Below, in pieces: positions 1 to 54,199 of a stretch of 54,199 nt of DNA (its first letter is position 1; every line of letters starts with the position of its first letter). This DNA comes from a virus, in the IMG/VR virus record IMGVR_UViG_3300028569_000044, positions 1 through 54,199 of that record, one strand, 5' to 3'. The notes beneath the pieces were generated by a model. It saw only the letters and a list, made by a program, of their open reading frames with translations. It was not told the origin of the DNA and did no database searches. Position numbers and translations under genes: made by a program.

Positions 1-1
1 A

Positions 2-1744
2 ATTGGATCATTAGGTAGTAATAATTATCTTAATGTCTGTAGTTATCAAGGTATTGTTTTTAATGTTCAAAATGCGGGATTCGGTTCTCAAGCTGTTAGA
101 ATGCTTATTGATGTTAATGGTAATGTTGGTATTGGCACAAGTAGTCCTGCTTATAAGTTGGAAGTAAATGGTAGTTTATATGCTACCCGATTGAGTGGTA
201 GTGCAATGTTTACAACCAATGGTAAAGGTAGATTTTATGGTACCGCTAGTTATGCTTTAGCAAGTGCTGGTGGTGGAGGTGGTAGTAGTTTAACTGGTCA
301 GACTGATAGTGCAAGTCCATATGAAACATCATTGGGTTATCAAGCGGGAAATGTTAATACTGGATTAGCAATTACCGCTATTGGTTATCAAGCATTAGCT
401 CTTAATACAACTGGATATCAAAACAGTGCATTTGGATATAAAACTTTAACATCCGCCACATTTGGTAGATACAATACGGCTGTAGGATCATTTGCATTAC
501 AAAATACTACGGAGGCTTATAGAAACAACGCATTTGGTGATAATACTTTACGAAACAATACAACTGGAAATGATAATAGTGCGTTTGGTAGAAATGCTTT
601 AAAATATAATACCTATGGATTTGCTAATACGGCTGTAGGTAATCAAGCTTTAGAAGCTAACACAACTGGTTACAAAAATACTTCAGTGGGTAATAGAACA
701 ATGGAAGGATGTACATCAGGTTTCAATAACTCTGCGTTTGGTTATCAAGCGCTTACTTTTGCTTCGGGCAATGAAAATTCAGCATTTGGCTATCAGGCTT
801 TACTATTAAATACTACCAGTTACAATAGTGCATTTGGTAGTCGTGCTTTACGATCCAATACAACCGGTATTAATAGTGCATTTGGTTATAAATCATTATT
901 TTCTAATACAACTGGTAATTTTAATAGTTCGTTTGGTTACAAATCATTACAGTATAACACTATTGGTGTTAGCAACAACGCATTTGGATTTAAATCGTTG
1001 AATGCAAATACCACGGGTGCTAGAAGCATAGCGTTTGGTACTGAAGCTTTATCGATCAATACTACTGGAATAGATAATAGTGGTGTAGGATACAGAGCTC
1101 TATATCTTAATGTAAGTGGAAATTACAATTCAGGATTTGGATCATATGCATTGTATAATAATAAAGGATCAAACAATACATCGGTAGGATTTAATGCTTT
1201 GGCCTTTAATACCACAGGCACACAAAATACAGTAGTTGGAACTCAAGCAGGCACTTCAATTACAACTGGTACAAATCTAACGGTAATAGGTTATAATGCA
1301 CAAGCAAGTGCAGCTACAGCAACAAATCAAATAACTTTAGGTAACAGTAGTGTAGCAACATTACGTTGTCAAGTAACTACTATAACCGCTTTATCAGACT
1401 TTAGAGATAAAACCGATATTACTGACATTCAACTCGGTCTAAGTTTTGTAGAGAAATTAAGACCTGTAACCTTCAAATGGGATAGAAGAGAATGGTACAC
1501 TGACGGTAATAGAGATGGTAGCAAAAAAGATAGTGTCATACAAGCTGGATTTATTGCACAAGAATTAAAAGCACTTCAAGAAGAAGAAGGTGTAGAATTT
1601 TTAAAATTAGTATATGAGGATAACCCAGATAAGTTAGAAGCTACCCCAGGCAATTTGTTGATACCGCTTATCAAAGCGGTACAAGAATTGAGTACAAAAG
1701 TCAAAACACTAGAAGCTAAGGTTCAAATTTTGGAATCTAAATAA
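2..1744 (+). CDS. Tail fibre protein with S74 chaperone (5' end outside window)
   Basis: The reading frame is open to the left edge, so the true start lies outside; the first ATG inside the window is at 101. The visible N-terminal part has the fibre signature VGIGTSSPAYKLEV. It is followed by about 15 imperfect repeats of the type NTTGxxNSAFGYxAL, a beta-roll or stalk-like array. The C-terminus (from about 1390) has the peptidase S74 intramolecular chaperone motif LSDFRDKTDI, where the serine is the expected self-cleavage residue, then GFIAQEL and a C-terminal coiled coil. Family knowledge: S74 domains trimerise tail fibres and then cut themselves off. Likely receptor-binding or host-range fibre. 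Only part of the protein is seen. Confidence 0.92.
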   Translation: MGSLGSNNYLNVCSYQGIVFNVQNAGFGSQAVRMLIDVNGNVGIGTSSPAYKLEVNGSLYATRLSGSAMFTTNGKGRFYGTASYALASAGGGGGSSLTGQTDSASPYETSLGYQAGNVNTGLAITAIGYQALALNTTGYQNSAFGYKTLTSATFGRYNTAVGSFALQNTTEAYRNNAFGDNTLRNNTTGNDNSAFGRNALKYNTYGFANTAVGNQALEANTTGYKNTSVGNRTMEGCTSGFNNSAFGYQALTFASGNENSAFGYQALLLNTTSYNSAFGSRALRSNTTGINSAFGYKSLFSNTTGNFNSSFGYKSLQYNTIGVSNNAFGFKSLNANTTGARSIAFGTEALSINTTGIDNSGVGYRALYLNVSGNYNSGFGSYALYNNKGSNNTSVGFNALAFNTTGTQNTVVGTQAGTSITTGTNLTVIGYNAQASAATATNQITLGNSSVATLRCQVTTITALSDFRDKTDITDIQLGLSFVEKLRPVTFKWDRREWYTDGNRDGSKKDSVIQAGFIAQELKALQEEEGVEFLKLVYEDNPDKLEATPGNLLIPLIKAVQELSTKVKTLEAKVQILESK

Positions 1745-1778
1745 AACAAATAGATACTTATTATTAAAGATATAATAT

Positions 1779-2420
1779 ATGAGCGAAAACGTACCTACAA
1801 TTACATGGAAAGTCACAAATCTTGACTGTTATCCAAAATATGATCAAGAAACCGATGTGGTATTTACTGTACATTGGGACTGTCTAGGCAACATGACTGT
1901 TGCTACAGGCAGTTTAAGTAGTAGTGTATACAATAGTCGTGTATACGGTACAACAGGCGTTACCTATCACAGTGGTAGCGCATTTGTACCATATAGCCAA
2001 TTAACACAACCACAAGTGTTAAGTTGGGTATTTGATGCAATGGGAGTTGCGCAGAAAACAAGCATTGAAACTAGCGCTGCTAATTCAATTTATACACAAA
2101 TTGATCCTCCAGTAATTCAACCTCCTCTACCATGGTTACCAATATCTCCAACCATCACTCTACAACCCACTAGCCTAACTATTGGTACCGGTCAAGATGC
2201 AACATTTACATCTGAAGCTACTGGTAGCATACCATTAAATTATCAATGGTTCAAGAATAGTAGCGCAATCTCAGGTTCCACATCCAACACACTAACAATT
2301 GTAAGTGCTTCATTTAGTGATGCGGCAAGTTACTTTGCTAGTATAAATAATGCTGGTGGTAGTGTTACCACAAACACTGTCACATTAACTGTGACTGGTA
2401 GTTTACCTCCTGGTCCATAA
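1779..2420 (+). CDS. Virion-associated protein with C-terminal Ig-like domain
   Basis: 213 aa. The N-terminal 110 residues (MSENVPTITWKV onward) form a beta-rich domain I cannot name. A proline-rich linker (about 112-122) leads to an immunoglobulin-like domain at about 125-206, recognisable from the spacing of LTIGTGQDATFTSEA, YQWFKNSSAI, LTIVSASFSDAASY and VTLTV. Ig-like domains on phage structural proteins are known to decorate capsids or tails and bind glycans. It lies 34 nt after the tail fibre in the same direction, supporting a structural or adhesion role. No Shine-Dalgarno; A-rich leader. Confidence 0.75.
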   Translation: MSENVPTITWKVTNLDCYPKYDQETDVVFTVHWDCLGNMTVATGSLSSSVYNSRVYGTTGVTYHSGSAFVPYSQLTQPQVLSWVFDAMGVAQKTSIETSAANSIYTQIDPPVIQPPLPWLPISPTITLQPTSLTIGTGQDATFTSEATGSIPLNYQWFKNSSAISGSTSNTLTIVSASFSDAASYFASINNAGGSVTTNTVTLTVTGSLPPGP

Positions 2421-2469
2421 GTTTGAAATAAAATAAATCCAAATAGATACATTCTACCTAGTTAAATAT

Positions 2470-3294
2470 ATGGTAGAAAAAATATTTTTTCAATGTTCGC
2501 TGCCTCGGGCTGGTTCAACACTTTTACAAAATGTGTTGGCACAAAATCCTGATTTTTATGCTACTCCAACCAGTGGATTGATTGAAATATTTCTCAATGC
2601 TAGAAACATCTATTCCACTAATATTGAGTTTAAAGCTCAAGATATTAATGTAGTTGAACCGGCGTTTAAAGCATTATGTAAAGAAGGCATGTTTGCTTAT
2701 TTTAATGCTATTACTGACAAAAAGTATGTAATTGACAAGAGTAGAGGTTGGAGCGTAACCTATGACTTTTTGAATTGGTATTATCCAGATCCTAAAGTTA
2801 TTGTGATGGTAAGAGATTTGAGAGCGGTTGTTGCTAGTATGGAGAAGAAGTGGAGACAACATCAAAACATTGATGCGGGTTTACAAAATTGGAATGAATT
2901 GAGAAACACAACTGTAGACAAACGTATAGATTACTTTTTACTACAAGCCCCCCCACTTGCTGTGAGCATGGATGTGTTGTATGATACAATCATGAGAAAG
3001 CTGAGCAAGAAATGTTTGTTTATCAAGTTCGAAAACTTTACTAGCAATCCTCAACGTGAAATGGAACGTGTATATGAATACTTGGGGTTACCATTTTATC
3101 AACACGATTTTAATAATGTAGAACAAAAGACGGTTGAAGATGATAGAATGCACATTCCATTTGGAGATCATAGTATTCAAAGAGTTGTTAAACCAGTGCC
3201 AAATGATTATTTGGAAGTGCTTGGCAAACACAATTGTGATAACATATATAATAGATTTGCTTGGTTCTATAAAGCATTCAATTATGAGTATTAA
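2470..3294 (+). CDS. Sulfotransferase (PAPS-dependent)
   Basis: 274 aa, normal length for a cytosolic-type sulfotransferase. The 5'-phosphosulfate loop is seen near the N-terminus as LPRAGSTLLQN, and the 3'-phosphate-binding strand and helix as VIVMVRDLRAVVASM at about residues 109-124. C-terminal ENFTSNPQREMERVYEYLGL matches the family's conserved end. Expected reaction: transfer of sulfate from PAPS to a hydroxyl or amino group of a glycan or other acceptor. The window also encodes an APS kinase-like protein (35550-35987) that could supply PAPS, and many glycosyltransferases that could make the acceptor. Acceptor unknown. Confidence 0.85.
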   Translation: MVEKIFFQCSLPRAGSTLLQNVLAQNPDFYATPTSGLIEIFLNARNIYSTNIEFKAQDINVVEPAFKALCKEGMFAYFNAITDKKYVIDKSRGWSVTYDFLNWYYPDPKVIVMVRDLRAVVASMEKKWRQHQNIDAGLQNWNELRNTTVDKRIDYFLLQAPPLAVSMDVLYDTIMRKLSKKCLFIKFENFTSNPQREMERVYEYLGLPFYQHDFNNVEQKTVEDDRMHIPFGDHSIQRVVKPVPNDYLEVLGKHNCDNIYNRFAWFYKAFNYEY

Positions 3295-3350
3295 AATTAG
3301 ATTTTTCGATCAATTAGTAATATTTATTAGTAACATTTAAAACATTTTTT

Positions 3351-3536
3351 ATGGAAGAACAAAAACAGATTACATTAGCAGATTTAAACATCGTTCAATT
3401 AAAAGCAATTGCTTATGATGAAATTGTCAAGTTGAACGTGTCACAAAACAATTTACGAGTTCTAAATCAAGAACTAAGTAATCGCCAACAACAAGGTGTT
3501 GAAGGCGCATCTCCAGTTACACAATCACAACAATAA
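3351..3536 (+). CDS. Small helical protein, paralogue of next gene
   Basis: 61 aa. Starts MEEQKQITLADLNIVQLKAI. It shares the pattern L..L..VxLKxxAYDEIxxxxxxQxNLRxLNQELxNR with the protein at 3546-3752, so the two arose by tandem duplication. Predicted mostly alpha-helical with a Gln-rich tail. It lies in the plus-strand structural cluster, so a small virion or chaperone role is possible but not shown. Confidence 0.75.
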   Translation: MEEQKQITLADLNIVQLKAIAYDEIVKLNVSQNNLRVLNQELSNRQQQGVEGASPVTQSQQ

Positions 3537-3545
3537 AATAAAGTT

Positions 3546-3752
3546 ATGGAAAAGAAATTATCTGATCTAACAGTCGTCGAACTCAAGAGTCTTGCTTATG
3601 ATGAACTTGCTCGTGTTGAACAAGCTCAATCAAATCTACGAATTCTAAATCAAGAAATTGGTAATCGTGTTCAACAAGCACAACAAACTCAACAAGGATC
3701 TTTTACCGCACCAGTGAGTGCTGATGACAGCGGTACAGAAGTAACAGTATAA
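3546..3752 (+). CDS. Small helical protein, paralogue of previous gene
   Basis: 68 aa. The core LSDLTVVELKSLAYDELARV and NLRILNQEIGNR match the preceding 61-aa protein; the tail is Gln-rich then acidic. The gene begins 9 nt after the previous stop. The conserved SLAYDEL core with a downstream NLRxLNQE helix suggests a small helical hairpin or coiled coil. Function unknown. Confidence 0.75.
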   Translation: MEKKLSDLTVVELKSLAYDELARVEQAQSNLRILNQEIGNRVQQAQQTQQGSFTAPVSADDSGTEVTV

Positions 3753-3776
3753 CAACAAAACATTATAACATAACAT

Positions 3777-4055
3777 ATGACAACAACATCAGGCTACCCA
3801 GTCATCAACTTAACAGGTAGTTTATTAATTCAACCAGCAGCAACAACCAACCAAATTGAAATTCTTCAAGCGGTTGATGATCCTGTTGGTCAAACTGTAA
3901 AATCATTGGTCAAAATCAGTACCAATCCATATGCTCATAACTGGTATACCGTATGGTCAGGTGCTAGTTACGTAGCAATTGGTAACTGGACAGATCAAGA
4001 CTTACAAGATGCAGTAGTAGCACTTGTGACAGCTGAATATCCTCCGGTCCCATAA
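3777..4055 (+). CDS. Hypothetical protein, probably structural
   Basis: 92 aa, starts MTTTSGYPVINLTGSLLIQP. Rich in Thr, Val and aromatic residues, predicted beta-rich. It ends the first plus-strand operon and is followed by a strong terminator at 4102-4137. I do not recognise the family. Position after the fibre and Ig proteins suggests a small virion protein. Confidence 0.7.
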   Translation: MTTTSGYPVINLTGSLLIQPAATTNQIEILQAVDDPVGQTVKSLVKISTNPYAHNWYTVWSGASYVAIGNWTDQDLQDAVVALVTAEYPPVP

Positions 4056-4101
4056 TTGTAAATATACATTTGACAAAATGTTGGTTATGTTATAAACTTA
4101 A

Positions 4102-4137
4102 TCCCAAGAGTGTGATGCTCTTGGGACTTTTGTTTTA
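4102..4137 (+). terminator. Rho-independent terminator of the tail operon
   Basis: Perfect 8-bp stem CCCAAGAG / CTCTTGGG (4103-4110 with 4118-4125), 7-nt loop, followed by ACTTTTGTTTTA. It lies 47 nt after the gene ending at 4055 and before the glycosyltransferase at 4164. Confidence 0.9.
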
Positions 4138-4163
4138 TACTAAAGTAGAAACGTTATATTATT

Positions 4164-4940
4164 ATGAAAAAGAAATTAAAGGTTTTGATTGGAACTCCAT
4201 CCTATGATGGTAAACTAGACATCTACTACATTGATAGTCTATTAAATACACTAGCACAAAGTGAACAAAATGGAGTAGAAGTATATCAATTGTTTATGTG
4301 TTATGATAGTTTGGTACAACGAGCTCGTAACGATCTATTCAAAGCAGCTTATGATGCTCAAATGGATATGTTAATTTTCATCGATGGAGATGTTGGATGG
4401 GATCCTAAAAACTTCTTCAAACTTGTTAAGAGTGATAAAGATATAATTGGGGGTAGTTATCGTAAAAAGAATGATAACGAAGAACTCTACGTTGTCAAAG
4501 CACTTGATCAAAGTGATAAAAGTCTCAATCTAAATATTGATAAAGATGGTTTGCTTGAAGTTGCTGGATTGGGTTGTGGTTTTGTGAAGATTTCAAGAAA
4601 GGCTATTGACTATCTATGGAACAACAGTAAGAAGTATACCAGCGAAAAAGGCGATAGCAGAATGGTATTTGAAGTGGTTTGTGAAGATGGTGATCTAATC
4701 AGTGAAGACATCTATATGTGTAAGAAGTGGAGAGATGCTGGTAATAAGGTTTATTTGGATAGTCATATTACTTGTACTCATACCGGCGCTAAAACATATG
4801 TTGGAGATGTACATGCTTGGTTACAAAAATTTATATCACAACAATCAGGTACCAAGCCCCCCTCCGTACAAGGGGATCTCAGCAGTTATTTCAAGAATAG
4901 CCCCCCTAGTGGCGACGATGACTTTAAAGTGCTTGTATGA
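4164..4940 (+). CDS. GT-A fold glycosyltransferase
   Basis: 258 aa. N-terminal strand VLIGTPSYDGKLDIYYIDSL, conserved RARNDLFKAAYD, then the metal/nucleotide-sugar DxD-like site FIDGDVGWDP at about residues 71-80. A second conserved part is GLGCGFVKISRKAIDYL, and SEDIYMCKKW has the acidic residues expected near the acceptor base. Two paralogues lie at 35984-36631 and 36628-37377. Its stop overlaps the next start by 4 nt (ATGA), so it is translationally coupled to the GT-B enzyme. Probable role: sugar addition to a virion or host surface glycan. Confidence 0.82.
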   Translation: MKKKLKVLIGTPSYDGKLDIYYIDSLLNTLAQSEQNGVEVYQLFMCYDSLVQRARNDLFKAAYDAQMDMLIFIDGDVGWDPKNFFKLVKSDKDIIGGSYRKKNDNEELYVVKALDQSDKSLNLNIDKDGLLEVAGLGCGFVKISRKAIDYLWNNSKKYTSEKGDSRMVFEVVCEDGDLISEDIYMCKKWRDAGNKVYLDSHITCTHTGAKTYVGDVHAWLQKFISQQSGTKPPSVQGDLSSYFKNSPPSGDDDFKVLV

Positions 4941-5902
4941 ACACCATTTATGCTGATGTGATACTGTTTGACAGTATCGGTATGAGTTATGACGGTAACA
5001 CACTACATACTCAAGGTATGGGTGGTAGTGAGTTTCAAGCTATTCTACTTTTAGAAGAATTGGCTAAATTGGGTAAGAGTGTAATTTGTTTAAATAATGT
5101 TACTGAACAAAAGAAAATTAATGGGGTAATGTATCTACCAAATACATCTGTTAATCAATATCAGTTTCAATGTAAGAACTTAATTATACATCGTTATAGT
5201 GATATACCCAAGATAGCACATAAAAAAGCATTTGTGTGGGCTACTGATCTAAATGGACCACACAATTTGAAGTTCTATACTTTATTTGAACAAAACAAAT
5301 TGGAGTTGATTTGTTTGAGTGAATTTCAAGCCAATCAATTTCCAGGCAATTGGACAAAACATGTAATTTACTTTATGATTCCAGATTGGGTATATGATTA
5401 TAAATTACCACAAGAAAAATCTGGGTATGTATATGCTAGTAGTTTAATGAAAGGTTATAGTGGTACGTTAGAATATTGGAAGTTTCTAAAGACTAACGGC
5501 GTGTTTAATGGTAAACAGTTAAATGTTTGTTTGCCAGGCTATGACAATCCTTCATCCGACATTAGTATGCCTATATATGATATAAATTATTTGAATACGC
5601 TACCTTTTAAGGATGTAGTTGATGTGATAGCTAAATGTGAGGGTATGTTTTATGTCAATATTATGCCTGAGACGTTTGGAATAAGTGTAGTTTTAGCTGA
5701 AATTCTCCAGTCTACCCCATACGTATTGGGTTTGAACGGATTGGGAGCATTGCCAGAACTGCTTCATAGTAAGACATTAACTACAGATATGAGAACCTTC
5801 ATCAATTATTTCAAAAATGAAAAGTCCCAGCCAGTTAAGGCTAGGACATTCAAGAGTGAAATGGTTATGAAACGATGGAAAAAAGTATTGGACCTTGTTT
5901 AA
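4937..5902 (+). CDS. GT-B fold glycosyltransferase (GT4-like)
   Basis: 321 aa. Has the GT-B pattern: GMGGSEFQAILLLEELAKLG near the N-terminus (donor-side loop and first helix), and a C-terminal nucleotide-sugar binding region with MPETFGISVVLAEIL, where the E-x7-E type motif of retaining GT4 enzymes is seen. Overlaps the GT-A gene by ATGA. It converges with the FkbM methyltransferase; the two stops overlap by 4 nt. Confidence 0.82.
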   Translation: MNTIYADVILFDSIGMSYDGNTLHTQGMGGSEFQAILLLEELAKLGKSVICLNNVTEQKKINGVMYLPNTSVNQYQFQCKNLIIHRYSDIPKIAHKKAFVWATDLNGPHNLKFYTLFEQNKLELICLSEFQANQFPGNWTKHVIYFMIPDWVYDYKLPQEKSGYVYASSLMKGYSGTLEYWKFLKTNGVFNGKQLNVCLPGYDNPSSDISMPIYDINYLNTLPFKDVVDVIAKCEGMFYVNIMPETFGISVVLAEILQSTPYVLGLNGLGALPELLHSKTLTTDMRTFINYFKNEKSQPVKARTFKSEMVMKRWKKVLDLV

Positions 5903-6546
5903 GGTTTAATAAACAACAAATTCTCGTAAGTGATTTGTTGACCACTAGTTACACTTTCAATACAACGGATGTAATCGAATTTAAGTTCTTTAGTTAGAAC
6001 ATTCATTACATCCTCTTTTTTGCATCCGCCAATATTAATATCAATTAAAGCAACTTCACAAATGATCACTTTAGCTTTACTAAAAGTATTTATACCGCCA
6101 CGGATAATGTCTAGTTCACTGCCTTGAGTATCTATTTTGATAAGATCGTATGTACCCGTTACAACATCATCCAGTTTATAGACAGGCAAAGTTTCTGTGA
6201 TTAAATGTTCTCCTTCATAAAGAGGATTTACTTCTTTATAGATACTATTACCAGTACAAATGGGACTCCATTTGGTTTTGTAATAGGGAGTGGTACTATT
6301 ATCTTTACCCAACAGTTTTATTTGATAATTGTAATTTTTTAACTTGTAGACTGTTTCACATTCACTATTACCTTCAATTAACATGATATCGGATGCAGGC
6401 CAAAACTGCCGAAATACATCGGCAGTTTGACAAACACTTGCTCCAATATCTAATATTCTTTGTGGGGTAAATCCACTGTTCTTTAATAATTTACAAGTAT
6501 CTTCAAAGAAATCGTAGGTATAGTTACTAAGTTCATTTACTTTCAT
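5899..6546 (-). CDS. FkbM-family SAM methyltransferase
   Basis: 215 aa from ATG at 6546 (MKVNELSNYTYDFF). Motif I is ILDIGASVCQTADVF; the conserved FkbM segment LIKIDTQGSELDIIRGG follows at about residue 133. FkbM enzymes O-methylate sugars or polyketides with SAM. With sulfotransferase and glycosyltransferase neighbours, glycan methylation is the likeliest role. The ATG at 6546 is chosen because the homing endonuclease stop is at 6548-6550 just upstream. Confidence 0.85.
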   Translation of the reverse strand: MKVNELSNYTYDFFEDTCKLLKNSGFTPQRILDIGASVCQTADVFRQFWPASDIMLIEGNSECETVYKLKNYNYQIKLLGKDNSTTPYYKTKWSPICTGNSIYKEVNPLYEGEHLITETLPVYKLDDVVTGTYDLIKIDTQGSELDIIRGGINTFSKAKVIICEVALIDINIGGCKKEDVMNVLTKELKFDYIRCIESVTSGQQITYENLLFIKP

Positions 6547-6547
6547 A

Positions 6548-7390
6548 TTATAATAATATCCAACCTTTAACAACATTTCGTTTTCGATTGCATAATCCTG
6601 AAATGTTACTTTTTATATTAAATTCAGTTTTTAACTGATATTTTGTACAATATTTATGTAAATTTAAATTTTTATTGTAAAAGTGATAAATTGTAGGATC
6701 GTATGCTGGATTGTTAATACCTTTAGTTCTAATAGATAACTTTCTTGAAAATTCATCGCTCATTTTTCTACCTTTTAATTTTTTAGATATCAATTCTTTT
6801 GTCTCATTATTTCTAGTTTTTCCATATCCCCAATGTTTTTCACCTTTTCTTGAAAAACTCATTTTTGATTTAGCAATATTTGTATGTTTTCTTCCTCTAT
6901 TAGCGTTGCTTATTTTTTCTTTCATTTCTTCTGTTATTTTTAACTTAAAAGCATCGTATCTTTGATTATAATGACTATCAATTTTGTTTTCAAAATCGGA
7001 TTTTATCTTATCTAAATATATTTGTTCAAGTCTCAATAAATCATTTTTATTATCTACACATTCTACGGCGAGAAATTCAAACTCATGTTTTCCATATTTA
7101 TTCCAAGCATTTTGCAAATGATCGTTTTCATGTAAATTATTATTTAATTTATAACGATGTGTTATCCATCTTTTTCTAAAACAAACTGTACTTCCTATAT
7201 AATACTTACCACTTTGTTTATGTATTATTTTATATATCCCCCCTTTTTTTATAATATCTTTCAAGTGATTTTTCTCTACATCGTTTTTTATTTCGGTTGT
7301 AGTAACGCATTTGTCTGTCTTTCCGTGCTTGTAATTTTTCTGATTCGGTAATATACTTTCTCTTTCTTCCCATATAATAGTATCTTTCAT
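6548..7390 (-). CDS. GIY-YIG homing endonuclease with NUMOD repeats
   Basis: 280 codons from an ATG at 7390. The GIY-YIG nuclease domain starts GGIYKIIHKQSGKYYIGST (about residue 50), followed by the catalytic Arg region FRKRW, then NKYGKHEFEF and the metal-binding Glu in LLRLEQIYLDKI. The middle has NUMOD3-like DNA-binding repeats (GRKHTNIAKSKMSFSRKG, GEKHWGYGKT) and the C-terminus a helix-turn-helix-like tail. The first 50 codons are overlapped by a conserved reading frame starting ATGGGAAGAAAG (7230-7373) in another frame; the real N-terminus may come from that frame. Sits just upstream of the FkbM gene. Confidence 0.85.
   Translation of the reverse strand: MKDTIIWEERESILPNQKNYKHGKTDKCVTTTEIKNDVEKNHLKDIIKKGGIYKIIHKQSGKYYIGSTVCFRKRWITHRYKLNNNLHENDHLQNAWNKYGKHEFEFLAVECVDNKNDLLRLEQIYLDKIKSDFENKIDSHYNQRYDAFKLKITEEMKEKISNANRGRKHTNIAKSKMSFSRKGEKHWGYGKTRNNETKELISKKLKGRKMSDEFSRKLSIRTKGINNPAYDPTIYHFYNKNLNLHKYCTKYQLKTEFNIKSNISGLCNRKRNVVKGWILL
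7230..7373 (-). CDS. MGRK basic module overlapping the GIY-YIG gene
   Basis: 47 aa, starts MGRKRKYITESEKLQ and contains RYYNRNKKR and KSLERYYKK. Homologous in length and sequence to the frames at 9808-9963 and 13265-13426, which also overlap GIY-YIG genes in the same relative frame. The overlap ends at AAAAAAAGGGGGG, where a +1 shift would join the Lys-rich module to GGIYKI. It is either a separate small DNA-binding peptide or the frameshifted N-terminus of the nuclease. Confidence 0.6.
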   Translation of the reverse strand: MGRKRKYITESEKLQARKDRQMRYYNRNKKRCREKSLERYYKKRGDI

Positions 7391-7431
7391 GTTAATATAT
7401 ATTATATAAGTAGAGAAAAAGTAGAGAGAAA

Positions 7432-7698
7432 TTAATAAGTAGGATCTCCGTATATGTTATATTCACGGATTGGTTCTGGTACAATATCTTCTTCTACAGT
7501 CTTGATAACATATAGTTTGCTATCCATAGGAGCCAATCTATATTCACACTTTTGTTTGGTTTCCATGAAATAGGCTTCTAATGTTTCGGTTAGACTATTA
7601 TGTATAATTTTACGACTGTCGGTACGTAGTGTCCATCTATCGCCAGGTGGTACTCTAGTAGCAATCAATTCATTGTGTTCTGTAATTTTTGTAGCCAT
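7432..7698 (-). CDS. Hypothetical protein
   Basis: 88 aa, starts MATKITEHNELIATRVPPGD. Mixed alpha/beta composition with no motif I recognise. Last gene of the 9.7-7.4 kb minus-strand run of small genes, before the GIY-YIG homing gene. Confidence 0.7.
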   Translation of the reverse strand: MATKITEHNELIATRVPPGDRWTLRTDSRKIIHNSLTETLEAYFMETKQKCEYRLAPMDSKLYVIKTVEEDIVPEPIREYNIYGDPTY

Positions 7699-7704
7699 AA
7701 TATA

Positions 7705-7986
7705 TTATCGGGGTTTGACAAAGAATATTTTGTGCATTCCTGTCATATAAAAAGTATTCAAATCCATATTCAACGCTTTGCCTTCTAACTCACCAGGCCA
7801 AAAGCCAGTCCATCTCGCAAATTGTTTATCGTGGTTTTCACAATCACAACCATATTTCTGACCACCACATTCACTGCATCTTTCAATGTCACACTTTTTC
7901 TTATGTGGTTTGCCAGCAACAACTTTGCAACTAAAACAATTGTCTAGTTCCACTTTCTGACACACTGGAGTTTGTTTCTTTTTCAT
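7705..7986 (-). CDS. Cys-rich conserved protein (probable zinc binding)
   Basis: 93 aa from ATG at 7986. Cysteines are arranged CxxC, then CDIERCSECGGQKYGCDCENH, followed by FARWTGFWPGELE and DLNTFY. I recall this Cys cluster followed by FARWTGFWPG as a recurrent unnamed phage/bacterial family. Likely a small zinc-stabilised protein; function unknown. The TTG further upstream would overlap the previous stop and is not preferred. Confidence 0.78.
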   Translation of the reverse strand: MKKKQTPVCQKVELDNCFSCKVVAGKPHKKKCDIERCSECGGQKYGCDCENHDKQFARWTGFWPGELEGKALNMDLNTFYMTGMHKIFFVKPR

Positions 7987-7988
7987 AA

Positions 7989-8213
7989 TTAACAACAATG
8001 ACCCTTTTTATCATCTGCGGTAAAACTATTAAGATGATAATTACTGGCACGTATATCACGTAATCCATATAGTTCTCGGTACATATCGTATACAATATGA
8101 TCCAAATCTTTTACTGTCATAGGAATGCTTTTGGTCTTATCTACTTCTTGCATTTTTAAACAATATTTTTTGATAATAGAATCAATTTGTAAATCAACAA
8201 TTTGTTCTTTCAT
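7989..8213 (-). CDS. Hypothetical helical protein
   Basis: 74 aa from ATG at 8213 (MKEQIVDLQIDSIIKKYC). Start overlaps the upstream lipoprotein stop (TGATG), indicating coupling. Ends KKGHCC. Helical, no known domain seen. Confidence 0.7.
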   Translation of the reverse strand: MKEQIVDLQIDSIIKKYCLKMQEVDKTKSIPMTVKDLDHIVYDMYRELYGLRDIRASNYHLNSFTADDKKGHCC

Positions 8214-8458
8214 CAATTTTTAGTAGTGTTAATTATTTTACCGTCACAATTATAATAGGCTCTATAATAATTGGTGTAAATCTTATACACAGTATTAGTT
8301 GACGGTTCAATCATACTATAAGTAATATATTGATTATTAATAGCGTGTACCTTGCTACAATCTGGTAGATTTTCTAACGCTCTATTATAACTATATCTTA
8401 GATACATTCCACTGGCACAACCAGTACACAACAATACGATAATCAATAAATTCTTCAT
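8213..8458 (-). CDS. Putative lipoprotein
   Basis: 81 aa. N-terminus MKNLLIIVLLCTGCASG is a lipoprotein signal with lipobox-like LCTGC; Cys14 is the predicted acylated residue. The mature part is about 67 aa and rich in Tyr and Asn. Overlaps the gene upstream by 4 nt. Possibly an envelope protein made during infection (for example exclusion or lysis accessory), but no family is recognised. Confidence 0.72.
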   Translation of the reverse strand: MKNLLIIVLLCTGCASGMYLRYSYNRALENLPDCSKVHAINNQYITYSMIEPSTNTVYKIYTNYYRAYYNCDGKIINTTKN

Positions 8459-8679
8459 TCTGTTAACTCACGTTCTTCCACTGAATAATTATGACTGTCT
8501 TTGTACATATCACGATATTTTTCAGCATTTTCTTTCTTGAGATACACCTTCTCAATCGCCAGATCGTTTCCTCTATATGACATAATTAGATATACCTTAA
8601 GCTTTGGTGGCTCTACTGTCATAGCAGTCAAAAGAATTGCTGCTAGCCCCCCCACTATAATTTTATTAAAATGATTCAT
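8455..8679 (-). CDS. Small exported or membrane protein
   Basis: 74 aa. N-terminal hydrophobic stretch IIVGGLAAILLTAMTV (signal peptide or anchor) followed by a charged C-terminal part. Overlaps neighbours on both sides (4 nt with the lipoprotein, 14 nt upstream). Function unknown. Confidence 0.7.
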   Translation of the reverse strand: MNHFNKIIVGGLAAILLTAMTVEPPKLKVYLIMSYRGNDLAIEKVYLKKENAEKYRDMYKDSHNYSVEERELTE

Positions 8680-8884
8680 ATTTGCTTAGTTTGTTCTTAT
8701 AACGTTGAATGATAATGTGATCTTCATCCATATGATTGTTAGCTTTAACTATTTCTTTACTGAAACGTTCCACTTCATCACATAGATAACGAATATCTTC
8801 ACATAGTTTTGCATCAATTGAAACATTACAATTATTGCTTGTGAATTCTCGTAGTCTACTAATTACTTCTTTGTTAGTCTTCAT
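8666..8884 (-). CDS. Hypothetical helical protein
   Basis: 72 aa, starts MKTNKEVISRLREF. Predicted long helices rich in Glu, Arg and Asn, possibly coiled coil. Overlaps neighbours by 11-14 nt, as is normal in this operon. No family recognised. Confidence 0.68.
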   Translation of the reverse strand: MKTNKEVISRLREFTSNNCNVSIDAKLCEDIRYLCDEVERFSKEIVKANNHMDEDHIIIQRYKNKLSKYESF

Positions 8885-9065
8885 TTGCTGAATAAATTAT
8901 TTTGTCAACTGTAATACCCTTCTTAGAAGATTTGGGACCATATAATGCTCCATATTGATTTCTGCTATTGATGTAAGTGATTAAATCTTTCTTAATAACT
9001 TCAGCATCAAGATCATCAAAATTTGCGGGTAGGTTAACTTTTAAATAATATTTTGGTTTACTCAT
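8874..9065 (-). CDS. Hypothetical protein
   Basis: 63 aa, starts MSKPKYYLKVNLPANFDDL. Beta-strand start, then helix, suggesting a small alpha/beta fold. No recognised family. Sits in the minus-strand small-gene operon. Confidence 0.68.
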   Translation of the reverse strand: MSKPKYYLKVNLPANFDDLDAEVIKKDLITYINSRNQYGALYGPKSSKKGITVDKIIYSANED

Positions 9066-9071
9066 AGAATT

Positions 9072-9269
9072 TTACCAGTGATGTATAATGTTTACGATAA
9101 CAAAAGCGCATGTAATAAAGTTTACCAGAACAATGGTGAACCTCAAGATAAAACTAGCAAGAGCATAATTTACAGGTAGTACAGGCACATCTGGCTTACA
9201 TTCATCTGTAACACCTACACGATGGTCAATTGTTCTTGCTAACGTTAAGAAAAATTTATTGGTCGTCAT
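9072..9269 (-). CDS. Small membrane protein
   Basis: 65 aa from ATG at 9269 (MTTNKFFLTLARTIDHRV). One or two transmembrane helices at the C-terminus (ALASFILRFTIVLVNFITCA and onward). The start lies inside the end of the 32-aa gene at 9256-9354 (14-nt overlap). Confidence 0.66.
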   Translation of the reverse strand: MTTNKFFLTLARTIDHRVGVTDECKPDVPVLPVNYALASFILRFTIVLVNFITCAFVIVNIIHHW

Positions 9270-9354
9270 TTTCGTTGGTAAGAATAAAAAATCCACTAAT
9301 CATTAGTATCAATCCAACAATACACAATACATAATATACTGTATCAACATTCAT
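9256..9354 (-). CDS. Very small membrane protein
   Basis: 32 aa: starts MNVDTVYYVLCIVGLILMIS, one transmembrane helix, ends in a short charged tail (LTNENDDQ). Its ATG overlaps the stop of the 9351-9539 gene (ATGA) and its end overlaps the next start, so it fits the operon exactly. Too short to assign a family. Confidence 0.6.
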   Translation of the reverse strand: MNVDTVYYVLCIVGLILMISGFFILTNENDDQ

Positions 9355-9539
9355 ATAATGAGAAACCTCACAATTTGCAGATCACCATACTCATTCTTTG
9401 TTTCAAGAATTACATCAGGATGAGGCCGGTCACAGCTAAGATATACCTTAGCATTAGGAATATTCAATTCCTTAATCATCTTCTTTTCCACTGCGTTTTT
9501 AACCCAATCAATAATATCTTTTGTGTTTACATTAGCCAT
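9351..9539 (-). CDS. Hypothetical protein
   Basis: 62 aa, starts MANVNTKDIIDWVKNAVEKK. Amphipathic N-terminal helix followed by beta strands (VYLSCDRPHPDVILET). Coupled to the 32-aa membrane gene by ATGA. No known family. Confidence 0.68.
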   Translation of the reverse strand: MANVNTKDIIDWVKNAVEKKMIKELNIPNAKVYLSCDRPHPDVILETKNEYGDLQIVRFLII

Positions 9540-9543
9540 AATT

Positions 9544-9729
9544 TTAATTTCCCATCCAATTGCTTACATTCTCAGGTCCATTTTGCGTATGAATACCCAA
9601 ATACTTTACTTTGGTTAAATTCATAGGCATCTTGATTCGTTTCCAATCCCATAATGATGGCAAATCACTGTCATCATCTGATTCCCATTCAATGTCCAAT
9701 ATAATTCTAGCAGTTTTTGTTTCATTCAT
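9544..9729 (-). CDS. Hypothetical acidic protein, operon head
   Basis: 61 aa from ATG at 9729 (MNETKTARIILDIEWESDDD). Very acidic N-terminal half. It heads the minus-strand operon running to 7432; the promoter at 9736-9763 places its -10 box 6 nt before this ATG, which decides the start over the upstream TTG at 9744. Confidence 0.7.
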   Translation of the reverse strand: MNETKTARIILDIEWESDDDSDLPSLWDWKRIKMPMNLTKVKYLGIHTQNGPENVSNWMGN

Positions 9730-9735
9730 AATTCC

Positions 9736-9763
9736 ATAATACAACGAAAATGATTTAAGTCAA
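9736..9763 (-). promoter_or_regulatory. Sigma70-like promoter for the 9.7-7.4 kb operon
   Basis: TTGACT, 16 nt, TATTAT on the minus strand; the -10 ends 6 nt before the ATG at 9729, predicting an almost leaderless mRNA. Back to back with the plus-strand promoter at 9770-9799. Confidence 0.75.
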
Positions 9764-9769
9764 GATTTT

Positions 9770-9799
9770 TTGACGTTTTATTCTATGACAAACTATTTA
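9770..9799 (+). promoter_or_regulatory. Promoter of the GIY-YIG gene, copy 1
   Basis: TTGACG, 18 nt, TATTTA, 8 nt before the ATG of the MGRK frame at 9808. The same arrangement is kept in the second copy at 13227-13256. It supports translation starting at the MGRK ATG rather than at 9839. Confidence 0.6.
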
Positions 9800-9807
9800 T
9801 TATTGTT

Positions 9808-9963
9808 ATGGGGAGAAAAAAATTAAACAAAACTAAAGATGAATTACTTGAACAACAACGAAATCGTGCAAAAAGATATTATCAACGACACAAGCAAAGA
9901 CTTAACAAAAAATCAATGCAGAAATATTGGGAAAATAAGCGGAATTTACAAAATAGTAAATAA
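9808..9963 (+). CDS. MGRK basic module overlapping the GIY-YIG gene
   Basis: 51 aa, starts MGRKKLNKTKDELL and contains RNRAKRYYQRHKQR and MQKYWENKR. The first ATG after the promoter is this one. Against the copy at 13265, most base changes fall at third positions of this frame (about 12 silent against 3 amino-acid changes, all K/R/E), so this frame, not the GIY-YIG frame, is the constrained one here. At codons AAG CGG a +1 shift would lead into SGIYKI of the nuclease. Confidence 0.68.
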   Translation: MGRKKLNKTKDELLEQQRNRAKRYYQRHKQRLNKKSMQKYWENKRNLQNSK

Positions 9964-10633
9964 AATTGATGGGAAATATTACGTTGGTAGTAGTAAACAT
10001 ATCTATAAAAGATGGAACGCACATGTGCGTTTATTGAATAACAATTGTCATCATAATGATTATTTACAAAATGTTTGGAAAAAGTATGGTAGTAATGCAT
10101 TTGGATTTACAATAGTTGAAGTAACAACTTATGATGAAACATTTTTGATTGAACAAAAGTATTTAGATATAGCAAAGTTGGAACAAGATAAATGTTATAA
10201 TTTAAACTTTGAATCTAAAGGTGGATGTGTAAGTAACTATACAAAAGAAAAAATGAGATTAATCAAAATTAATCATTATAAAAATCCAGAAAATAGAAAA
10301 AAGATAAGTTTAAAATTAAAAGGAATCCCTCTTTCTGAGGAAACAAAGAGAAAAATGAGTATATCAAGAACCGGAGAAAAACATTTTCGTTATGGTAAAA
10401 AACTTACACTTGAACATAAAAATAAATTGAGTGAATCTCATAAAGGCACTAAAAATCCGTGGAGTGATAGAAATATTTATATTTGTTATAATGAATTAAC
10501 AAAAATAAAAGTTACAGGCACACGATATGAACTAAGTAAATTAATGAATTTAAAGCAAGATACCACTAATTATTTAATAAGAAAACAAACTAAAAAAACC
10601 CGTTGTGGATGGGTATTAATTGATCATTCATAA
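9839..10633 (+). CDS. GIY-YIG homing endonuclease with NUMOD repeats
   Basis: 264 codons from ATG at 9839; the recognisable nuclease domain starts at SGIYKIVNKIDGKYYVGSS (about residue 34), with YKRWNAH, KKYGSNAFGF and catalytic-type FLIEQKYLD. NUMOD3-like repeats follow (KISLKLKGIPLSEETKRKMS, GEKHFRYGKK, ESHKGTKNPW), then a C-terminal DNA-binding tail. The 33 codons before SGIY are probably not its real N-terminus (see 9808-9963). Its end overlaps the stop of the DNA ligase C-terminal gene (10624) tail to tail, so the ligase 3' end is the likely homing locus. Confidence 0.85.
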   Translation: MNYLNNNEIVQKDIINDTSKDLTKNQCRNIGKISGIYKIVNKIDGKYYVGSSKHIYKRWNAHVRLLNNNCHHNDYLQNVWKKYGSNAFGFTIVEVTTYDETFLIEQKYLDIAKLEQDKCYNLNFESKGGCVSNYTKEKMRLIKINHYKNPENRKKISLKLKGIPLSEETKRKMSISRTGEKHFRYGKKLTLEHKNKLSESHKGTKNPWSDRNIYICYNELTKIKVTGTRYELSKLMNLKQDTTNYLIRKQTKKTRCGWVLIDHS

Positions 10634-11469
10634 TCACGGATAGTGACCACATATGGGAATCTGGGCACTTCATCTACTGGTGTTAAATTAAAATATTTAA
10701 CTGTAGCTTGTTTACCGATATATTCATTTTTGTTAGAAAGTAATTCTTTTAAGTACGATCTTTGACCCTTAATATTACTATGGAACTCAATATCCTTATG
10801 ATTCTTGAATACCATATGTCCAGCCATACCACTCTTGTTACCTACCCCCTCAACAATGTCAAGAATCTTGAATTCACTATCTTGAAATTCTTTGCGCTTG
10901 AGTAGGTATTTGCTGCGTTTGTTTTCATATGGTCCGTCTGTACGAACCATCTGACCTTCGTAACCTTCGTCAATGTACTTTTCATACAACTCATTTAAAT
11001 GTGTAATCGTGTCCACAAGGTGAGTCGGAACACGACGAACCACATTGTTATTAACAAGATAAGTAGTAATGTCATCATTACGATCACTAAAAGTCTTCTG
11101 TACAATCCAGTCATATACCCAATATTGAATATTCTTTGCACTCTCTGTCAGATCTTCTGGTGTAGGTTTGGTCTTTTTTACCAAACTACAAATAGCATTA
11201 AAGTCATTGGCAAACTTATCAGCATACAACTCACCATCAAGAATTGCATTGGGGAACTTATCAAAGAAAGGTTCTAACGCTTTAAGAACGTGTGGAACTG
11301 AATGAAATTCTTTACCATTTCGGCTAAAAATTCCTTTCTTTGATACAATTGCTCTACAGTTGTGTACCAATACTCCATTTGCAAAAAAGTTGTGGTTGTC
11401 TTGAATTTCTAAATCATATTTGTCAAGACTCTCGATTTTTTTGATTGATTTAATCTTTACAGTTTTCAT
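10624..11469 (-). CDS. Split intein C-part fused to ATP-dependent DNA ligase C-part
   Basis: 281 aa. Residues 1-37 are an intein C-fragment: YDLEIQDNHNFFANGVLVHN ends in the usual His-Asn, then Cys38 is the +1 nucleophile. From Cys38 the protein is ligase: CRAI completes motif I (KLDG + CRA), ILDGELYA, motif III region YWVYDWIV, motif IV EGYEGQMVR, motif V region YLLKRKEFQDSEFKI. Trans-splicing with the product of 12393-13061 would give a 363-aa ligase (119 + 244 residues). Starts 20 nt before the nuclease gene stop at 11450, so it is coupled to it. Without splicing both halves should be inactive, since the active-site lysine is on the other protein. Confidence 0.92.
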   Translation of the reverse strand: MKTVKIKSIKKIESLDKYDLEIQDNHNFFANGVLVHNCRAIVSKKGIFSRNGKEFHSVPHVLKALEPFFDKFPNAILDGELYADKFANDFNAICSLVKKTKPTPEDLTESAKNIQYWVYDWIVQKTFSDRNDDITTYLVNNNVVRRVPTHLVDTITHLNELYEKYIDEGYEGQMVRTDGPYENKRSKYLLKRKEFQDSEFKILDIVEGVGNKSGMAGHMVFKNHKDIEFHSNIKGQRSYLKELLSNKNEYIGKQATVKYFNLTPVDEVPRFPYVVTIRDYE

Positions 11470-12343
11470 CTATTATTCTTTTTATTTTATCAAACTTTTT
11501 TAAAATGTCAAGCTGCCATAAAACTATTACTTTATAGCCAAAATCTTCAATCTGTTTAGTTCTAGCGTTGTCAAATTCCCAAATTTCTTTAACAGTTTTA
11601 GTACCACCCCATTTATAAATTAAATCTGCTGACTTATATATTTTTGGATTTGCGTGCCATTTATCTCCATTTATCTCCAATACTATTTTTTTTGATTCGA
11701 TCAAAATGTCAACTTGTGGCGCATATATTCTATCTAAATAACCATTGTATTTTGTAAATTTATTTTTAACTTCACTTACATAATGTATATTATGTTCTTC
11801 TAAATATTTTTCAATTTTTTTATGAATTTTACTTCTACGCCCATAATTTCTCTCATACCAAGGTAAATTTACAGGAGTATATACTCCATATTTTTCATGC
11901 AATGTTTCTCTACTTTTATTTTTAACATTTTCACATTGAAAAACATTTGACACTCCATATTTTCTTTTTACAGTCCTATTTCTCTTTTTATAACATTTTG
12001 TATTTTTTGATAAAGCATTTTCAGTACCGTACTTTTTAATACAAGTATTTTTATATAAATTTCTTACATTAGGGTTATTTGCTTGTTCTGTTATTGAATT
12101 TGTTTTAATACCATATTCACGACAGAATGAAATAATAGAATCTGCACCTGTTATATATCCCTTTGGTTTTAAAATATTTAAACAGATATAATTAGAACTA
12201 TATTTTTTTTCAAGGACCAATTCAATTAGTAATTCTTTCGTTAAAAACGAACGAATATATAATCGTCTCTTAGGATTTTGAGAAGGCAAATTTAAAATTT
12301 TAATGTCTAATGTTTGATTATTAAATTTTTCTAATTCAGTCAT
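11450..12343 (-). CDS. Vsr-like (EDxHD) homing endonuclease between the ligase halves
   Basis: 297 aa. N-terminal two thirds are basic with short repeats of the type KKYGTENALSK and KYGVYTP, as in DNA-binding parts of free-standing nucleases. The C-terminal domain has VDILIESKKIVLEINGDKWH and the downstream acidic residue of WEFDNARTKQIEDFGYKVIVLW, matching the very-short-patch-repair-like EDxHD homing family. Family knowledge: these nucleases occur between halves of fractured genes that carry split inteins, and cut the unbroken allele. Upstream gap to the N-half is 49 nt; downstream it overlaps the C-half by 20 nt. Confidence 0.88.
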   Translation of the reverse strand: MTELEKFNNQTLDIKILNLPSQNPKRRLYIRSFLTKELLIELVLEKKYSSNYICLNILKPKGYITGADSIISFCREYGIKTNSITEQANNPNVRNLYKNTCIKKYGTENALSKNTKCYKKRNRTVKRKYGVSNVFQCENVKNKSRETLHEKYGVYTPVNLPWYERNYGRRSKIHKKIEKYLEEHNIHYVSEVKNKFTKYNGYLDRIYAPQVDILIESKKIVLEINGDKWHANPKIYKSADLIYKWGGTKTVKEIWEFDNARTKQIEDFGYKVIVLWQLDILKKFDKIKRIIDENCKD

Positions 12344-12392
12344 ATACTAATAAATAGTATATTCAAGATAAATTAGATGGATAATATTAAAT

Positions 12393-13061
12393 TTATTCTA
12401 ACATTAGAACATCGTTTTCTGTTAGTTCATCTACTCTTCGCCAACATTTAAGTCTCGGTAAATAAATTCTATGATTTCCGGTTACTTTAAGAGATTTACC
12501 ATTATTTAAATCAATTTGATGCCATTGGGTTGAAGATTCATTTATATCTACGCCGTTTTTAAATCTTCCAACAATATTTTTATATTCAAAATTATTGTTT
12601 ATTTCATTGAAAGTTTTAACTTTGCACTCAATGTTATTATTCACGATATCACTGATGTATAGTTCTCCAACATCTGTAGAAACAAGTGTATCTTGACTTA
12701 AACACCCATCCAACTTGGGTTGACTATAAATTGGATACTTAAGATCATCCTTATAATCGTCGTAGTTCTTAGCAAGCATTGGCTTGGTAAAGCTGATACC
12801 ATCAATGTCATTAATCTTTTCAAAGTAACCACTTTCTTTCTTTTTCTTCCAAGTGGCTTTGGCTTCTTTTACAGCTTGATCTTCATTGGAAGTAGCATTC
12901 TTTTTGCCGGTATTTTTACCTTCACAAAGTGTCCACTCAGTGATTTGAATAGCTCCATCAAGCTGACCATAATGGGTACGATACTTGTTGCCATCAACTT
13001 CGATGGTCCAAGTTTGAATAGCACCCGTATTTGTACGGGCGAATAACATAGGTAGTTTCAT
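12393..13061 (-). CDS. ATP-dependent DNA ligase N-part (WGR domain) fused to split intein N-part
   Basis: 222 aa. Residues about 1-80 form a WGR-like domain (WTIEVDGNKYRTHYGQLDGA, then KEAKATWKKKKESGY). Ligase proper starts at KPMLAKNY and ends SQPKLDG with adenylation Lys116. Residue 120 onward is an intein N-fragment (103 aa): Cys120 in CLSQDTLVSTDVGELY (block A) and GKSLKVTGNHRIYL (block B with TxxH). The split falls inside ligase motif I, KLDG | CRA. The stop is after LTENDVLMLE. Own promoter at 13072-13100 sets the start at 13061. Confidence 0.92.
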   Translation of the reverse strand: MKLPMLFARTNTGAIQTWTIEVDGNKYRTHYGQLDGAIQITEWTLCEGKNTGKKNATSNEDQAVKEAKATWKKKKESGYFEKINDIDGISFTKPMLAKNYDDYKDDLKYPIYSQPKLDGCLSQDTLVSTDVGELYISDIVNNNIECKVKTFNEINNNFEYKNIVGRFKNGVDINESSTQWHQIDLNNGKSLKVTGNHRIYLPRLKCWRRVDELTENDVLMLE

Positions 13062-13071
13062 ATCTTATATA

Positions 13072-13100
13072 AGATTACCACGGTGCAATAAAAAAGTCAA
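13072..13100 (-). promoter_or_regulatory. Sigma70-like promoter of the ligase/split-intein operon
   Basis: TTGACT, 17 nt, TAATCT on the minus strand with TG one base before the -10 (extended -10). The -10 ends 10 nt before the ATG at 13061. Confidence 0.82.
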
Positions 13101-13101
13101 C

Positions 13102-13209
13102 TCAATTTTTCACAATTTCACCCTTAGCATCACTATACCACACTTCACCCACATTAAATTGCTTGACCACACTTTGACAACCACAACACGGCTTGCTGTT
13201 GGCAAATGT
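13102..13209 (-). pseudogene. Displaced 3' end of a deaminase gene
   Basis: About 35 codons ending in TGA, reading ANSKPCCGCQSVVKQFNVGE then VWYSDAKGEIVKN. It matches the C-terminus of the intact deaminase at 14186-14572 (NSKPCCGCQSVIKQFNVGEV, then WYSTDVGQVIKL) along its whole length. No start remains. The GIY-YIG gene lies exactly between this fragment and the intact gene, so it is a scar of homing. Confidence 0.92.
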
Positions 13210-13226
13210 TTTTATTTAAATATTTT

Positions 13227-13256
13227 TTGACGATTTATTCTATGACAAACTATTTA
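13227..13256 (+). promoter_or_regulatory. Promoter of the GIY-YIG gene, copy 2
   Basis: TTGACG, 18 nt, TATTTA; 8 nt before the ATG of the MGRK frame at 13265. Conserved with the first copy. Confidence 0.6.
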
Positions 13257-13264
13257 TTAATGTT

Positions 13265-13426
13265 ATGGGAAGAAAAAAATTAAACAGAACAAAAGATGAA
13301 CTACTTGAACAACAAAGAAACCGAGCAAAAAAATATTATCAACGACATAAACAAAGACTCAATGAAAAGTCAATGCAAAAATATTGGGAAAATAAGCGGA
13401 ATATACAAAATAATAAACAAGATTGA
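13265..13426 (+). CDS. MGRK basic module overlapping the GIY-YIG gene
   Basis: 53 aa, starts MGRKKLNRTKDELL and includes RNRAKKYYQRHKQR. Differences from the copy at 9808-9963 are mostly silent in this frame. Ends TGA at 13426, about 50 nt inside the GIY-YIG coding region. Same AAG CGG junction to the nuclease frame. Confidence 0.68.
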   Translation: MGRKKLNRTKDELLEQQRNRAKKYYQRHKQRLNEKSMQKYWENKRNIQNNKQD

Positions 13427-14180
13427 CGGTAAATATTATGTCGGAAGTAGTAAAGATATTGTCACGCCTAATATAGGCAGATGGTACATGCACAAATACG
13501 AATTAAATAAAAAAACGCATACAAATGATTATCTCCAAAATGCTTGGAATAAATATGGAGAGGATAGTTTTGAATTTATAATTGTAGAAAAATGTAACCC
13601 CGATCAATTACTAATCGTAGAACAAAAGTATTTGGATGATACTAAAAAAGAACGAAATTTATCTTATAATTTAAGTTTTATTGCTGGTAACATTGAGATG
13701 ACGAATGATGTCAGACAAAAAATCAGTGCAAAATCTCGTGCACGATTAAAAGATAAAACAAAACATCCAAATTACGATGCAAAAATATATAAATTATATA
13801 ATAGAATTACAAACGATACATTTTTAGGTACCAGACAAGATTTTATTTTAAAATACAACGATAAGCATTTTAGTATTAACCATTTAATTTCTGGAAAATT
13901 TCATTCAACCAACGGATGGACATTTGATCCGAATTATGATCTTAAAGGTAATAGGGGTAAAAATTGGACGCAAGAAAGAATAAAATCTGTTAGTGAAAAA
14001 TTTACCGGTAAAAATAATCCATCGTATGATATAACCGTACATAATTTTATCCACGAAGACGGAAGAAAAGAAACCTGTACTAAATACGAATTGTATCACA
14101 AATATAATTTAGATAAAAGTGCTCTTGCCAGAGTTATAAACAGAAAACAAAAACATACAATGTGGTGGAAATTAGAATAA
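13296..14180 (+). CDS. GIY-YIG homing endonuclease
   Basis: 294 codons from ATG at 13296. The nuclease domain begins SGIYKIINKIDGKYYVGSS, followed by GRWYMHKYEL, NKYGEDSFEF and LLIVEQKYLDD. The C-terminal half has DNA-binding modules (DPNYDLKGNRGKNWTQERIK, GKNNPSYDITVHNF, TKYELYHKYNLDKSALARVI). It lies between a broken end of the deaminase gene and the intact deaminase gene, on the opposite strand. The first 33 codons are probably not translated in this frame (see 13265-13426). Confidence 0.85.
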   Translation: MNYLNNKETEQKNIINDINKDSMKSQCKNIGKISGIYKIINKIDGKYYVGSSKDIVTPNIGRWYMHKYELNKKTHTNDYLQNAWNKYGEDSFEFIIVEKCNPDQLLIVEQKYLDDTKKERNLSYNLSFIAGNIEMTNDVRQKISAKSRARLKDKTKHPNYDAKIYKLYNRITNDTFLGTRQDFILKYNDKHFSINHLISGKFHSTNGWTFDPNYDLKGNRGKNWTQERIKSVSEKFTGKNNPSYDITVHNFIHEDGRKETCTKYELYHKYNLDKSALARVINRKQKHTMWWKLE

Positions 14181-14185
14181 TATTA

Positions 14186-14572
14186 TTAAAGTTTAATTAC
14201 TTGGCCAACATCTGTGCTATACCAAACTTCTCCAACATTAAATTGTTTGATTACACTTTGACATCCACAACATGGCTTGCTATTTGCCATCTTATTATTT
14301 CTATTGAATCTAATCACCACCATTTTAAAATCTTTGAGATCCTCCTTGCCGCTCTTCATACACGCATTCAACTCAGCGTGCAAACCAACAAGCTGATGGT
14401 TTTTATAATCATATTCCAAAGTCTTGGGATGACTCTTACAGCTATTTGTACCAATATGAACAATCTTACCGCAACGAATAAGAAAAGCTATGTGACTGCA
14501 CCTATGTTCTAGGTTAAGCGGACACATAGCCTTTGCAATGTCAATAGTACGGTTTAAAATCTTGATGTTCAT
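14186..14572 (-). CDS. Cytidine/dCMP deaminase-like protein
   Basis: 128 aa. The zinc site is visible: GLHAELNAC (His and catalytic Glu) and KPCCGCQSVI (PCxxC). The promoter at 14583-14611 puts the start at ATG 14572 (MNIKILNRTIDI); the upstream ATG at 14584 falls inside the -10 box. Distinct from the canonical dCMP deaminase at 26195-26710; substrate not clear (a free nucleotide/nucleoside or nucleic acid base). Its 3' end has been invaded by a homing gene. Confidence 0.8.
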   Translation of the reverse strand: MNIKILNRTIDIAKAMCPLNLEHRCSHIAFLIRCGKIVHIGTNSCKSHPKTLEYDYKNHQLVGLHAELNACMKSGKEDLKDFKMVVIRFNRNNKMANSKPCCGCQSVIKQFNVGEVWYSTDVGQVIKL

Positions 14573-14582
14573 TACAAGATTC

Positions 14583-14611
14583 ATACTACCAAATACTTTA
14601 TAAAAAGTCAA
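14583..14611 (-). promoter_or_regulatory. Sigma70-like promoter of the deaminase gene
   Basis: TTGACT, 17 nt, TAGTAT; 10 nt before ATG 14572. It rules out the two upstream in-frame starts, which lie inside the promoter. Confidence 0.82.
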
Positions 14612-14615
14612 CAGC

Positions 14616-15347
14616 TTATTTTAAAGCCTCATAATTGTTGATGGGTATATGCTTTTTCGTAAGTAAATCCTGATCAAGTACATCAATAGCCTTCTTTTTA
14701 GACTTATAAAAAGCTCGGGTCAATACACGAAGTTCATAGTCTTCAATATTATAACCCATCTTGATATACTTAACCAATCGTTTCAACGTAACACTTGGAT
14801 AATTAATGCTCTTTGGATTGAACTTCAAATTGTTATTTTGAATCTGGTTCAATACATTTTCTTCAATAACTACATTGTTACCATCATAAGCAATACAACA
14901 TAAATTGATATCAAATGACCTAAATAAATCTTCAATGGTATCAAAATACTTGAAACTCACACACTGAATCTTCCACTCTGTATCCATATAAGACACTACC
15001 ATTGTATGATGCCACTCAGATACAATATAAGTCGTGACACTATACTTAGTAGTTGATAAAGCATTGCTATTTAATTCAAGCAAATACTTATCCAATTGTT
15101 CTTTGTTCTTAAAAAACACATCCACATCACTATCACTCAGTGGTAGTTTACGATAGGTTCTATGTAAAGCACCCCCAGCAATCCAAGGTCCATCTTCATT
15201 ACACTTGGGTAGAATCTCAATCAAATGTTCAAGTACACTACCAGTTGTCAAATGCTTTAGAAAAACATTTAACGGCAGTTTATTTGTTTTAATTGGCACC
15301 ACATATTCAGCTTGTGGCAGTTCTACGAATTTAACATCAGTTGACAT
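14616..15347 (-). CDS. Nucleotidyltransferase-fold protein
   Basis: 243 aa. Contains the pol-beta superfamily core WIAGGALHRTYRKLPLSDSD followed by VDVFF: GG signature, then DxD metal-binding pair (DSDVD). Further downstream CCIAYDGNNVVIEE resembles the third strand of the tRNA nucleotidyltransferase / poly(A) polymerase head domain. A C-terminal helical part (TLKRLVKYIKMGYNIEDYEL) follows. Likely transfers a nucleotide to RNA, protein or a small molecule; target unknown. Confidence 0.75.
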   Translation of the reverse strand: MSTDVKFVELPQAEYVVPIKTNKLPLNVFLKHLTTGSVLEHLIEILPKCNEDGPWIAGGALHRTYRKLPLSDSDVDVFFKNKEQLDKYLLELNSNALSTTKYSVTTYIVSEWHHTMVVSYMDTEWKIQCVSFKYFDTIEDLFRSFDINLCCIAYDGNNVVIEENVLNQIQNNNLKFNPKSINYPSVTLKRLVKYIKMGYNIEDYELRVLTRAFYKSKKKAIDVLDQDLLTKKHIPINNYEALK

Positions 15348-15567
15348 AAATTTTCTTCAATATGTTTGGATAACAATTATCCGGATAATCTTTTGTGTTC
15401 TTTCCACTATCATAACTTAAACATACGCTTTCGTCAAGCACGGGTTCAAATTTACGTTGGGTTTTATAAAACATATTTACACTATTATTCGTACACGTTT
15501 GATAAAAATCACAACGTACACTCATACACATACCCAGATCATTGGTCTTAATACTATACTTTTTCAT
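15337..15567 (-). CDS. Cys-containing hypothetical protein
   Basis: 76 aa, starts MKKYSIKTNDLGMCMSV. Five to six cysteines (RCDFYQTCTN, SVCLSYD, DNCYPN) suggest metal or disulfide stabilisation. Overlaps the nucleotidyltransferase start by 11 nt. A terminator for the gene upstream lies just before it. Confidence 0.65.
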   Translation of the reverse strand: MKKYSIKTNDLGMCMSVRCDFYQTCTNNSVNMFYKTQRKFEPVLDESVCLSYDSGKNTKDYPDNCYPNILKKIYVN

Positions 15568-15574
15568 AAAAATA

Positions 15575-15600
15575 AGGGAGGTACTTTTACATACCTCCCT
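15575..15600 (-). terminator. Rho-independent terminator
   Basis: 9-bp stem AGGGAGGTA / TACCTCCCT, 8-nt loop. T-rich on both sides, so it may work in both directions; on the minus strand it follows the RNA ligase remnant ending at 15606. Confidence 0.85.
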
Positions 15601-15605
15601 TTTTA

Positions 15606-15828
15606 TTATTCCTTGCTTCCAAGAAGGTAAGTATTGCTAATAGCCTTGAAACTAAATTCCCTTTCAAGGCCACGAACAACCACACCTTCACGATCAACAC
15701 CCATATTTAATACACTCTTACCTTCAGCATACTTCAACATATTGTCCACCAAGTTTTCATTGGGTAATACATATCCATACTTTTCAAGTACAGGTACCAT
15801 AGGTACTTCAAACCTAAATAACAAGCCG
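15606..15828 (-). pseudogene. RNA ligase C-terminal fragment
   Basis: The frame reads FRFEVPMVPVLEKYGYVLPN, later DREGVVVRGLEREFSFKAIS then NTYLLG. EGVVVR and SFKAISNTYLL are motifs IV and V of Rnl-type RNA ligases. Motif I (KxDG) and the N-terminal two thirds are missing; upstream sequence is a methyltransferase N-terminus in another frame. An ATG at 15824 could still start a 72-aa peptide but it could not ligate. Confidence 0.82.
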
Positions 15829-15964
15829 CCGCACCTTCGTAACTGCCAATCTCTAAAATCTTTTTAGGATTTATGATTGGAACTATGCGATCCCAATTTT
15901 GTCTACTATTCTGATCAAACAAATCTTTACTAAAGAAATATTGTATATTATTTATTTCTTTCAT
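15829..15964 (-). pseudogene. SAM methyltransferase N-terminal fragment
   Basis: From ATG 15964: MKEINNIQYFFSKDLF, then NWDRIVPIINPKKILEIGSY and EGAAACYL, a typical motif I of class I methyltransferases. The family sequence stops at about 15829, where it runs out of frame into the RNA ligase remnant. The open frame continues to 15734 as nonsense. A deletion between two genes is the simplest cause. Confidence 0.75.
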
Positions 15965-16139
15965 GATAAGTGTATGTACAAAATTGTACTAAAGCTCGTA
16001 GTATCCAAGCTTGCAATATAGTGATGTTTTTTGCCATTATTAATTCTGGCATCAACCAATTCCATAAATAATAAATACATATAATAATTATGGCATTAAT
16101 TAATATCTCCCAAAATAACTTGCTCAAAAAGATTTTCAT
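15948..16139 (-). CDS. Small membrane protein
   Basis: 63 aa. Two hydrophobic helices (about ILINAIIIICIYYLWNWLM and ITILQAWILRALVQFCTY). Overlaps the methyltransferase fragment start by 17 nt. No family recognised. Confidence 0.62.
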   Translation of the reverse strand: MKIFLSKLFWEILINAIIIICIYYLWNWLMPELIMAKNITILQAWILRALVQFCTYTYHERNK

Positions 16140-16150
16140 ATAATTTTAAT

Positions 16151-16276
16151 ATGTCTGTAACCTACCCGTCACTTCCAATGGTTAAGATAAGGTATCATGA
16201 CCTGTCCACACTGCCAAGCACCTTTCGCTGTAAAAGCAAGATTCCTCGCCAAAACCTGCGGTTGCGACGAAGATGA
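16151..16276 (+). CDS. Possible small basic protein
   Basis: 41 codons, starts MSVTYPSLPMVKIRYHD and ends RQNLRLRRR. It overlaps the Cys-containing frame at 16197-16343 in another frame. Base composition here is less AT-rich than around it. Only one of the two frames may be real; weak support. Confidence 0.3.
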   Translation: MSVTYPSLPMVKIRYHDLSTLPSTFRCKSKIPRQNLRLRRR

Positions 16277-16343
16277 GCGATTCTTAAATTTCGAAGACTG
16301 GTATTTACTTATTTTCGGGATAAGTATTTATGATCTTATCTAG
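16197..16343 (+). CDS. Possible zinc-finger micro-protein
   Basis: 48 aa on the plus strand inside a minus-strand region. Starts MTCPHCQAPFAVKARF, then KTCGCDEDERF: CxxC plus CxC could bind zinc. Ends with a hydrophobic tail (WYLLIFGISIYDLI). The 210-nt interval 16140-16349 has no other gene. Confidence 0.45.
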   Translation: MTCPHCQAPFAVKARFLAKTCGCDEDERFLNFEDWYLLIFGISIYDLI

Positions 16344-16349
16344 TTAATA

Positions 16350-16685
16350 TTATTCACTAACATCTTTAACTACCACATTACAATTCAAGAAATCTCTCTT
16401 ATTTAAGATACATACCTGTTCTTTAATATAAATGTATTCGCTGCTCTTATCGTTTAATTGTTTGTAAATATCATCTACTATCAATCGCAAATCTTCTCTG
16501 ATCTTTTTTGAATTTTTATCCATCTCTTCGGCATTATTAGTCGCAACTTCGTAATGATAATCACTAGTATAGACTTTACCATCTTGAAGATATGTAATGT
16601 ATAAACTAATTTTTTTCTTTTTTGTAAGTGCGTAAACTGGAGCAGCCATAGCTGCAATTTTTGGGCTTTTTTTATTGAAGAACAT
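16350..16685 (-). CDS. Hypothetical protein, paralogue of 47700-48050
   Basis: 111 aa, starts MFFNKKSPKIAAM. The part DDIYKQLNDKSSEYIYIKEQ matches TIHTQLDDKSSEYIVFND of the protein at 47700-48050, and both end in a beta strand (NVVVKDV, NVKVTIED). The small gene upstream is also duplicated, so a module was copied. Function unknown. Confidence 0.72.
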   Translation of the reverse strand: MFFNKKSPKIAAMAAPVYALTKKKKISLYITYLQDGKVYTSDYHYEVATNNAEEMDKNSKKIREDLRLIVDDIYKQLNDKSSEYIYIKEQVCILNKRDFLNCNVVVKDVSE

Positions 16686-16687
16686 AA

Positions 16688-16870
16688 TTAATATAAAAAG
16701 TTTTCTATTCTTTCGTACAGGTGGTGAGCTTCCTCTTTGCTTAGGCTGACACGAATTTCTTTATCATTTTCGAGGTCTTGAAGCTGAAGTATTAAATATT
16801 CATCATCATGGCTAGAAGAAACGCCATAAGTTAATTTATTGTCGGAGCTTTCTATTGGATAGTTTATCAT
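16688..16870 (-). CDS. Hypothetical protein
   Basis: 60 aa from ATG 16870 (MINYPIESSDNKLTYGVSSS). Alpha/beta composition with LQLQDLENDKEIRVSLSKEE. Lies between the two genes of the duplicated module and overlaps the upstream gene by 35 nt. Confidence 0.62.
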   Translation of the reverse strand: MINYPIESSDNKLTYGVSSSHDDEYLILQLQDLENDKEIRVSLSKEEAHHLYERIENFLY

Positions 16871-16991
16871 ATTTTTTCTTGGCAATTTCGGACAGAGGAA
16901 GCACCTTCTGCAACTGCTCTAGGGCAGTATGATCGTCTTTGAGCGCATTGTCAAGGCGATCTTTAAGAGTTGCTAGTTTTGGCTTTTTCAT
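16836..16991 (-). CDS. Small helical protein, paralogue of 47983-48168
   Basis: 51 aa, starts MKKPKLATLKDRLDNALKDD. Clear similarity to MKPQWPTLQDRLNHPLKDEL at 48168; the shared segment continues through ALxQLxxVLPLS. Overlaps both neighbours. Similarity to a separate copy 31 kb away confirms that it is coding. Confidence 0.75.
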   Translation of the reverse strand: MKKPKLATLKDRLDNALKDDHTALEQLQKVLPLSEIAKKKYDKLSNRKLRQ

Positions 16992-17346
16992 TCATCGCGT
17001 CAACCATGAATTGCAGGTATTTTCTGGTTTGTAAATTTACTGCATTGGGATCTTCATTTACTATGCCTGAATGTAATTTGTATGGATGGACTTCTTGAGG
17101 TATAAAAGAATCGTCAGGAATGTCAGCAAAGAAATTCCTCTTATACAATGCCCAACCCCAACCAGAATAAACAGCGGGAATACAAGTAGAAGTTCCGCCG
17201 AATTTAAAATGTTGAGGGTCATATTTGTGAGGGTCATATTTGACAAACTCTATATAATACAGAACATCTTTATTAGATCTGTCTTGAGGATAGTATTCGT
17301 AATCTATCATCTTAGGTGGCAGATTATTATCAATAAATGTGGTCAT
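16963..17346 (-). CDS. Hypothetical protein
   Basis: 127 aa, starts MTTFIDNNLPPKMIDYEYYP. Rich in Tyr, Asp and Pro with AVYSGWGWALYKRNFFADIP in the middle. No domain recognised. Overlaps the next gene by 29 nt. Confidence 0.7.
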   Translation of the reverse strand: MTTFIDNNLPPKMIDYEYYPQDRSNKDVLYYIEFVKYDPHKYDPQHFKFGGTSTCIPAVYSGWGWALYKRNFFADIPDDSFIPQEVHPYKLHSGIVNEDPNAVNLQTRKYLQFMVDAMNEKAKTSNS

Positions 17347-17370
17347 ATCAATCTTTTATTAAATTTTTTA

Positions 17371-17565
17371 TTATTTTAATAGTAACATTAATCCCCAAGT
17401 AATCCAACTAGAAATACTAGCTGCAAGTCCAGCAAAAATTGCAACCCAAGATATCACACCCCAATAATCGTCTAAGAAAAAAGTTGTTGCCCATGCAAGT
17501 ATAAATGCAATTGCGGTAATACCAAATGGTATCATCCAAGCTCCAAAAGTTAATGTAATAGTCAT
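17371..17565 (-). CDS. Small two-helix membrane protein
   Basis: 64 aa with two or three hydrophobic segments (MIPFGITAIAFILAWATTFF; ISWVAIFAGLAASISSWITW). Coupled by 4-nt overlap to the gene upstream at 17562-17885. Holin-like in size but has no diagnostic feature. Confidence 0.65.
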   Translation of the reverse strand: MTITLTFGAWMIPFGITAIAFILAWATTFFLDDYWGVISWVAIFAGLAASISSWITWGLMLLLK

Positions 17566-17885
17566 TTCTTTTTAATTATTACTTGTGGAATACCAAGAAA
17601 TAATCTCGCTTCGTTGCGGACTTCTTCAGTTACTGCCCATCCTAAATCATCAGGATCAAGAAGCCTATTAAAAAACAAAAGGTGATCTCTAATGATTTTC
17701 TTTTGATCTAATACTTGTAATTTTTTTAAATGCAATAGATTTTCTTCTTCATTACTAGAGAAAAAAGAATCATATAATTCTTGCTGAGTATAACGTTTAA
17801 TAGGCGAATATTCAGGGACAGAATTAGCGTCTGCAATCGCGGCATCAATATATTCTATTAATTTATTAAATTGATCTTTTGTCAT
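17562..17885 (-). CDS. Hypothetical helical protein
   Basis: 107 aa, starts MTKDQFNKLIEYIDAAIADA. Predicted all-helical. Flanked by ATGA-type overlaps on both sides (17562-17565 and 17882-17885), so it is firmly part of the operon. No family known to me. Confidence 0.7.
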   Translation of the reverse strand: MTKDQFNKLIEYIDAAIADANSVPEYSPIKRYTQQELYDSFFSSNEEENLLHLKKLQVLDQKKIIRDHLLFFNRLLDPDDLGWAVTEEVRNEARLFLGIPQVIIKKK

Positions 17886-18082
17886 ATTGCTTTTTCTAAT
17901 TTGTAATCAGGAATTTGGCCGGCGATCCAAAAAAAATCCTCTTCAAAAGAATAAAAGAAAGTAACTTCAGTAGTAGGATTATATGCTTCGATTACTATTC
18001 TATTATTCATTTCACGTTGTTTGCCGCGAAATTCATATTGAGGGTATTTGATTCTTATTTCTTCAGGAACGTGGATATTCAT
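17882..18082 (-). CDS. Hypothetical protein, paralogue of 25434-25634
   Basis: 66 aa, starts MNIHVPEEIRIKYPQYEFRG. The copy at 25434-25634 is about two thirds identical (MNIHVPEEIKNKYPHMEFRG; FFYSFEEDFFW; QIPDYKL). Conserved aromatic and acidic residues suggest a compact binding domain. Function unknown. Confidence 0.78.
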   Translation of the reverse strand: MNIHVPEEIRIKYPQYEFRGKQREMNNRIVIEAYNPTTEVTFFYSFEEDFFWIAGQIPDYKLEKAI

Positions 18083-18441
18083 TTTGATGGTTTTCTAAAA
18101 TTACTACCTTCATCCTTCCAATAAACATTTGGAATACCTCGCTTGTCTGCTACAAATTGAGATACACCATCGTATTTCTTTTCTTTATACATCTCATACA
18201 ACTTTGGCAATTCATCATAAGTTACCGCCTCTGAATCTGAAGCGGGAATAAAGTAATCATTAACATTTATAAATAAACCCACACACTCTTTATCGCCATC
18301 ATACTTAGCACAAGCTGGGACAGCAAATAATATTCCTTCATCCAATAGATAAGCCATCATACGGCAAAGTCCTTCCATGCCGGGATCATAACTAGGGGTT
18401 TCTTCATGGCCTTCAAACCATCCGAATACTTTTTTATTCAT
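18079..18441 (-). CDS. Hypothetical protein
   Basis: 120 aa from ATG 18441 (MNKKVFGWFEGHEETPSYDP). Contains AYLLDEGILFAVPACAKYDG. Coupled to the next gene by 4 nt. No recognised family; alpha/beta composition. Confidence 0.7.
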   Translation of the reverse strand: MNKKVFGWFEGHEETPSYDPGMEGLCRMMAYLLDEGILFAVPACAKYDGDKECVGLFINVNDYFIPASDSEAVTYDELPKLYEMYKEKKYDGVSQFVADKRGIPNVYWKDEGSNFRKPSK

Positions 18442-18442
18442 A

Positions 18443-18778
18443 TTATTCTTTCCATTTACCAATAGTTATCACAAAAGCTTTTGCTCTTAGTTTTGCGCTT
18501 GCAGAATTCATTCTCTCTTCTCCTTCATTCATGCATACAAAAATTAATTGATTCCAATATTCTTCATAAATTTCATTAGATAAAGTCATTTCGACTTCGC
18601 GCATTACATTCAAATCATTACAATAATCTGGAACATATTGATCTACTGTATAAGATATAATCTTTCCATTAGAAAAAGTAGGACGATCACCAAGTATATG
18701 CTTGCCATCCAAATGGAAATCAAGCTCTTTCCATCCGAGAAACTCAGCGATTGCTTTATTTATCGCTCTTTTATTCAT
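18443..18778 (-). CDS. Phage ABA-sandwich (DUF2591-like) protein
   Basis: 111 aa. The pattern IAEFLGW near the start, VPDYCNDLNVMREVEMTLSN in the middle and SAKLRAKAFVITIGKW at the end matches the phage ABA sandwich family. Role in phage unknown. Overlaps the upstream gene by 8 nt. Confidence 0.75.
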   Translation of the reverse strand: MNKRAINKAIAEFLGWKELDFHLDGKHILGDRPTFSNGKIISYTVDQYVPDYCNDLNVMREVEMTLSNEIYEEYWNQLIFVCMNEGEERMNSASAKLRAKAFVITIGKWKE

Positions 18779-19358
18779 ATCTTTTTTTTCTTCTAGGCTT
18801 GTGAATACGCATGGTCACGCCATTGAATCCTGAGACCAACTCTACACCTTCTCCCCTTGGCAAGTCAAGCTTTAAACTGTCGATATAATCCCAAGCTTCT
18901 TTGTATTTCTTTTTATTATGGAGTTGATTTATTTTTTTGCTTTGAGCGGGATTAAAAAGATGATCAATATACTTGACAAAATTGACAACCTCTGGCAATG
19001 GTTCGTCGCTGGCCTTCAATGGATCTTGAAAATCTACAGTAGTATAATCAAAAAACCCATCATTATTTTTTACTGCCAAGTATTGGCGAAAGACAGATCG
19101 AATTTCATAAGCAATTTTACCATCGCCAATCTCTTTACTATTAAATCCATAACTTGCGCCGGGGCTAGATAGTTCTTTATCATCAATAATTAATTTGCGA
19201 ACCATCTTTTCAATAAGATCGCGACTGTCCCAATCAATACATTTATCAAAAGCAGTATCAAGGGCAATCCCAACTTGCCCACTTCGCATACGGTAATAGA
19301 CCTCAAGTGCGCGATTAATAACGCGAAGGTGAGTGTCTGAGAGTTTAATGTCGTTCAT
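18771..19358 (-). CDS. Conserved phage protein
   Basis: 195 aa from ATG 19358 (MNDIKLSDTHLRVINRALEV). The segment HLRVINRALEVYYRMRSGQ resembles a recurrent phage family with no assigned role. Its C-terminus is basic (PRRKKRYE). An earlier ATG at 19418 would add 20 residues that look non-conserved. Confidence 0.72.
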   Translation of the reverse strand: MNDIKLSDTHLRVINRALEVYYRMRSGQVGIALDTAFDKCIDWDSRDLIEKMVRKLIIDDKELSSPGASYGFNSKEIGDGKIAYEIRSVFRQYLAVKNNDGFFDYTTVDFQDPLKASDEPLPEVVNFVKYIDHLFNPAQSKKINQLHNKKKYKEAWDYIDSLKLDLPRGEGVELVSGFNGVTMRIHKPRRKKRYE

Positions 19359-19378
19359 ATTTGGTTCTTCTGTAGGTT

Positions 19379-19723
19379 TCACGGTTTGATCTCCTTTGTT
19401 TGGATATACAGTCCCCATGCATGATTGATTTCATCGTCTGTCGCCCATTCTAAATGTCCCGGTGGTCCAATTATCATTGCAGTAGCTTCCAAAGCTTTTT
19501 CCAATTGTTTAATGCGGTTGTTAGCTAAGTTGAGTTCGCGTATGAGTAATCCTTTCAGATTGGAACCAAGGAACTCTGGACGCTCACCAATTTCACCTTC
19601 GTACAATTCCTCTAACTGTTTGATGCGTTCATTTGCTTGTTTTAATTGCTTTTCAATCATATATACTTTATTTTCTGCAAACGCTTCGTTTGCTACTGCG
19701 ATATTTAATTCCTCAGAATCCAT
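19379..19723 (-). CDS. Coiled-coil protein
   Basis: 114 aa. Two repeated leucine-zipper-like segments, IEKQLKQANERIKQLEELYE and RELNLANNRIKQLEKALE, then a C-terminal WATDDEINHAW. Likely a dimeric helical protein. Confidence 0.7.
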   Translation of the reverse strand: MDSEELNIAVANEAFAENKVYMIEKQLKQANERIKQLEELYEGEIGERPEFLGSNLKGLLIRELNLANNRIKQLEKALEATAMIIGPPGHLEWATDDEINHAWGLYIQTKEIKP

Positions 19724-19949
19724 GTTGGTTCACTAATCTGAATCCAAAGCCCAGAAAAGTCAAGGCAAAATGCCAAAAACCTTCTCGGTCATTTAAATAA
19801 TAAATTTCTGTCGGAAAACTCATTTTAAATCCAGAAAAGTATTGATCAGTCCATTCATTGAATCTATCAATTTTACCTATGCTTGGAAAATATAATTCAA
19901 TATATAAAAATCTGAAATTCTTTTCGTCGTTTATGATGTTTATTTTCAT
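19713..19949 (-). CDS. Hypothetical protein, related to 43513-43755
   Basis: 78 aa from ATG 19949 (MKINIINDEKNFRFLYIELY). The end FWHFALTFLGFGFRL matches FWYFELTLIGFGFTI in the protein at 43513-43755. Predicted beta-rich. Start chosen because the upstream gene stops at 19951. Confidence 0.7.
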   Translation of the reverse strand: MKINIINDEKNFRFLYIELYFPSIGKIDRFNEWTDQYFSGFKMSFPTEIYYLNDREGFWHFALTFLGFGFRLVNQHGF

Positions 19950-19950
19950 G

Positions 19951-20070
19951 TTACAAGAAATAAATCGCAATCAAAATCCAAAACAAAATAGGAATTCCTG
20001 CGAAAACAAAAGTAATTAACCCCAGCATTACTTTTTGAGGTATTGTGTATTTTTTAATTTTAAATTCCAT
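19951..20070 (-). CDS. Very small membrane protein
   Basis: 39 aa, MEFKIKKYTIPQKVMLG then one long hydrophobic helix (LITFVFAGIPILFWILIAIY). Fits exactly between neighbouring genes (2-nt gap to the YopX gene upstream, 1 nt to the next start). Confidence 0.62.
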   Translation of the reverse strand: MEFKIKKYTIPQKVMLGLITFVFAGIPILFWILIAIYFL

Positions 20071-20072
20071 AT

Positions 20073-20510
20073 TTATTTAGATAGTTTAAAGAAAGGACAA
20101 TCTGTGGCCCAACAATCGCAAATCAAACACTCGCCATTGTGATCGAACTTGCAAGGCGGTTTTTCATTAATATTACCAATCACTTCATCTACTACAATCA
20201 TTAATCCTTGAGGTTTATCATCTACGAAACGATATGTTACAATAGGTAATAGATTTTTATAAGTTTTTATTCTAAATGAAGCGGTTTCATTATGATAAAT
20301 AACTTTGCCAGCACATTGATACGGATCATGGAGGTAAATAGTATTAACTATATCTCCTTCATAAATGGGATTACCGTTCTTATCCTTCAAGCCTGTGTAT
20401 TGTTGCGGCTCACTTACACCGCCAGCAATTCCTTGAGGATAATCATATATATCAAAGTAAATAAAAGACTTAGAAATAAAAGAATAGATTCTGAATTTAA
20501 ATTCTCTCAT
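20073..20510 (-). CDS. YopX-family protein with Cys-rich tail
   Basis: 145 aa. YopX core: QQYTGLKDKNGNPIYEGDIV, then a beta-barrel-like part GKVIYHNETASFRIKTYKNL. The tail HNGECLICDCWATDCPFF is Cys-rich. A close paralogue with the same tail is at 40818-41249. YopX proteins are common in phages; function unknown. Confidence 0.85.
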   Translation of the reverse strand: MREFKFRIYSFISKSFIYFDIYDYPQGIAGGVSEPQQYTGLKDKNGNPIYEGDIVNTIYLHDPYQCAGKVIYHNETASFRIKTYKNLLPIVTYRFVDDKPQGLMIVVDEVIGNINEKPPCKFDHNGECLICDCWATDCPFFKLSK

Positions 20511-20662
20511 ACATTATATAATAATTTGCCGCACTTTTTGCACCACCATCCCTTGCTTCTGCCTATATCATAGAGGCGAGAATGGCATTCGTCAAATGAA
20601 GAATGTTGGCATCTGCGAGTTTCCCAGAACCACCACTTGAACCATTTAAATAGCGAGATCAT
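20507..20662 (-). CDS. Small zinc-ribbon-like protein
   Basis: 51 aa, starts MISLFKWFKWWFWETRRCQH; later DECHSRLYDIGRSKGWWCKK then CGKLL. CxH, CH and CxxC could bind zinc. ATG overlaps the upstream YopX gene end by 17 nt and its TGA overlaps the next ATG (ATGA), so the operon fit is exact. Confidence 0.65.
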   Translation of the reverse strand: MISLFKWFKWWFWETRRCQHSSFDECHSRLYDIGRSKGWWCKKCGKLLYNV

Positions 20663-21014
20663 TGTCGTGTATGCTTCCTACGATTTTCGGGTAGTATTGC
20701 TGAACAATATGACTCAAATTCCAAAACTCTTTAAAATCACTATCATCAGTGATAATGCACCCAAAAGATCCGCCGTAATAAATAACAGGCACTTCGCCCT
20801 TTAGTTTATACCTAGCGGTGAAATCAAGAATATCGCCTTCAAAAATTCTGTTTAAATTGATGTCTTTGAGGCCGGTGTATTCTTGGATGATGTAATTTTC
20901 GCGCTTGAAGTATTCGTTTAATGGCATTAATTCTGCATCCTCGTAGAGAGATGCAGTCATAACGTATTTCTTTTCTTTAATACCCCAGATTCGGTAAATG
21001 AATTCGCGGCTCAT
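20646..21014 (-). CDS. YopX-family protein
   Basis: 122 aa. MSREFIYRIWGIKEKKYVMT and EYTGLKDINLNRIFEGDILD are YopX signatures. Over its first 60 residues it is nearly the same as the protein at 41252-41587 (YEDAELMPLNEYFKRENYII against YEDPELMPLNEYFKREEYII). Followed in both places by the other YopX type. Confidence 0.85.
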   Translation of the reverse strand: MSREFIYRIWGIKEKKYVMTASLYEDAELMPLNEYFKRENYIIQEYTGLKDINLNRIFEGDILDFTARYKLKGEVPVIYYGGSFGCIITDDSDFKEFWNLSHIVQQYYPKIVGSIHDNDLAI

Positions 21015-21217
21015 TTTTTATAATGTATGACGTTTGTACAGTTACCTTTATGGACAAGATCCCAACCGTGTCCATTGTAATGTTCAATATATTGGCAGTT
21101 ATCTATTAGCTTAACTTTATTGTTATTACCTCTGATCCAGAATGCATAACCAATAACAGCTGAAATAATAAAAACAAAAAACCCGCCCCAAAATATATCT
21201 TCAGTGTGTATTCTCAT
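21011..21217 (-). CDS. Small membrane-anchored protein
   Basis: 68 aa. One transmembrane helix (GGFFVFIISAVIGYAFWI), then DNCQYIEHYNGHGWDLVHKG, NCTNVIH. The pattern C-x-Y-I-E ... H-K-G-N-C is recurrent in small phage proteins. ATGA overlaps on both sides. Confidence 0.7.
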   Translation of the reverse strand: MRIHTEDIFWGGFFVFIISAVIGYAFWIRGNNNKVKLIDNCQYIEHYNGHGWDLVHKGNCTNVIHYKK

Positions 21218-21501
21218 AGTTTTTGAATATTATCTGGATGAACTATTTGCCATTTATCAAAAAATTTAGCATTGTATTCTTCGATGGTAATATCTAATAC
21301 ATTGCCCCAACGTTGTTCTTTGTCGGCCCAAATTACTCTAGCATTTTCAGAGCCTTGATATAATTTACCATCTGAATATTTAAATCCGCTGAATCTAAAT
21401 CCATAATGATCAAATACCAGATAACCTTTTTTATGTAAACGATTAGCTTTCGCAGCTTTGCGAAGAATATTACGCCAACGAGATTTCTGCAATTTGTTCA
21501 T
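21214..21501 (-). CDS. Hypothetical basic protein
   Basis: 95 aa, starts MNKLQKSRWRNILRKAAKAN, strongly basic N-terminal helix, then an aromatic beta-rich part (GFRFSGFKYSDGKLYQ). Possibly nucleic-acid binding by charge alone. Function unknown. Confidence 0.66.
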   Translation of the reverse strand: MNKLQKSRWRNILRKAAKANRLHKKGYLVFDHYGFRFSGFKYSDGKLYQGSENARVIWADKEQRWGNVLDITIEEYNAKFFDKWQIVHPDNIQKL

Positions 21502-21504
21502 ATA

Positions 21505-22038
21505 TCAGATATATTTATAAAACTCTTCTGGTAAAATGACATTATCAAAATCGCCGTTTTTAATTTTCTTAAATAATGGAGCTATATCTTTTGGCTGATA
21601 CAACGCCAATCCGCAACCAATTTTTGTCAGTAAAAACTCATATTCTGGATGAGAGAACGCCACAGCAAGGAAAGTATCAACGTGAACTTGAATCTTGTCA
21701 AGAGGCAAGGTTTGAATTTTCTTGTCTTTTGTGGGGATGCCGTAGGTTTGGCCTACGAGACCAGCAATACCATGCCTTGCGCCCCATTTCAAGGCTAATT
21801 TTGCGGCTCCAGCACCGTGGTAAAATTTTTCATTCGCTCCATAAGTAAAGATCTGATTTGGCTCAAGGTGGCGAATATTTTCTGGCGTGAATTTCATTGC
21901 TTTTATTTTATTTGGTCTGTTGTCAATTCTATGATTGCATTTATCGCAAGTGAGCTTTCCGTCCCAATCATCGTGAATGCTGCGTTCAGCGTAAGTGCCT
22001 TCTTTGCATACTTCACAAGTTTTGCCGGTCATATTCAT
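21505..22038 (-). CDS. Macro-like conserved protein with N-terminal zinc ribbon
   Basis: 177 aa. N-terminal CEVC ... CDKC could bind zinc (residues 8-34). From residue 60: IFTYGANEKFYHGAGAAKLA, later YGIPTKDKKIQTLPLDKI and LTKIGCGLALYQPKDIAPLF. This combination (GAGAA, IPTKD, IGCGLAGY) marks a conserved phage/bacterial family that I judge to be macro-domain-like, possibly binding ADP-ribose-type ligands. That activity is inference. Confidence 0.72.
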   Translation of the reverse strand: MNMTGKTCEVCKEGTYAERSIHDDWDGKLTCDKCNHRIDNRPNKIKAMKFTPENIRHLEPNQIFTYGANEKFYHGAGAAKLALKWGARHGIAGLVGQTYGIPTKDKKIQTLPLDKIQVHVDTFLAVAFSHPEYEFLLTKIGCGLALYQPKDIAPLFKKIKNGDFDNVILPEEFYKYI

Positions 22039-22502
22039 ATTTTATATTTCCCCTCTCCTAATCCACAAATGAGAGTTGTGCTTGCTTCGCATTCTTCTGC
22101 AAGAGAAATCGCAGACGCAAGCGCACAATTATATCCCCTTTTATAAGCATCTAAAGAAGCGTTCCGAGAAGATACGTCATACAAGGCCCAGTTGTCAATA
22201 CCTTGTTTTTTGAAATAATTTCCAAGAAGCAGGGCTGCATCCTTGACTTCTTGAGGGATTTCATGGTACAAATTTATGTCGGGGGTCATATTATTTTTTA
22301 TTCTTCTTTGTTCATTTCTTTCAATGTCCCAATCGGCAAAATGATTATCATGTTTTATCTCGTCAATATAATAATATTCGCAAAACCTAGTAGATTTTTT
22401 CTCGTCTTTGATTATGTTTAATCCTTTCTTTTTACCATATAACAGAACAGCTTCTTCGCTAAGGCCAAAGCCGCCGTATTTTGTATTAATTACTATTTTC
22501 AT
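22035..22502 (-). CDS. Hypothetical protein (MKIVIN-YGGF family)
   Basis: 155 aa from ATG 22502 (MKIVINTKYGGFGLSEEAVL). A paralogue starts MKVVINSSYGGFYLSSEAHI at 44104. The IS200/IS605 element begins just upstream, so its original promoter or upstream gene has been separated. Start further upstream would run into the insertion sequence and is rejected. Confidence 0.74.
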   Translation of the reverse strand: MKIVINTKYGGFGLSEEAVLLYGKKKGLNIIKDEKKSTRFCEYYYIDEIKHDNHFADWDIERNEQRRIKNNMTPDINLYHEIPQEVKDAALLLGNYFKKQGIDNWALYDVSSRNASLDAYKRGYNCALASAISLAEECEASTTLICGLGEGKYKI

Positions 22503-22520
22503 ATTCTTGGAGGAAGGAAA

Positions 22521-22543
22521 CCCCTTCGGCTTTAGCCAAGGGG
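22521..22543. repeat. Left-end hairpin of the IS element
   Basis: CCCCTT, loop CGGCTTTAGCC, AAGGGG. Similar to the right-end hairpin, as recognised by Y1 transposases. Confidence 0.8.
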
Positions 22544-22576
22544 AGGAATTCCGACCTTGCATTTACTTTACATCAA

Positions 22577-22984
22577 TCAACCTTGATTGTCAATGTATTT
22601 TTTGATTGTGTCAGGCGATGCTTCTCCGATAGAGCAAACGAAATAACCATCTGACCAGAGCACATTTTCCTTCCAAAAATGAGATTTAAGAAATGTTTTG
22701 TGTTTCTTATATATTCTATTTGTTGATATTGATTTGAAATTATTAACCATTTCTAAAACCGATTTAGTTGGAGGATAATCTATCATTAGATGTATATGAT
22801 CTTCGTCTGTTTGCATTGCTTTAATAATAATATTTCTATCATTGGCAATGTCAAACATAATTTGTTTTAAGTCATCGGCCAAAAAACCATTTAGTATCTT
22901 TTTCCTATATTTTACGCTAAACACAAGATGACATTGAAGCAAATGTTTAGAGTGCGAAGTTGTATGGAAATTATTCTTTTTCAA
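22577..22984 (-). CDS. tnpA: TnpA, IS200-type Y1 HUH transposase
   Basis: 135 aa, normal length. HUH motif is DHIHLMIDYPP; the catalytic tyrosine is in IKKYIDNQG at the C-terminus; conserved CHLVFSVKYRKKIL near the N-terminus and LWSDGYFVCSIGEAS. Start is a TTG at 22984. Acts on single-stranded DNA by peel-and-paste transposition. Looks intact. Confidence 0.93.
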   Translation of the reverse strand: MKKNNFHTTSHSKHLLQCHLVFSVKYRKKILNGFLADDLKQIMFDIANDRNIIIKAMQTDEDHIHLMIDYPPTKSVLEMVNNFKSISTNRIYKKHKTFLKSHFWKENVLWSDGYFVCSIGEASPDTIKKYIDNQG

Positions 22985-23048
22985 AATATCTAAAAATTTA
23001 TAAAGTTTTTTTCACTTTTTGAAAATCTAGTGTATATATATTATAGAA

Positions 23049-24212
23049 GTGATAACATATAATACCAAACTTTTGAGCGATTGTCAATCTGATTTAGACG
23101 ATTTGAAGTCTATGATGATTGATCATCAAAAGATTTTTAATATTGCATCCCCTCTTCAATTTGTTGAAAAAAAGAATTCTATCGTTGTTTTACATTCAAA
23201 AGTTTACCACAATGTTCGTAAACAATTCCCCTATGTAAACTCTCAAGTCGTTATAAAAGCTGAACAAGAATGTTTAGCCTCCTATAGAAGCGTTAAATCA
23301 AATAAACACAAATTAAAAAAACCAATTGAGAAAAAGAACTTGTCTATTCGCTTGGATAAGAGATTGTATTCGTTTCCTACGGATAGATCAATAAAAATTA
23401 CAACATCAAATGGAAAAAAGAATTTCAAATTTCAATTGTATCCAAAACTTGTAGAATTATTAAATAAATACAAATATGTTGATCCATTGATTTATGTTGA
23501 AAATGGAGAAATATACATTTCGCTACCGTTTGATAATAAATCTAAAGAATCATTAAAACAAAAATTAGCTTTGGGAGTTGATATCGGAATTCGTCGTAGT
23601 GTCGCCCTTAGTGATGGACGAATCATAGTTGATAGAAAATTTAATGGAGACAAACGCAAACTTCGTCACTTAAAAGATACTTTGAAATCTAAAGGCACTA
23701 AAAGTGCTAGAAGACATCTTCACAAACTTCGTCATAAAGAAGCAAACAAAAATAGAAATCAATCTCATTTAATTGCCAATGAGGTTTTAAGAACCGAAGC
23801 AGACACTATTGTTCTAGAAAATCTCAAAGGAATTAAAGTAAAAAAACATAAATATCAAAATAAGCGTTCCATTAGCCAAGTGCCAATGTTTGAACTTCGT
23901 AGAATAATATCTTACAAGGCAGAGAATCAAGGTAAAACCGTGACTCTTGTTAGCCCTTCTTATACTTCTCAAAGAGATTCCGTAACTGGAAGAATTGAAG
24001 GAGAAAGAAGAGGTTGTAGATTTTACTCTAAAAACGATCTTATTTATGATGCGGATGTTAACGCTGCAATCAATATAGCCAAAACATCCAAACTTCCCGT
24101 ATCACAAACTAACCGTTTGACTTATGGGCAGGTTGTCGTCAACCAACCAATCGTATGTAAGCCCTCTGTTGCACAAACAGCGGCATTACAAGCCCCTATG
24201 GCTTTAGCCTAG
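23049..24212 (+). CDS. tnpB: TnpB, RNA-guided nuclease of IS605 type
   Basis: 387 aa from GTG 23049. RuvC residues: Asp in LALGVDIGIRR (about 178), Glu in IVLENLKGI (about 257), Asp in DADVNAAINIA (about 336). The usual zinc-finger cysteines are missing: the region reads TSQRDSVTGRIEGERRGCRF with a single Cys. The last part of the gene overlaps the expected guide RNA. Divergent from tnpA, 64-nt spacer. Confidence 0.9.
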   Translation: MITYNTKLLSDCQSDLDDLKSMMIDHQKIFNIASPLQFVEKKNSIVVLHSKVYHNVRKQFPYVNSQVVIKAEQECLASYRSVKSNKHKLKKPIEKKNLSIRLDKRLYSFPTDRSIKITTSNGKKNFKFQLYPKLVELLNKYKYVDPLIYVENGEIYISLPFDNKSKESLKQKLALGVDIGIRRSVALSDGRIIVDRKFNGDKRKLRHLKDTLKSKGTKSARRHLHKLRHKEANKNRNQSHLIANEVLRTEADTIVLENLKGIKVKKHKYQNKRSISQVPMFELRRIISYKAENQGKTVTLVSPSYTSQRDSVTGRIEGERRGCRFYSKNDLIYDADVNAAINIAKTSKLPVSQTNRLTYGQVVVNQPIVCKPSVAQTAALQAPMALA

Positions 24213-24244
24213 GGGTTGTTGACATTTTATTACATTCCAAAAAA
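24100..24244 (+). ncRNA. Predicted TnpB guide (omega/re) RNA, copy 1
   Basis: The 3' end of tnpB through the right end is nearly invariant between the two TnpB loci (about 72 nt identical up to GTTGTTGACA), though the rest of the gene has many silent changes. This is the position of omegaRNA in TnpB systems. The guide would begin at about 24225 and match the flanking gene end. Start point is a guess. Confidence 0.65.
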
Positions 24245-24580
24245 TCTAACGTAGTTCCAATTCTTTCTATATTGACGAACAGATTTAGGCAAATGTCTCA
24301 ACGCCCAATTAGTTATTTTGAAAAAATAAGGATTGAACTTGACGACCGTATACTGACCAAATTCCCATTTTTCAATACGTTGAGGCAAGACTGGATTACG
24401 ACCATTTTGCATTTTGTAAATTCGGTTCCAATAAACCACTTGTTTTAGAGGATTGCCAGAAGTTTCAAAATAATCGTAACGAGTGGGTTCATCGTAGTCA
24501 GATTGAAGGTGGTTATGCCGACTGGTGTTGTCGTAATGACCATCTGGATGAAACACTTTCAGTGTGTATTTATTGTTCAT
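24230..24580 (-). CDS. Hypothetical protein
   Basis: 116 aa, starts MNNKYTLKVFHPDGHYDNTS. Rich in His, Tyr, Arg and Asn. Ends 6 nt before the IS element right end, so the insertion spared it. Coupled by 4-nt overlap to the gene upstream. No known family. Confidence 0.68.
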   Translation of the reverse strand: MNNKYTLKVFHPDGHYDNTSRHNHLQSDYDEPTRYDYFETSGNPLKQVVYWNRIYKMQNGRNPVLPQRIEKWEFGQYTVVKFNPYFFKITNWALRHLPKSVRQYRKNWNYVRFFGM

Positions 24581-24867
24581 AGAAACAATTTTCTAAGTTT
24601 TTCAATTTCTGATGCAGGAACTTCACTGCGATGATGTCGCAAATAATGAACTGCGAGAGAATTGGTAGTATATTTGCCAATATACAAATCATAATTGGTG
24701 CTGCGTTCTCCACATGCACATATATGAAATCCCTTGTAAAATGGACCTTCGGTTGCTTTTTTCAGCAACATTTCCATTTTGGCTGTATATGCATCATTTA
24801 CCGCAGGTTCTTTAAGTCTATCTGTTGGCTCAATCATGAGCAAACTGGTATCTGATAAATCAATCAT
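24577..24867 (-). CDS. Conserved hypothetical protein
   Basis: 96 aa. Contains GFHICACGERSTNYDLYIGK and TTNSLAVHYLRHHRSEVPAS; C-x-C plus HYLxxHR gives a possible zinc-binding pattern resembling a recurrent unnamed bacterial family. Function unknown. Confidence 0.72.
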   Translation of the reverse strand: MIDLSDTSLLMIEPTDRLKEPAVNDAYTAKMEMLLKKATEGPFYKGFHICACGERSTNYDLYIGKYTTNSLAVHYLRHHRSEVPASEIEKLRKLFL

Positions 24868-24880
24868 AGTTTTTATCTTC

Positions 24881-25399
24881 TCAAAGTAGAGTTATATCTT
24901 CGTATCTGATTACCCAACCACCCTTTTTATTAATATCATCACTGATAGTTACTTCATAAGTTTCTGGTTTAATGCCGGTAATATAGTGATTTTCATACTT
25001 CTTATAACCTTGTTTGGCATTTACCTTTTTGCCAATTACATCACTAGGAATCTCTAGAAAATTCTCCTTGGTCCATTTTCCAATAATTTCTTTGGACAAA
25101 CTATCCTTGATAGTACTAACACCATCCAGAATATCTACCAATTCACTATCTGGTTCAATATAAGACTTTTCCTTCAAAAAGGTAGCAAGTGCATAACCAT
25201 CAGTATCAGATTCAAACAAACAATCAATAATGTCTTGTTCATAGGTTTCACGGGTTTCGTAACCTCCACCATCAGTACACCACTTTTGATATTGGTCAAC
25301 AACACGCTTAAAGTGTTTGTTTTCACGGTTAATATTTTCCCTTGAAAATTTAGGACGCTTAACCTTGTCTTGTAGCTTCATATAGGTTTGTTCACTCAT
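24881..25399 (-). CDS. Hypothetical protein
   Basis: 172 aa, starts MSEQTYMKLQDKVKRPKFSR. Helical N-terminal half with acidic stretches; C-terminal beta-rich part (YITGIKPETYEVTISDDINK). Has its own promoter at 25409-25437, which fixes ATG 25399. Confidence 0.72.
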   Translation of the reverse strand: MSEQTYMKLQDKVKRPKFSRENINRENKHFKRVVDQYQKWCTDGGGYETRETYEQDIIDCLFESDTDGYALATFLKEKSYIEPDSELVDILDGVSTIKDSLSKEIIGKWTKENFLEIPSDVIGKKVNAKQGYKKYENHYITGIKPETYEVTISDDINKKGGWVIRYEDITLL

Positions 25400-25408
25400 A
25401 ACTTTATA

Positions 25409-25437
25409 AGATTACCACACAGTTTATAACAAGTCAA
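25409..25437 (-). promoter_or_regulatory. Sigma70-like promoter
   Basis: TTGACT, 17 nt, TAATCT with TGG before the -10; 9 nt to the ATG at 25399. The -35 box overlaps the stop of the upstream gene ending at 25434. Confidence 0.82.
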
Positions 25438-25634
25438 GACACTTTTGGCAGTTTGTAGTCTGGAATTTGATTTGGAAACCAAAAGAAGTCTTCTTCAAAA
25501 CTATAAAAAAAGTTTTGATTAGTAGCATGATTATATGCTTCCATTACAGTTCTGTCATTTAATGTGCGTTGTTTACCCCTAAATTCCATGTGAGGATACT
25601 TATTCTTAATTTCTTCTGGAACGTGAATATTCAT
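25434..25634 (-). CDS. Hypothetical protein, paralogue of 17882-18082
   Basis: 66 aa from ATG 25634 (MNIHVPEEIKNKYPHMEFRG). Aligns along its whole length with the protein at 17882-18082. Start chosen by alignment and by the ATGA overlap with the upstream membrane gene. Confidence 0.78.
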   Translation of the reverse strand: MNIHVPEEIKNKYPHMEFRGKQRTLNDRTVMEAYNHATNQNFFYSFEEDFFWFPNQIPDYKLPKVS

Positions 25635-25798
25635 TTGGCAATCCAATCGTGAAATCGTTGTGGTAAAAACATATAAATTGTTATTGTTGCAAGTGAAATT
25701 ATAACGGGAGATACATCTACCTTAAATAACTTATAAAGCAATATGCTTGTACCCAATGACAATATCAAATTAACAACAAAAGCTAATAATAATTTCAT
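25631..25798 (-). CDS. Small membrane protein
   Basis: 55 aa. Two hydrophobic segments: LLLAFVVNLILSLGTSILLY and VIISLATITIYMFL. ATGA overlaps on both sides with the neighbours at 25434 and 25795, giving strong operon support. Confidence 0.68.
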   Translation of the reverse strand: MKLLLAFVVNLILSLGTSILLYKLFKVDVSPVIISLATITIYMFLPQRFHDWIAK

Positions 25799-25956
25799 AA
25801 AAACAATGCTTGTATACTCTTTAACTTACGGTTTAGTTCTTTATTTTCTTCTTTCAGTTGTTCAACTTCTTGCATTAATCTAGCATTTTCTTCGTGTAGA
25901 TTTCTGATACAATCCATTGTATTAGCTAAAACCTCTTCATTACTTTCAAAGTCCAT
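25795..25956 (-). CDS. Small coiled-coil protein
   Basis: 53 aa, MDFESNEEVLANTMDC then a heptad-patterned helix (HEENARLMQEVEQLKEENKE). ATGA overlap with the membrane gene; 1 nt after the upstream stop at 25958. Likely dimer-forming. Confidence 0.68.
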   Translation of the reverse strand: MDFESNEEVLANTMDCIRNLHEENARLMQEVEQLKEENKELNRKLKSIQALFL

Positions 25957-25957
25957 A

Positions 25958-26170
25958 TTAGTCTACCTTTCCATATACAGTTTCAACATCAATATAATAA
26001 TTAGGCAATCCAAATGGACGAATAGTGAACTTCCAAGTTTTTTCCCTATCCTTGAAGTTATAACCACTGATAAATCCAATACCACGGTTAGTATTTACCT
26101 TGTCACCAAAATGATAAGGAAGAGGATTTTCAGCCAAAACCTTAGCAAACAGTTCGTTATTATTAATCAT
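25958..26170 (-). CDS. Hypothetical protein
   Basis: 70 aa, starts MINNNELFAKVLAENPLPYH. Predicted beta-rich with HFGDKVNTNRGIGFISGYNF, resembling a small SH3-like barrel in composition. Promoter at 26177-26205 sets the start. Confidence 0.7.
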   Translation of the reverse strand: MINNNELFAKVLAENPLPYHFGDKVNTNRGIGFISGYNFKDREKTWKFTIRPFGLPNYYIDVETVYGKVD

Positions 26171-26176
26171 ATAACA

Positions 26177-26205
26177 ACTTTACTCCAGCTTTTTTTAAAT
26201 GTCAA
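26177..26205 (-). promoter_or_regulatory. Sigma70-like promoter
   Basis: TTGACA, 17 nt, TAAAGT; 6 nt to the ATG at 26170. Located inside the last codons of the dCMP deaminase gene. Confidence 0.75.
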
Positions 26206-26710
26206 ACACTTTTCCGTCAAAATATGCTTTACATCCCAAAACTCGGTCAATCGCAAAGATTTTCACATCAGCTTCACTAAACATAGTAAATGTAGCATTA
26301 TCGTGTCCCTTCCATTGTTCACGTTGTGCCTCATTACACAAATCATTAAATTGCCGGTGTATATAAACATCTTTGATGCCACTTTGGATGATTCCCCTAG
26401 CACAGTCTGCACAAGGCAAAGCATTGGTATAAAGAATTGCGCCATCGGTGTTTATACCGTACCTAGCAGCTGCGTAAATCGCATTGCGTTCACCGTGTTC
26501 GTACCATTTGTACTTTTCTGGTCGTTCGTTACGAATTTCATTTTTGTCTGCTACTCCAATAGGAATGCCATTGAAGCCGGTAGATATGATTCGTTTGTCT
26601 TTTACAATGAGAGCACCAATCTTTGTCTTGGGATCTTTGGATTTACTTGCAACCCAATAGACTCCTTGTAAAAACCATTCGTTCCAATCTGGTGGTGTAT
26701 AATCTTTCAT
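26195..26710 (-). CDS. Deoxycytidylate (dCMP) deaminase
   Basis: 171 aa, typical length. Zinc and catalytic site: HGERNAIYAAARYG (HxE) and LPCADCARGIIQSG (PCxxC). Other family features: PPDWNEWFLQGVYWVASKSK and GALIVKDKRIISTGFNGIP. Converts dCMP to dUMP, the substrate of the thymidylate synthase at 33367-34230. Promoter at 26717-26745 predicts a leaderless mRNA. Confidence 0.94.
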   Translation of the reverse strand: MKDYTPPDWNEWFLQGVYWVASKSKDPKTKIGALIVKDKRIISTGFNGIPIGVADKNEIRNERPEKYKWYEHGERNAIYAAARYGINTDGAILYTNALPCADCARGIIQSGIKDVYIHRQFNDLCNEAQREQWKGHDNATFTMFSEADVKIFAIDRVLGCKAYFDGKVFDI

Positions 26711-26716
26711 ACATTC

Positions 26717-26745
26717 ATATTACATCTATAAAATATTTTTGTCAA
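26717..26745 (-). promoter_or_regulatory. Sigma70-like promoter of dCMP deaminase
   Basis: TTGACA, 17 nt, TAATAT; 6 nt to the ATG at 26710. The -35 overlaps a TGGGATTGA motif that may be the broken end of a neighbouring gene. Confidence 0.82.
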
Positions 26746-26774
26746 TCCCATAAATCTTAAACTATTTATTAAAT

Positions 26775-27614
26775 ATGACATACAAAATAAAAAATTATCA
26801 TTATTATAATAGATATATTAAATTAATTATATATTATAGAATACGTCCAATTGATACTTCAAAATATTTCGAAGAACATCACATTCTCCCACGTTCTATG
26901 GGAGGATTAAATACTTCCGATAATTTAATTAATTTAACAGCTAGAGCTCATTTTTTATCCCATTACTTATTATGGAAATCTTATAGAAACAAGAAAACTG
27001 CATATGCATTTAAGTGTATGTCTAATTTTGTTAAAACAAAAAATGGAAAAAAAGTCAGATATTTAAATAGTCGATTATTTGAAAAATTTGTTATTTCTTC
27101 AAAAAAATATTTTATAGGCAAAAATCATCCTTTATATGGCAAACTCAAATCTGTAGAATCAATTCAAAAACAAAAATTAAAAATGTTAGGTAAAAAACAA
27201 TCGTTGGAACATATAAATAAAAGAAAAAAAAGTTTAAATTCGTATTATGAAAATAATCCGAATATTCCACACGGATTTTCAGGCAGAAGACATTCAGTTG
27301 AAACTAAAATTAGAATGAGTCAAATTCATTCCGGTAAGAAAAAAACTAAACAACATGTAGAAAAAATGAAATTAAGGCCACAAAATAATTTAAAGATCGA
27401 ATGTGTACACTGTCATAAAATAGGAGAATATAAAAATATGAAAAGATGGCATTTTGATTTTTGTAAGGAAAATCCAAACAAAAAACAAAAAAACTCGGAG
27501 TTAATTTCTTGCGATAAGTGTGGTATTGTTAGTAAAAAAACTCCTAATTTTTATAGATATCATCTGAATAATTGTAATTCAATCCCAAAGATGGCAATAA
27601 TATCTAGCGAATAA
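26775..27614 (+). CDS. HNH homing endonuclease with NUMOD modules
   Basis: 279 aa. HNH core: EEHHILPRSMGGLNTSDNLI followed by NLTARAHFLSHYLLW. Then NUMOD3-like repeats (FIGKNHPLYGKLKSVESIQK; GFSGRRHSVETKIRMSQIHS). The C-terminus has two zinc-finger-like units (CVHCHKIGEYKN...HFDFC; CDKCGIVSKKTPNFYRYHLN). Plus-strand gene in a minus-strand region; its last 36 nt overlap the 3' end of the gene at 27579, which is its probable target neighbourhood. Confidence 0.88.
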   Translation: MTYKIKNYHYYNRYIKLIIYYRIRPIDTSKYFEEHHILPRSMGGLNTSDNLINLTARAHFLSHYLLWKSYRNKKTAYAFKCMSNFVKTKNGKKVRYLNSRLFEKFVISSKKYFIGKNHPLYGKLKSVESIQKQKLKMLGKKQSLEHINKRKKSLNSYYENNPNIPHGFSGRRHSVETKIRMSQIHSGKKKTKQHVEKMKLRPQNNLKIECVHCHKIGEYKNMKRWHFDFCKENPNKKQKNSELISCDKCGIVSKKTPNFYRYHLNNCNSIPKMAIISSE

Positions 27615-28124
27615 TTGCAAACCTTTTTGTTTACGTTCTTGCAATTCATTGTGTTTTTTCATCCATTCATCAAAAGATTGTTTTTGTTCTGGAGTTTTTC
27701 CTTTATTTAAAAACCATTCTGTATCTCCAAGATAATGTGGAAATGGATTGAATCGTTCGTCATCATTTAGATATTCAAATGTCCAAATAAGTTCATCAAG
27801 TACATTTTCCCATTCTTCTGGTGTGAAATCTGGATGATAACCATACCGTTTCATTTTCTTGAAGTGTTTTAGTCTGGGTAGAATAAACTTACTGAATGTA
27901 CCATCCAAACTCCAACATTCTTCATTACTTACACCATAACGCATACGTTGATATGTACTAATAAACCATCGTTTAATGTCATGACATTTGTAATATACAC
28001 GCCAACCATATGGTACTGTATCAAACAACCAGTCACCAAATTTATTGGTTCTATACCATTTTTCTTCTGAAAGAGGTGTGTTTTCAGAATCTTCTAATCG
28101 TTCGTTGATTTTTTTGAGATCCAT
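27579..28124 (-). CDS. Conserved phage protein
   Basis: 181 aa. Contains RYGVSNEECWSLDGTFSKFI, FTPEEWENVLDELIWTFEYL and ends LFARYYCHLWD. This layout matches a recurrent phage family whose role is not known. Own promoter at 28131-28158. The 3' end abuts a homing gene. Confidence 0.8.
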   Translation of the reverse strand: MDLKKINERLEDSENTPLSEEKWYRTNKFGDWLFDTVPYGWRVYYKCHDIKRWFISTYQRMRYGVSNEECWSLDGTFSKFILPRLKHFKKMKRYGYHPDFTPEEWENVLDELIWTFEYLNDDERFNPFPHYLGDTEWFLNKGKTPEQKQSFDEWMKKHNELQERKQKGLQLFARYYCHLWD

Positions 28125-28130
28125 ATTACA

Positions 28131-28158
28131 ACTATATCACAGAGTGTATATGTGTCAA
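28131..28158 (-). promoter_or_regulatory. Sigma70-like promoter
   Basis: TTGACA, 16 nt, TATAGT; 6 nt to the ATG at 28124. Directly after the terminator at 28160-28187. Confidence 0.76.
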
Positions 28159-28159
28159 A

Positions 28160-28187
28160 CAAAAAACCCCACATTTTACTGTGGGGG
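28160..28187 (-). terminator. Rho-independent terminator
   Basis: Stem CCCCAC/GTGGGG followed on the minus strand by TTTTTTG. Ends the transcript of the gene at 28214-28435. Confidence 0.88.
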
Positions 28188-28213
28188 TATGATGAATAAA
28201 CAAACAAAAAAAA

Positions 28214-28435
28214 TTATTTAACGTTTTTCAAACCAGGATGTGCTTTGTGCCAAGGCATTTCGTGTACAACTGTTGGTGCTTGGTTAGACCATCTAGCTTG
28301 TTGTGGTTGTTGGCCTTGTTGTTGAGCTTGATCCATTTGTTGAGCAGCTAACATAGCATTTGCGGTACCTGGATTGTTGCTAGTAAGACCTACAACTGGA
28401 TTTTGTGTTTTGATTCCTAAATAAAGACCTGACAT
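28214..28435 (-). CDS. Gln/Pro-rich hypothetical protein
   Basis: 73 aa, starts MSGLYLGIKTQNPVVGLTSN, Gln-rich middle (QQMDQAQQQGQQPQQARW), and a His/Trp/Pro end. Possibly disordered. Terminator follows directly. Confidence 0.68.
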   Translation of the reverse strand: MSGLYLGIKTQNPVVGLTSNNPGTANAMLAAQQMDQAQQQGQQPQQARWSNQAPTVVHEMPWHKAHPGLKNVK

Positions 28436-28464
28436 AGTGTTATACCTTTCGTTAAATATAACTA

Positions 28465-28662
28465 TTAAGCTTTGGCTTCATTATACACAAAATTATCATT
28501 GAACATAGAATATAAATAATCGTGATGTTTATCTTCTAAAAGATACTCACGAAGATCAATGATACGACGATCATCACAACAATGACATTGCATATAAATC
28601 TTATCCCGCTTTAATTTAGCTGGCATATCACAATAATTGCAAGTAATTTGAAGGTTGTCCAT
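28465..28662 (-). CDS. Zinc-ribbon-like hypothetical protein
   Basis: 65 aa. CNYC and CHCC are spaced about 18 residues apart (residues 8-29), a typical zinc-ribbon layout, followed by an acidic helical tail. Function unknown. Confidence 0.7.
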   Translation of the reverse strand: MDNLQITCNYCDMPAKLKRDKIYMQCHCCDDRRIIDLREYLLEDKHHDYLYSMFNDNFVYNEAKA

Positions 28663-28689
28663 ATACTATAAAAATATCATACATTTTAA

Positions 28690-28724
28690 ATAAAACAAGG
28701 GATGTCACTGTTACGTAACATCCC
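28690..28724 (-). terminator. Rho-independent terminator
   Basis: Stem GGGATGT/ACATCCC (28699-28705 with 28718-28724), then TTGTTTTATTT on the minus strand. Ends the phosphoesterase transcript. Confidence 0.82.
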
Positions 28725-28745
28725 CCATTATATTGTAACATTAGG

Positions 28746-29525
28746 TTACAGATCGCTATAGTTCTTCAGTTCAATCTTACCATTTGTAATAGTAATATAC
28801 TGACTAAGATTACAATCAATACAAATATTGTTTGCATCAACGATATTAGCAAATCCTTCTCTATGATATTGTGCGGATTTACCAGTTCGCCATTGATTTG
28901 TATGACCCACAATTTGTCTCAACTCTTCAATGGGTTGAAACTCTTCGTTAAAATCACACCAAACAATACCACCAACTTTGTTTCTACCACCCCTTGCATA
29001 TCCAGCACCATAAAACCAATGTGGTTCATTGATCTTTAGTTTGGTTCTAGCATCATTATCACTTTGATCCAGATACTTGAAGATAACTTCATTTGTGGCA
29101 CAAATTGGAGGCAACAAACGTTTATCCAATCCAGCGTGGGTTAATAGAATATCATCTACAACAATCGACCAGTGAAAGTTATCTTGTATATCACCTCTGA
29201 CCTTGCCAATAACGTTATCAATTGCATCATACTTCCATTGTTCATAACCACTACACCAAGATGTAGAAGCATTAAACAGATAGTGTATATCGTGATTACC
29301 AAATAGAGTATAGTTCTTTGGGTTAGGAAGAAATACATCTCTTAGATATTTGGCTGTAGCAACATAGTCAGTAACATCATCCAAATTGAAACTATCAAAC
29401 CAATCACCCAAACAAATGTTGATATCGCCATCTTCTTTGGTAAAGATGGTATCCAACTTTGTGTAATGATTATGTGGATCAGCAGCAATTACAATCTTTT
29501 GTTTATTGGAACTAAACTTTAGCAT
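28746..29525 (-). CDS. Calcineurin-like metallophosphoesterase
   Basis: 259 aa. Metal-binding motifs in order: AADPHNH (DxH), LGDWFDS (GDxxD), FGNHDIHY (GNHD), LLTHAG and VGHTNQW (GH). This is the Ser/Thr phosphatase-like group of phage phosphoesterases; substrate (protein, nucleotide or RNA) cannot be told. Promoter at 29532-29560 and terminator after the stop make it a single-gene unit. Confidence 0.88.
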   Translation of the reverse strand: MLKFSSNKQKIVIAADPHNHYTKLDTIFTKEDGDINICLGDWFDSFNLDDVTDYVATAKYLRDVFLPNPKNYTLFGNHDIHYLFNASTSWCSGYEQWKYDAIDNVIGKVRGDIQDNFHWSIVVDDILLTHAGLDKRLLPPICATNEVIFKYLDQSDNDARTKLKINEPHWFYGAGYARGGRNKVGGIVWCDFNEEFQPIEELRQIVGHTNQWRTGKSAQYHREGFANIVDANNICIDCNLSQYITITNGKIELKNYSDL

Positions 29526-29531
29526 ACTGAG

Positions 29532-29560
29532 AGTATAACACGATTATTTTTAAAAGTCAA
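29532..29560 (-). promoter_or_regulatory. Sigma70-like promoter of the phosphoesterase
   Basis: TTGACT, 17 nt, TATACT; 6 nt to the ATG at 29525. One of the best matches in the set. Confidence 0.85.
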
Positions 29561-29795
29561 GTGATTTGGTCTTAACTTTTGTTAGTAGCCATTTGACCAT
29601 TTGATATTTGGTAGATGGATCACCATACTTTTTTATATTAAAGTGATCCATCTCCAATTCATAGAGTCTACGAGTTGTGTCCATTTTTTCAAACCATTTT
29701 GAATCTGCTGGTGAATCATCTGTGTGTTTCTCTAGCTTTTCTAAACATTCGATTAGAAATTCGTATTCAATTTTGGTAAGAATTACTTTTTTCAC
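29550..29795 (-). CDS. Hypothetical helical protein
   Basis: 81 aa from a GTG at 29795 (MKKVILTKIEYEFLIECLEK). Overlaps the stop of the upstream 39-aa gene (GTGA). Mostly helical. No family. Confidence 0.66.
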   Translation of the reverse strand: MKKVILTKIEYEFLIECLEKLEKHTDDSPADSKWFEKMDTTRRLYELEMDHFNIKKYGDPSTKYQMVKWLLTKVKTKSLDF

Positions 29796-29911
29796 TTCTC
29801 GGTAGATTTGGATTTATTTTTATCTCCCCAATTAATAGAATCGAAGTTTTTGTCGTATTGTTTTTTATTGGTTGGTCGCTGTTTGCTCCCCTTGCCGTTC
29901 TGATTGCTCAT
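29792..29911 (-). CDS. Small phage protein of the GKGSxxRP type
   Basis: 39 aa: MSNQNGKGSKQRPTNKKQYD, then NFDSINWGDK. The pattern GKGSxxRP...Y..NFDxIxW is a recurrent motif of tiny phage proteins. Coupled to the next gene by GTGA and overlaps the upstream gene by 47 nt. Function unknown. Confidence 0.72.
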   Translation of the reverse strand: MSNQNGKGSKQRPTNKKQYDKNFDSINWGDKNKSKSTEK

Positions 29912-30242
29912 AAAAATGTTGATATCCTTTCTCTATTGTATTAAAAAATGAATTGTTCGCATACATATCTGAAGCAATTGCTGTATCACTTTTGATATAT
30001 TGTGCATTTACGTTTTTCAAAGTAAATTTTCCGTTTGTATCGTTGGTTTTTTCGTATCCTACAAATAGAACACTGAAATATTTTTCATGAAGCACATCAT
30101 CAAATGCTCCATCGTAATCTTGGATGTAAACAATGTCTGCTTCGCTCCACTTATTATCAATACGTGGACACACACATAGTTTGTATTCGTTATCAATGAA
30201 TGCTTTGAATACAAAAGCATTGGGTTTGGTTAATTCACTCAT
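29865..30242 (-). CDS. Hypothetical protein
   Basis: 125 aa from ATG 30242 (MSELTKPNAFVFKAFIDNEY). Alpha/beta pattern with FDDVLHEKYFSVLFVGYEKT. Gln-rich tail. No family recognised. Confidence 0.68.
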   Translation of the reverse strand: MSELTKPNAFVFKAFIDNEYKLCVCPRIDNKWSEADIVYIQDYDGAFDDVLHEKYFSVLFVGYEKTNDTNGKFTLKNVNAQYIKSDTAIASDMYANNSFFNTIEKGYQHFYEQSERQGEQTATNQ

Positions 30243-30414
30243 ATTTTTCAGCACATTTACTACAAAGTTGACCAGCTCCTTCTACGTAGTTGTAACGATA
30301 GTCGATATGTTTATCTTTGGGTTCATTTGTATCAACTCCACAAACAATACATTCTTCCATTTCAGATACTACTTTAAAGTCACCATTTGGTAATTTTTCA
30401 ATTTTATTATTCAT
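30235..30414 (-). CDS. Zinc-ribbon protein
   Basis: 59 aa from ATG 30414 (MNNKIEKLPNGDFKVVSEME). ECIVCGVDTN and GAGQLCSKCAEKY give a two-CxxC zinc ribbon. Overlaps the next gene by 8 nt. Confidence 0.74.
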   Translation of the reverse strand: MNNKIEKLPNGDFKVVSEMEECIVCGVDTNEPKDKHIDYRYNYVEGAGQLCSKCAEKYE

Positions 30415-30418
30415 AATT

Positions 30419-30757
30419 TTATGTTGCGAATGATTTTCCACATCCACAACTAGATTCTGCATTTGGATTGTTGATTTTGAATCCGCCACCAATTAATTCA
30501 TCACTATAATCAATTACGCAACCAGATAAATAATTGGCACTAAATTTATCAGTCAATACTTTGACACCAAAATATTCAGATACTACATCATCATCTCTAG
30601 TTTCATCAAATACCATACCATATTGTAAACCAGAACATCCACCACCTTCTACATATACTCGTAATGATTTACCTGTGTTTGTTGTATCATCAACCAACAT
30701 CTCAGAAATATGAGATGCGGCTGATTCAGTTAAGATTATATTTGATGTTATTTCCAT
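30419..30757 (-). CDS. A-type iron-sulfur carrier (IscA/ErpA/HesB family)
   Basis: 112 aa, full length. The three conserved cysteines are present: GGGCSGLQYGMVF and the C-terminal SSCGCGKSF; also DYSDELIGGGFKINNPNAES. Such proteins carry Fe-S clusters to target enzymes. In phages this is an auxiliary gene that may support Fe-S enzymes during infection. Confidence 0.93.
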   Translation of the reverse strand: MEITSNIILTESAASHISEMLVDDTTNTGKSLRVYVEGGGCSGLQYGMVFDETRDDDVVSEYFGVKVLTDKFSANYLSGCVIDYSDELIGGGFKINNPNAESSCGCGKSFAT

Positions 30758-31089
30758 ATTAACTGTAATATTACTATTAAACCACTCAACGCAATTAGTG
30801 TCAATGTTTTATAACTTAATTTTTCATTAAAATAAATATGCGTTAATATTGTAAACATAACTATACCAATGCTAAATGTAAAAATTCTATTTGGCCACAT
30901 TTTTCCGTTAAAATATTCTGCCAATAGCTTAGTTGCATATATAGATAATAAAGTACTAGGTACACTCAACCATATTAAGTACAATTCATACTTCTTATAA
31001 AAACTACTAATAAATTGACCATAAATTTGATGCCAACCCACAATATATACTAATACTAATATTGTCAACCCCAACAATAATTTAGTCAT
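30748..31089 (-). CDS. Four-helix membrane protein (DMT/SMR-like)
   Basis: 113 aa with four hydrophobic helices and a C-terminal IALSGLIVILQLIWK, reminiscent of half-size drug/metabolite transporter proteins. ATGA overlap with the gene upstream, 10-nt overlap with the Fe-S gene. Transport role is inference. Confidence 0.68.
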   Translation of the reverse strand: MTKLLLGLTILVLVYIVGWHQIYGQFISSFYKKYELYLIWLSVPSTLLSIYATKLLAEYFNGKMWPNRIFTFSIGIVMFTILTHIYFNEKLSYKTLTLIALSGLIVILQLIWK

Positions 31090-31280
31090 TTTAACCTCAA
31101 AATTGTATTAAATTTATTCACAACTTCTTTACAAACACGACTGCCTTTGCTTAACTCAGCATAAGTATTGTCATATACATTAACTAAGTCACCCTCTTCA
31201 ATTTTAGAACCCTCTTTTAATTTGGTATACTTTTTAAGTTCAGATTCTTGTATTTCAACTATGTTATCAGCGCTCTTCAT
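31086..31280 (-). CDS. Hypothetical protein
   Basis: 64 aa, starts MKSADNIVEIQESELKKYTK. A helix then a beta-rich stretch (LKEGSKIEEGDLVNVYDNTY), suggesting a small barrel. Coupled by ATGA on both sides. Confidence 0.66.
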   Translation of the reverse strand: MKSADNIVEIQESELKKYTKLKEGSKIEEGDLVNVYDNTYAELSKGSRVCKEVVNKFNTILRLK

Positions 31281-31660
31281 ACAGTTTTGTTATATGACTC
31301 TATATAAGATTCTATATTGGATTTTCCTACGGGGTTCATAGAGTGTACTACATATGACGGATGTTTAATCCCTTTATTCATACAATAATCCACAAGCCAT
31401 TTAGCTGCGTCATATCCAGTCTTTTCCTTATATGAATCATATGGAATATCATCTCTGTTTAAACCGTGTCCATAATGGCAGTCTGACAAATCGTGATCAA
31501 AAGAAACGAATTTGGACAATCCCAATTTATTTATTGTTGTAACAAATTCATTATATGATCTAACGAGAATCCATTCATTATCCGGAATGTTTGGTAACGT
31601 ACAATATTTTCTAACATCGGAAATTTCCCGAATGTCATCTAGTAGTAAATAATAACTCAT
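31277..31660 (-). CDS. Receiver-like protein (cyclic-phosphate-processing type)
   Basis: 127 aa. YYLLLDDIREISDVRKYC, then SFDHDLSD and KTGYDAAKWLVDYC, ending YVVHSMNPVGKSNIES. This set (LDDIR, SFDHDL, EKTGYDAAKWL, HSxNPVG.NI) is the atypical receiver domain linked by comparative genomics to RNA repair and 2',3'-cyclic phosphate processing. Activity is inferred. An RNA ligase remnant at 15606 is the only RNA-repair partner seen here. Confidence 0.74.
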   Translation of the reverse strand: MSYYLLLDDIREISDVRKYCTLPNIPDNEWILVRSYNEFVTTINKLGLSKFVSFDHDLSDCHYGHGLNRDDIPYDSYKEKTGYDAAKWLVDYCMNKGIKHPSYVVHSMNPVGKSNIESYIESYNKTV

Positions 31661-31666
31661 AGTCTT

Positions 31667-31695
31667 ATATTAGTTTATAAAAGTTAAAATGTCAA
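31667..31695 (-). promoter_or_regulatory. Sigma70-like promoter
   Basis: TTGACA, 17 nt, TAATAT; 6 nt to the ATG at 31660. Drives the operon 31660-29550. Confidence 0.82.
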
Positions 31696-31740
31696 TCGTT
31701 TTAGATTTTTTATTTGATATGTATATCTATATAAGATTAT

Positions 31741-32814
31741 ATGGATAACAATTTTTTAAATATAGATAATGCTGAAACCGCTTACACACTTGGTCTTTTA
31801 TGGTCAGATGGATATCTTTGTAAACATTCAAATGGAAAATATTATTCTGTTGGAATTAGAATTTGTGAAAAAGATATGAAAAATGTTAAATACATATTAT
31901 GTTCTTCAAATTTCAAAAATTGGAAATTTTACGCATATAAAAATTCCAATGAAAACTACAAAAAATTATTAGAATCACAAATACATAACATAAATCTGTG
32001 TAATTTTCTTTTAAAAATTGGATTTGACAAAAAATCTTATATTAGTCACGAGTGTGTATTGCAACATATTCCTGAAAATTTGCATAGATTTTATTTTAGG
32101 GGATTGATTGATGGAGATGGATGTTTTTATATAAGAAAAAATAACATCGGTCAGTCTTTTTCAATAGCATCATCATATAACCAAGATTGGTCATATTTTC
32201 AAAAATATATTTTTGAAAAATTAAAAATTAATACTAAAATTGTACAATCTAAAAATAAAAAAGGTAGCGGTTCTTGTTTAATTATTAATAATAAAATTGA
32301 TATTGTTAATTTTGGAAATTTTGTATATGAAAATATGGATACTGATAAAATCGGATTTTTAAGAAAATATAATAAGTTTTTATCTATCAAAAAATCATAC
32401 GAAAATGCTCCTAAATGTAGCAGATATAATAATTTTTACAAAGGTATATATTTAAAAAACATTAAAACAAATGAGATTGTTGAAATTGTTAAAATGAAAG
32501 ACTTTTGTATAAAGTATAGATTAAATCCTTCCGGTATAAAAAAAGTTTTGTCATCTGAATATATCCAATGGAAAGGATGGATTTTGCCTACCACGGATAT
32601 AGATCAAATAAAAAAAATAAAATATGAAAATTTTTCAAGTAAACTTTCAAAAACATATGAATTTATATATAAAGGCGAAAAATTAATTATTAATAATTTA
32701 AATCGTTATTGTAGAGAACATAATTTGTCTTATTCAAGTTTTAAACTTTTAATACGAGGCGTTTACAACCAATATAAAAATTATATATTTATTAAAAAAT
32801 ATAACAACATATAA
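31741..32814 (+). CDS. LAGLIDADG homing endonuclease
   Basis: 357 aa. Two LAGLIDADG helices are seen: AYTLGLLWSDGYL (about 14-26) and FYFRGLIDGDGCFYI (about 117-131), so it is a two-motif single-chain enzyme. The C-terminal third is an additional DNA-binding region (KDFCIKYRLNPSGIKKVLSS; RYCREHNLSYSSFKLLIRGV). Plus-strand, free-standing, between the minus-strand genes at 31277 and 32842. Very AT-rich codons. Confidence 0.88.
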   Translation: MDNNFLNIDNAETAYTLGLLWSDGYLCKHSNGKYYSVGIRICEKDMKNVKYILCSSNFKNWKFYAYKNSNENYKKLLESQIHNINLCNFLLKIGFDKKSYISHECVLQHIPENLHRFYFRGLIDGDGCFYIRKNNIGQSFSIASSYNQDWSYFQKYIFEKLKINTKIVQSKNKKGSGSCLIINNKIDIVNFGNFVYENMDTDKIGFLRKYNKFLSIKKSYENAPKCSRYNNFYKGIYLKNIKTNEIVEIVKMKDFCIKYRLNPSGIKKVLSSEYIQWKGWILPTTDIDQIKKIKYENFSSKLSKTYEFIYKGEKLIINNLNRYCREHNLSYSSFKLLIRGVYNQYKNYIFIKKYNNI

Positions 32815-32841
32815 TAATATTTTATTTATTCCAAGAATAAA

Positions 32842-33048
32842 TTATAGTTGCTTATCATATTTTTTAAGTGATTCTTTTAAATTTTTCAATGCACTTTGTG
32901 TGCAAGTCCAGATTACATCTGCTTTATGTTTCTTACGATACTTATTTGCTTCAGTTAATGAATCGTCTTCACTGAGACATTCGCCTAATGAATCAACACA
33001 CAGATTGTTGTTTTGATCTAAAATAATAACGTAGTAATTTGTTTTCAT
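32842..33048 (-). CDS. Hypothetical protein
   Basis: 68 aa, starts MKTNYYVIILDQNNNLCVDS. Small alpha/beta fold by pattern (YYVIILD ... ADVIWTCTQSALKNLKES). Own promoter at 33068-33096. The LAGLIDADG gene ends 27 nt past its stop. Confidence 0.68.
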   Translation of the reverse strand: MKTNYYVIILDQNNNLCVDSLGECLSEDDSLTEANKYRKKHKADVIWTCTQSALKNLKESLKKYDKQL

Positions 33049-33067
33049 TTATTAATCTTCTTTTCCA

Positions 33068-33096
33068 AGTATACCACGAAATTTTTCATTGGTCTA
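33068..33096 (-). promoter_or_regulatory. Sigma70-like promoter
   Basis: TAGACC, 17 nt, TATACT with TGG before the -10; 19 nt to the ATG at 33048, one of the longer leaders. Confidence 0.6.
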
Positions 33097-33122
33097 CCAT
33101 TTTCAAACACATCACCGATAAA

Positions 33123-33230
33123 TTATGCTTTGACTACACGATATCCTTTTGTTCCATAATCATTCATTATCTTTTCAAGATCTGAATAATCAATGACTGT
33201 ATGTATTTTTATTGAATATTCGTATATCAT
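33123..33230 (-). CDS. Very small hypothetical protein
   Basis: 35 aa, MIYEYSIKIHTVIDYSDLEK then IMNDYGTKGYRVVKA. Beta-alpha-beta pattern. ATG overlaps the upstream stop (ATGA), which supports translation. Confidence 0.55.
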   Translation of the reverse strand: MIYEYSIKIHTVIDYSDLEKIMNDYGTKGYRVVKA

Positions 33231-33370
33231 CGTCTTGGAATTACCAAACTGCTTAAATCTGGTAATGTATAACCTTGTTTAATTAACTCACGGGTATCTT
33301 TTACAATTTTATCAAAATATTCCAATCTCATTTTGATATCTTCACGTTCTTTCTTTGTAAGCTTCTTCAT
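33227..33370 (-). CDS. Small hypothetical protein
   Basis: 47 aa, starts MKKLTKKEREDIKMRLEYFD and ends LSSLVIPRR. ATGA overlaps with thymidylate synthase upstream and with the 35-aa gene downstream. Helical. Function unknown. Confidence 0.62.
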   Translation of the reverse strand: MKKLTKKEREDIKMRLEYFDKIVKDTRELIKQGYTLPDLSSLVIPRR

Positions 33371-34230
33371 ACAGCTACTTTAAACTTTACACTAGGTAGT
33401 GGTTCATAGTCAAGTAAAATTGTATCACTATATTGCCAATCATATATTGATTTAAAGTTATCAGTTTTTATGGTTGGCAAGCTACTCGTTGCATCTCTAC
33501 TTAACAATTCTTTAATTCCATCTATATGATTTAGATAAATGTGTGCATCTGCAAAGAATCCAACTAACATACCTTCTTTTAAATTAGATTCCTTTGCTAA
33601 AAGATGTAAGAGCAATCCATAAGTATTTAAATCATTACCCAACACAAAATCTACACTTCGCATATAGTAAAACAAATTGAGTTTACCGTCTGTAACATTT
33701 ACTTGCCAAGCAAAATGGCAAGGCGGTAATGCCATATATTCTAATGCTAGAGGATTCCAAGCACTACACAACATTCTTCTACTATTAGGATTAGATTTAA
33801 GAGCATCTACTACATCTTTTAATTGATCTTTTATTGTAGATCCATAAAGATTTTGAGGATCTTGAAAATGTCTCCATTGCTTTCCATATATTTCACCTAA
33901 ATCATCACATTCTTCCATTTTCTTCTTGGTATCAACGTCAATACCATATGGAACTACTTGTGGGTTACACCATTGATTCCAATAATTACATCCTCTTTCT
34001 TTATACCATTGTTTGGATGTAATGCCTTTAATAAATCCTTCTAATTCAATTGCAGCAGATTTAAATGGAACAGTTCGTAATGTAAGCAATGGATATCCAT
34101 CCGACATATCGTGACGGATCATTACGCCTGGAAAAGAAATTGTTCCGGTTCCAGTTCTATCTTCTTTTTTATATCCCTTTGTTAGGATTAACTCTAAAGT
34201 TTCTTGAAATGTTTTATCTAAATTAGACAT
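33367..34230 (-). CDS. thyA: Thymidylate synthase
   Basis: 287 aa from ATG 34230 (MSNLDKTFQETLELILTKGY). Family hallmarks: RTGTGTISFPG (phosphate Arg loop), LPPCHFAWQVNV (catalytic Cys), RSVDFVLGNDLNTYGLLLHL (dUMP-binding Asn/Asp region), HIYLNHIDGI. Methylates dUMP to dTMP with methylene-tetrahydrofolate, producing dihydrofolate that the adjacent DHFR recycles. Start chosen because DHFR stops at 34232. Confidence 0.96.
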   Translation of the reverse strand: MSNLDKTFQETLELILTKGYKKEDRTGTGTISFPGVMIRHDMSDGYPLLTLRTVPFKSAAIELEGFIKGITSKQWYKERGCNYWNQWCNPQVVPYGIDVDTKKKMEECDDLGEIYGKQWRHFQDPQNLYGSTIKDQLKDVVDALKSNPNSRRMLCSAWNPLALEYMALPPCHFAWQVNVTDGKLNLFYYMRSVDFVLGNDLNTYGLLLHLLAKESNLKEGMLVGFFADAHIYLNHIDGIKELLSRDATSSLPTIKTDNFKSIYDWQYSDTILLDYEPLPSVKFKVAV

Positions 34231-34231
34231 A

Positions 34232-34720
34232 TTACTTACTATACTTGATAACTTTGTGCCCGTCAAATTCTTTTACTGTTTCTTGATTATTAAATGTATC
34301 TTCAAAACTAGACATAAATACATCACCATCATAATTGCCATTTACATGCGTAACATAAAATTCCTTAATATAAGGCAGTAACTTAAGATAAGTTTTAGCA
34401 CCACCAGCAACAATTAAATAGTCTTTTCTAAATTGACTATATGATTCAAGATCTGTCATTGTAATCAGTTGTCCAGTCATAGAATTATTGTTTACTAGAT
34501 ATTGATTTGGATTTGCAGCCATTATTTTGTCTTCTTTGACTAGTACAAGACATTCTCTATTTTTTAGAAATGGTAGTGTATCAAATGTATTTTTACCCAC
34601 AATAAGTGTTCCACCCATTGTAAATTCTTTGAACCACTTGAAGTCGTTTGGAACATACCACGGAATTTTATTTTCTTTTCCGATACATCGGTTTTCAGAC
34701 ATTGCCATTATTGATTTCAT
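34232..34720 (-). CDS. Dihydrofolate reductase
   Basis: 162 aa. MKSIMAMSENRCIGKENKIP, then WYVPNDFKWFK (substrate acid Asp), VGKNTFDTLPF, IVAGGAKTYL (NADPH GG loop). Regenerates tetrahydrofolate for ThyA. Its 5' side carries a homing gene, and beyond that a truncated DHFR start, so this copy probably arrived with the homing gene. Confidence 0.95.
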   Translation of the reverse strand: MKSIMAMSENRCIGKENKIPWYVPNDFKWFKEFTMGGTLIVGKNTFDTLPFLKNRECLVLVKEDKIMAANPNQYLVNNNSMTGQLITMTDLESYSQFRKDYLIVAGGAKTYLKLLPYIKEFYVTHVNGNYDGDVFMSSFEDTFNNQETVKEFDGHKVIKYSK

Positions 34721-34726
34721 ATAACT

Positions 34727-34754
34727 ATATTATCAGATAAAATTAAATTGTAAA
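34727..34754 (-). promoter_or_regulatory. Sigma70-like promoter of DHFR-ThyA
   Basis: TTTACA, 16 nt, TAATAT; 6 nt to the ATG at 34720. Located between DHFR and the homing gene, so the pair keeps its own promoter after the insertion. Confidence 0.7.
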
Positions 34755-34791
34755 GATGATTTTGAATTGTTTAATTACTATTTATACATAT

Positions 34792-35499
34792 ATGAATGAT
34801 AAATTAAAACAAAAAGAATACTTTCAATCTTACTATCAAAAAAATAAAGATAAATTAAAAAAAAGAAGAAACGAATTGTATTATGAAAAAGCAGAACATA
34901 AGAAAAGAAATTTTAGAAAAAATATGACTTCTGAAGAGTTAGAATTGTTAAAAACCAGAAAGTGCCCAGATTGTAACAATATACTCAAATACAACAATAT
35001 AAGTAATAAACAACGAGCGGATAAAATAAATGCTAAATGTTATACGTGTCAAGGTGAAATGTTATCATTAAAAAGAAGAGGAGTTCGTCTTACAAAAGAA
35101 GAACGAGATAAACTAAAAATACAAGAACAAATTAAAAATGTTATTATGTGGAAGGAGAAATTAAGACTGATAAGAATAAAACAGATAAAAAATAATGGAT
35201 CGGTTCATTTTCCAAATTTTAATAAAAACGCATGTTTGTATTTTGATAAACTAAATGAAGAAAAAGGTTGGAAATTACAACATGCATTAAACGGTGGGGA
35301 AATTCAAATTGGAGGATATTTTTTAGATGCATATGATGTACATAATAATATAGTCATAGAATATGACGAATTAAAACATAAAATTGATAAACGAAGAAAT
35401 AAAAAAGATAGGGAAAAAGAAAAATACCTTATAGATAAATTAAAATGTAAATTTTACAGATATTTAGAATATGAAAATAAGTTAGTTGAAATATTATAA
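34792..35499 (+). CDS. PD-(D/E)XK-type homing endonuclease with zinc ribbon
   Basis: 235 aa from ATG 34792 (MNDKLKQKEYFQSYYQKNKD). N-terminal basic module with YYQKNKDKLKKRR, similar in style to the MGRK modules of the GIY-YIG genes. Then CPDC...CYTC zinc ribbon at about 60-95. C-terminal nuclease fold: GGEIQIGGYFLDAYDVHNN followed by IVIEYDELKHK, giving D-x(n)-ExD-type active-site residues. Plus strand, between DHFR and a DHFR remnant. Family identity is by pattern only. Confidence 0.75.
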   Translation: MNDKLKQKEYFQSYYQKNKDKLKKRRNELYYEKAEHKKRNFRKNMTSEELELLKTRKCPDCNNILKYNNISNKQRADKINAKCYTCQGEMLSLKRRGVRLTKEERDKLKIQEQIKNVIMWKEKLRLIRIKQIKNNGSVHFPNFNKNACLYFDKLNEEKGWKLQHALNGGEIQIGGYFLDAYDVHNNIVIEYDELKHKIDKRRNKKDREKEKYLIDKLKCKFYRYLEYENKLVEIL

Positions 35500-35553
35500 T
35501 CCACCATTTTTGCCTATAACCCTATTTTGTGCCATTGCGAGTATTGCTTTCAT
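35494..35553 (-). pseudogene. Truncated DHFR start
   Basis: 19 codons: MKAILAMAQNRVIGKNGGL then TAA. It matches the DHFR N-terminus (compare MKSIMAMSENRCIGKENKIP). ATG overlaps the APS kinase stop (ATGA), showing that DHFR was once coupled to APS kinase. The homing gene ends inside it. Confidence 0.85.
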
Positions 35554-35987
35554 TGTATATAATCTAAAATTAGTTTGATTGATTGTTCAATAGAATTTTT
35601 ATCAGTGTCAATATCAAGATAGTTATTTAATGGCGGTTCATAATAATCTACCATCTTACCCTCCCTTAATCTGTTACTATGTAGATATACTTCTTTTACA
35701 ATATGTGTAGACTCATTTTTTAATGAGTCTCTTAAATTTCTGAACGGAGATACTAACGACATTATTGTGTAATTATATAATTTGTTGCTAGTTTTTGCCA
35801 TTTCTATAGCTAATCTTACATTACTTTTTCTGCCACTAATACTATAGTCTTTATTGTTACTAATACTACGTAACATATCGCCGTCAATAGTTGCAACTGT
35901 ACGATTTGCTTTAATTAAATATGTTTCTAATGTTAACGCCAATGTGGTTTTACCACTATTTGGTTGACCTGTTAATATAATAATCAT
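35550..35987 (-). CDS. Adenylylsulfate (APS) kinase-like P-loop kinase
   Basis: 145 aa. Walker A GQPNSGKTTLALTLE; then VATIDGDMLRSISNNKDYSI, SGRKSNVRLAIEMA and SLVSPFRNLRDSL, matching CysC order (DGD..R, DYS..GR..N..R, S..SPxR..R). Shorter than typical CysC (about 190-200 aa), missing part of the lid. Expected product PAPS for the sulfotransferase at 2470-3294. Other P-loop sugar/nucleotide kinases cannot be fully excluded. Confidence 0.78.
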   Translation of the reverse strand: MIIILTGQPNSGKTTLALTLETYLIKANRTVATIDGDMLRSISNNKDYSISGRKSNVRLAIEMAKTSNKLYNYTIMSLVSPFRNLRDSLKNESTHIVKEVYLHSNRLREGKMVDYYEPPLNNYLDIDTDKNSIEQSIKLILDYIQ

Positions 35988-36631
35988 AACAATATTTTCT
36001 TTTCGTGTTTTACCACAACTTCAGGATGTACCCAAACATCAATACCACATTCTTTTACCAAATGACAAAAGCTTACGTCTTCCATTGTAAACTCAGTAAC
36101 ATTGCCAAATTGTTTCCAAATTGGTCTAAACCATGGATATTTCAGTTTTTCAAATACACCCCGTTTTATAAGTATAAAGCCAAATCCAGTGTAGTCTACT
36201 GTAAATGGATCTTTGTATTGTTTTAATTTATCGAAAGTTAAAAATTCAAAACTACCATGCTTCTTAAAATGATCTTCGTTCCAATCCTTTACAGTAGCAT
36301 AGTGTTTACCATCATGCATTAGATATAAACCAGATGCTATATCTTTCTGCATGTTGTATAACTTAATAAAGTCATCCACTTTGAACATATTGTCACTATC
36401 AATCCAAAGTATATAATCATATTCGATTCTACCTTGCCATGGCTTTTGATTTTCTCCAGCATTAGAATCACCGCCCAAACACATATTACGTACATAATAG
36501 ATGTTACATGATTCTCTACGAGAAAGTATAGGAGTGATTTTGTTACTAATACACCAATTATAAAATGGTATAAAACTATCTAACCACTGACCAGAGAAAT
36601 TATTGCCGGGTAAACAAATTATCAATCTCAT
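35984..36631 (-). CDS. GT-A fold glycosyltransferase
   Basis: 215 aa. MRLIICLPGNNFSGQWLDSF, then YDYILWIDSDNMFKVDDFIK (DxD at about 74-76), GFGFILIKRGVFEKL, and MEDVSFCHLVKECGIDVWVH. Related to the neighbours at 36628 and 4164. ATGA overlaps on both sides, so it is a coupled pair with the next enzyme. Confidence 0.82.
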   Translation of the reverse strand: MRLIICLPGNNFSGQWLDSFIPFYNWCISNKITPILSRRESCNIYYVRNMCLGGDSNAGENQKPWQGRIEYDYILWIDSDNMFKVDDFIKLYNMQKDIASGLYLMHDGKHYATVKDWNEDHFKKHGSFEFLTFDKLKQYKDPFTVDYTGFGFILIKRGVFEKLKYPWFRPIWKQFGNVTEFTMEDVSFCHLVKECGIDVWVHPEVVVKHEKKILL

Positions 36632-37377
36632 GATTTAAAAAACAGATTGTTTTGTACAAACAAGTTACCTTTATAACCTTTCCAACCATAGTGAGTCAAG
36701 TTACAAGTGGTATCTACATGTATTTTACCACCGATACTTCTATAAAGATTACAAAAGCCATAATCTTCACTTTCATATTTCTTTGTCTTTTCATTTATTT
36801 TACATGGAAAGAAATCATAGAACTTATCGCCATATCCCATATACCCGTCAATATCATTCTTATATGCTATATTAGGCATTTCTCTAGCAATCTGACTGAA
36901 CACACGTTTCTTGAATAACATGAATCCAGTAGCAGCATAATTTACTTCTTCTATGTTTTTCATTTCGGGATTGAGTTTAATTTCTGTAGCAAAGTCAGTA
37001 CATAGTTCTTCGTAATTATCCCCGATCATTTCTGGTCCTTGTTGTGCTAACAACTTTACTTTAGACGAATTAATATACTTCTTGGGATATAAACCTGAAA
37101 TAACATCTTTATCAGCCTTTAACAAAGAAAAGAAACTCTCGGGTTCAAATGATATATCACTATCAATGAACATCATATAATCACAATCCGGTTGATTTAA
37201 AAAATTAGCAGCTGCAGCATTTCTAGCTCTAGCAATCAAACTTTCAAAGTATATACAGTCTAAACTAAATGATATACCCCTACGTTGTCCCTCAAATATC
37301 AACTTCATCACACTAAACATAAAGTGTGATAGTACAGTGTGATTATAACAAATAACAGGCAAATAAACTTTGGTCAC
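36628..37377 (-). CDS. GT-A fold glycosyltransferase
   Basis: 249 aa. ARARNAAAANFLNQPDCDYM then MFIDSDISFEPESFF (DxD), GLYPKKY, ATGFMLFKKRVF and a C-terminal HYGWKGYKGN. Same overall layout as the enzyme at 4164-4940 (RARNDLFKAAYDAQMDMLIF). Coupled to neighbours by ATGA. Confidence 0.84.
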   Translation of the reverse strand: MTKVYLPVICYNHTVLSHFMFSVMKLIFEGQRRGISFSLDCIYFESLIARARNAAAANFLNQPDCDYMMFIDSDISFEPESFFSLLKADKDVISGLYPKKYINSSKVKLLAQQGPEMIGDNYEELCTDFATEIKLNPEMKNIEEVNYAATGFMLFKKRVFSQIAREMPNIAYKNDIDGYMGYGDKFYDFFPCKINEKTKKYESEDYGFCNLYRSIGGKIHVDTTCNLTHYGWKGYKGNLFVQNNLFFKS

Positions 37378-37610
37378 AGTATGATCTTTTCCTTCTCAAA
37401 ATATTCAGTAACTTCATCATTCCAAGGCTTGTTAATTTCATCCAACTTATTAGCAATAGAACGCATTATGTGAGATGTCCAGCAACCATCATTACTGGGC
37501 CAAAAGTAAAAATAACCATCAACATCCATAATAAGTTCACCAACTAAATGATTATTCGGAGTCAGTACGTGGAACTTCTGGTTGTTGATCTGCTTGTAAA
37601 TTAGATTCAT
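37374..37610 (-). CDS. Conserved phage protein
   Basis: 78 aa. HVLTPNNHLVGELIMDVDGY, FYFWPSNDGCW, IANKLDEINKPWNDEV match a recurrent small phage family (VDGYYYF ... IADKLDELNKPW). Starts 59 nt inside the prepilin gene end. Function unknown. Confidence 0.75.
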   Translation of the reverse strand: MNLIYKQINNQKFHVLTPNNHLVGELIMDVDGYFYFWPSNDGCWTSHIMRSIANKLDEINKPWNDEVTEYFEKEKIIL

Positions 37611-38052
37611 TTTTTTCTAAAACAATATTTGTAGTACCCTCGTAATTTACCCCACCAATAACATTAATAATAAATTTGTTGGTGATGGTTCCCTCCAAGT
37701 TACTAGTAACAATATAACTCTCTTGTACGCTTCCGTCAAGGAAAAATACTATCTTTGTAGCACTTGATTGTAGTATCTTCAAGTCATTTGTAACAGCATC
37801 CATCAAATAAACATCATCAAATGAACTGTACATATTATAGTTTTCATCAAACGTAAGTTCAAACTCACGTTGTTGAAATGCTGCTTGATGTTTGAGATTA
37901 ATCAATAGTGTCTTTAAGTTTTCTCTAGCTTCATAGTATCTGGTATTACCAACCAAACTATCATAGTTAATAACAATTGCACCAATAATACCAAGCAATA
38001 TGGTTATGGCTAATACTAACTCTATTAGTGTAAATGCTTTATTGTTTTTCAC
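37552..38052 (-). CDS. Prepilin-like protein with type IV pilin N-terminus
   Basis: 166 aa. MKNNKAFTLIELVLAITILL is a type III (prepilin) signal: short basic leader, cleavage expected between Ala6 and Phe7, Glu at +5 of the mature protein, then a long hydrophobic helix. The C-terminal part is beta-rich (FLDGSVQESYIVTSNLEGTI), as in minor pilins and pseudopilins. Processing would depend on a host prepilin peptidase; none is seen here. Unusual in a phage. Confidence 0.82.
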   Translation of the reverse strand: MKNNKAFTLIELVLAITILLGIIGAIVINYDSLVGNTRYYEARENLKTLLINLKHQAAFQQREFELTFDENYNMYSSFDDVYLMDAVTNDLKILQSSATKIVFFLDGSVQESYIVTSNLEGTITNKFIINVIGGVNYEGTTNIVLEKNESNLQADQQPEVPRTDSE

Positions 38053-38296
38053 TTATTAGTTTTAACTTTTGTTGACGGGTCAATTGTTTGATTTGATACT
38101 CTCTCTTCATTGCTTCACTCTTACTATCAAAACATTCAGTGTATACTAATCTAACAGGTAATCGTGTCTTAGTATATTTAGCACCACACCCTCTAGAATG
38201 ATCACTAACTCGTTTTTCAACATTATTAGAGTAACCACAATAGAGGGTGTTGTCCCCACAAATAACTATATAGCAACAATGATTCTTAACTATCAC
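38039..38296 (-). CDS. Small GIY-YIG protein (UPF0213/YhbQ-like)
   Basis: 85 aa. CYIVICGDNTLYCGYSNNVE, then KRVSDHSRGCGAKYTKTRLP and FDSKSEAMKREYQIKQLTRQ. Matches the stand-alone UPF0213 group rather than homing enzymes. The motif is changed (CYI...YCG instead of GIY...YIG) but the Arg and Glu are kept. Overlaps the prepilin start by 14 nt. Confidence 0.85.
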   Translation of the reverse strand: MIVKNHCCYIVICGDNTLYCGYSNNVEKRVSDHSRGCGAKYTKTRLPVRLVYTECFDSKSEAMKREYQIKQLTRQQKLKLISEKQ

Positions 38297-38579
38297 ATCG
38301 TATATCTAATTTCGCTGTAGGAGTATGAGTGCCCAATCCGATGACTGAAATATTCTCGCTATTATTTACACGTATTTCAAAGTTATCATTGTCTCTAAAC
38401 TGCATTACACAACTAGCACCATCACTAGTTGTGAATACTAATTTATCACAAGTAACAACATTTTCAACTGGTGGTGTTGGTACAATAGGTTCTGATGCTT
38501 TTACACTTGAACCAGCAACAACACCTGCGATTCCTCCAAATAGGGTGGAGAAAAACCCTTTACGATTTAGTTTTTCCAT
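38286..38579 (-). CDS. Exported protein with Tat-like signal
   Basis: 97 aa. MEKLNRKGFFSTLFGGIAGV then VAGSSVKASE is a Tat-like signal peptide (NRKGFF in place of RRxFF). The end SVIGLGTHTPTAKLDI resembles the GIGTxxPxxKLxV motif of tail fibres. Possibly a secreted or virion-attached protein. Confidence 0.68.
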   Translation of the reverse strand: MEKLNRKGFFSTLFGGIAGVVAGSSVKASEPIVPTPPVENVVTCDKLVFTTSDGASCVMQFRDNDNFEIRVNNSENISVIGLGTHTPTAKLDIRCDS

Positions 38580-38631
38580 ATACTAATACTATATCAATAT
38601 ATGATAACTAAATCAATATTATATTTCTTGG

Positions 38632-39660
38632 TCAACGTATATAATAAAGAACGCGTTGCAAAACATATTGATAGGTATCAAACCATTTTTTATTACCCAA
38701 CTGATATTTTGGTATCTTACTCAAGTCAATTGATTCACTATAAATTGCATACGAACTTAAATAAGCATCATTACAATTAGCGTGTTGTTCATAATGATTA
38801 GGCATTGGTATCATCAACAATGGCTTTTTATGATATATTGCTTCAGCACTTGTTTCAAATCCTCCACTACATACTACTGCCTTACATACCTTCATCTTTT
38901 CTTGAAATAGTTTACCATCAAGATTAAATAACTTTAAATTTGGTAGTTCATCATATTGTTTGGTTAATTTGGTAAAACAATGAATATTGATATCTGGATA
39001 TTTTTTTGCTTGATTAATCAATTGCGGTAACATATCTTCATTCATTAGATATACCAACACAAAGTCTTCTTGTTTGTGTGATACACTATAACTTTCACTT
39101 CTTAATATTGGAGGACTTACAATCATAACATCATCATTAAATTCATAATAACTTAATGCTACGATTTTGGATCTGATACTAGTGATTTTGTTTATGATAT
39201 TTAAAAATAACTTTTGTACAGGATATCCATTTATTTTTGGATATATAGCAGAATCCATTGCGTATTGATGTCCAAAGCTTACATACTTTATGTTTTTAAA
39301 GAATAATGCGGTTAAACCTACCAGTGGTTCATAATAGTTGAATATAGCATCTGGCTTTTCTTTTTGGATGATGTTACAGATTTTAATGAATGATACAATT
39401 AAGCGTGGTAATTCAAATGTGTTCTTTACTATGGTTTTCCAGATAACAACTCTGCCTACATTGTCAAATACAAAATCAAATCCGTTGTGTTGTATTATAT
39501 TGAATTCGTCTGTGAAATATTTTGGCAATTTATTTTTAAATGGCTTTCCTACTAAATTACAAATAACATTTATACCTTGTTTTTCCAAATATTGTTTAGT
39601 AGCAATAGCTTGTGTTTGATGTCCGTTGCCACTTATACAAGTTCCAAATATGATTTTCAT
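38632..39660 (-). CDS. GT-B glycosyltransferase (MurG/GT28-like)
   Basis: 342 aa. IIFGTCISGNGHQTQAIATK (Gly-rich N-terminal loop), YVSFGHQYAMDSA, and the donor-binding site VVCSGGFETSAEAIYHKKPL then LMIPMPNHYEQHANC. ATGA overlap with the LpxH-like gene upstream suggests a two-gene unit acting on a lipid-linked sugar; the acceptor is not known. Confidence 0.85.
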   Translation of the reverse strand: MKIIFGTCISGNGHQTQAIATKQYLEKQGINVICNLVGKPFKNKLPKYFTDEFNIIQHNGFDFVFDNVGRVVIWKTIVKNTFELPRLIVSFIKICNIIQKEKPDAIFNYYEPLVGLTALFFKNIKYVSFGHQYAMDSAIYPKINGYPVQKLFLNIINKITSIRSKIVALSYYEFNDDVMIVSPPILRSESYSVSHKQEDFVLVYLMNEDMLPQLINQAKKYPDINIHCFTKLTKQYDELPNLKLFNLDGKLFQEKMKVCKAVVCSGGFETSAEAIYHKKPLLMIPMPNHYEQHANCNDAYLSSYAIYSESIDLSKIPKYQLGNKKWFDTYQYVLQRVLYYIR

Positions 39661-40367
39661 AGTTTAATTAATTTAATTTCCCCATCCAAAGTTTCAATTA
39701 TATACGATGTATTTTCTCCAACAATAAAACTACCACAATTATAATAGTTTATACCATCAATAATGGTACATTCTGGTTTGTGTATATGACCGCATAAAAT
39801 ACTATCGTGTCCACTATTTTTACAATAATGTACAACGGTAGCTTCATAATTGCCTATATATTTTACAGCTTCTTTTGCTTTTTGTTTGAGAAAGTTACTG
39901 AAGCTAAATTTGAATATTCTAAATAGTTTATTTACCGACAAACTATAATCATATATTACGGAACCAATATGTTGTATCCACTTATTTTTGGTTACTAATC
40001 CATCAAATTGATCACCGTGAATAATCAATATTCTTTCGTTTTTTAATGTGGTATGAGTAATTTCTCTTACAACTTGTATATTATCGCCAACGTATATGTC
40101 ATTGAATGGTTCGATAAAGTCATCGTGGTTACCCCACACATAATATACTTGCGTACCTTTACGACTCATACGCAATATCTTTTGTAGAATTGTGTTATAA
40201 TTGCTATGCCACTTAAACTTTCTACTCAATATCCAACCATCAATAAAATCACCTACCAAAAAGAGATACTCGCATTCAACTTCACTCAATAATTTCAATA
40301 ATTTTTCGTGGTTACAATAATCACTACCTATATGACAATCACTTATAAATAATGTGCGTACTTTCAT
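39657..40367 (-). CDS. LpxH-like metallophosphoesterase
   Basis: 236 aa. ISDCHIG (DxH), LVGDFIDGW (GDxxD), VWGNHDD (GNHD), IIHGDQFDG and CGHIHKPE (GHxH). DGW and HGDQFD are typical of the UDP-2,3-diacylglucosamine diphosphatase family. Paired with a GT-B enzyme, it may act on UDP-linked lipid or a related pyrophosphate. Confidence 0.85.
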   Translation of the reverse strand: MKVRTLFISDCHIGSDYCNHEKLLKLLSEVECEYLFLVGDFIDGWILSRKFKWHSNYNTILQKILRMSRKGTQVYYVWGNHDDFIEPFNDIYVGDNIQVVREITHTTLKNERILIIHGDQFDGLVTKNKWIQHIGSVIYDYSLSVNKLFRIFKFSFSNFLKQKAKEAVKYIGNYEATVVHYCKNSGHDSILCGHIHKPECTIIDGINYYNCGSFIVGENTSYIIETLDGEIKLIKL

Positions 40368-40403
40368 CGTTTATAAATATCCCCGAATGTGTTACAGATA
40401 TGA

Positions 40404-40438
40404 AACAAAAAACCCTCATTAAATGAATAATGAGGGGT
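40404..40438 (-). terminator. Rho-independent terminator
   Basis: Stem CCCTCATT/AATGAGGG (40413-40420 with 40429-40436), then TTTTTTG on the minus strand. Ends the transcript of 40464-40751. Confidence 0.85.
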
Positions 40439-40463
40439 TAAATATTATACACTTAATTTAATA

Positions 40464-40751
40464 TCAAGCAACAGTATTTGGATCGTTATCACTAGCAGCT
40501 TCTAAACGAGCAGCTTGAGCATTTACCAAATCAGCAGCTGCTTGTAGAGCTTCTTCGGTTGGATGTGGCGTATTTAATACTGTTACTGCTGCGTCTGTTG
40601 CGGTTGATAGACGAGCGATTGCATCTTGTAGATTATTTATAGCACTCATAATTTCATTTAACCTTTCGTTCTGAACTTTTATTTCATTTAAAACAGATTT
40701 TAATAACTCTTTGTCACAACACTCATTGTGTAAATTACTACTAACTTCCAT
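40464..40751 (-). CDS. Coiled-coil hypothetical protein
   Basis: 95 aa from ATG 40751 (MEVSSNLHNECCDKELLKSV). Long heptad helix (VQNERLNEIMSAINNLQDAI), then an Ala-rich helix with TPHPTEEALQAAADL. Last gene before the terminator. Confidence 0.7.
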   Translation of the reverse strand: MEVSSNLHNECCDKELLKSVLNEIKVQNERLNEIMSAINNLQDAIARLSTATDAAVTVLNTPHPTEEALQAAADLVNAQAARLEAASDNDPNTVA

Positions 40752-40817
40752 TTTAAAAAACTTTTTAAGTAAACATATCATATTCTTATATATAGTTTTT
40801 ATATAGTTACAGATTAG

Positions 40818-41249
40818 TTACAATTCTTTCTTTTTTCGGAATTGGCAATCGGACATCCAGCAATCGCAATGGATACATTCTCCATTGTGGTCTGGTTTAC
40901 ATGGCAATTGAAACACATTTCCAACCACTTCATCTGCTACTTGTAATAGTCCTTGGGGTTTATCATCTACAAACCTAAGTGTAACAATAGGCAATAGATG
41001 TTTATAAGTTTTGATTCTGAAACTACAAGTTTCTGTATGGTAAATTACTTCACCGATGTTTTGATGTGGATCGTGTGGATAAATGGTATTGACGATATCG
41101 CCTTGGTAGATTTCTTTACCATTCTTATCTTTTAAGCCGGTTGACCATTGAATAGTTCTACCTTGTTTTTTAAAGTCTTCATTTGGATAACAAGTAATTG
41201 GAGATTCATCCCAACAATTGTATTTTTCGTCCCACAATCTAAATTTCAT
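40818..41249 (-). CDS. YopX-family protein with Cys-rich tail
   Basis: 143 aa. MKFRLWDEKYNCWDESPITC, STGLKDKNGKEIYQGDIVNT and Cys tail HNGECIHCDCWMSDCQF. Close paralogue of 20073-20510, sharing long identical stretches such as LPIVTxRFVDDKPQGL. Confidence 0.85.
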   Translation of the reverse strand: MKFRLWDEKYNCWDESPITCYPNEDFKKQGRTIQWSTGLKDKNGKEIYQGDIVNTIYPHDPHQNIGEVIYHTETCSFRIKTYKHLLPIVTLRFVDDKPQGLLQVADEVVGNVFQLPCKPDHNGECIHCDCWMSDCQFRKKKEL

Positions 41250-41251
41250 AT

Positions 41252-41587
41252 TTATTTCTTTAAAAGTTTACTATGATGATGAATGTTACCCGCTACAATC
41301 ATACCATCATCAAACATAACTAGCGGAAATTCATTTATATACCAACCACAACTTTCCCATACAACTGCGTTATATTCATATTTACGGCCAATCTTTTGTT
41401 TAACAATATCTCCTTCAAATACTCTAGTGCCTTTGATATCATCTAGTCCAGTATATTCTTCAATAATATATTCCTCACGTTTGAAGTATTCGTTTAAAGG
41501 CATTAATTCTGGATCTTCGTAAAGAGATGCAGTCATAACGTATTTCTTTTCTTTAATGCCCCAGATTCTGTAAATAAATTGTCTCAT
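41252..41587 (-). CDS. YopX-family protein
   Basis: 111 aa. MRQFIYRIWGIKEKKYVMTA and EEYTGLDDIKGTRVFEGDIV. N-terminal half nearly the same as 20646-21014; the C-terminal half differs. 4-nt overlap with PTH2 upstream. Confidence 0.85.
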   Translation of the reverse strand: MRQFIYRIWGIKEKKYVMTASLYEDPELMPLNEYFKREEYIIEEYTGLDDIKGTRVFEGDIVKQKIGRKYEYNAVVWESCGWYINEFPLVMFDDGMIVAGNIHHHSKLLKK

Positions 41588-41964
41588 AGTAGTTTTAGAT
41601 GTTTAGTGACTGGATCAATTTTAGAACTATAATCTGGTCCAATGGCTAGACAAGTGAAAGTAGGTTTATCAAATCCAGTGGTTTCTTCAATATATTTGAC
41701 TGATAGACCCAGTATAACAGCTTGATATCCAATGTCAAGTAGTTCTTCTTCACTATTTACAGCCAAACAAACCTTAAAGAAAGTTCCTTTAATCCATTGT
41801 TCTTCACGATGATTGAATGGAATAACATCGTCGGGATATGCTCTGACTAGATTGGTTAAGAAAGCAATACTTGCATGAGCACCTTGAGCAACCATTTGTC
41901 CTTTGCTCAATTGCAAATCCTTACGCATTATTATGGTTTGCTTTATTCTGTCGTTTTCTTTCAT
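41584..41964 (-). CDS. Peptidyl-tRNA hydrolase 2 (PTH2) family protein
   Basis: 126 aa. QTIIMRKDLQLSKGQMVAQG then AHASIAF is the PTH2 active-site region (Lys and AQGAHA motif); FTCLAIGPDYSSKID and TKHLKLL fit the family end. PTH2 frees tRNA from stalled peptidyl-tRNA; it is mainly archaeal/eukaryotic with some bacterial and viral members. Its 5' end overlaps the homing gene end by 44 nt. Confidence 0.88.
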   Translation of the reverse strand: MKENDRIKQTIIMRKDLQLSKGQMVAQGAHASIAFLTNLVRAYPDDVIPFNHREEQWIKGTFFKVCLAVNSEEELLDIGYQAVILGLSVKYIEETTGFDKPTFTCLAIGPDYSSKIDPVTKHLKLL

Positions 41965-42796
41965 ATATTCCTTTTTGTTTTAAAACTCTAATAATCAAAT
42001 ATTTAGATATTCCGTGTTTTTTGGCCATTTCATTTGTAACTTTTTTAGTAGATTGATAATCAAATATTAATGATGTTATCATATTTTCATCAATGTGTTT
42101 ATAACATGGATTTTTACTTCCGATCATATGATTTTTCATTTTTTCACGACCTTGATCTGTAATGCCAATCTTTTTTCCATTTATATCTAAATTTTTTTTG
42201 TGTGATTCAGACATTTTTGTTCTAACCACTTCCAATCCAGATTTACTATTTTTAGATATTTTTTCTCTAATTTCAGATGCTTTTTTCAGACCATATTTTT
42301 CATTATATGATCGTTGTTTATCTTTTATTATTTGTTTGGCTTTTTCATCACCAAATCTCATTTCATAAGTTTTTCCTTTTAATTCATCAGATAGTCTTTT
42401 TTTATTTTCTTCGTTTTGATTATAATCAATTAAATTTTTACATACATTACTAGAAATTGCAAATTTTCTAATTTTTTCTTTTGTAACATCTGAATGTTTC
42501 CATCCAAGAATACCACGACCACCCTCCGTTAAATTATAACCAAACTTTGAAAAAGTATTATACTTTTTAATACACTCGATTTCTTTTACATTCAATTCTT
42601 CAAATGAAGAAGCTTTATATATAACTTCCCATGAAAAATTTTGTTTTCCATACTTTTTGATTGATCTATGAAAATAATATGTGCTTCCTCTATATGCTGC
42701 ATTCAAATGTGCAGCTTTACGCTTTTTAAGTGTTTGAATTGTTTGACCAACATATTTCATTTGGTTCACCAAATTAGTTACAAGATAAATGATCAT
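41921..42796 (-). CDS. GIY-YIG homing endonuclease
   Basis: 291 aa from ATG 42796 (MIIYLVTNLVNQMKYVGQTI). The nuclease domain has IIYLVTN...MKYVGQT in place of GIY-YIG, KKRKAAHLNAA, HRSIKKYGKQNFSWEVIYKA and NVKEIECIKKYNTF. C-terminal DNA-binding part with ASEIREKISKNSKSGLEVVR and a final helix-turn-helix (EMAKKHGISKYLIIRVLKQK). No MGRK module. It lies between a PTH2 remnant and the intact PTH2. Confidence 0.87.
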   Translation of the reverse strand: MIIYLVTNLVNQMKYVGQTIQTLKKRKAAHLNAAYRGSTYYFHRSIKKYGKQNFSWEVIYKASSFEELNVKEIECIKKYNTFSKFGYNLTEGGRGILGWKHSDVTKEKIRKFAISSNVCKNLIDYNQNEENKKRLSDELKGKTYEMRFGDEKAKQIIKDKQRSYNEKYGLKKASEIREKISKNSKSGLEVVRTKMSESHKKNLDINGKKIGITDQGREKMKNHMIGSKNPCYKHIDENMITSLIFDYQSTKKVTNEMAKKHGISKYLIIRVLKQKGIYERKRQNKANHNNA

Positions 42797-42839
42797 ATAC
42801 AATATATATGATCATCATAACCAAAAACAATTTATCTCT

Positions 42840-42872
42840 TTAGATTACAATAACTTGTTTTACTTTATCCAT
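42840..42872 (-). pseudogene. Probable truncated PTH2 start
   Basis: 10 codons MDKVKQVIVI then TAA. It aligns with NDRIKQTIIM of PTH2 (4 identical, most others conservative) and sits directly upstream of the homing gene, 2 nt after the upstream YopX stop. Short, so less certain than the deaminase and DHFR remnants. Confidence 0.62.
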
Positions 42873-42873
42873 A

Positions 42874-43314
42874 TTAGTGTCCTCCAACATTATCAATTTT
42901 GACGGAAACTTTTAGAATTTCTGGATTTTTGTTATAATTACCCAAGTAAGTATAGGGTTTTTGTACAAACTGCAATACTCCACCGGTACGCTCATATATC
43001 ATAAAACCAAAGTGTTCCCAGGTTATTCTACCAATAGTGGTTTTGATACCTAGAGGTAGTTCTACTATGTCACCTTCGTATAAATATTCACCGTTTGTGG
43101 CTTTAAAGCCGGTACATAGTTCAATTTTATAAGCTTCTTGGTCTACATCACATTTTGATGCATCATCTTGATTACTTTCAAGGGATGTTACAAAGTCAAC
43201 AAGATTACCATTGTGGTCTAGGTAATAGTTTGAAGTGCAATGTAGTGATGAACCTGGATATTCAGGTTCGTTAGTATAACATTCGGCATTTTTGCTCCAA
43301 ATTCTGTATTTCAT
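42874..43314 (-). CDS. YopX-family protein
   Basis: 146 aa. MKYRIWSKNAECYTNEPEYP; CTGFKATNGEYLYEGDIVEL is the core signature; GRITWEHFGFMIYERTGGVL follows. More diverged than the other four YopX copies. Function unknown. Confidence 0.82.
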   Translation of the reverse strand: MKYRIWSKNAECYTNEPEYPGSSLHCTSNYYLDHNGNLVDFVTSLESNQDDASKCDVDQEAYKIELCTGFKATNGEYLYEGDIVELPLGIKTTIGRITWEHFGFMIYERTGGVLQFVQKPYTYLGNYNKNPEILKVSVKIDNVGGH

Positions 43315-43322
43315 ATTATTTT

Positions 43323-43508
43323 TTACTTTACCGTTGAATTTTCTAAATTGATTTTATCTGTTTGTAAAAGTGTATAATTATATGCTTGTTCTACGGCGGA
43401 TATTTTGTGTTTTGATTTCAACAACTTGATTGATTTCCAATCAACTTTAGTTTGAATCTGAGTTCCGTTGTGGAAATTGATTGTGATATCTACATCGTGT
43501 GGTTGCAT
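43323..43508 (-). CDS. Hypothetical protein
   Basis: 61 aa from ATG 43508 (MQPHDVDITINFHNGTQIQT). Beta-rich N-terminal half, helical C-terminal half (SAVEQAYNYTLLQ). No family known. Confidence 0.66.
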   Translation of the reverse strand: MQPHDVDITINFHNGTQIQTKVDWKSIKLLKSKHKISAVEQAYNYTLLQTDKINLENSTVK

Positions 43509-43512
43509 ATAA

Positions 43513-43755
43513 TTAATAACTGGTTTGTCTATGAATAGTAAACCCAAATCCTATCAAAGTCAATTCAAAATACCAAAAAGTTTTATCTTTGCGGTAAACA
43601 AGTTTGGTATCAAAATTAATATCTATGACTTTTGTTGGATAATCATTACCCCATGCGTTTCCTGGTTGAGTTCCCCATTTGATTTTGGGAACACTGATAT
43701 CAACATCAAAGATATCAAATAGGTCTTCTTTATTCTTTTTAGAGTATAAGCGCAT
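43513..43755 (-). CDS. Hypothetical protein, related to 19713-19949
   Basis: 80 aa from ATG 43755 (MRLYSKKNKEDLFDIFDVDI). C-terminal FWYFELTLIGFGFTI is shared with the protein at 19713-19949. Start chosen because the upstream gene ends at 43757. Confidence 0.7.
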   Translation of the reverse strand: MRLYSKKNKEDLFDIFDVDISVPKIKWGTQPGNAWGNDYPTKVIDINFDTKLVYRKDKTFWYFELTLIGFGFTIHRQTSY

Positions 43756-43756
43756 A

Positions 43757-44104
43757 TTATTTCCACGTTTTATGTTCTTCAGCAATATATTCACCCCCGT
43801 TAGTTTCTGACCTCCTAATGAGCCATTTAACATCATCTGGAATTTCTACTACTTTAAGTTTGATATATTTTCCTTGACCTGCTTTTTCACCCAAAGTTTC
43901 TACAACTTGTACAAGAGTAGAGTCCGTTCTATCAATATTCCAATCATCAATTATGTTTTCATCATTTTCTTCATTTTTATAGAAAATTTTAAAAGTATCA
44001 TCACCCCGTGTGATTAGATTATAACCTTTGAGTTTAGCATATAGAATATGCGCTTCTGAACTTAGGTAGAAACCGCCATAACTTGAGTTGATAACCACTT
44101 TCAT
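43757..44104 (-). CDS. Hypothetical protein (MKVVIN-YGGF family)
   Basis: 115 aa from ATG 44104 (MKVVINSSYGGFYLSSEAHI). Paralogue of 22035-22502, shorter at the C-terminus. The promoter at 44112-44140 fixes this start. Confidence 0.74.
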   Translation of the reverse strand: MKVVINSSYGGFYLSSEAHILYAKLKGYNLITRGDDTFKIFYKNEENDENIIDDWNIDRTDSTLVQVVETLGEKAGQGKYIKLKVVEIPDDVKWLIRRSETNGGEYIAEEHKTWK

Positions 44105-44111
44105 TTTTAAG

Positions 44112-44140
44112 AGTATACCAGATAGATTTCTGAAAGTCAA
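44112..44140 (-). promoter_or_regulatory. Sigma70-like promoter at the end of the xxQL array
   Basis: TTGACT, 17 nt, TATACT with TGG before the -10; 7 nt to the ATG at 44104. The -35 contains the TGA stop of the last xxQL gene. Confidence 0.84.
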
Positions 44141-44277
44141 ATATTTTTCTTGTCAAATTCATTGTATAATTGATCGTCTAATTGATTGTATAATTGACGG
44201 TTTAATTGACTGTGTAATTGATCGTATAATTGATTCTGTAATTGAATTTTATGTTTTATTGGTTTTGTGAAATTCAT
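44137..44277 (-). CDS. xxQL-repeat protein, copy 8 (short)
   Basis: 46 aa: MNFTKPIKHK, then QLQNQLYDQLHSQLNRQL, ending YNEFDKKNI. Shortest copy with a divergent C-terminus; its DNA start resembles copy 1. Ends in the promoter of the next gene. Overlaps copy 7 by 29 nt. Confidence 0.75.
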   Translation of the reverse strand: MNFTKPIKHKIQLQNQLYDQLHSQLNRQLYNQLDDQLYNEFDKKNI

Positions 44278-44482
44278 TGTGTAATTGACTGTTTAATTGA
44301 TTGAATAATTGACGGTCTAATTGAGTGTATAATTGATCGGATAATTGATTGTATAATTGAGTGTTTGATTGACTGTTTAATTGATTGTTTAATTGAGTCC
44401 ATAATTGTTTGTCTAATTGAGTCTGTAATTGATGTGATAATTGAGTGAATAATTTAGTTTTTATTGGTTTTGTGAAGTTCAT
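44249..44482 (-). CDS. xxQL-repeat protein, copy 7
   Basis: 77 aa. Head MNFTKPIKTKLFTQL, about 13 xxQL units (one QS variant: LNSQSNTQL), tail HNEFHKTNKT. Overlaps copies 6 and 8 by 29 nt each. Confidence 0.78.
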   Translation of the reverse strand: MNFTKPIKTKLFTQLSHQLQTQLDKQLWTQLNNQLNSQSNTQLYNQLSDQLYTQLDRQLFNQLNSQLHNEFHKTNKT

Positions 44483-44675
44483 TTTCTAATTGAGTGTTTA
44501 ATTGCCAGCCTAATTGATCGGATAATTGATGGGATAATTGATGGGATAATTGATTGAATAATTTAGTGGATAATTTAGTGCCTAATTGATCCCATAATTG
44601 ACGGTGTAATTGCCAGTCTAATTGAGTGTCTAATTGAGTGTGTAATTTATTTCGTATTGAATTGTTGAATTTCAT
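44454..44675 (-). CDS. xxQL-repeat protein, copy 6
   Basis: 73 aa. Head MKFNNSIRNKLHTQL, repeats including HRQLWDQLGTKLSTKL and SHQLSHQLSDQLGWQL, tail ENELHKTNKN. Two units have KL in place of QL. Confidence 0.78.
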   Translation of the reverse strand: MKFNNSIRNKLHTQLDTQLDWQLHRQLWDQLGTKLSTKLFNQLSHQLSHQLSDQLGWQLNTQLENELHKTNKN

Positions 44676-44856
44676 TGTATAATTGATGGGATAATTGACG
44701 GGTTGTTTGAGTGTGTAATCGATTGTATAATTGCCAGTCTAATTGAGTGTCTAATTGAGTGTGTAATTTATTTCGTATTGAATTGTTGAATTCATCCCAT
44801 AATTGACGGTTTAATTGATCTCTTAATTTATTTGTTATTGGTTTTGTGAAGTTCAT
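44647..44856 (-). CDS. xxQL-repeat protein, copy 5
   Basis: 69 aa. Head MNFTKPITNKLRDQL, then an internal second head (FNNSIRNKLHTQL), meaning two units fused or recombined. Some units are altered (YNRLHTQTTRQL). Tail YNEIQQFNTK. Confidence 0.76.
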   Translation of the reverse strand: MNFTKPITNKLRDQLNRQLWDEFNNSIRNKLHTQLDTQLDWQLYNRLHTQTTRQLSHQLYNEIQQFNTK

Positions 44857-45007
44857 TGTATAATTGAATATATAATTGATCGGTTAATTGATCGGTTAAT
44901 TGATCGGTTAATTGATCGGCTAATTGATCTTCTAATTGAGGGTGCTCGAATAATGTACGGCATAATTGAGTGTGTAATTTATTTGATAGTGGATTGTTCA
45001 AGTTCAT
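44828..45007 (-). CDS. xxQL-repeat protein, copy 4
   Basis: 59 aa. Head MNLNNPLSNKLHTQL, an irregular part (CRTLFEHPQLEDQLADQL), then four near-identical TDQL units (LTDQLTDQLTDQL), a sign of recent slippage or unequal crossover. Tail YNELHKTNNK. The 29-nt overlaps with copies 3 and 5 are exact. Confidence 0.75.
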   Translation of the reverse strand: MNLNNPLSNKLHTQLCRTLFEHPQLEDQLADQLTDQLTDQLTDQLYIQLYNELHKTNNK

Positions 45008-45188
45008 GGCGTAATTGCCAGTGTAATTGATTGTGTAATTGACTGGATAATTGATTGTATAATTGATCGTATAATTGAGTGTCTAATTGAGTGTATAATT
45101 CATCGTGTAATTGTTCTTCTAATTGACGGAATAATTGAGTGTGTAATTGATTGTATAATTTAGTTTTTAGTGGAGTGTTGAATTTCAT
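44979..45188 (-). CDS. xxQL-repeat protein, copy 3
   Basis: 69 aa. Head MKFNTPLKTKLYNQL, repeats FRQLEEQLHDELYTQL and YDQLYNQLSSQLHNQL, tail RHELEQSTIK. Confidence 0.78.
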   Translation of the reverse strand: MKFNTPLKTKLYNQLHTQLFRQLEEQLHDELYTQLDTQLYDQLYNQLSSQLHNQLHWQLRHELEQSTIK

Positions 45189-45381
45189 GGCGTAATTGAC
45201 TGACTAATTGATCGGATAATTGCCAATATAATTTCTCGATTAATTGATCGTATAATTGATTGTGCAATTTATTGGATAATTGAGTGTGCAATTGCCAGTG
45301 TAATTGTTCTTCTAATTGACGGAATAATTGAGTGTGTAATTGAGTGTGTAATTTATTTAATAGTGGATTGTTGAAGTTCAT
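45160..45381 (-). CDS. xxQL-repeat protein, copy 2
   Basis: 73 aa. Head MNFNNPLLNKLHTQL, repeats FRQLEEQLHWQLHTQL shared with copy 3, tail RHEIQHSTKN. Confidence 0.78.
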   Translation of the reverse strand: MNFNNPLLNKLHTQLHTQLFRQLEEQLHWQLHTQLSNKLHNQLYDQLIEKLYWQLSDQLVSQLRHEIQHSTKN

Positions 45382-45568
45382 TGCGTAATTGATTGTTTAA
45401 TTGACTGGATAATTGATCGTATAATTGAGTGATTAATTGATTGCGTAATTGAAGGTTTAATCGATCTTCTAATTGATCTTCTAATTGACGGTTTAATTGA
45501 CTGTGTAATTGATCGTATAATTGATTCTGTAATTGAATTTTATGTTTTATTGGTTTTGTGAAATTCAT
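45353..45568 (-). CDS. xxQL-repeat protein, copy 1 (first of the array)
   Basis: 71 aa from ATG 45568 (MNFTKPIKHKIQLQNQL). Repeats NRQLEDQLEDRLNLQL and YDQLSSQLNNQL, tail RNELQQSTIK. Begins 17 nt after the double terminator; no clear promoter of the TTGACW type is seen before it. Confidence 0.78.
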   Translation of the reverse strand: MNFTKPIKHKIQLQNQLYDQLHSQLNRQLEDQLEDRLNLQLRNQLITQLYDQLSSQLNNQLRNELQQSTIK

Positions 45569-45584
45569 TGTGTAATAAATAAAA

Positions 45585-45640
45585 GCCTCCAATAATGTGT
45601 GATATTGGAGGCCTCCAATAATGTGTGATATTGGAGGCTT
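45585..45640 (-). terminator. Tandemly duplicated terminator hairpin
   Basis: The 26-bp unit from 45585 is repeated exactly at 45611-45636; each forms GCCTCCAATA/TATTGGAGGC with an 8-nt loop. On the minus strand it is followed by TTTTATTTATT. Separates the DUF6745-like gene from the xxQL array. Confidence 0.88.
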
Positions 45641-45662
45641 TTTAATTAGGATTAAATATCTA

Positions 45663-46544
45663 TCAGGCGATGTTAATAATCTTCATTTCACGGCCACCAA
45701 ATCGTTCTTTAATTGCCGACTTTAAATCTTGACAGCTTGGGCTTACAGCCTCCATATGCCAAATTCCAGTTGTCTGATTCAACATCTTAACAAATGGTTG
45801 ATAATCCAAACCTGGAAACAACACCTTCAAATCCCACAATTCATACTGACTCTTATGCCACCAACTATGGGTTTTCTTTGAATATTTCTTATAACTATCA
45901 ACCTTAGTGCCAAGATGTGCCATACGCTCAACGCCGTATTTACGGACAAATTCTGCCTTAATATCAGCATTGGTTTCCTTAAGAAAGACATTGATATCAA
46001 GATACTCACTAGGAGTCATAACAAGATATTCATTCACTTTCACGCCGTTCAAATAATACATTCCCCAACCATCGGCATATTCAATCGCTTTATCGCTTTC
46101 GCAATGTAGAAAACCACCGTCATTGACTGACAATTTAATTGGTCGTTCAATGATAATACAATCATTTTCATACGGAAACCACCAATGCAAATGTTCTGCT
46201 TCTTGCATCCACAATGCGAGCAACTCGGAATTTTCCTTTTCATACTTTATACCGATTGTTTCACAAAAAGTGTAAAACGCCTTCCAATATACCCACTGTT
46301 GTCCCCCGAAATAATTATCCAATTTAACTTCGGGATGTTTGGTAATCAGTTCAAACGCACTACGAAAATAGTGAAAATTAGGTTTATTAAAACCAATGTG
46401 TTTATATAACTTGGTAATGACATCTTCCGCCTTTTCGTGATCAATAGGCACAATTGAACGCCCAACATTGAGATTTTTCTGATAAAATTCTTTGAGGAAA
46501 ATCTCTTGTTCCGGAGTCAGTGATGTGATTTTTTCTGAGGACAT
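45663..46544 (-). CDS. DUF6745-like protein
   Basis: 293 aa. QQWVYWKAFYTFCETIGIKY, WWFPYENDCIIIERPIKLSV, FLHCESDKAIEYADGWGMYY, LNGVKVNEYLV and VRKYGVERMAHL match the layout of the DUF6745 family (W..F, WWP.E..C, ERP, LH....AI.Y.DG). Function unknown; this family is mostly found in bacteria, often next to small HGE-type proteins like the gene at 46574. Confidence 0.78.
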   Translation of the reverse strand: MSSEKITSLTPEQEIFLKEFYQKNLNVGRSIVPIDHEKAEDVITKLYKHIGFNKPNFHYFRSAFELITKHPEVKLDNYFGGQQWVYWKAFYTFCETIGIKYEKENSELLALWMQEAEHLHWWFPYENDCIIIERPIKLSVNDGGFLHCESDKAIEYADGWGMYYLNGVKVNEYLVMTPSEYLDINVFLKETNADIKAEFVRKYGVERMAHLGTKVDSYKKYSKKTHSWWHKSQYELWDLKVLFPGLDYQPFVKMLNQTTGIWHMEAVSPSCQDLKSAIKERFGGREMKIINIA

Positions 46545-46573
46545 ATTATGTATGTTTAATGGTTAAACTAATG

Positions 46574-46918
46574 TTAGTCTCGGACTTTTTGAAGTCTTGC
46601 AGCAAACGGATCATATTCGAATTGACTACCGAATTCATATGTATTACCAGCTGGTAATACAATTTCACTGTGGCGTGAATCTATCACACATCGAATTGCG
46701 GTATCAACACTATTTTGCATATATAGTGTTCCAGTTTCACTTTGGAAAAATTCCACGCCTGGCATAACATCCACAATGTGATGATTACCAGTTGTTTCAC
46801 TCGGAGCAACAATAACATAATTATCGTTGATGTTCATTTTCTTGGCATTTGTTGGCAAATTGCTCAAAAATACCATACACTCACCGTGTAGGATTACTTC
46901 GTTTTCATTAATTTTCAT
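46574..46918 (-). CDS. Partner of the DUF6745-like protein
   Basis: 114 aa. HGECMVFLSNLPTNA, APSETTGNHHIVDVMPGVEF and a C-terminal FEYDPFAARLQKVRD. Proteins with HGE and TGNHH motifs commonly stand beside DUF6745 genes (recalled, not checked). Own promoter at 46940-46968. Confidence 0.7.
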   Translation of the reverse strand: MKINENEVILHGECMVFLSNLPTNAKKMNINDNYVIVAPSETTGNHHIVDVMPGVEFFQSETGTLYMQNSVDTAIRCVIDSRHSEIVLPAGNTYEFGSQFEYDPFAARLQKVRD

Positions 46919-46939
46919 AGTTTTTCTTATTGTTCTTTT

Positions 46940-46968
46940 AATTTACCACGGGTTTTTCTGAAAGTCAA
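46940..46968 (-). promoter_or_regulatory. Sigma70-like promoter
   Basis: TTGACT, 17 nt, TAAATT with TGG before the -10; 21-nt leader to ATG 46918, the longest in the set. Confidence 0.7.
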
Positions 46969-47165
46969 GCGTTAGTTTTTTTACCACCGCCTTGATTTAT
47001 CCATTTGTGTAGGTCATCTAGTTTAGCTTTTAGTTCTACATTTTCTGCTTCTAGGGCAGTTATTTTACCCATTAGGGCTTGGTAGTCTAATTGTAGTTTG
47101 TAATGGACATCTCTGATTAGTTTGGTTAGGTCAATTACATCTAGTTGTTTAAGTGGGAGATTCAT
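46965..47165 (-). CDS. Coiled-coil protein
   Basis: 66 aa from ATG 47165 (MNLPLKQLDVIDLTKLIRDV). LMGKITALEAENVELKAKLD is a heptad helix; tail GGGKKTNA. The TTG at 47177 is an alternative but less likely start. Confidence 0.68.
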   Translation of the reverse strand: MNLPLKQLDVIDLTKLIRDVHYKLQLDYQALMGKITALEAENVELKAKLDDLHKWINQGGGKKTNA

Positions 47166-47697
47166 ATTTTTTTTCAATTATGAGTTCATTTTTTGTTCCG
47201 TCAAGTAGATTATATTTTGATTTATCTAAAAATTTACCCAGAGCAATTTTATACAATCTGTATCTTGGATAATCTGTAGCTGGTAGATACAATCTATTAA
47301 CATTAGCTAATGTAAAAAAATCTAATTTTTCAATAAAAATATCTAGTAAAATATACAAATGAGTATTGAAAATTCTTTCATCTGGATTTACATTATAATG
47401 AATGTTGGGTCTATCATAGGATGGAGTTTTGTTTTTTCCTATAAACCCAAACTTAACTTCATATTTGTCTACATCATTATCATATAACCTTTTATTAATT
47501 TTTATAAAATGTTCTACATTATTATTATCAGCAAATGTTGCTGTAAATCTAGGAGTATAATCAAACGGATATCTAATATTAATGTTTAATATTTCTGTAA
47601 GATAATAATATGTTTGTAAATCAATGCTTTCATCCAATGACAATAAGCTTAGTTGTTCGTCATTGTTTATTTGTATAAGAATATCTTTAAGCTTCAT
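47149..47697 (-). CDS. Hypothetical protein
   Basis: 182 aa, starts MKLKDILIQINNDEQLSLLS. N-terminal MKLKDILxxI resembles the starts of other phage proteins such as 51492-52283. Contains FTATFADNNNVEHFIKINKR and YDVDKYEVKFGFIG-like beta strands. No known family. Confidence 0.7.
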   Translation of the reverse strand: MKLKDILIQINNDEQLSLLSLDESIDLQTYYYLTEILNINIRYPFDYTPRFTATFADNNNVEHFIKINKRLYDNDVDKYEVKFGFIGKNKTPSYDRPNIHYNVNPDERIFNTHLYILLDIFIEKLDFFTLANVNRLYLPATDYPRYRLYKIALGKFLDKSKYNLLDGTKNELIIEKKYESPT

Positions 47698-47699
47698 AA

Positions 47700-48050
47700 T
47701 TATTCATTATCCTCTATTGTAACCTTTACATTAACAAAGTCAATCTTTTTGAGAAGAAATGAATCATTAAACACAATATATTCACTAGACTTATCATCTA
47801 GTTGAGTATGAATAGTTTTAATAGTTTGTTCGTATTCTTTCAGTATTTTTTCTCTTTGTTCAGCATAAACATTAGTATCATCTGTTTCAATAGTTTGCCA
47901 TTGTTTATACTGATATCCTTGTTCGTCTGGTTGATTGTAGGTTATAACCAATGATATTCCACGATTGTATTTAGGACTATATTTATTCTTTGGTTGTTTT
48001 ACCGGCGTTGTTTCTGGTTTCTTGAATAGATTCTTTATGTAATTTATCAT
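47700..48050 (-). CDS. Hypothetical protein, paralogue of 16350-16685
   Basis: 116 aa, starts MINYIKNLFKKPETTPVKQP. The C-terminal half TIHTQLDDKSSEYIVFNDSF matches 16350-16685. The gene upstream is the matching partner of 16836-16991. Confidence 0.72.
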   Translation of the reverse strand: MINYIKNLFKKPETTPVKQPKNKYSPKYNRGISLVITYNQPDEQGYQYKQWQTIETDDTNVYAEQREKILKEYEQTIKTIHTQLDDKSSEYIVFNDSFLLKKIDFVNVKVTIEDNE

Positions 48051-48168
48051 ATAACTCTTGTGCTTGTTTTGACAATGGTAACACTTGTTTTAGTTGTTGT
48101 AAAGCGGTTAATTCATCTTTTAATGGATGATTTAGTCTATCTTGTAGTGTTGGCCATTGAGGTTTCAT
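47983..48168 (-). CDS. Small helical protein, paralogue of 16836-16991
   Basis: 61 aa, starts MKPQWPTLQDRLNHPLKDEL, continues ALQQLKQVLPLSKQAQELYD. Shares the pattern TLxDRLxxxLKDxxTALxQLxxVLPLS with 16836-16991. Confidence 0.74.
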   Translation of the reverse strand: MKPQWPTLQDRLNHPLKDELTALQQLKQVLPLSKQAQELYDKLHKESIQETRNNAGKTTKE

Positions 48169-48436
48169 CGTGATTTAATTTGAATATAAAATAGTTTGAT
48201 TTTCCTTTACGCAATAGAATGTATTTGTTGTATAATAAATCATCTGTAGATATTTCTCTATTAACATCGGTTATTTTTTGATTATTCAGGTATAATCCCC
48301 CACTTTTTATTAAACTTTTTGCTTCAGAATATGATTTTACTAAACCAGATAATTTGGCAAGATGTGTAATTGTTGAAACAGAAACATCATCATTTTCAAT
48401 AACCATCCAACTTGATTTAATCTCGGCATTATTCAT
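48137..48436 (-). CDS. Stand-alone S4 domain (TyrRS C-terminal type)
   Basis: 99 aa from ATG 48436 (MNNAEIKSSWMVIENDDVSV). ITHLAKLSGLVKSYSEAKSL then IKSGGLYLNNQKITDVNREI and LLRKGKSNYFIFKL match the C-terminal S4 RNA-binding domain of bacterial tyrosyl-tRNA synthetase, without the catalytic domain. Expected to bind structured RNA, perhaps tRNA or rRNA. Confidence 0.83.
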   Translation of the reverse strand: MNNAEIKSSWMVIENDDVSVSTITHLAKLSGLVKSYSEAKSLIKSGGLYLNNQKITDVNREISTDDLLYNKYILLRKGKSNYFIFKLNHDETSMANTTR

Positions 48437-48644
48437 CATATGGAGGAGTATCAAATTCATTTGATGATAGTCTACTTGTATTATACTCCAACTCTTGAAT
48501 TTTTTCCAACAATTTATATTGATTTCGTTCTAGTGTTTCAACCACAACAATTAATTCCCATAAAATTGAACCAGTATCTTTTGGGACACCACTATTATAG
48601 CTGCGTAATTTTTCTTTAATTTTATTTGTATCAATATTATTCAT
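48429..48644 (-). CDS. Hypothetical helical protein
   Basis: 71 aa from ATG 48644 (MNNIDTNKIKEKLRSYNSGV). Contains ILWELIVVVETLERNQYKLL. An earlier ATG at 48731 would extend into the TnpB upstream region and is not preferred. Overlaps the S4 gene by 8 nt. Confidence 0.68.
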   Translation of the reverse strand: MNNIDTNKIKEKLRSYNSGVPKDTGSILWELIVVVETLERNQYKLLEKIQELEYNTSRLSSNEFDTPPYDE

Positions 48645-48721
48645 ATTTTTTGGAGGAATTCTCACTATGATCTCAATATATAACCTCCACATTACTTTGT
48701 CAAACATAAAATTATTTTCAT

Positions 48722-49944
48722 TATTTTTCACTTTTTGTATTTAAAATATATACTTATATGAAGTGATAACATATAATACACAACTTTTAATGAAAAATCA
48801 AGAAGACTTTGATAGTTTAAAGTCAATTCTTGAAATGCATAGAGTTGTATTTAACTTTGCTTCACAACTCCAATTCAAAGAAACAAAAAATAGTTTAGTA
48901 GTTTTACATTCTAAAGTATATAATAACATTCGTAAACAATATTCAAATATACCATCTCAAGTTATCATTAAAGCAGAACAAGAATGTTTATCAAGTTATA
49001 AATCTACAAAGTCAAATAAACATAAATTAAAAAAATCAATTGAAAAGAAAAATCTTTCAATGCGGTTGGATAAAAGACTTTATTCAAAAAACAAAAGTGA
49101 TAAATATTCAATTCGTATAACCACCACTTCTGGAAGACAATCTTTTAAATTTGTAGTATATCCAAAACTAAAAGAATTATTGGACAAGTATGAATATACA
49201 GATCCTCTAATTTATGAAAATGATGGTAAATTATTTATATCATTTACATTTGATAATAAACCCAACGAACAATTAAAACAAAAACTAGCATTAGGAGTTG
49301 ATATTGGCATTCGTAGAAATGTCGCTTGTAGTGATGGTAGAATAGTCATTGATAGAAAATTCAACGGGGATAAACGCAAACTTCGTCATCTAAAAGATAA
49401 TCTCAAGTCTAAAGGCACCAAAAGTGCTAGAAGACATCTTGGTAAATTAAGACATAAAGAAGCTAACAAAAATAGAAATCAAACTCATTTAATAGCTAAT
49501 TTAGTATTAAAAACAGAAGCAGATACTATTGTATTAGAAAATTTAAATGGTATAAAGAAAAAGAAACATAAATATCAAAATAAGCGTTCAATTGGACAAG
49601 TGCCAATGTTTGAACTTCGTAGAGTAATATCCTATAAGGCGGAGAACCTTGGTAAATCGGTTCTACTAGTTCGCCCTTATTATACATCACAGATTGATAG
49701 TGTTACTGGCAATCGTGATGGAGAAAGAAGAGGTTGTAGATTTTATTCTAAGAACGGACTTATTTATGATGCGGACATTAATGCAGCAATTAATATTGCT
49801 AAATTGTCCAAACTTCCCGTATCACAGACTAATTACCTGACTTATGGGCAGGCTGTTGTCAATCAGCCAATCGTATGTAAGCCCTCTGTTGCACAAACAG
49901 CGGCATTACAAGCCCCTATGGCTTTAGCCTAGGGGTTGTTGACA
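48722..49944 (+). mobile_element. TnpB-only IS605-type remnant or non-autonomous element
   Basis: Shares TTTTTCACTTTTTG and GTGATAACATATAATAC upstream, the tnpB gene, and the same right end (hairpin 49913-49935, GTTGTTGACA) with the element at 22510-24224. No tnpA and no left-end hairpin are seen, so the left border is unknown. Confidence 0.75.
48763..49932 (+). CDS. tnpB: TnpB, second copy
   Basis: 389 aa from GTG 48763. RuvC residues kept: LALGVDIGIRR, IVLENLNGI, YDADINAAINIA. The zinc-finger part again lacks cysteines (TSQIDSVTGNRDGERRGCRF). Roughly three quarters identical to the first copy, with codons shifted to the AT-rich phage style (TTA, AAA, ATT), suggesting longer residence. Appears intact and could still act as an RNA-guided nuclease without a transposase. 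Confidence 0.88.
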   Translation: MITYNTQLLMKNQEDFDSLKSILEMHRVVFNFASQLQFKETKNSLVVLHSKVYNNIRKQYSNIPSQVIIKAEQECLSSYKSTKSNKHKLKKSIEKKNLSMRLDKRLYSKNKSDKYSIRITTTSGRQSFKFVVYPKLKELLDKYEYTDPLIYENDGKLFISFTFDNKPNEQLKQKLALGVDIGIRRNVACSDGRIVIDRKFNGDKRKLRHLKDNLKSKGTKSARRHLGKLRHKEANKNRNQTHLIANLVLKTEADTIVLENLNGIKKKKHKYQNKRSIGQVPMFELRRVISYKAENLGKSVLLVRPYYTSQIDSVTGNRDGERRGCRFYSKNGLIYDADINAAINIAKLSKLPVSQTNYLTYGQAVVNQPIVCKPSVAQTAALQAPMALA

Positions 49945-49964
49945 ACTTTCTATTTGTCACTTCT
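49820..49964 (+). ncRNA. Predicted TnpB guide (omega/re) RNA, copy 2
   Basis: The last 72 nt before GTTGTTGACA are identical with copy 1, including the CCCCTA/TAGGGG hairpin. The guide would begin at about 49945 (AACTTTCTATTTG). It differs from the guide of copy 1. 5' end not known. Confidence 0.62.
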
Positions 49965-50043
49965 AGTTGTAAGAAGTGTCTATATGTAATACGGAGAATT
50001 TTCCAAATTCTTTCAATTTTATTTCACTTTTTTTCTGGAATGT

Positions 50044-50748
50044 TTAAAACTTTCTTTCTTGTTCCATTCTGCGTAAACATTGTTCTGGTGTTTCATTGGG
50101 TAGAATATCATAACTACAAGCAATACAACCGCCTTTCCAACTACCAGCCTTTTCACCAACTTCTCCATTAAATGAAATATCAATATCGGTTCTAATATAT
50201 TTTTTCCACGGAAACCACTTCCATCCCCAAGTTCTTCTTTCAATACATTTGATTGTAGCAATTCTATTCTGAATAGAACCATTTTTCAACTTGTATGTAT
50301 AATTAAATGATTGATGTTTAATAGTTTTTTTGACTTCATATTCATCATCATATTTACCGCCTAACTTATAGCGGTTTTTATCTTCATTGGTAGTAGTATG
50401 TAATACATTGCGGTCAAAGTCAAGTATTTCCGTTGATTGCCATTTAAGCATCCACGGAAATTCAAATCTAATTCTGTGTTTACCCCAACCAAATACTACA
50501 TCATCATTCCAATTATATACATAAAAACCATACATCCATTCTTGATTAATATTCCAATTGTAATTGTTCTTTTCTTTTCCAATATGGATATAGGATTTAA
50601 ATAAGAATGGCAACTTAACAATTAATAAATTGTGGTCTTCACCATCTGTATATTGAAATGCTAAATCTTTACCGCCCCAATAAAATTCACCCCAACTGAA
50701 TCTATTTTCGTGTCTATGTCCTATCAGTTTTTTTATAAATGTCTTCAT
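50044..50748 (-). CDS. Conserved phage protein
   Basis: 234 aa. Trp/Tyr-rich: SWGEFYWGGKDLAFQYTDGE, FVFGWGKHRIRFEFPW-like segment and ISFNGEVGEKAGSWKGGCIA, ending NETPEQCLRRMEQERKF. The final GE.GSWKGG...ETPEQCLRRME pattern is known from unnamed phage proteins. Predicted beta-rich. The TnpB element lies 100 nt downstream of its stop; that gap (49945-50043) holds nothing recognisable. Confidence 0.78.
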   Translation of the reverse strand: MKTFIKKLIGHRHENRFSWGEFYWGGKDLAFQYTDGEDHNLLIVKLPFLFKSYIHIGKEKNNYNWNINQEWMYGFYVYNWNDDVVFGWGKHRIRFEFPWMLKWQSTEILDFDRNVLHTTTNEDKNRYKLGGKYDDEYEVKKTIKHQSFNYTYKLKNGSIQNRIATIKCIERRTWGWKWFPWKKYIRTDIDISFNGEVGEKAGSWKGGCIACSYDILPNETPEQCLRRMEQERKF

Positions 50749-50751
50749 ATA

Positions 50752-51024
50752 TTATTTTAATTTAGCGTCATCCCAACCTTGTAGAGCGTTATCATATTCG
50801 GTTGTTCTCATAGATATTGATGGAGGGTCAAGTAGTTTATACATAACATCACCAGCGTCAATTAGTTTTTGTATCTTTTTATTCAACCTTTCAATTTCTT
50901 TTTGAGTTTGTAACAAGTCACCATACATCTGCATTTTAACTGGGTCAGATGAATAGAAATTAGTATCTTTAGGTTCAATATTCACGGCTTGGCCTCCTTG
51001 GCTTCTCGCCATTGAATAGCGCAT
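50752..51024 (-). CDS. Coiled-coil hypothetical protein
   Basis: 90 aa from ATG 51024; ATG 51012 (MARSQGGQAVNIEPKDT) is an equal candidate. Has GDLLQTQKEIERLNKKIQKL and the segment KLIDAGDVMY that resembles RLEKAGDAMDEYI in the upstream protein, hinting at duplication. Confidence 0.66.
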   Translation of the reverse strand: MRYSMARSQGGQAVNIEPKDTNFYSSDPVKMQMYGDLLQTQKEIERLNKKIQKLIDAGDVMYKLLDPPSISMRTTEYDNALQGWDDAKLK

Positions 51025-51233
51025 ATAATAAATCTAGTGTTGGTTTGATCTAGGATATACTCATCCATCGCATCCCCCGCTTTCTCTAACCGCTTAATTT
51101 TTTCTAACGCATTGTTAAGTTCGTCTTCTAGCTCACGGGCTAGTGTAGAAAACTCCACATCAGGCTCAAGCTCTCCTGTTGTATCAGTTCTAAATCGTTC
51201 CCATACCGCATCAGTTCTTGGACTTTTTCTCAT
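50982..51233 (-). CDS. Coiled-coil hypothetical protein
   Basis: 83 aa, starts MRKSPRTDAVWERFRTDTTG. FSTLARELEDELNNALEKIK then RLEKAGDAMDEY, ending QWREAKEAKP. SPRTDAxWxR...ARELExELN is a recurrent phage motif. Overlaps neighbours on both sides (4 nt and 43 nt). Confidence 0.72.
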   Translation of the reverse strand: MRKSPRTDAVWERFRTDTTGELEPDVEFSTLARELEDELNNALEKIKRLEKAGDAMDEYILDQTNTRFIICAIQWREAKEAKP

Positions 51234-51457
51234 ATATTTTTCTTGATTTTGTTCGTCTGTTTCTTCACTTTTCGGACATCACCATAATTATCAGAGTCTC
51301 GTAGAGATAACCACACATTAATGCTACCATCAATGTATTTACCATTATCAGGCGGAGAAACCTTTTTCACTTTTTTAATAGCTTTAGTCAAATTATCAGC
51401 CTCCACCTCCACATAACCATACATCTGCCACACAACACCAATCTTGTAAGTTCTCAT
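51230..51457 (-). CDS. Hypothetical protein
   Basis: 75 aa, starts MRTYKIGVVWQMYGYVEVEA. The start pattern with VEADNLTKAIKKVKK is frequent in small phage proteins of unknown role. Promoter at 51467-51495. Confidence 0.72.
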   Translation of the reverse strand: MRTYKIGVVWQMYGYVEVEADNLTKAIKKVKKVSPPDNGKYIDGSINVWLSLRDSDNYGDVRKVKKQTNKIKKNI

Positions 51458-51466
51458 CCTGCATAT

Positions 51467-51495
51467 ATCCTACAGGATATCCGTGGGGAAGTCAA
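51467..51495 (-). promoter_or_regulatory. Sigma70-like promoter
   Basis: TTGACT, 17 nt, TAGGAT; 9 nt to ATG 51457. A CCTGTAGGATA/TATCCTACAGG palindrome overlaps the -10 and may be an operator. Confidence 0.8.
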
Positions 51496-52283
51496 GACTT
51501 TTTTATTTTAATAATATATTCCTTTAATTCTTTTGCAATTAATTTATCAAGCGGAACATCTTTAAATATTTGTTTAATTTGCGCAATTGGCATATTTAAT
51601 TGTTTTTCTAGTCTAGCATACAATGTTTCCACATCTTTTGGTTCACTTCTTATAACATCTGATACAGATTTATCTAAAATGCCTTTGTTCATATGTAACT
51701 TTTTAGCTAATTCTAATCTAGCTTTTTCATAAGATGACAATTCTTTATCTGAAATGTTAAAGTAATCATTAAATGGTATTAATTTACTATAATATTCACG
51801 GGTAATATGGTCTTCTATAAGAACATTGTTAATATTAACACCCGCATCATTCAAAAAATCAATTAATTTGTTTTTATAATTAATTAATGTATTTTTACCC
51901 GCCCAAAATGTAAAATATTTATTAAAAAATAATCTACCACTACATTTCATATCAAAATATTGGTTAGAAGTATTTATTCTTTTGTTTTTAAACAATAATA
52001 AACCTAAATTTATATGAGATGGTTTTGAGTCAATCTTTTTAATAACTTTAATATTTCTTGTATCATTCAATATCTTTTCAACCTCTTTGTTTTCACACAA
52101 TATAGCTTTACCATTTTTTCTATATTTAGGATAAACATAAGCTACCCAATATTCTTTATTATCTATTTCATCATAATATACTAAAAATGTATGAGAAGCA
52201 GCATCACTTTTAAAGTCATAATTTTTGTCATCTATCTTAATAGTATCAGGATTCTCTAATAATATATCTATCAACTTAATCAT
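51492..52283 (-). CDS. Hypothetical protein
   Basis: 263 aa, starts MIKLIDILLENPDTIKIDDK. N-terminal half has FLVYYDEIDNKEYWVAYVYP (beta); C-terminal 80 residues are helical and basic. MIKLxDIL starts are common on internal phage proteins. Its stop codon is in the -35 of the next promoter. No domain recognised. Confidence 0.72.
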   Translation of the reverse strand: MIKLIDILLENPDTIKIDDKNYDFKSDAASHTFLVYYDEIDNKEYWVAYVYPKYRKNGKAILCENKEVEKILNDTRNIKVIKKIDSKPSHINLGLLLFKNKRINTSNQYFDMKCSGRLFFNKYFTFWAGKNTLINYKNKLIDFLNDAGVNINNVLIEDHITREYYSKLIPFNDYFNISDKELSSYEKARLELAKKLHMNKGILDKSVSDVIRSEPKDVETLYARLEKQLNMPIAQIKQIFKDVPLDKLIAKELKEYIIKIKKS

Positions 52284-52307
52284 ATATGTTATAAATATAG
52301 AATATAA

Positions 52308-52562
52308 TTAAAGTTCTTTATTTTTGTTATAAGCAATCCAACCTCGTTCGTGGGCAAACAGAACATTCATTGATGCAGCTACACTTTTTAATTTATGGGG
52401 ATAATTTTTGACGGAGGGAATATTACAAAATTGATATTTAGTTTTACCATCAACAACTACTTGTTCTAACATTGCATTAGGTCCGTATTTTTGTTGTATA
52501 TAATTGTTTGCGTCAATTAAAGTGGTAATACTATTGGTATATGTTTTAAATTGCTGCGTCAT
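52308..52562 (-). CDS. Hypothetical protein
   Basis: 84 aa, starts MTQQFKTYTNSITTLIDANN. Alpha/beta with AMLEQVVVDGKTKYQFCNIP and HERGWIAYNK. First gene downstream of the structured non-coding region. Confidence 0.68.
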   Translation of the reverse strand: MTQQFKTYTNSITTLIDANNYIQQKYGPNAMLEQVVVDGKTKYQFCNIPSVKNYPHKLKSVAASMNVLFAHERGWIAYNKNKEL

Positions 52563-52589
52563 AATATGCTATAAGTATTTTATTAAACT

Positions 52590-53110
52590 ACAGCGGTTTA
52601 TTTATATTTGAGCCGCCAGGCATACTTTGCAAGTATCATCTGCCGGATTTGAAACTAACTGAATACAATTCACCTATTGCTAGGTATGAATATGTATCAT
52701 AGTAGTTTCAATAATGTATATCTGCCGTCTGTAGGATATGGTCCCTGTCCTACACAGGTTCTATGCGCAACATAACAGAGTCTATTAACCATAGCTAATG
52801 CTATGCAACTCAATATTATCTATTACATCTATATGCGGAGGGAAGCGGCTACCTCTTTAACCTCACGGTGCGTCAATTCATAATTTATGAAAAGCATTTT
52901 TCACCAATGATAATATATTCTGATTATCTCTAATCAAGCCCGGTAATGTTTGTGTCAGGGAAAGCTTTTTAACTTTCTTGCTTTTTTGTGCTCTGTTGCG
53001 TGAGCTTTGGACTGGTCGGTCTGATTCAAGTATCTCCGGTTAACAAGATACAGGTCATTTTTTATTCTACCGCTCCAATTGTTTTTTACCCAATATGATG
53101 CCCTTCATCA
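52590..53110 (-). ncRNA. Candidate large structured RNA (about 520 nt)
   Basis: No reading frame of useful length on either strand and higher GC than the neighbours. Several strong hairpins: GAAACTA/TAGTTTC (52651-52709) enclosing ATTCA.ACCTA-GCAA-TAGGT.GAAT (52668-52691); GTAGGA/TCCTAC (52731-52753); CATAGC/GCTATG near 52777; GATTA-GAGA-TAATC (52922-52935); GTATCT/AGATAC (53030-53051). The tetraloops GCAA and GAGA are GNRA only if read on the minus strand, which sets the direction. A TTGACG box lies near 53150. Resembles phage giant RNAs such as GOLLD or ROOL in size and style; no family match can be claimed. Confidence 0.55.
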
Positions 53111-53176
53111 CAAAGTAAAAAAGTTACTGCATATAAATATCTAGCCGTCAACAAAAACAAAAATATATTTGAAAAT

Positions 53177-53213
53177 AAAAAAGAAAAACCTCTTGTAGAA
53201 GGGCTACAAGAGG
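53177..53213 (-). terminator. Strong rho-independent terminator
   Basis: 10-bp perfect stem CCTCTTGTAG/CTACAAGAGG, 5-nt loop, followed on the minus strand by TTTTTCTTTTTT. Ends the transcript from 53820. Two further small hairpins (AAAGC/GCTTT at about 53214-53230, CTATCAG/CTGATAG at about 53238-53256) lie upstream in the 3' UTR; 53214-53346 has no gene. Confidence 0.88.
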
Positions 53214-53346
53214 AAAGCTTTGGGGCTTTTTTAACCCTATCAGAGGGACTGATAGAGTAAAGATTAATAGTGGGCCTATCAATCTTTTAGAACAGGAAAT
53301 GAAGCCTGTAATATTAACTATATACAACTTAACAAAAGATACAATT

Positions 53347-53820
53347 TTATTTGTTGTATTCTTCACCAAAGACACAACTAATCACAACACTATTTTGAGG
53401 CCAATAATAAATTTCTTTATCATCTGTTGTAAAAATGTCTATTACTACACGCTTATAACCTTTATGCCAGAATTGGGGTTGACTTCCATTTATATAACAC
53501 TTTATATAACTAAGTGACTTATCTCTATCAAACAAATGTTTATCCATAAAAACTAAGTCGTCATTTATTTGATGTTTAAAAATTTGTTTATTTAGTTCAT
53601 CATTTTTAGCATAATACAAACCATTCTTATTACACCACTCCGTCATATCCTCATTGGAATAAAGACTGGTAGCACTTCTATAAGTCGTGGTTTCACTATT
53701 AAAAATGAAATCACGCTTTCTATAAAGCATATTCGTTTCTGGTTGCGTTGATATTGCACCAAACACTGCTACGGATGGCAATGCGAGTGCGGTTGATGTA
53801 ATAAATTTTCTGCGGTTCAT
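53347..53820 (-). CDS. Exported protein with Tat signal
   Basis: 157 aa. MNRRKFITSTALALPSVAVF is a twin-arginine signal (NRRKFI) with an AFGAIS-type cleavage area. The mature part has YRSATSLYSNEDMTEWCNKN and two cysteines. No family recognised. Export would use the host Tat system. Looks like a gene of bacterial style in a phage. Confidence 0.76.
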   Translation of the reverse strand: MNRRKFITSTALALPSVAVFGAISTQPETNMLYRKRDFIFNSETTTYRSATSLYSNEDMTEWCNKNGLYYAKNDELNKQIFKHQINDDLVFMDKHLFDRDKSLSYIKCYINGSQPQFWHKGYKRVVIDIFTTDDKEIYYWPQNSVVISCVFGEEYNK

Positions 53821-53826
53821 ATTATT

Positions 53827-53988
53827 TTACATATCAAAACTTCTGGAATAACCATCTAATGCTTCACTATATCCACTAAGCCAATAGTTCTCTTCATCTG
53901 AATCTTCTGGATATGGACATTTTGTTCCGTCATCATTATATCCAGCTTTATATCCCTCATTAAATGCTTGTTGTTGTTTTGTGGTCAT
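53827..53988 (-). CDS. Ribosome modulation factor-like small protein
   Basis: 53 aa: MTTKQQQAFNEGYKAGYNDD, KCPYPEDSDEENYWLSGYSE. The pattern GYxAG....CPY......W..GY.EA matches the RMF family (55 aa in bacteria), which dimerises ribosomes in stationary phase. Acidic overall, unlike basic RMF, so a ribosome role is uncertain. Confidence 0.65.
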   Translation of the reverse strand: MTTKQQQAFNEGYKAGYNDDGTKCPYPEDSDEENYWLSGYSEALDGYSRSFDM

Positions 53989-53993
53989 ATCAA

Positions 53994-54191
53994 TTAATGA
54001 ATCCAAGCGTTATCAAACATTGTCTTTAAATTATTATATTGTTGTTTTTGAAAATCAAATGCATTTTTATTATTAGTCTTATTTTCAAGCTTGCGTCGGT
54101 CAGCTTTTTCTCTAAAAACCATAATATCTAGCAAATCCAAATCTTTTTCAGATAAGTTACTTAACTTTTCTTTTGTCTTTTTAATGTCCAT
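53994..54191 (-). CDS. Hypothetical helical protein
   Basis: 65 aa, starts MDIKKTKEKLSNLSEKDLDL. Charged helices with LLDIMVFREKADRRKLENK. No family. The last 8 nt of the window beyond its start hold nothing readable. Confidence 0.66.
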   Translation of the reverse strand: MDIKKTKEKLSNLSEKDLDLLDIMVFREKADRRKLENKTNNKNAFDFQKQQYNNLKTMFDNAWIH

Positions 54192-54199
54192 ATCAATTC

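Follow-up and report, generated by a model that had tools for sequence, protein, structure and literature searches.

We describe a widespread phage and prophage module built around a hypervariable array of four-residue repeats, which shows a strong excess of amino-acid-changing variation and appears to be undescribed; in the open-access literature on DUF6745, repeat strings, STM401x and tetrapeptides, the arrays were found nowhere. In the window, by which we mean the whole stretch of DNA analysed here, a 54,199-base virus record, the array takes the form of eight small overlapping genes next to a gene of the DUF6745 family. Dozens of other phages and prophages have a long tetrapeptide array of this kind within the DUF6745 protein itself. 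Judged from the sequences, the way in which these arrays change looks like that of a rapidly reshuffled recognition module.

Eight overlapping mini-genes

The open reading frames listed for the window include eight consecutive, ATG-initiated ones on the minus strand, running from 45568 down to 44137 and composed of xxQL units, that is, two variable residues (x1 and x2) and a fixed pair. Mini-gene 1 (45353..45568; 71 aa), with the head MNFTKPIKHKI and the tail NEL, is followed by mini-genes 2 (45160..45381; 73 aa), 3 (44979..45188; 69 aa), 4 (44828..45007; 59 aa), 5 (44647..44856; 69 aa), 6 (44454..44675; 73 aa) and 7 (44249..44482; 77 aa), and by a short mini-gene 8 (44137..44277; 46 aa). All seven junctions overlap by exactly 29 nt, each with a +1 frame step, which confirms the constant overlap claimed in an earlier note on this DNA. 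That note had counted 8–14 units per gene; the repeats stand, and the range becomes 7–13 when strict xxQL units are counted. After copy 8, and overlapping it by 26 nt, comes a degenerate ninth head (44034..44162, minus strand), which reads MNLTRKI with no repeats after it and is, from its translation, a probable decayed ninth copy. The remaining open frames of the array, on either strand, are by-products of its 12-bp period. Neither DNA similarity nor protein searches with the mini-gene array against phage records gave a match.

Traces of copying are seen at several scales. The TDQL unit of mini-gene 4, ACCGATCAATTA, is present three times in identical form, bearing out the fresh expansion that had been noticed there, and 65 nt are identical between mini-genes 5 and 6, which is the head of gene 6 copied inside gene 5, again as described. 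Mini-genes 1 and 8 share the same first 87 nt at their 5' ends. Furthermore, two related records that are 99.6–100% identical (L315 and L334) differ by the loss of exactly one whole mini-gene, so that the proposed duplication of whole genes, with recombination, is upheld by these relatives together with the identities between copies 1 and 8 and copies 5 and 6.

The 12-bp unit of the window is CAATTA NNC NNT, and the fixed hexamer CAATTA is found in 79 of the 97 units. At x1, 54 of 56 codons for two-fold-degenerate residues have C as their last base, against 22% in the rest of the phage (Fisher p = 3e-30), which prefers T-ending codons, the opposite of x1; at x2, all 48 codons for D, N and H have T there (p = 4e-6). 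The limited codon set reported earlier is thus real and also position-specific. Third codon positions of x1 and x2 are set by their place in the unit and not by codon usage, so that the first and second bases of these codons vary and the synonymous positions do not.

A DUF6745 gene and its small partner

Upstream of the mini-genes on the same strand lies a gene for a 293-aa protein without an internal repeat array (45663..46544, minus strand). It is a member of Pfam family PF20530 (DUF6745), with E = 1.1e-11 and 44.9 bits against a curated cut-off of 27, and it scores 45.3 bits in a genome search with the same model; it also matches phrog_31813 (E = 1.5e-9). Its orthologues in L164 and L165 are 61% and 52% identical. 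The three mini-proteins scanned against PF20530 gave no match.

Directly upstream of the DUF6745 gene is a partner gene of 114 aa (46574..46918, minus strand), related to phrog_27831 by an iterated HMM (E = 2e-26). The window protein itself is below the direct reach of the phrog_27831 model, which its L164 orthologue matches weakly (E = 0.003). Both phrog_31813 and phrog_27831 are unannotated families. Proteins of the partner family have 100–130 aa and the consensus QGDVL..GEVTGH.H..HEEH..I.LP.G.Y.V..QREY.P, and at 77 of the 84 untruncated DUF6745 loci a phrog_27831-like gene is found on the same strand no more than 1.8 kb away, upstream or downstream. At the array-bearing phage DUF6745 loci examined, no neighbour other than this partner gene recurs.

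Between the DUF6745 gene and mini-gene 1, an RNA hairpin with a T-rich tail is predicted (45579..45642, minus strand; z-score −7.2 against shuffles). The region consists of a perfect hairpin duplicated in tandem (GCCTCCAATAnnnnnnnnTATTGGAGGC twice), just before mini-gene 1, and a scan for terminator-like elements gave a hit inside it, at 45617–45580. It is a possible terminator or attenuator, and with so strong a hairpin and its T-rich tail the DUF6745 gene and the mini-genes of the window may be transcribed separately or attenuated.

Several other features of the window phage are worth recording. An ATP-dependent DNA ligase is apparently split by an intein over three minus-strand frames (12393–13061, 11450–12343 and 10624–11469), in the order N-terminal intein half (PF14890), endonuclease-like ORF (DUF7487/DUF559) and C-terminal intein half with ligase domains; from this domain order, the locus looks like a fractured-gene split intein with a homing endonuclease in between. 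An IS200-type TnpA (PF01797; 22577–22984, minus strand) lies beside a TnpB-like gene with a Cas12f1-like TNB domain (23049–24212, plus strand), and another TnpB-like gene (48763–49932, plus strand), at a distance of 25 kb, has no obvious TnpA. GIY-YIG-like homing endonuclease ORFs were recognized by eye at 6548–7390 and 41921–42802 on the minus strand and at 9839–10633 and 13296–14180 on the plus strand. The thymidylate synthase and DHFR ORFs (33367–34266 and 34232–34720, both minus strand) overlap by 35 nt, and a tail-fibre-like protein (101–1744, plus strand) carries a C-terminal chaperone of endosialidase (Peptidase_S74) domain.

Arrays within DUF6745 proteins

Scanning IMG/VR for the pattern brought up many contigs whose DUF6745 protein contains an xxQL array, placed after an N-terminal helical part and before a conserved C-terminal part. 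Arrays with other fixed residues occupy DUF6745 proteins too, namely xSSL (L159, L099 and L300), xxAV (L030, L135 and L140), xxEL (L063), xxQV (L291 and L299), xSNL (L168) and xDAT (L148). Tetrapeptide arrays of the window type, with a hydrophobic fourth position and two variable positions, are therefore found both beside and inside DUF6745. The earlier note, sound on duplication and recombination, had missed the DUF6745 gene, the second small gene and this usual, internal position of the array. As a separate observation, L148:1489-3141 (minus strand) and L149:1483-2751 (minus strand) encode DUF6745 proteins with xDAT and xxAV arrays, and in L149 the opposite strand of the array DNA can be read as separate ORFs with YQL-type repeats.

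The association holds among contigs that were found by a CAGCTY-type DNA pattern only, with DUF6745 unused in the search: the family is encoded by 49 of the 55 contigs with variable arrays and by 10 of the 25 whose arrays are uniform (Fisher p = 1e-5). Contigs of the uniform CAGCTY kind (QLQL, LLQL and so on) were set aside as unrelated simple repeats. Microcystis phages encode DUF6745 without any array, showing that the array is dispensable for the domain.

A genome scan with the DUF6745 alignment yielded zero confirmed hits, and one with the DNA pattern gave mostly simple repeats and a few real loci, L182 and L194 among them. DUF6745 was encountered in 1 of 199 Sphingomonadales genomes, which points to sporadic occurrence. 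On plasmids of Deinococcus, Methylobacterium and Streptomyces (L292, L294 and L295), the pair of DUF6745 and small partner adjoins genes of the STM4011–STM4015 radical-SAM cluster, and the Deinococcus and Methylobacterium proteins have leucine-rich repeats ahead of the DUF6745 C-terminal part.

Stand-alone mini-genes in relatives

The closest relatives of the window DUF6745 protein (L152, L164 and L165) likewise have no internal array. In L165 there are six mini-genes: the DUF6745 stop codon overlaps the first GTG start (GTGA, 4 nt), the later genes overlap by exactly 14 nt, and the heads MKSTREQL and MKPIKEQL alternate. L322 has four mini-genes with three 4-nt ATGA overlaps, L112 has arrays flanking DUF6745 on both sides with 8-nt GTG overlaps, and L152 has one mini-gene directly downstream of DUF6745 and a further one on that contig at a distance of about 6 kb. 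Constant overlaps arise repeatedly because the junction duplicates together with the gene. The earlier note had named random decay in relatives, beforehand, as an outcome that would count against its reading; what the relatives show is that frames, heads, tails and constant overlaps are kept.

The same place in L164 is occupied by a pair of genes with a 32-nt overlap. Their DNA is non-repetitive, yet along most of each protein every fourth residue is L or F. That the leucine period is retained without DNA repetition indicates constraint at the protein level.

Variation and turnover of the units

The comparison covered 34 arrays located within DUF6745 ORFs and, in each, was made pairwise between those units that have the modal fixed pair. 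pN exceeds pS in 31 of them and pS is exactly 0 in 21, statistics to be read in the knowledge that units within one array are non-independent and that many NGG/GRC-type arrays probably share ancestry, leaving perhaps ten independent cases among the 34. Three arrays show the reverse, pS > pN (L025, L137 and L063). For the window array, pN is 0.295 and pS 0.098. Such an excess of amino-acid-changing variation, with almost zero synonymous variation, fits the earlier suggestion of combinatorial surfaces.

Within an array the units are written in a very uniform code. One hexamer encodes the fixed pair in 32 of the 34 arrays, and, for letters used at least three times, 140 of 148 have a single codon. 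For arginine, almost all arrays keep to one codon (only AGG or only CGG, for example), which points to copied unit types and away from repeated mutation. At x1, R is the most widespread letter, in 30 of 34 arrays, ahead of G (28), W (20), D (13) and Y (9); relative to the supply expected from one-step mutation, R, W, D and Y are in excess and A, V, L, S and P deficient. Array lengths range from about 7 to 70 units, and stop codons are absent.

Turnover is visible in prophages of Mycobacterium abscessus whose flanks are 99.3–99.6% identical. L160 and L296, with flanks at 99.3–99.4%, have 47 versus 20 units, and their internal units are all drawn from six unit types; in L297 the array differs again and the 630-nt C-terminal part is identical.

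Structure prediction and similarity searches

AlphaFold2 predicts mini-protein 7 of the window as a single helix over residues 4–76 (mean pLDDT 92), and for the DUF6745 protein of L119 it gives well-predicted DUF6745 parts and an array that is helical at low confidence. These models are to be read with the tendency of AlphaFold2 to draw helices for repetitive sequence in mind; about half of the residues of the window mini-genes (N, D, S, T and H) are poor helix formers. In a helix, a leucine period of four residues would produce a strongly twisting hydrophobic stripe, unlike the stripe of heptad coiled coils.

Foldseek searches with the L119 model found nothing in the PDB and, among viral models, matched only DUF6745 and uncharacterized phage proteins. 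Sequence searches of the PDB with DUF6745 and mini-gene profiles also returned nothing, and the PADLOC models gave no significant match, only marginal ones (E of 0.002 and 0.005) to low-complexity arrays.

Proposed role and alternative explanations

The reading that we favour, and to which we give about an even chance, is that the mini-genes encode co-translated helical proteins that correspond to a detached DUF6745 array, reshuffled by unit copying and under diversifying selection, probably for binding. A small set of unit letters would be copied to rebuild the arrays, through recombination or unequal crossing-over, and selection would retain letters that differ in their side chains, x1 and x2 being the contact positions of a binding surface. 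The array would then be a segment for combinatorial recognition, carried on DUF6745 as a platform; when fused it would act in cis, and the split mini-genes would act in trans, with several specificities simultaneously. The sequence data back the first part of this reading, genuine proteins translated together that represent the DUF6745 array in detached form. Co-translation is read from the GTGA and 14-nt overlaps of L165, the ATGA overlaps of L322 and the GTG overlaps of L112. The recognition role is inferred from the selection pattern, the restricted letters, the rapid turnover and the leucine-rich repeats of some cellular relatives, and the gene neighbourhoods seen suggest an intracellular role rather than one in the virion.

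The most plausible rival, which we consider unlikely, is that the array is a mechanical rod, spacer, ruler or filament segment, in which only length and the fixed L/Q would matter and x1 and x2, being exposed to solvent, would drift. The long predicted helix, the wide range of array lengths and the variety of fixed pairs tolerated (QL, SL, AV, EL, QV and NL) all agree with such a segment. Drift should, however, leave synonymous changes, which are missing altogether from those 21 of the 34 arrays, and the letters are chemically restricted even though a single mutation would suffice to reach A, V, L or S.

A bolder version of recognition, improbable in our estimate, would make the array a letter-coded polymer in which every unit reads a single element of a linear target, be it nucleic acid, peptide or glycan. 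Specificity would be spelled by the order of R, G, W/Y and D/E, either in one long array fused to DUF6745 or, in the window phage, in eight different ones.

Three further explanations seem very improbable to us. If the 12-bp repeats acted as DNA or RNA (binding sites, a recombination hot spot or an origin) and the frames were a by-product, the fixed third codon positions of the window and the openness of the array in other frames and on the opposite strand would be natural; yet xxQL is encoded by CAATTA, CAGCTC, CAGCTT, CAACTC or CAGTTA depending on the phage, the period of L164 outlives the repetitive DNA, and the arrays sit in frame within DUF6745. Slippage-prone, functionless low-complexity sequence is a similarly poor prospect: duplications inside arrays and block repeats would be expected of it, but not the lack of any stop codon in arrays of up to about 70 units, the selection signature, the conserved heads, tails and overlaps or the recurring two-gene context. 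Equally slight is the chance that a modifying enzyme uses the repeats as multi-core precursor peptides, an idea prompted by the STM4011–STM4015 radical-SAM neighbourhoods of the three plasmids, where the cellular DUF6745 proteins have no tetrapeptide arrays; at the array-bearing phage loci examined, only the small partner gene recurs as a neighbour.

Least probable of all, targeted hypermutation, for example by a diversity-generating retroelement, could account for changes being limited to one or two codons per unit, but the one codon per letter per array speaks for copying, and such a retroelement was rejected for the tested records since no reverse transcriptase (RVT_1) is present in any of the 13, the window and 12 related ones, and the CAATTA adenines stay fixed.

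If the arrays of the favoured recognition reading do bind, phages would have a way to diversify specificity fast that needs no mutator, and a unit of four residues would make an unusually small scaffold for modular binding. In the window lineage the mini-genes are separate and countable, and the near-identical M. abscessus prophages differ mainly in the array, so that both lend themselves to a direct test of the question.

Comparison with known systems

PF20530 is the known family closest at hand: the adjoining gene is a member, and many members contain an internal tetrapeptide array, whereas the mini-genes lack the DUF6745 domain and the Pfam entry gives neither a function nor a visible repeat array.

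Pentapeptide-repeat proteins also have a very short repeat that combines fixed hydrophobic and free positions. They differ in their A(D/N)LXX unit and β-solenoid fold from the arrays here, which have a four-residue period and a predicted helix, and the mini-proteins scanned gave no hit at E<=10 to the pentapeptide families of Pfam.

TALE repeats have 33–35 residues, of which positions 12 and 13 are variable; they act in eukaryotic nuclei and read DNA bases. The arrays resemble them in their near-identical DNA repeats, two adjacent variable residues, small alphabet and recombination-driven turnover of length and order, but a mini-gene unit has four residues, no homology is shown, and the unit falls outside the definition of a TALE repeat. 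When letter-to-base codes were sought for five arrays, each against its own locus only, four did no better than shuffled strings and L078 was marginal (22 versus a shuffled maximum of 21).

Variable lymphocyte receptors and other leucine-rich-repeat recognition arrays shuffle modular repeats to diversify a binding surface. Although the repeat, the predicted fold and the genetic mechanism are different here, the modular repeats are a shared feature, and some cellular DUF6745 proteins themselves carry leucine-rich repeats ahead of the domain.
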